Assembly: GCA_002747735.1 (NCBI GenBank)
Contig: PDQE01000022.1
Span: forward strand, 1 to 9,909
From: Flavobacteriales bacterium
Lineage (GTDB): Bacteria > Bacteroidota > Bacteroidia > Flavobacteriales > Flavobacteriaceae
Direction: 5' to 3'
Length of the DNA: 9,909 bases
A program made the translations under genes and the position numbers. This document shows positions 1 to 9,909 of this stretch, one piece after another. Numbering within the stretch: the first letter of the stretch is position 1; each line of letters begins with the position of its first letter. The notes under the pieces are model-generated. The model made no database searches, was not told the origin of the DNA, and saw nothing but the letters and a program-made list of their open reading frames with translations.

Positions 1-377
1 GAAGCAATGGCGTATTGGCTAAAAGCCATGGCAGCAAAACAATCGGAGAAAATATTGTATGGTTTAACCAATGGCTTACCCTCTGCGGTAGTGGAAAAGT
101 AGAAATTACCGGCTTTGTCTTTGCCGTGTTTTTTTAAAAAATCGATGCCGTTTTTTGCTATTTTTAACCAATTTTCATTTTTTTCAACCCTGTTATATAA
201 CATGGAGAAAGTCCAAGCTTGACGGCCTTGGAGCCAGATAAATTTATCCGTATCATAGATGTTGCCTTTAGTGTCTAAACAGGTAAAATATCCGCCGTTT
301 TTATAGTCGATAGAATTATTTTCCCAAAAAGGAATTACATCATCTAATAGAGTGCTTTTGTATAATTGGCTATACAT
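1..377 (-). CDS. N-acylglucosamine 2-epimerase family protein, N-terminal part
   Basis: The first 125 codons are present; the gene continues past the left edge. AGE-family enzymes are (alpha/alpha)6-barrel proteins that interconvert N-acetylglucosamine and N-acetylmannosamine or related sugars in the cytoplasm, often in sialic acid catabolism. Visible family signatures are [20 protein letters not shown] (residues 12-31), [15 protein letters not shown] (47-61, with the conserved Arg in QGRQ at 52) and [15 protein letters not shown] (109-123). The WLQGRQ form fits true AGE enzymes better than cellobiose 2-epimerases, which usually read QARxLW, but the substrate cannot be fixed from a fragment. 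The ATG at 377-375 is the chosen start because homology begins within about ten residues of it. The gene is divergent from a GntR/FCD regulator, suggesting regulated sugar catabolism. No signal peptide is seen. Confidence 0.85.
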
Positions 378-384
378 TATTCAA

Positions 385-397
385 TATGTATTACATA
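385..397. promoter_or_regulatory. Candidate GntR/FCD operator palindrome
   Basis: The sequence TATGTA-T-TACATA is a perfect inverted repeat with 6-bp arms around one central base, eight bases upstream of the epimerase ATG. Its core GT-ATT-AC matches the GT-N3-AC core known for operators of the FadR subfamily of GntR regulators, and such a regulator is encoded divergently 250 bp away. The outer T/A of the full TnGTnnnACnA form are not matched. Binding here by the neighbouring regulator, repressing the epimerase gene, is inference. Confidence 0.5.
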
Positions 398-400
398 ATA

Positions 401-408
401 CGAAAATA
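401..408 (-). promoter_or_regulatory. Possible -7 promoter element of the epimerase gene
   Basis: On the minus strand this reads TATTTTCG, one mismatch from the Bacteroidota -7 consensus TAnnTTTG, about 24 bases upstream of the epimerase ATG. Transcription would then begin within or beside the palindrome at 385-397. No clear -33 TTTG was found, so the call is weak. Confidence 0.3.
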
Positions 409-530
409 CGAAAAAAATTAAATATTTTAAAGAAATTTTTTATACTTTTAACCCGTTTTAGCATATAATTACGTTGTTTAAACCGGATCATTCATCAAAT
501 CTTTGTTATGGTTTTTGTTTTTAATAGAGC

Positions 531-579
531 TCATCTTAATTTTTTCTCATTTTTGGTTAAAACTAAAAAATTAGGATGA
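531..579. repeat. Imperfect 15-bp inverted repeat in the divergent intergenic region
   Basis: Arms at 531-545 and 565-579 (TCATCTTAATTTTTT and AAAAAATTAGGATGA) pair with a single mismatch around a 19-base spacer. The spacer itself can pair with the inner arm (TTTTGGTT / AACTAAAA). It lies about 65 bases before the regulator ATG. It could be a regulatory hairpin in the leader, a binding site, or a terminator-like structure; its A/T-rich arms make chance pairing possible. Confidence 0.4.
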
Positions 580-644
580 ATTCTAAAAAAGTTTAAACGA
601 GTTCTATAAAGATAATTTCACAAAAATTTCTTAATTCTAAATAG

Positions 645-1355
645 ATGACTAAAAAATTGAAAATTGCACCTATAAAAAATATCTCTTTAGTGGATGAGGT
701 GGAAATGAGAGTGATGCAATTTATAAAAGAAAATAAGTTAAAAATAGGCGATTCTATACCTAAAGAGATGGAGTTTGCAGAAGCTTTGGGTGTTAGCAGG
801 ACTGTGGTGAGAGAGGCTTTGTTGCGGTTAAGAACCATTGGGCTTATTCAATCTAAAAAGCACAAGGGTATGATACTTACCCAGCCCGATATTATTGAAA
901 ACTTTGAAAAAGCCATAGAGTCTAACTTATTGGGAAATGAAACCTTAAAAGATATTTTTGAACTCCGGTTGATTTTGGAAATGGGCATGGCCGATTTACT
1001 TTTTGCCAGAAAAACGGAAAAAGATCTGGAGGATTTAGATAAAATAGTATCAAAACAAGAAAAGAATGAATGCGATGCTACCATTTTTTCATTGGATTTG
1101 GAAATTGCCTTTCACGGAAAACTCTACGAAATATCTGGTAATACTACTTTAAAACGCTTCCAGTATTTATTGTTGCCGGTATTTAGGTTTGTACACGAGA
1201 ACATGCTAAAGGATGTGGAAGATTTTGAATATTCTTCAGGAAAGTTTGTCTCCCACAGAGATATACTCAACGAATTAAAAAACGGCACTCCAGACTCATT
1301 TCGGTTGGCAATGCGGCAGCACTTAGAACCTCATTTTGACAAGGTGTTGGGTTGA
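645..1355 (+). CDS. FadR-family (GntR/FCD) transcriptional regulator
   Basis: This is an intact 236-residue one-component regulator of normal length for the FCD subfamily. Residues about 14-80 form the GntR winged helix: the helix-turn-helix has EMEFAEALGVSRTVVREALL (41-60), followed by the wing around KKHKGMIL. Residues about 100-232 are the all-helical FCD ligand-binding domain. Likely metal-ligand positions are H157 (in EIAFH), H204 (in SHRDIL) and H226 (in RQHL); the usual Asp four residues before the first His is Glu153 here. FCD proteins often sense sugar acids, sialic acid, or organic acids. Divergence from an epimerase gene suggests a sugar or sialic acid role comparable to NanR, but the ligand is not determinable. 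The ATG at 645 lies in an A/T-rich context with no Shine-Dalgarno, as usual for Bacteroidota. The gene is convergent with the large macroglobulin gene; the 198 bases between their stop codons show no gene. Confidence 0.92.
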   Translation: MTKKLKIAPIKNISLVDEVEMRVMQFIKENKLKIGDSIPKEMEFAEALGVSRTVVREALLRLRTIGLIQSKKHKGMILTQPDIIENFEKAIESNLLGNETLKDIFELRLILEMGMADLLFARKTEKDLEDLDKIVSKQEKNECDATIFSLDLEIAFHGKLYEISGNTTLKRFQYLLLPVFRFVHENMLKDVEDFEYSSGKFVSHRDILNELKNGTPDSFRLAMRQHLEPHFDKVLG

Positions 1356-1553
1356 AATTTAGCCTTTTCCTAAGTCTGAAGTGTGTAGTGAATATACCAT
1401 AAAATGAGTTGTCTTGTAATTAAGGCATATTCCCAATAATATAGCAACAAAGCACAACCAAATAATAAATCTTATTTTGAATTGGAGCCGGGTTATAATA
1501 GATTGCTTAGTGTATAATCCAGGTTAAATTATTGCTAACCAAAGAAAAACAAA

Positions 1554-4500
1554 TTACTGAACCTCAATCCTGACTCCCTTGCTATGGCTGCTAAACTCCG
1601 GGGCATACATACTTTGGATAGTAGTGATGCCATTAGAAAAATTACCGGCATTATTCACACGTAAATCGTATTCAAACACATAAACGCCTTGGGGTAAATA
1701 GCTAAAAAAGAAATTGGTAGCGGCATCTTTAGTGCTTTGGTAATAGCCTAAGCCATCTTGCCATTTGTATTGAGACAATACATCTACGGGTTCAAAACCG
1801 GCTGCTCGCATGTCTTTCATGTGTACAAATTCCATTCCCCTATCTACTTTTATTTCTATTCTTACCCTAATTAAATCGCCAATTTCTAAGGTGATTCCCG
1901 GAGCTATTTTTTTTAGTTGTTCGCCCGTGGCGGTATTTTCTTTTAAAAATAATTTTTTGGACAATTGCAATGGTGTTTTCGCTGAAGTTATTTTGTCTAA
2001 ATCTTCGAAATATTGCCAATACAAGGCTCCCCAAGCTATTCCATCCGTATTTTTTTCTAAGGTAACGGTAGCCATTTCAGGTTGTATTTCCTCACCTTTC
2101 CATGAGGTTTTAAAGTATCCGGTACCGGCTTCTGCATTAATATTTTCTGTTTTTTCAGGTGCTATGGTGCTGTTGCCAATTTTCATTTTTACCAAGTCTG
2201 TATCTTCCAGCCAGTTACTGCCTTGTAACAGCAAAGCATACACGGCCTCGGAAGTAGCTTTTGTGGTTTTCCAACTGTTGGTTTGCTTATTTTTAAGTAA
2301 CCAGACTTTGAGTTCATCTACTGTCTTGGTATCTGCAGCTATTTCGCTAAACGCTTCTATCATTAAAGCCTGAATTTCAACCGGAGCCTGATACCAGAAA
2401 TATCCGGCTTGGTTTTTTTTCCAGTACATACCTAATTCTTCGTTATAAACCGCATTTTCTTTTAACGATGCTAAAATTTTCTCAGTTATGGTTTTTTCAC
2501 CATTCCTGTGGGCAATTAGAGCAATCAAACCTTTGGAATATAAATTGTTATCCATCCAGAATTTATAGCTTTGCCTGGTAAAATAGCTTACTGCTTTTTG
2601 TGCTTTTGTTGGGATAGGCTTGTTTCCAAAAAAGCTACGCATATACAGATATTGAATCTGAACAGTGCCGGTATGGTTGTCTGCCCAAAATGCTCTTACT
2701 AAGCGTTTGGCCTCGGCTTTGTTTGTGGCTCTCTTCTCAATCTTTTTGGCTTGTTTTTTTAGTTTTTTAAAATCGTCATAGATTTCATTATCCAGAAATG
2801 ACAAGGCTTTATCTGTTATTTTAGTTACGGATTTATCGCTGTTGTTTGAAATAACATTTAGGTGCTGTAAGTGTCCCAAACCGGTTACAATGTATTGGGT
2901 AATATAGCGGTTGGGATAATGGCTACCCATAAACCACGGGAAACCGCCGTTGTTCATTTGCATACGTTCTAATTTTCTAAGGGCAGCATCTAACTCATTT
3001 TTCATTTTATTCAGATTAAACAACAGAGCAATGCGTTTTTTCTGTTCCGCTTCGGATTGGGCACTGCGTAGCCAAGGGGTCTCCTGAATGATAAGTGATT
3101 TTAGTTCCTCATTTTTTTCTAAATTGCTTAATAAGGCATCACTATTTTTCCATTGCTCAAATACTTCTTGTATTCTGGGATTGCTTGTTGCTACATGGCT
3201 TCCCAGAGCATTAGCATAGTAACGGGCAAAGGTCTGCTCTGAGCATTCGTAAGGATACTCCATGAGATAAGGTAATGCCTGCACTGCGTACCAAGCGGGA
3301 TTGGAAGTCACTTCCAAACTTAAATTGTAATTTTTTAAACTGGTGGAATTATGGTTCTTCATCTTATCCAGCGTAAATGTTTTGGTTTGGTTAGAACGCA
3401 CCCACAAGGGCAGTGTTTCGGTAACCAGCATCCTATTGGTAAGTACCGGAAGGGCATTTTCTTCCCCGTCTGAGAAATTATCGGCTTTAGCCACTATTTT
3501 GTATTTTACAGCCTGTATATCATCCGGAATTTGTAAGGTGAAACTAATTTGGGTATTGCCTTTTGCGGCTACATCAAAATTTTTCTTACCAGTATTGTTG
3601 CCCAGTTTTTGGTCTATTGGCTTATTTGTAAATGCGTCATATAGAAATAATTGGCTACTTCCGGTGAGTTTTTTTTCAGTTAAATTGGCAATTTTACTAC
3701 TAAAAACAATAGTGTCTCCTTGCCTGAAAAAACGTGGCGGGTTGGGTATTACCATTAGCTCTTTTTGTGTTACCACGGTCATTTCTTTTTGATCAAAAGC
3801 CAGGTCTTTAGTATGGGTTAACAACTGCAATTTCCATTTAGTTAAACTTTCGGGTGCGGTAAAGTTAAAACTGATGTTGCCGTCTGCATCTGTAGTGAGT
3901 TGTGGATAGAAAAAGGCAGTTTCTTTTAAGTTTTTTCTCACGGCTATATTTCCAATATCCAACTTCATGTCCGTTTTATTTTTGTCACCTTCTCCTCTTT
4001 TTTCTTTATTTATTTCTGCCATTTGAGCAGGTAAAGCCTTATCAGCATATTCCATGACTTCCTCTTCTACTTCTGCTAATTCTTCCAAATTATCCATAAC
4101 GCGTTCAGTTGATGCAGGGGCTACGCCTCTTATCATTTTTCTTTTTTTAGTGCCATGTCCAATTACCACCACTTCATCTAAAGCAGTTTTACTTTCACTA
4201 AGGGCTATTTTATAAAAATTGTCTGCACTAAGTGTTAGTTTTACCGATTGAAAACCTACATAAGTAATAATTAAAGTCTCTCCTGGTTTAGCTTTTATCT
4301 TAAAATTACCGTCAAAATCAGTTTGTGTGCCTCGGGTAGTACCTTTAATTATAACGTTTACTCCAGGCAAAGTGTGTTTCCCGTCAGTAACTTGGCCAAA
4401 TACATAACCATCTTTTTTGTCGGGTTCTATTTTGGAGGTAAAATCGGCAGGTTTTATATCGTGTTTTTGCCTAATAACATCTAGATAACTGTTATTAGCC

Positions 4501-7500
4501 CAAGAATTAATCAGGCTAAAGCCAAACCAGTTTAACTTATCATATTTTTGTGGGTTAAAGCTAATGTAGCTGTTATTTTGTATAATTGTTTTAAAATTAT
4601 CCGTACCAAAACTGTGGTTGGCATGGCTGTAATTATACAGATAATAACCGGGATAACGAATTGGCGAAAAATACCAATAATGTGGTTTAAATTGGTCTAA
4701 AGAAGCATCGTACATAGACGCTAACATTTCTGCAGTAACTTTGTCTTTTTTATCGCCTTTGATTGTAAAACGAAAAGTTTCTTCTTGTCCGGGCTGTAAT
4801 TTGTCTCTGAATGTACTGGTTTCTATGGTTAATTCCTTTTTGGGATAGGGCACATTAATTTGTTCATGGCCATTAAGAAAATGGTTGATGTTTACCAATT
4901 GATATAAAATAGAAAACCCGCCCAAATCGTCTTTTGTAACCGGAATTTCCAATGTTTTTATCTCATCCGAAAGATGAATAACCTCCTGTTTTACAATTTC
5001 ATATTTTTTTACAACGGTAACCGTAATCCATAAGTCTTTTGATGCCGAACCTATTTTTAGCTTTACCTTTTCATCCGGAAGATATTCGTTTTTATCAGTG
5101 CTTACGTTTATTAATTGATTGTCAGTTACTTTTTTGTCCTTTGGGCTAAATATTGTGATGATTTGTTCGGTTTTTACGTCTTGCCCAAATTTATCTTTGG
5201 CACGAGCCACCACTTTATATTTTCCCGAGGCCCAATTTTTGAGTTCTTTTAAAGCTATTTCTTTGTTGTCTTTAGTGTTAAATTCTTTTGAAAAAACATT
5301 TTGGCCTATATCCCAAAATTCAGGATTGTTTTCATTTTTATAGGCTTCGTATGGAAACATTTCTTTAAACTTTTCTCTATTTACAAGTTGATAATCCGGA
5401 GTTTCCCATGGCCTATTTCGCAATGTGTTTTTCGGGGCGATGAGTTTGTAAATGTTTAGTTCGCCTTTAATGGGAACAAACTGCCCATTTAGATTTTCTG
5501 TTGCTATTTTTATTTGATGATTTTTAACAGTTTTATCCAGTTGTGAGGGGGTGTCCAAGTTTATGGTTAATGCGTGATACCCAACGTTTACTACGGTTTC
5601 CGCAGTACGGGTTTCACCGTTGAGGTCTGTTACATCGGCAATAACTCTGTAATTAAAAACCGGTTGTGTTTTAGGATCTATAGAAGTGTCCGGAATGGCT
5701 TTAAATGTAAGGGTGTAGCTTCCCTGTGCGTTAGTCTCCGTAATACCATTTGTAATTTCCATCTCCTCACTAGAATAATATGGCCGTCTCCAATACCACC
5801 AGTCCGGAAATTGTGCTGTCCTTACTATCCGGTAGGCCACTTTGGCATTGGTGATATTGCTGCCGGCGTAGGCTATTGCAGTACCTTTTATAGTAATGCT
5901 GTCATTGAGCCTAAAGGTTTCCGTTACGGGTTTAAAACTGGTTTCAAATTTTGGTCTTTTGTATTCTTCTACGGAGATAGATGTGTTGCCTCCAAATCCG
6001 TATTGGAAGACGTCAGTATTTTTTACTTCAATAGTAAATGTACCGGTTAGTCCACTACTGGGTAGGATTAATTCACCGGAAAATGAACCAAATTCATTAG
6101 TTTTTAAGCTCAACTTTTTAATTTCCTGTCGGTTTACATCCAATAAATGTACGGTTACCTTACGGTTTGCAATTACTTCTGATTTTGCATTTTCCATTTT
6201 TACTGCAATACCCTTAAAATGTACGGTTTGTCCCGGCCTGTAAATGCTGCGATTTGTAAATAAAAATACTTGCCGGTAGGCTTCATTATTAATGGGTTTA
6301 TGATAGTTGTTTTCGTAGAGATAAAAATCACCAAATACAGCTTTGTCACCTTTGTGAACTATCGTTATTTTTACATTAGTTCGATATTTATCAATAGTAA
6401 ATACTGCCATCCCGTTTTTATCAGTAACCATGTTTCGGTTAATGGCTTTGTTATACCGGCCGGTTTGGTAATTTTTTAAGTTTATGGTGGCGTTTTGTAG
6501 TGGTTTGCCTGTATTTCGGTTTACTACCTGATAGTGATATTTACCAAACATAATATTTTCAATGAGGGCAATATCAGTAACTTGTACAATATTGTAAGCA
6601 AAGGTGTTGTCGCTATTTAACCCCTTTTTTGTAGATGCAAAAAGCAGATAATTTCCTTGTTCCAATTTAGGTACGGCTATTTCCGAACTGTGGTTTAAAT
6701 AATCTCTTTCGTCTTTAAGCTCAGTTTGCCAATTTGCTACTTCTTTCAGTTTTTTTATAAAACTTATTCTGTCACTGTTAGAATATATTTTATTGAGTTT
6801 TTCCCATTGGTTGAGACTTATTTTAAAAGCTTTAAAATTCAGGGTGTCTATATTTTTATAGTTTACCAATACTTTAGAGTGCTTTTTAATGGGAATAAAC
6901 TGTTCATTGGTAATAGTTAGTTCCTTATTGGTGATTTTATCGGCTAAACTTTTACATTTTTCAGCACCTGTAGTTTTTGGATAAGTGTTTGCTGCTTTAA
7001 GGCAAATTTCCAATGCTTTCCGTTTATAAAAACGGTAATTTTCAAAAATACCCAGTTTATATTTTTCTGCTAGGATGTAGTACTGATTAGCCAAGGCATA
7101 GTCTGCTTCCGTAACGATACCGTTGTCTTTAAATTGCCGTTTTAAATGTTCTAAGGTGCGGATGTACAGGCTGTCTTTATCTTTAAATACAGCGTTGTTT
7201 AATACAAATTGTAAACGTTGTAAACTCACTTTTATTAACGCTTCCGGATGCTTGCTCTTTTGATGGAAAAGTGTTATGTTTTTTAAAATTTTTAAAGCCT
7301 GAAGGGCTTGTGCCATACTGTCTTTGGCTTTGAATTGTATCTTGGTAAACTCTTTATTGTCAGATAGAAATTTCGGATTGTCTAACTCAAATTTAAAGGC
7401 AGGCCGGGTGAGGTATTGTTCATCGGTTGTATAAAAATCTAATGCCCGCTGAGCCAGAAAGTCGTAAAGGGTAGGCCGATGTTTTTTGGAATTTTCTGCA

Positions 7501-8042
7501 AGATGCAGGATGCCGTTAAATTTTTCTAATTCTATCTCTTGTAATTCCAATGCACTTTTCAAAGACTTTTTAAAATGCTTTCCGGTTTCCGCAAAAATAG
7601 TAGCTAAGTCCCAGGTTCTAAAATCTATGGAATCTACTTTTGTGGCTGTATGGGTGCGTTGGTAAAACTGCCATCGGTTTTGTTGGTAATATTGATAATA
7701 AATATCGGCAATAATACTGTGTAGAATGTTGGAAATGGGTGTTGTACTATTTTTTGCAGTTGTTTTTAAATCGGTTATTATTTGTAGCGTAGCATCTTCT
7801 TCAAGCGTTAAAGCAAATTTTGATTTATAAATTAGAGATTTAATCAACTGTACATCATTCCTTTCTTTTTTGGCCTTATTGTAAATTTCAAGCACTAAGG
7901 CTAAGGCCGATTTTGGTAAGCCTTCCAATTCTAATTTTTCTACTTCAAACCATTGTTTTGTGTAAGAATTGTTGGTATTGTTTTGGGCATTTGCCACAAA
8001 GGAGGTGAGTATTACAGTTAAAATTGCGATATATTTTTGCAT
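1554..8042 (-). CDS. Alpha-2-macroglobulin family protein with SusC-like insert
   Basis: About 2162 residues, larger than the roughly 1500-1700 usual for bacterial macroglobulins, which trap proteases in the cell envelope via a thioester. Residues 1-19 form a Sec signal peptide ending ANA before Gln20; no lipobox Cys exists, so it is not a lipoprotein. Approximate layout: helical, repeat-like N-terminal region 23-390; macroglobulin domains with MG2 near 587-690 (SIYRPGQTVHFKG); bait-region domain 970-1110; aromatic-rich stretch 1115-1175; SusC-like segment 1214-1312; charged linker 1298-1363; MG7 1366-1460 (NFTAPESLTKWKLQLLTH); thioester domain 1580-1940 with intact CSEQ (C1600-Q1603, bases 3245-3234); receptor-binding-like C-terminus 2040-2162. 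No type IX secretion C-terminal domain is evident. The reading frame could open at a TTG at 8066, but the ATG at 8042 puts the signal peptide exactly at the N-terminus. No pbpC, the proteobacterial partner, is adjacent. Protease trapping is inferred from the family. Confidence 0.93.
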   Translation of the reverse strand: MQKYIAILTVILTSFVANAQNNTNNSYTKQWFEVEKLELEGLPKSALALVLEIYNKAKKERNDVQLIKSLIYKSKFALTLEEDATLQIITDLKTTAKNSTTPISNILHSIIADIYYQYYQQNRWQFYQRTHTATKVDSIDFRTWDLATIFAETGKHFKKSLKSALELQEIELEKFNGILHLAENSKKHRPTLYDFLAQRALDFYTTDEQYLTRPAFKFELDNPKFLSDNKEFTKIQFKAKDSMAQALQALKILKNITLFHQKSKHPEALIKVSLQRLQFVLNNAVFKDKDSLYIRTLEHLKRQFKDNGIVTEADYALANQYYILAEKYKLGIFENYRFYKRKALEICLKAANTYPKTTGAEKCKSLADKITNKELTITNEQFIPIKKHSKVLVNYKNIDTLNFKAFKISLNQWEKLNKIYSNSDRISFIKKLKEVANWQTELKDERDYLNHSSEIAVPKLEQGNYLLFASTKKGLNSDNTFAYNIVQVTDIALIENIMFGKYHYQVVNRNTGKPLQNATINLKNYQTGRYNKAINRNMVTDKNGMAVFTIDKYRTNVKITIVHKGDKAVFGDFYLYENNYHKPINNEAYRQVFLFTNRSIYRPGQTVHFKGIAVKMENAKSEVIANRKVTVHLLDVNRQEIKKLSLKTNEFGSFSGELILPSSGLTGTFTIEVKNTDVFQYGFGGNTSISVEEYKRPKFETSFKPVTETFRLNDSITIKGTAIAYAGSNITNAKVAYRIVRTAQFPDWWYWRRPYYSSEEMEITNGITETNAQGSYTLTFKAIPDTSIDPKTQPVFNYRVIADVTDLNGETRTAETVVNVGYHALTINLDTPSQLDKTVKNHQIKIATENLNGQFVPIKGELNIYKLIAPKNTLRNRPWETPDYQLVNREKFKEMFPYEAYKNENNPEFWDIGQNVFSKEFNTKDNKEIALKELKNWASGKYKVVARAKDKFGQDVKTEQIITIFSPKDKKVTDNQLINVSTDKNEYLPDEKVKLKIGSASKDLWITVTVVKKYEIVKQEVIHLSDEIKTLEIPVTKDDLGGFSILYQLVNINHFLNGHEQINVPYPKKELTIETSTFRDKLQPGQEETFRFTIKGDKKDKVTAEMLASMYDASLDQFKPHYWYFSPIRYPGYYLYNYSHANHSFGTDNFKTIIQNNSYISFNPQKYDKLNWFGFSLINSWANNSYLDVIRQKHDIKPADFTSKIEPDKKDGYVFGQVTDGKHTLPGVNVIIKGTTRGTQTDFDGNFKIKAKPGETLIITYVGFQSVKLTLSADNFYKIALSESKTALDEVVVIGHGTKKRKMIRGVAPASTERVMDNLEELAEVEEEVMEYADKALPAQMAEINKEKRGEGDKNKTDMKLDIGNIAVRKNLKETAFFYPQLTTDADGNISFNFTAPESLTKWKLQLLTHTKDLAFDQKEMTVVTQKELMVIPNPPRFFRQGDTIVFSSKIANLTEKKLTGSSQLFLYDAFTNKPIDQKLGNNTGKKNFDVAAKGNTQISFTLQIPDDIQAVKYKIVAKADNFSDGEENALPVLTNRMLVTETLPLWVRSNQTKTFTLDKMKNHNSTSLKNYNLSLEVTSNPAWYAVQALPYLMEYPYECSEQTFARYYANALGSHVATSNPRIQEVFEQWKNSDALLSNLEKNEELKSLIIQETPWLRSAQSEAEQKKRIALLFNLNKMKNELDAALRKLERMQMNNGGFPWFMGSHYPNRYITQYIVTGLGHLQHLNVISNNSDKSVTKITDKALSFLDNEIYDDFKKLKKQAKKIEKRATNKAEAKRLVRAFWADNHTGTVQIQYLYMRSFFGNKPIPTKAQKAVSYFTRQSYKFWMDNNLYSKGLIALIAHRNGEKTITEKILASLKENAVYNEELGMYWKKNQAGYFWYQAPVEIQALMIEAFSEIAADTKTVDELKVWLLKNKQTNSWKTTKATSEAVYALLLQGSNWLEDTDLVKMKIGNSTIAPEKTENINAEAGTGYFKTSWKGEEIQPEMATVTLEKNTDGIAWGALYWQYFEDLDKITSAKTPLQLSKKLFLKENTATGEQLKKIAPGITLEIGDLIRVRIEIKVDRGMEFVHMKDMRAAGFEPVDVLSQYKWQDGLGYYQSTKDAATNFFFSYLPQGVYVFEYDLRVNNAGNFSNGITTIQSMYAPEFSSHSKGVRIEVQ
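4107..4403 (-). other. SusC-type N-terminal segment inside the macroglobulin
   Basis: Residues 1214-1282 (ATG numbering) are a carboxypeptidase-regulatory-like beta domain (GQVTDGKHTLPGVNVIIKG, then TDFDGNFKIKA and ITYVGFQSVKL). They are followed by ALDEVVVIGHGTKKRK, matching the LDEVVVxGYGTQKK signature that links this domain to the plug in SusC/RagA TonB-dependent transporters. The following MIRGVAPAST resembles the first residues of a plug. No beta-barrel follows; the macroglobulin resumes at MG7. The identity of the segment is seen in the sequence; its function here is unknown. Confidence 0.85.
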
Positions 8043-8080
8043 GATATAAGTATTTATAATGCTCAAAATAAGGTTAAAAT

Positions 8081-8094
8081 TTGAAATCTTTCAA
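8081..8094. promoter_or_regulatory. Perfect 6-2-6 inverted repeat upstream of the macroglobulin gene
   Basis: TTGAAA-TC-TTTCAA lies 39 bases upstream of the macroglobulin ATG, in the divergent region, and would fall close to the transcription start of that gene. It has the size and symmetry of a dimeric repressor or activator site. No cognate regulator can be named. Confidence 0.3.
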
Positions 8095-8109
8095 GCCAAA
8101 ATGTGCAAA

Positions 8110-8117
8110 CAAAGCTA
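8110..8117 (-). promoter_or_regulatory. Candidate -7 promoter element of the macroglobulin gene
   Basis: The minus strand reads TAGCTTTG, an exact match to the Bacteroidota -7 consensus TAnnTTTG, about 68 bases upstream of the ATG. A -33 TTTG at the expected distance is not clear. A second, less exact candidate, TTATTTTG, lies nearer the gene. Confidence 0.4.
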
Positions 8118-8182
8118 TATTTAAAGTAAAATGGTAGTTTCATTAAGTTAATACTACTTCTGTAATTTTAAGCTTAAAAGCC

Positions 8183-8190
8183 TATTTTTG
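8183..8190 (+). promoter_or_regulatory. Candidate -7 promoter element of the Mpl-like gene
   Basis: TATTTTTG exactly matches TAnnTTTG and ends 19 bases before the ATG at 8210, giving a short leader as is common in Bacteroidota. The -33 region shows no good TTTG. Confidence 0.5.
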
Positions 8191-8209
8191 CCATAAATAT
8201 AATTCTATA

Positions 8210-8767
8210 ATGCTTACATCACAACAATTATACCAACAAACATTTAATAAAACCGTAGTGTTGCTACAGCACAATCAAAAAGGTAATGCCATTGCAGAAC
8301 TATTGTTAAGAATATTTGATTATTGGGATAAGCCTGTGGATTTTTATTTGGAAAATAGCGGAAAATCAAGTTTTTCGTCCAATGGTGATTTTATTATAAT
8401 ACAATCAGAGCAAGTGGCAGAATTGGCTCTGAATATTGTGTTAATCTGTGAAATGCCCAATGATTATTCTGTTGCGGAAGAATTGTTAGAAAATATTACC
8501 GATGGTGGAATGTTGGTGTTTAATGAAGATGACAATAACCTGAAAGACGCTGTAGATAAGTATAAAAAACCAGTAAAAAAATACCCATATAATCAATTGG
8601 TTATTCCGGAAACATCTAAAAAGATTTTTTTAGAAACCGATGAGGGAAATTTGCCCATTACTATAAATGATGCCTTTGTGGTAAGGTGTCTTATAGGCAT
8701 AAAATGGATATGCCAACACATGGGTATAGACGAAGCAGAATTTTATGAGGCAGTGGCGGCGGTTTAA
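8210..8767 (+). CDS. Small protein related to the Mur ligase Mpl, lacking catalytic motifs
   Basis: A 185-residue cytoplasmic-looking protein without signal peptide or membrane segment. Several stretches resemble the central domain of Bacteroidota Mpl (UDP-N-acetylmuramate:tripeptide ligase of peptidoglycan recycling): NITDGGMLVFNEDD (95-108), LETDEGNLPITI (141-152) and IKWICQHMGIDEAEFYEAV (164-182), in the same order as in Mpl. The region NKTVVLLQHNQKGNAIAEL (13-31) sits where the GTHGKT P-loop would be, but the glycines and Thr are gone. The GxHNxxN motif before the last stretch is replaced by NDAFVVRC. The UDP-binding N-terminal and most of the C-terminal domain are absent. It should therefore be catalytically inactive. 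The frame is intact with a good promoter element, which argues for a maintained gene rather than decay. The homology is from recollection of Mpl sequence and needs a profile search; alternatively it is an unrelated conserved hypothetical protein. Confidence 0.6.
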   Translation: MLTSQQLYQQTFNKTVVLLQHNQKGNAIAELLLRIFDYWDKPVDFYLENSGKSSFSSNGDFIIIQSEQVAELALNIVLICEMPNDYSVAEELLENITDGGMLVFNEDDNNLKDAVDKYKKPVKKYPYNQLVIPETSKKIFLETDEGNLPITINDAFVVRCLIGIKWICQHMGIDEAEFYEAVAAV

Positions 8768-8772
8768 TTTTT

Positions 8773-8791
8773 GTAATACAATTGGTATTAC
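8773..8791. terminator. Hairpin between convergent genes, possible bidirectional terminator
   Basis: GTAATAC-AATTG-GTATTAC forms a perfect 7-bp stem with a 5-base loop, starting five bases after the stop of the Mpl-like gene and 37 bases from the end of era. The position between convergent genes favours termination, but there is no immediate T-tract and the stem is A/T-rich. Confidence 0.35.
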
Positions 8792-8827
8792 TACCGCAAT
8801 TTACGATTTTTAGAAGAGGTTATCCAT

Positions 8828-9709
8828 TTATTCTTTATAACCAAACTTTCGCAGTTGACGGTTGTCTGAACGCCAGTCTTTATTGACTTTAACAAAAATT
8901 TCCAGAAATATTTTTTTACCAAAGAATTTTTCTAAATCTTTTCTTGCCTCAGTTCCTATTCTTTTTAGGGCTGTACCCTTATGCCCAATGATAATGCCTT
9001 TTTGCGACTCACGTTCCACCATAATAATCGATTTTATTTTAATGATGTTTTTTTCATCTGTAAAAGATTCGGTAATTACCTCTACAGCATAGGGAATTTC
9101 TTTTTTATAATGTAGCAATATTTTTTCCCGGATGGTTTCATTTACAAAAAATCGTTCCGGTTTATCGGTAAATTGGTCTTTTGGAAAAAAAGGCGGTGAC
9201 TCTGGCAACAAGTCGATAATTTTTTCAAATACAGGGGTAATATTAAATTTTTCTATGGCCGAGACAGGAAAGATAATTGCATTGGGAACTTTATCCTGCC
9301 AGTATTTCAACTGTTTCGTAACCTTTTCCTGATCTGATTTATCAATCTTATTTATGAGTAGCAATACTGGGATTTTAGATTGGGTTATTTTATTAAAAAA
9401 GTCTTCGTTTTTAAGCCCTTTTTCGCCTATTTCTACCATATAAATGAGAATGTCGGCATCGTCTAAGGCAGTTTTTACAAAGTCCATCATGGCATCCTGT
9501 AACTTATAGGCAGGTTTAATGATGCCTGGCGTATCAGAAAAAATCACCTGAAAATTATCATCGTTAACAATGCCTAAAATACGGTGCCGTGTAGTCTGGG
9601 CTTTGGATGTAATAATAGATAACTTTTCCCCTACAAAAGCGTTGATTAGAGTGGACTTGCCCACATTTGGATTACCCAGAATATTTACAAAACCAGCTTT
9701 ATGTGGCAT
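8828..9709 (-). CDS. era: GTPase Era, ribosome assembly factor
   Basis: A complete 293-residue protein of typical Era length. The GTPase domain shows G1 GNPNVGKST (12-20), the switch I Thr region TTRHRILG (39-46), G3 DTPG (59-62), G4 NKID (120-123) and G5 SA (150-151). The C-terminal KH domain carries IIGHKGTALKRIG (240-252) and ends in the usual NKDWRSDNRQLRKFGY. Era binds the 3' end of 16S rRNA through the KH domain and acts as a GTP-dependent checkpoint in 30S maturation; it is essential or near-essential in most bacteria. The ATG at 9709 places G1 at the expected distance. An exact -7 element lies just upstream, so the gene is probably transcribed from its own promoter rather than only from the antiporter gene upstream. 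All key residues are intact. Confidence 0.98.
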   Translation of the reverse strand: MPHKAGFVNILGNPNVGKSTLINAFVGEKLSIITSKAQTTRHRILGIVNDDNFQVIFSDTPGIIKPAYKLQDAMMDFVKTALDDADILIYMVEIGEKGLKNEDFFNKITQSKIPVLLLINKIDKSDQEKVTKQLKYWQDKVPNAIIFPVSAIEKFNITPVFEKIIDLLPESPPFFPKDQFTDKPERFFVNETIREKILLHYKKEIPYAVEVITESFTDEKNIIKIKSIIMVERESQKGIIIGHKGTALKRIGTEARKDLEKFFGKKIFLEIFVKVNKDWRSDNRQLRKFGYKE

Positions 9710-9724
9710 TTTAAATGTTTTTTA

Positions 9725-9732
9725 CAAAGATA
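9725..9732 (-). promoter_or_regulatory. Promoter -7 element of era
   Basis: The minus strand reads TATCTTTG, an exact TAnnTTTG match 16-23 bases upstream of the era ATG. About 20 bases further upstream is a TTTA that could serve as a degenerate -33 element. This is the best promoter candidate in the window. Confidence 0.55.
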
Positions 9733-9744
9733 GGAAAGGCGGAC

Positions 9745-9769
9745 AGGTTTATAAAGTTTTTATTAACCT
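9745..9769. repeat. 11-bp inverted repeat between the antiporter gene and era
   Basis: AGGTTTATAAA (9745-9755) and TTTATTAACCT (9759-9769) pair with one mismatch around a 3-base loop. It lies 35 bases beyond the antiporter stop and just upstream of the era promoter, overlapping its -33 region. It could end antiporter transcripts, though no T-tract follows on the minus strand, or bind a regulator of era. Confidence 0.35.
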
Positions 9770-9803
9770 TTAGCCAGTCTAAGCACCTTGTAACTAATGG
9801 TAA

Positions 9804-9909
9804 TTATATTAATACATATCCTAAAATCAGATAAAAAATAATTGCCAATGCCCCACCTGTTAAAGCATAAGGCAGTTGTGTGCGTACATGATCTATATGG
9901 TCACTGGCC
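9804..9909 (-). CDS. Na+/H+ antiporter, NhaC family, C-terminal end
   Basis: Only the last 34 codons and the TAA stop are in the window. The visible protein begins ASDHIDHVRTQLPYAL and continues into a hydrophobic segment (GGALAIIFYLILGYVLI) that ends the protein. The SDHIDHVRTQLPYAL motif followed by a final membrane helix is characteristic of NhaC-type antiporters, inner-membrane proteins that exchange Na+ for protons. The gene lies upstream of era on the same strand with a 94-bp gap. The rest of the protein is not visible, so substrate and completeness cannot be judged. Confidence 0.7.
   Translation of the reverse strand, partial: ASDHIDHVRTQLPYALTGGALAIIFYLILGYVLI

What the first reader, a model, noticed from the sequence alone, without database searches (positions are those of the whole stretch)
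4107..4403. SusC-type domain and TonB-transporter signature inserted into a macroglobulin at the bait position
An alpha-2-macroglobulin carries, between its bait-region domain and MG7, a carboxypeptidase-regulatory-like domain plus ALDEVVVIGHGTKKRK. This is the hallmark junction of SusC/RagA transporters, but no barrel follows. In transporters this region faces the periplasm near TonB. Placed in a protease trap, it might dock to the transporter or TonB machinery, present a protease-sensitive surface, or trigger the conformational change on cleavage. The domains are seen directly; the functional idea is inference. Related flavobacterial macroglobulins may share it, so the architecture may be lineage-wide rather than unique.
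Basis: partly seen in the sequence, partly recalled or inferred. Interest (0 to 1): 0.72.

Follow-up and report, generated by a model that had tools for sequence, protein, structure and literature searches.

The report
Protease trap baited with self fragments
A bacterial protease-trapping protein carries, in the loop that proteases are meant to cut, a domain of the kind found in the cell's own nutrient transporters, and some relatives carry pieces of other cell-envelope proteins there, so the trap may lure proteases with look-alikes of what it protects.

Summary
Residues 1214-1306 of a thioester alpha-2-macroglobulin (window 1554-8042, minus) match the SusC/RagA N-terminus: the NTE domain (PF13715, E 6e-19) plus the TonB box DEVVVIG. 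They sit at the bait position; AlphaFold shows a folded NTE followed by a disordered TonB-box linker. It is not unique. SusC-type sequence was found in 63 of 76 delimited baits (the window's and 75 of the 80 kept genome loci), in 19 of 36 family members of a phylum-wide sample, and in 4 of 81 other macroglobulins. Some baits hold a nearly whole SusC plug; a second macroglobulin family has NTE plus plug there in 117 of 120 listed members. Unexpectedly, some baits hold short pieces of LptD (10 of 225 baits), PBP1A (7 of 225, six distinct, three weak) or GldJ (2-3 of 225), so the family's bait looks like a collage of the cell's own periplasm-facing proteins. My best reading is an integrated decoy: proteases that attack these machines cut the bait and are trapped (probability 0.4; function untested). 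Rivals are TonB docking and tolerated genetic passengers. My searches of open-licence papers listed none that describes this.

The parts
1554..8042 (-). alpha-2-macroglobulin gene, 2162 aa
   Evidence: homologues
7983..8042 (-). signal-peptide-like start (residues 1-20), no lipobox seen
   Evidence: sequence; 0 of 76 aligned family members show a lipobox by a simple pattern
6015..6272 (-). MG2 domain, residues 591-676
   Evidence: PF01835 E 1.1e-20
4722..5111 (-). A2M_BRD, residues 978-1107
   Evidence: PF07703 E 6.8e-9
4164..4400 (-). SusC-type NTE domain inserted at the bait position, residues 1215-1293 (modelled strands 1200-1280)
   Evidence: PF13715 E 6.3e-19; pLDDT block means 90-95 over model residues 241-320
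4158..4178 (-). TonB box DEVVVIG, residues 1289-1295
   Evidence: TIGR04056 match to 1306; box profile 20.5 bits; L1288, E1290 and V1291 are the only near-invariant columns of the bait stretch in an alignment of 46 sequences that I chose, mostly NTE-bearing; Bt1763 TonB box DEVVVTG (PMC7782687)
3963..4184 (-). disordered linker holding the TonB box, residues 1287-1360; likely cleavage region
   Evidence: pLDDT under 50 at model residues 323-396; that cleavage occurs here is inference
3657..3920 (-). A2M domain directly after the bait, residues 1375-1462
   Evidence: PF00207 E 3e-15
3234..3245 (-). thioester motif CSEQ, residues 1600-1603
   Evidence: sequence; CxEQ at the aligned place in 75 of 76 family members
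1596..1970 (-). bMG10 domain, residues 2025-2149
   Evidence: PF17973 E 2.1e-33

Best explanation
This is a periplasmic type I (thioester) alpha-2-macroglobulin of a family whose bait regions are built from pieces of the cell's own envelope proteins. In the window it is the N-terminal unit of a SusC transporter: the NTE fold plus the TonB box in a disordered linker. Proposed mechanism: the bait is an integrated decoy. A protease in the periplasm that would attack the periplasm-facing parts of the transporters (and, in some relatives, LptD, PBP1A or GldJ) cuts the look-alike bait instead; the macroglobulin then collapses around it and links it through the thioester. Shown: the architecture, its position, its spread, SusC-like conservation in plug-bearing members, and pieces of four kinds of envelope protein within the family. 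From established A2M biology: bait cleavage triggers trapping. Inferred only: that resemblance to self proteins is what selection keeps, and which proteases are meant.
For: (1) SusC NTE/box/plug profiles made from 26 of 30 fetched SusC proteins hit 63 of 76 baits (window and 75 named loci), 19 of 36 family members of the phylum sample, and 4 of 81 other A2M segments; cut-offs are the best of 965 shuffled sequences. (2) In 41 plug-bearing A2M modules the conserved columns are those of SusC itself (LDEVVVVGYG, RG, DG, LYG, NGV, TTK) although no barrel follows. (3) NTE codons are constrained: dN/dS 0.06-0.35 in the 11 of 14 hand-picked pairs that could be computed; the rest of the bait is looser, 0.16-1.26 in 12 of 14. 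(4) Some baits hold an LptD piece (10 of 225, best 61.5 bits, best of 1530 shuffles 9.0) or a PBP1A piece (7 of 225, six distinct baits, 8.0-22.1 bits against 5.6) or a GldJ piece (L075 23.8 and 20.8 bits, L005 12.8, P0107 7.1; shuffles 7.5 and 5.1); in none of these three tests did any of the 81 other A2M segments exceed the shuffles. Donors came from six-frame genome searches and were named by LptD_2, Transgly/Transpeptidase and TIGR03524 GldJ on two examples each. (5) In 15 of 20 short baits with both motifs the SusC pieces stand in the reverse of their SusC order: content is kept more than order. (6) A second A2M family has NTE plus plug at the same place in 117 of 120 listed members. (7) A paper on engineering the human A2M bait into selective inhibitors (PMC8267569, title and start of abstract in listings) and one in which an all Gly/Ser bait stays functional (PMC9352918, abstract) show that bait sequence can set specificity and is free to change.
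Against: No protease is identified and nothing was assayed. The LptD, PBP1A and GldJ pieces are rare, were first picked out by eye, and three of the seven PBP1A scores (8.0-8.2) are barely above the shuffles; 225 baits are 217 distinct ones. 13 of 76 baits show no SusC piece. In the window only SusC material is recognised: the linker after the TonB box hit nothing in 4 relatives' genomes (its own genome is not held), and a Pedobacter-type piece hit only other A2Ms, so 3 of 5 unexplained pieces found a donor. NTE is less constrained than the A2M core after the bait (0.05-0.15 where computed), and the 21-codon TonB-box window varies widely, 0.07-1.03.
Confidence: 0.4

Rival explanations
1. TonB docking. 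The NTE plus TonB box is the TonB-facing unit of SusC, so TonB binds the bait loop, parks the trap at the Ton machinery and may even pull on it. In plug-bearing relatives force could unfold the plug and expose or retract the bait.
For: TonB-box residues are the only near-invariant bait columns in the 46-sequence alignment and L-x-E-V-V-V is near-invariant in 41 members of the second family. In 94 baits without NTE or plug a TonB-box-like motif (loose pattern) is the commonest relic: alone in 23, against LxG alone in 4 and RG alone in 5. The TonB box is predicted disordered. NTE is proposed to give TonB specificity (PMC7782687 section 12; PMC12204202 passage). No lipobox in 76 members, in line with a soluble periplasmic protein.
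Against: Does not explain LptD, PBP1A or GldJ pieces, nor plug motifs kept in short baits. By profile the box is missing in 4 of 19 NTE-plus-plug baits and 8 of 22 NTE-only baits; strict [DE]EVV[VIT] is in only 12 of 31 short baits. No complex was modelled.
Confidence: 0.27
2. Tolerated passengers. The bait loop accepts almost any sequence, so stray recombination, mostly with the many SusC genes, drops gene pieces there and they decay.
For: Bait type needs 27 changes on a quick tree of 76 orthologues that carries long-branch warnings. Motif order is rearranged. SusC copies are many. Nearest relatives of the Polaribacter bait are SusC of its own genome, and SusC outrank distant A2M baits. An all Gly/Ser bait works in human A2M (PMC9352918 abstract).
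Against: NTE under purifying selection; plug columns conserved like SusC; 41 of 46 A2M modules form one clade (98/100), so they were kept for long; near-universal module in the second family; the four kinds of donor found are envelope proteins (their location is established knowledge).
Confidence: 0.2
3. A folded domain at the bait works like the anaphylatoxin domain of complement C3: cleavage next to it frees or re-presents the NTE and TonB box as a signal or docking element.
For: Folded NTE at the bait position with disordered flanks. The top Foldseek hits of the model are complement proteins; that C3 has its anaphylatoxin domain at this place is recalled.
Against: The fold differs from anaphylatoxin (recalled, not tested). 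35 of 76 orthologues lack the NTE.
Confidence: 0.08

Closest known systems
Bacterial type I alpha-2-macroglobulins (E. coli ECAM, Salmonella SaA2M)
   Same: BRD, A2M and bMG10 domains, CxEQ motif, bait between two halves of one MG domain
   Different: bait holds a folded SusC NTE and TonB box; in cleaved ECAM a 20-residue bait stretch is simply disordered (PMC4498604 passage); no lipobox seen here, whereas ECAM-type proteins are anchored to the inner membrane (same passages)
SusC/RagA TonB-dependent transporters (Bt1763, RagA)
   Same: NTE domain and TonB box in the same order
   Different: no barrel; no plug in the window, plug only in relatives
Complement C3/C4/C5 with the anaphylatoxin domain at the bait site
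   Same: a folded domain sits at the bait position (recalled for C3; Foldseek top hits)
   Different: different inserted domain (recalled), here of transporter origin
Engineered human A2M with target-selective baits (PMC8267569, title and start of abstract only)
   Same: bait sequence sets protease specificity
   Different: natural, and made of self envelope proteins
Integrated decoys of plant NLR receptors (recalled)
   Same: a copy of a guarded protein built into the defence protein
   Different: no sequence relation; protease trap, not receptor

Membership tests
type I alpha-2-macroglobulin | MG2, A2M_BRD, A2M and bMG10 domains | tested here: met
   all four above Pfam cut-offs
type I alpha-2-macroglobulin | CxEQ thioester motif | tested here: met
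   CSEQ at 1600-1603
type I alpha-2-macroglobulin | thioester forms and bait cleavage traps proteases | not testable with these tools
   needs biochemistry
SusC/RagA TonB-dependent transporter | NTE domain (PF13715) | tested here: met
   fold match of the homologue L002 to 9hfj
SusC/RagA TonB-dependent transporter | TonB box | tested here: met
   DEVVVIG, sequence only
SusC/RagA TonB-dependent transporter | plug domain and barrel; TIGR04056 over its cut-off | tested here: not met
   TIGR04056 95.9 bits against 368.25, positions 3-96 of 981; no plug or barrel family listed for the window protein up to E 1
TonB-bound protein | physical binding of TonB | not testable with these tools
   no complex prediction or assay available
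integrated decoy (functional class) | copies of several guarded self proteins in the sensing part | tested here: inconclusive
   met at family level only: SusC, LptD, PBP1A, GldJ pieces; in the window SusC only
integrated decoy (functional class) | attackers of the guarded protein act on the copy | not testable with these tools
   needs protease assays

The most novel reading that the evidence does not exclude
Bacteroidota macroglobulins carry self-collage baits: the protease-sensing loop is an evolving mosaic of periplasm-facing pieces of the cell's own envelope machines (SusC transporters, LptD, PBP1A, GldJ), kept by selection as an integrated multi-target decoy. In plug-bearing forms TonB could in addition pull on the bait.
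Probability: 0.4. Interest if true: 0.9.

Novelty: new variant of a known kind. Interest (0 to 1): 0.75.

Why it matters
[quoted passage not shown] If the bait copies the cell's own envelope machines, the sequence itself names what is being protected, and the attacking proteases become findable by asking what cuts those pieces. It would also be a bacterial case of an integrated decoy, and a natural way of tuning macroglobulin specificity.

Tried and rejected
Uniqueness: rejected, the insert is common.

Chance or misreading: rejected.

Repeated fresh capture from SusC: suggested by a nested pair (L013 and L063 with SusC L238 and L243, 100/100) and by same-genome SusC being nearest to the Polaribacter bait, but for the Aureibaculum bait the two nearest are other A2Ms, and the AU test does not reject one origin for family A with that pair (p 0.575, the held tree is even likelier). 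105 bases at 80 percent identity to a SusC of the same genome are only suggestive. L011 and L145 are unstable in the trees. Two separate origins in the two macroglobulin families: also not shown (p 0.936, held tree likelier, on a random subset of 24 family A, 12 family B and 44 SusC rows). Neither recapture nor two origins is claimed.

Short baits as plain deletion remnants: not favoured, since order is reversed in 15 of 20.

A first SusC pattern missed 14 of 30 SusC proteins and was replaced; 4 of 30 (L211, L216, L219, L224) were still left out of the profiles. A loose pattern of mine for the plug core matched only 7 of 120 second-family proteins, while the plug profile passed 118 of 120. The TonB-box profile passed 101 of those 120.

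Literature: nine searches. Searches found no paper; for the others I saw only the listed titles and abstract starts (8 to 25 papers each, out of 110 to 871 for those on macroglobulins and 132 and 319). None listed describes this. Only open-licence PMC papers are searchable. Database product names already call some of these proteins 'SusC/RagA subfamily, signature region' or the like.

Structure: models cover residues 965-1545 (pTM 0.46, 46 sequences) and the same part of the homologue L002 (pTM 0.38, 31 sequences); relative domain placement is not trusted. No plug structure appears among the 50 rows shown, although a reduced plug core is modelled at pLDDT about 65-75.

Full report
WHAT IS THERE. 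The minus strand of the window carries one long gene, 1554-8042, for a 2162-residue macroglobulin with a signal-peptide-like start, MG2, A2M_BRD, A2M and bMG10 domains and a CSEQ thioester motif. Between A2M_BRD and A2M lies the SusC-type segment: PF13715 at 1215-1293 (E 6.3e-19) and TIGR04056 at 1214-1306, profile positions 3-96 of 981. The six PDB relatives of the 99-residue segment are SusC homologues, RagA and TonB-linked receptors, some of them isolated NTE domains. The motif DEVVVIG at 1289-1295 corresponds to the TonB box DEVVVTG of Bt1763; TonB-box mutants there had a levan growth defect like that of the SusD deletion (PMC7782687, passages and section 12 seen). There is no plug and no barrel in the window protein.

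HOW WIDE. 75 of these and the window protein were long enough to delimit the bait. By SusC profiles: 19 have NTE and plug, 22 NTE without plug (the window among them), 4 plug without NTE, 18 only TonB-box or short plug motifs, 13 none. In a draw of 198 Bacteroidota genomes, 85 had a PF00207 match. Of the 115 matches I read 110 (left out: one that is L015, one that is L081, and three low-scoring ones) and added 7 segments. By profiles of the flanks 36 of these 117 segments belong to this family and 81 do not. SusC profiles hit 19 of 36 and 4 of 81; of the 4, two are generic NTE-like domains (L099, L173) and two (L144, L145) are a second family. That second family (full genes in L293, L294) has PF13715 and plug hits at the bait. 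Of its 120 listed homologues (737 found), 119 have the NTE, 118 the plug, 117 both in order before the A2M domain, 101 the TonB box by profile, and all 120 contain a C-x-E-Q.

HOW IT EVOLVES. On a quick tree of the 76 orthologues the bait type needs 27 changes: near relatives differ. Yet 41 of 46 A2M modules bearing NTE, box and plug form one clade apart from 68 SusC (98/100) and keep the SusC pattern of conserved residues. AU tests reject neither one origin for family A with the L013/L063 pair (p 0.575) nor one origin for both families (p 0.936 on a subset); I do not claim repeated capture. NTE dN/dS is 0.06-0.35 in the 11 of 14 hand-picked pairs that could be computed, the rest of the bait 0.16-1.26 in 12 of 14, the TonB-box window 0.07-1.03 in 13 of 14, the A2M core after the bait 0.05-0.15 where computable; many dS values are near saturation. 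In 94 baits without NTE and plug the TonB-box-like motif is the commonest relic; where it occurs with the LxGKVAGV motif, that plug motif precedes it in 15 of 20, the reverse of SusC. Strict [DE]EVV[VIT] occurs in 12 of 31 short baits against 0.07 expected by shuffling.

OTHER SELF PIECES. Some baits hold a segment like NPEYYFKANKIKVVPSDSIVTGATNMIISDV (P0053). A six-frame search found its like once in each of five flavobacterial genomes in a frame of 914-934 residues, besides one macroglobulin; two of the five were scanned and are LptD (PF19838). 10 of 225 baits (10 distinct) score above every one of 1530 shuffles, 61.5 bits at best. Another piece, W-x-P-K-N-S-x-x-K-Y-G, was put together from seven baits picked by eye; in five genomes it also rings in one frame of 764-783 residues (E 2e-6, 4e-5, 1e-4, 0.0097, 0.9), and two of the five were scanned and are class A penicillin-binding proteins; the piece lies just before their SxN motif (motif recalled). 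7 of 225 baits (6 distinct) exceed the shuffles, three of them barely. A third, in L075, is two neighbouring pieces of GldJ (E 0.0003-0.008 in four genomes, its own among them; TIGR03524 on the two frames scanned); L005 has one of them and P0107 a weak trace. None of the 81 other macroglobulin segments exceeds the shuffles for any of the three. Two further pieces, one of them the window's own linker, found no donor in the four genomes each was searched in; the window's own genome is not held.

MECHANISM. Established: macroglobulins are triggered by bait cleavage, and an all Gly/Ser bait still works (PMC4498604 passages; PMC9352918 abstract). Observed: this family fills the bait with pieces of four kinds of envelope protein, SusC above all. 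The explanation that covers all pieces is an integrated decoy; I give it 0.4. TonB docking explains the NTE and TonB box best (0.27) but not LptD, PBP1A or GldJ. Passengers explain the turnover (0.2) but not the constraint. A C3-like released domain gets 0.08. These are not fully exclusive: a decoy could also be held at TonB.

SURROUNDINGS. Neighbours are an Era-like GTPase (8828-9709, minus), a small Mpl-like protein (8210-8767), a GntR/FCD regulator (645-1355) and a GlcNAc 2-epimerase fragment (3-377, minus). A gene of the same cluster, Mpl by recall of its sequence, is the most frequent neighbour, in 59 of 81 loci (80 and the window). The Pfam hits of these neighbours do not point to TonB.

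VERDICT. Observation confirmed; a new variant of a known kind, with a bold and testable functional reading. My nine paper searches listed none that describes it (open-licence PMC papers, top listings only).

Noticed in passing
window 8210-8767 (+): A 185-206 aa protein without a Pfam hit is a shortened relative (30-32% identity to the middle part) of 454-484 aa neighbours that I take from recall to be the murein-peptide ligase Mpl; short forms also occur in L001 and L015 (37-39%), so it looks like a conserved mini-Mpl beside the macroglobulin.
   Followed up: partly
loci L001-L080: A gene of that Mpl-like cluster lies close to the macroglobulin in 59 of 81 loci, window included; macroglobulin and peptidoglycan recycling may be linked.
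   Followed up: partly
L144, L145, L293, L294 and P0121-P0240: A second thioester-motif macroglobulin family (named members from Chitinophagaceae) with SusC NTE and plug at the bait in 117 of 120 listed members.
   Followed up: yes
L035, L143, L017, L069, L061, P0053, P0072, P0080, P0097, P0099: Bait pieces of LptD in ten family A baits.
   Followed up: yes
L012 (near-identical to P0081), L072, L111, P0009, P0023, P0034: Bait piece W-x-P-K-N-S-x-x-K-Y-G matching class A penicillin-binding proteins.
   Followed up: yes
L124-L126: Three family A baits hold an NTE-like (carboxypeptidase-regulatory-like) domain without TonB box, followed by a Pro/Ala-rich linker.
   Followed up: no
L076 (Hymenobacter sp. 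CRA2): Short bait with two TonB-box-like motifs, EVVVYG and NEVVTVGYGTQ.
   Followed up: no
L036 and L149: Shared bait piece KVYDFVSI..YD.K.D.YIINGKP with no donor found outside macroglobulins in 4 genomes.
   Followed up: partly
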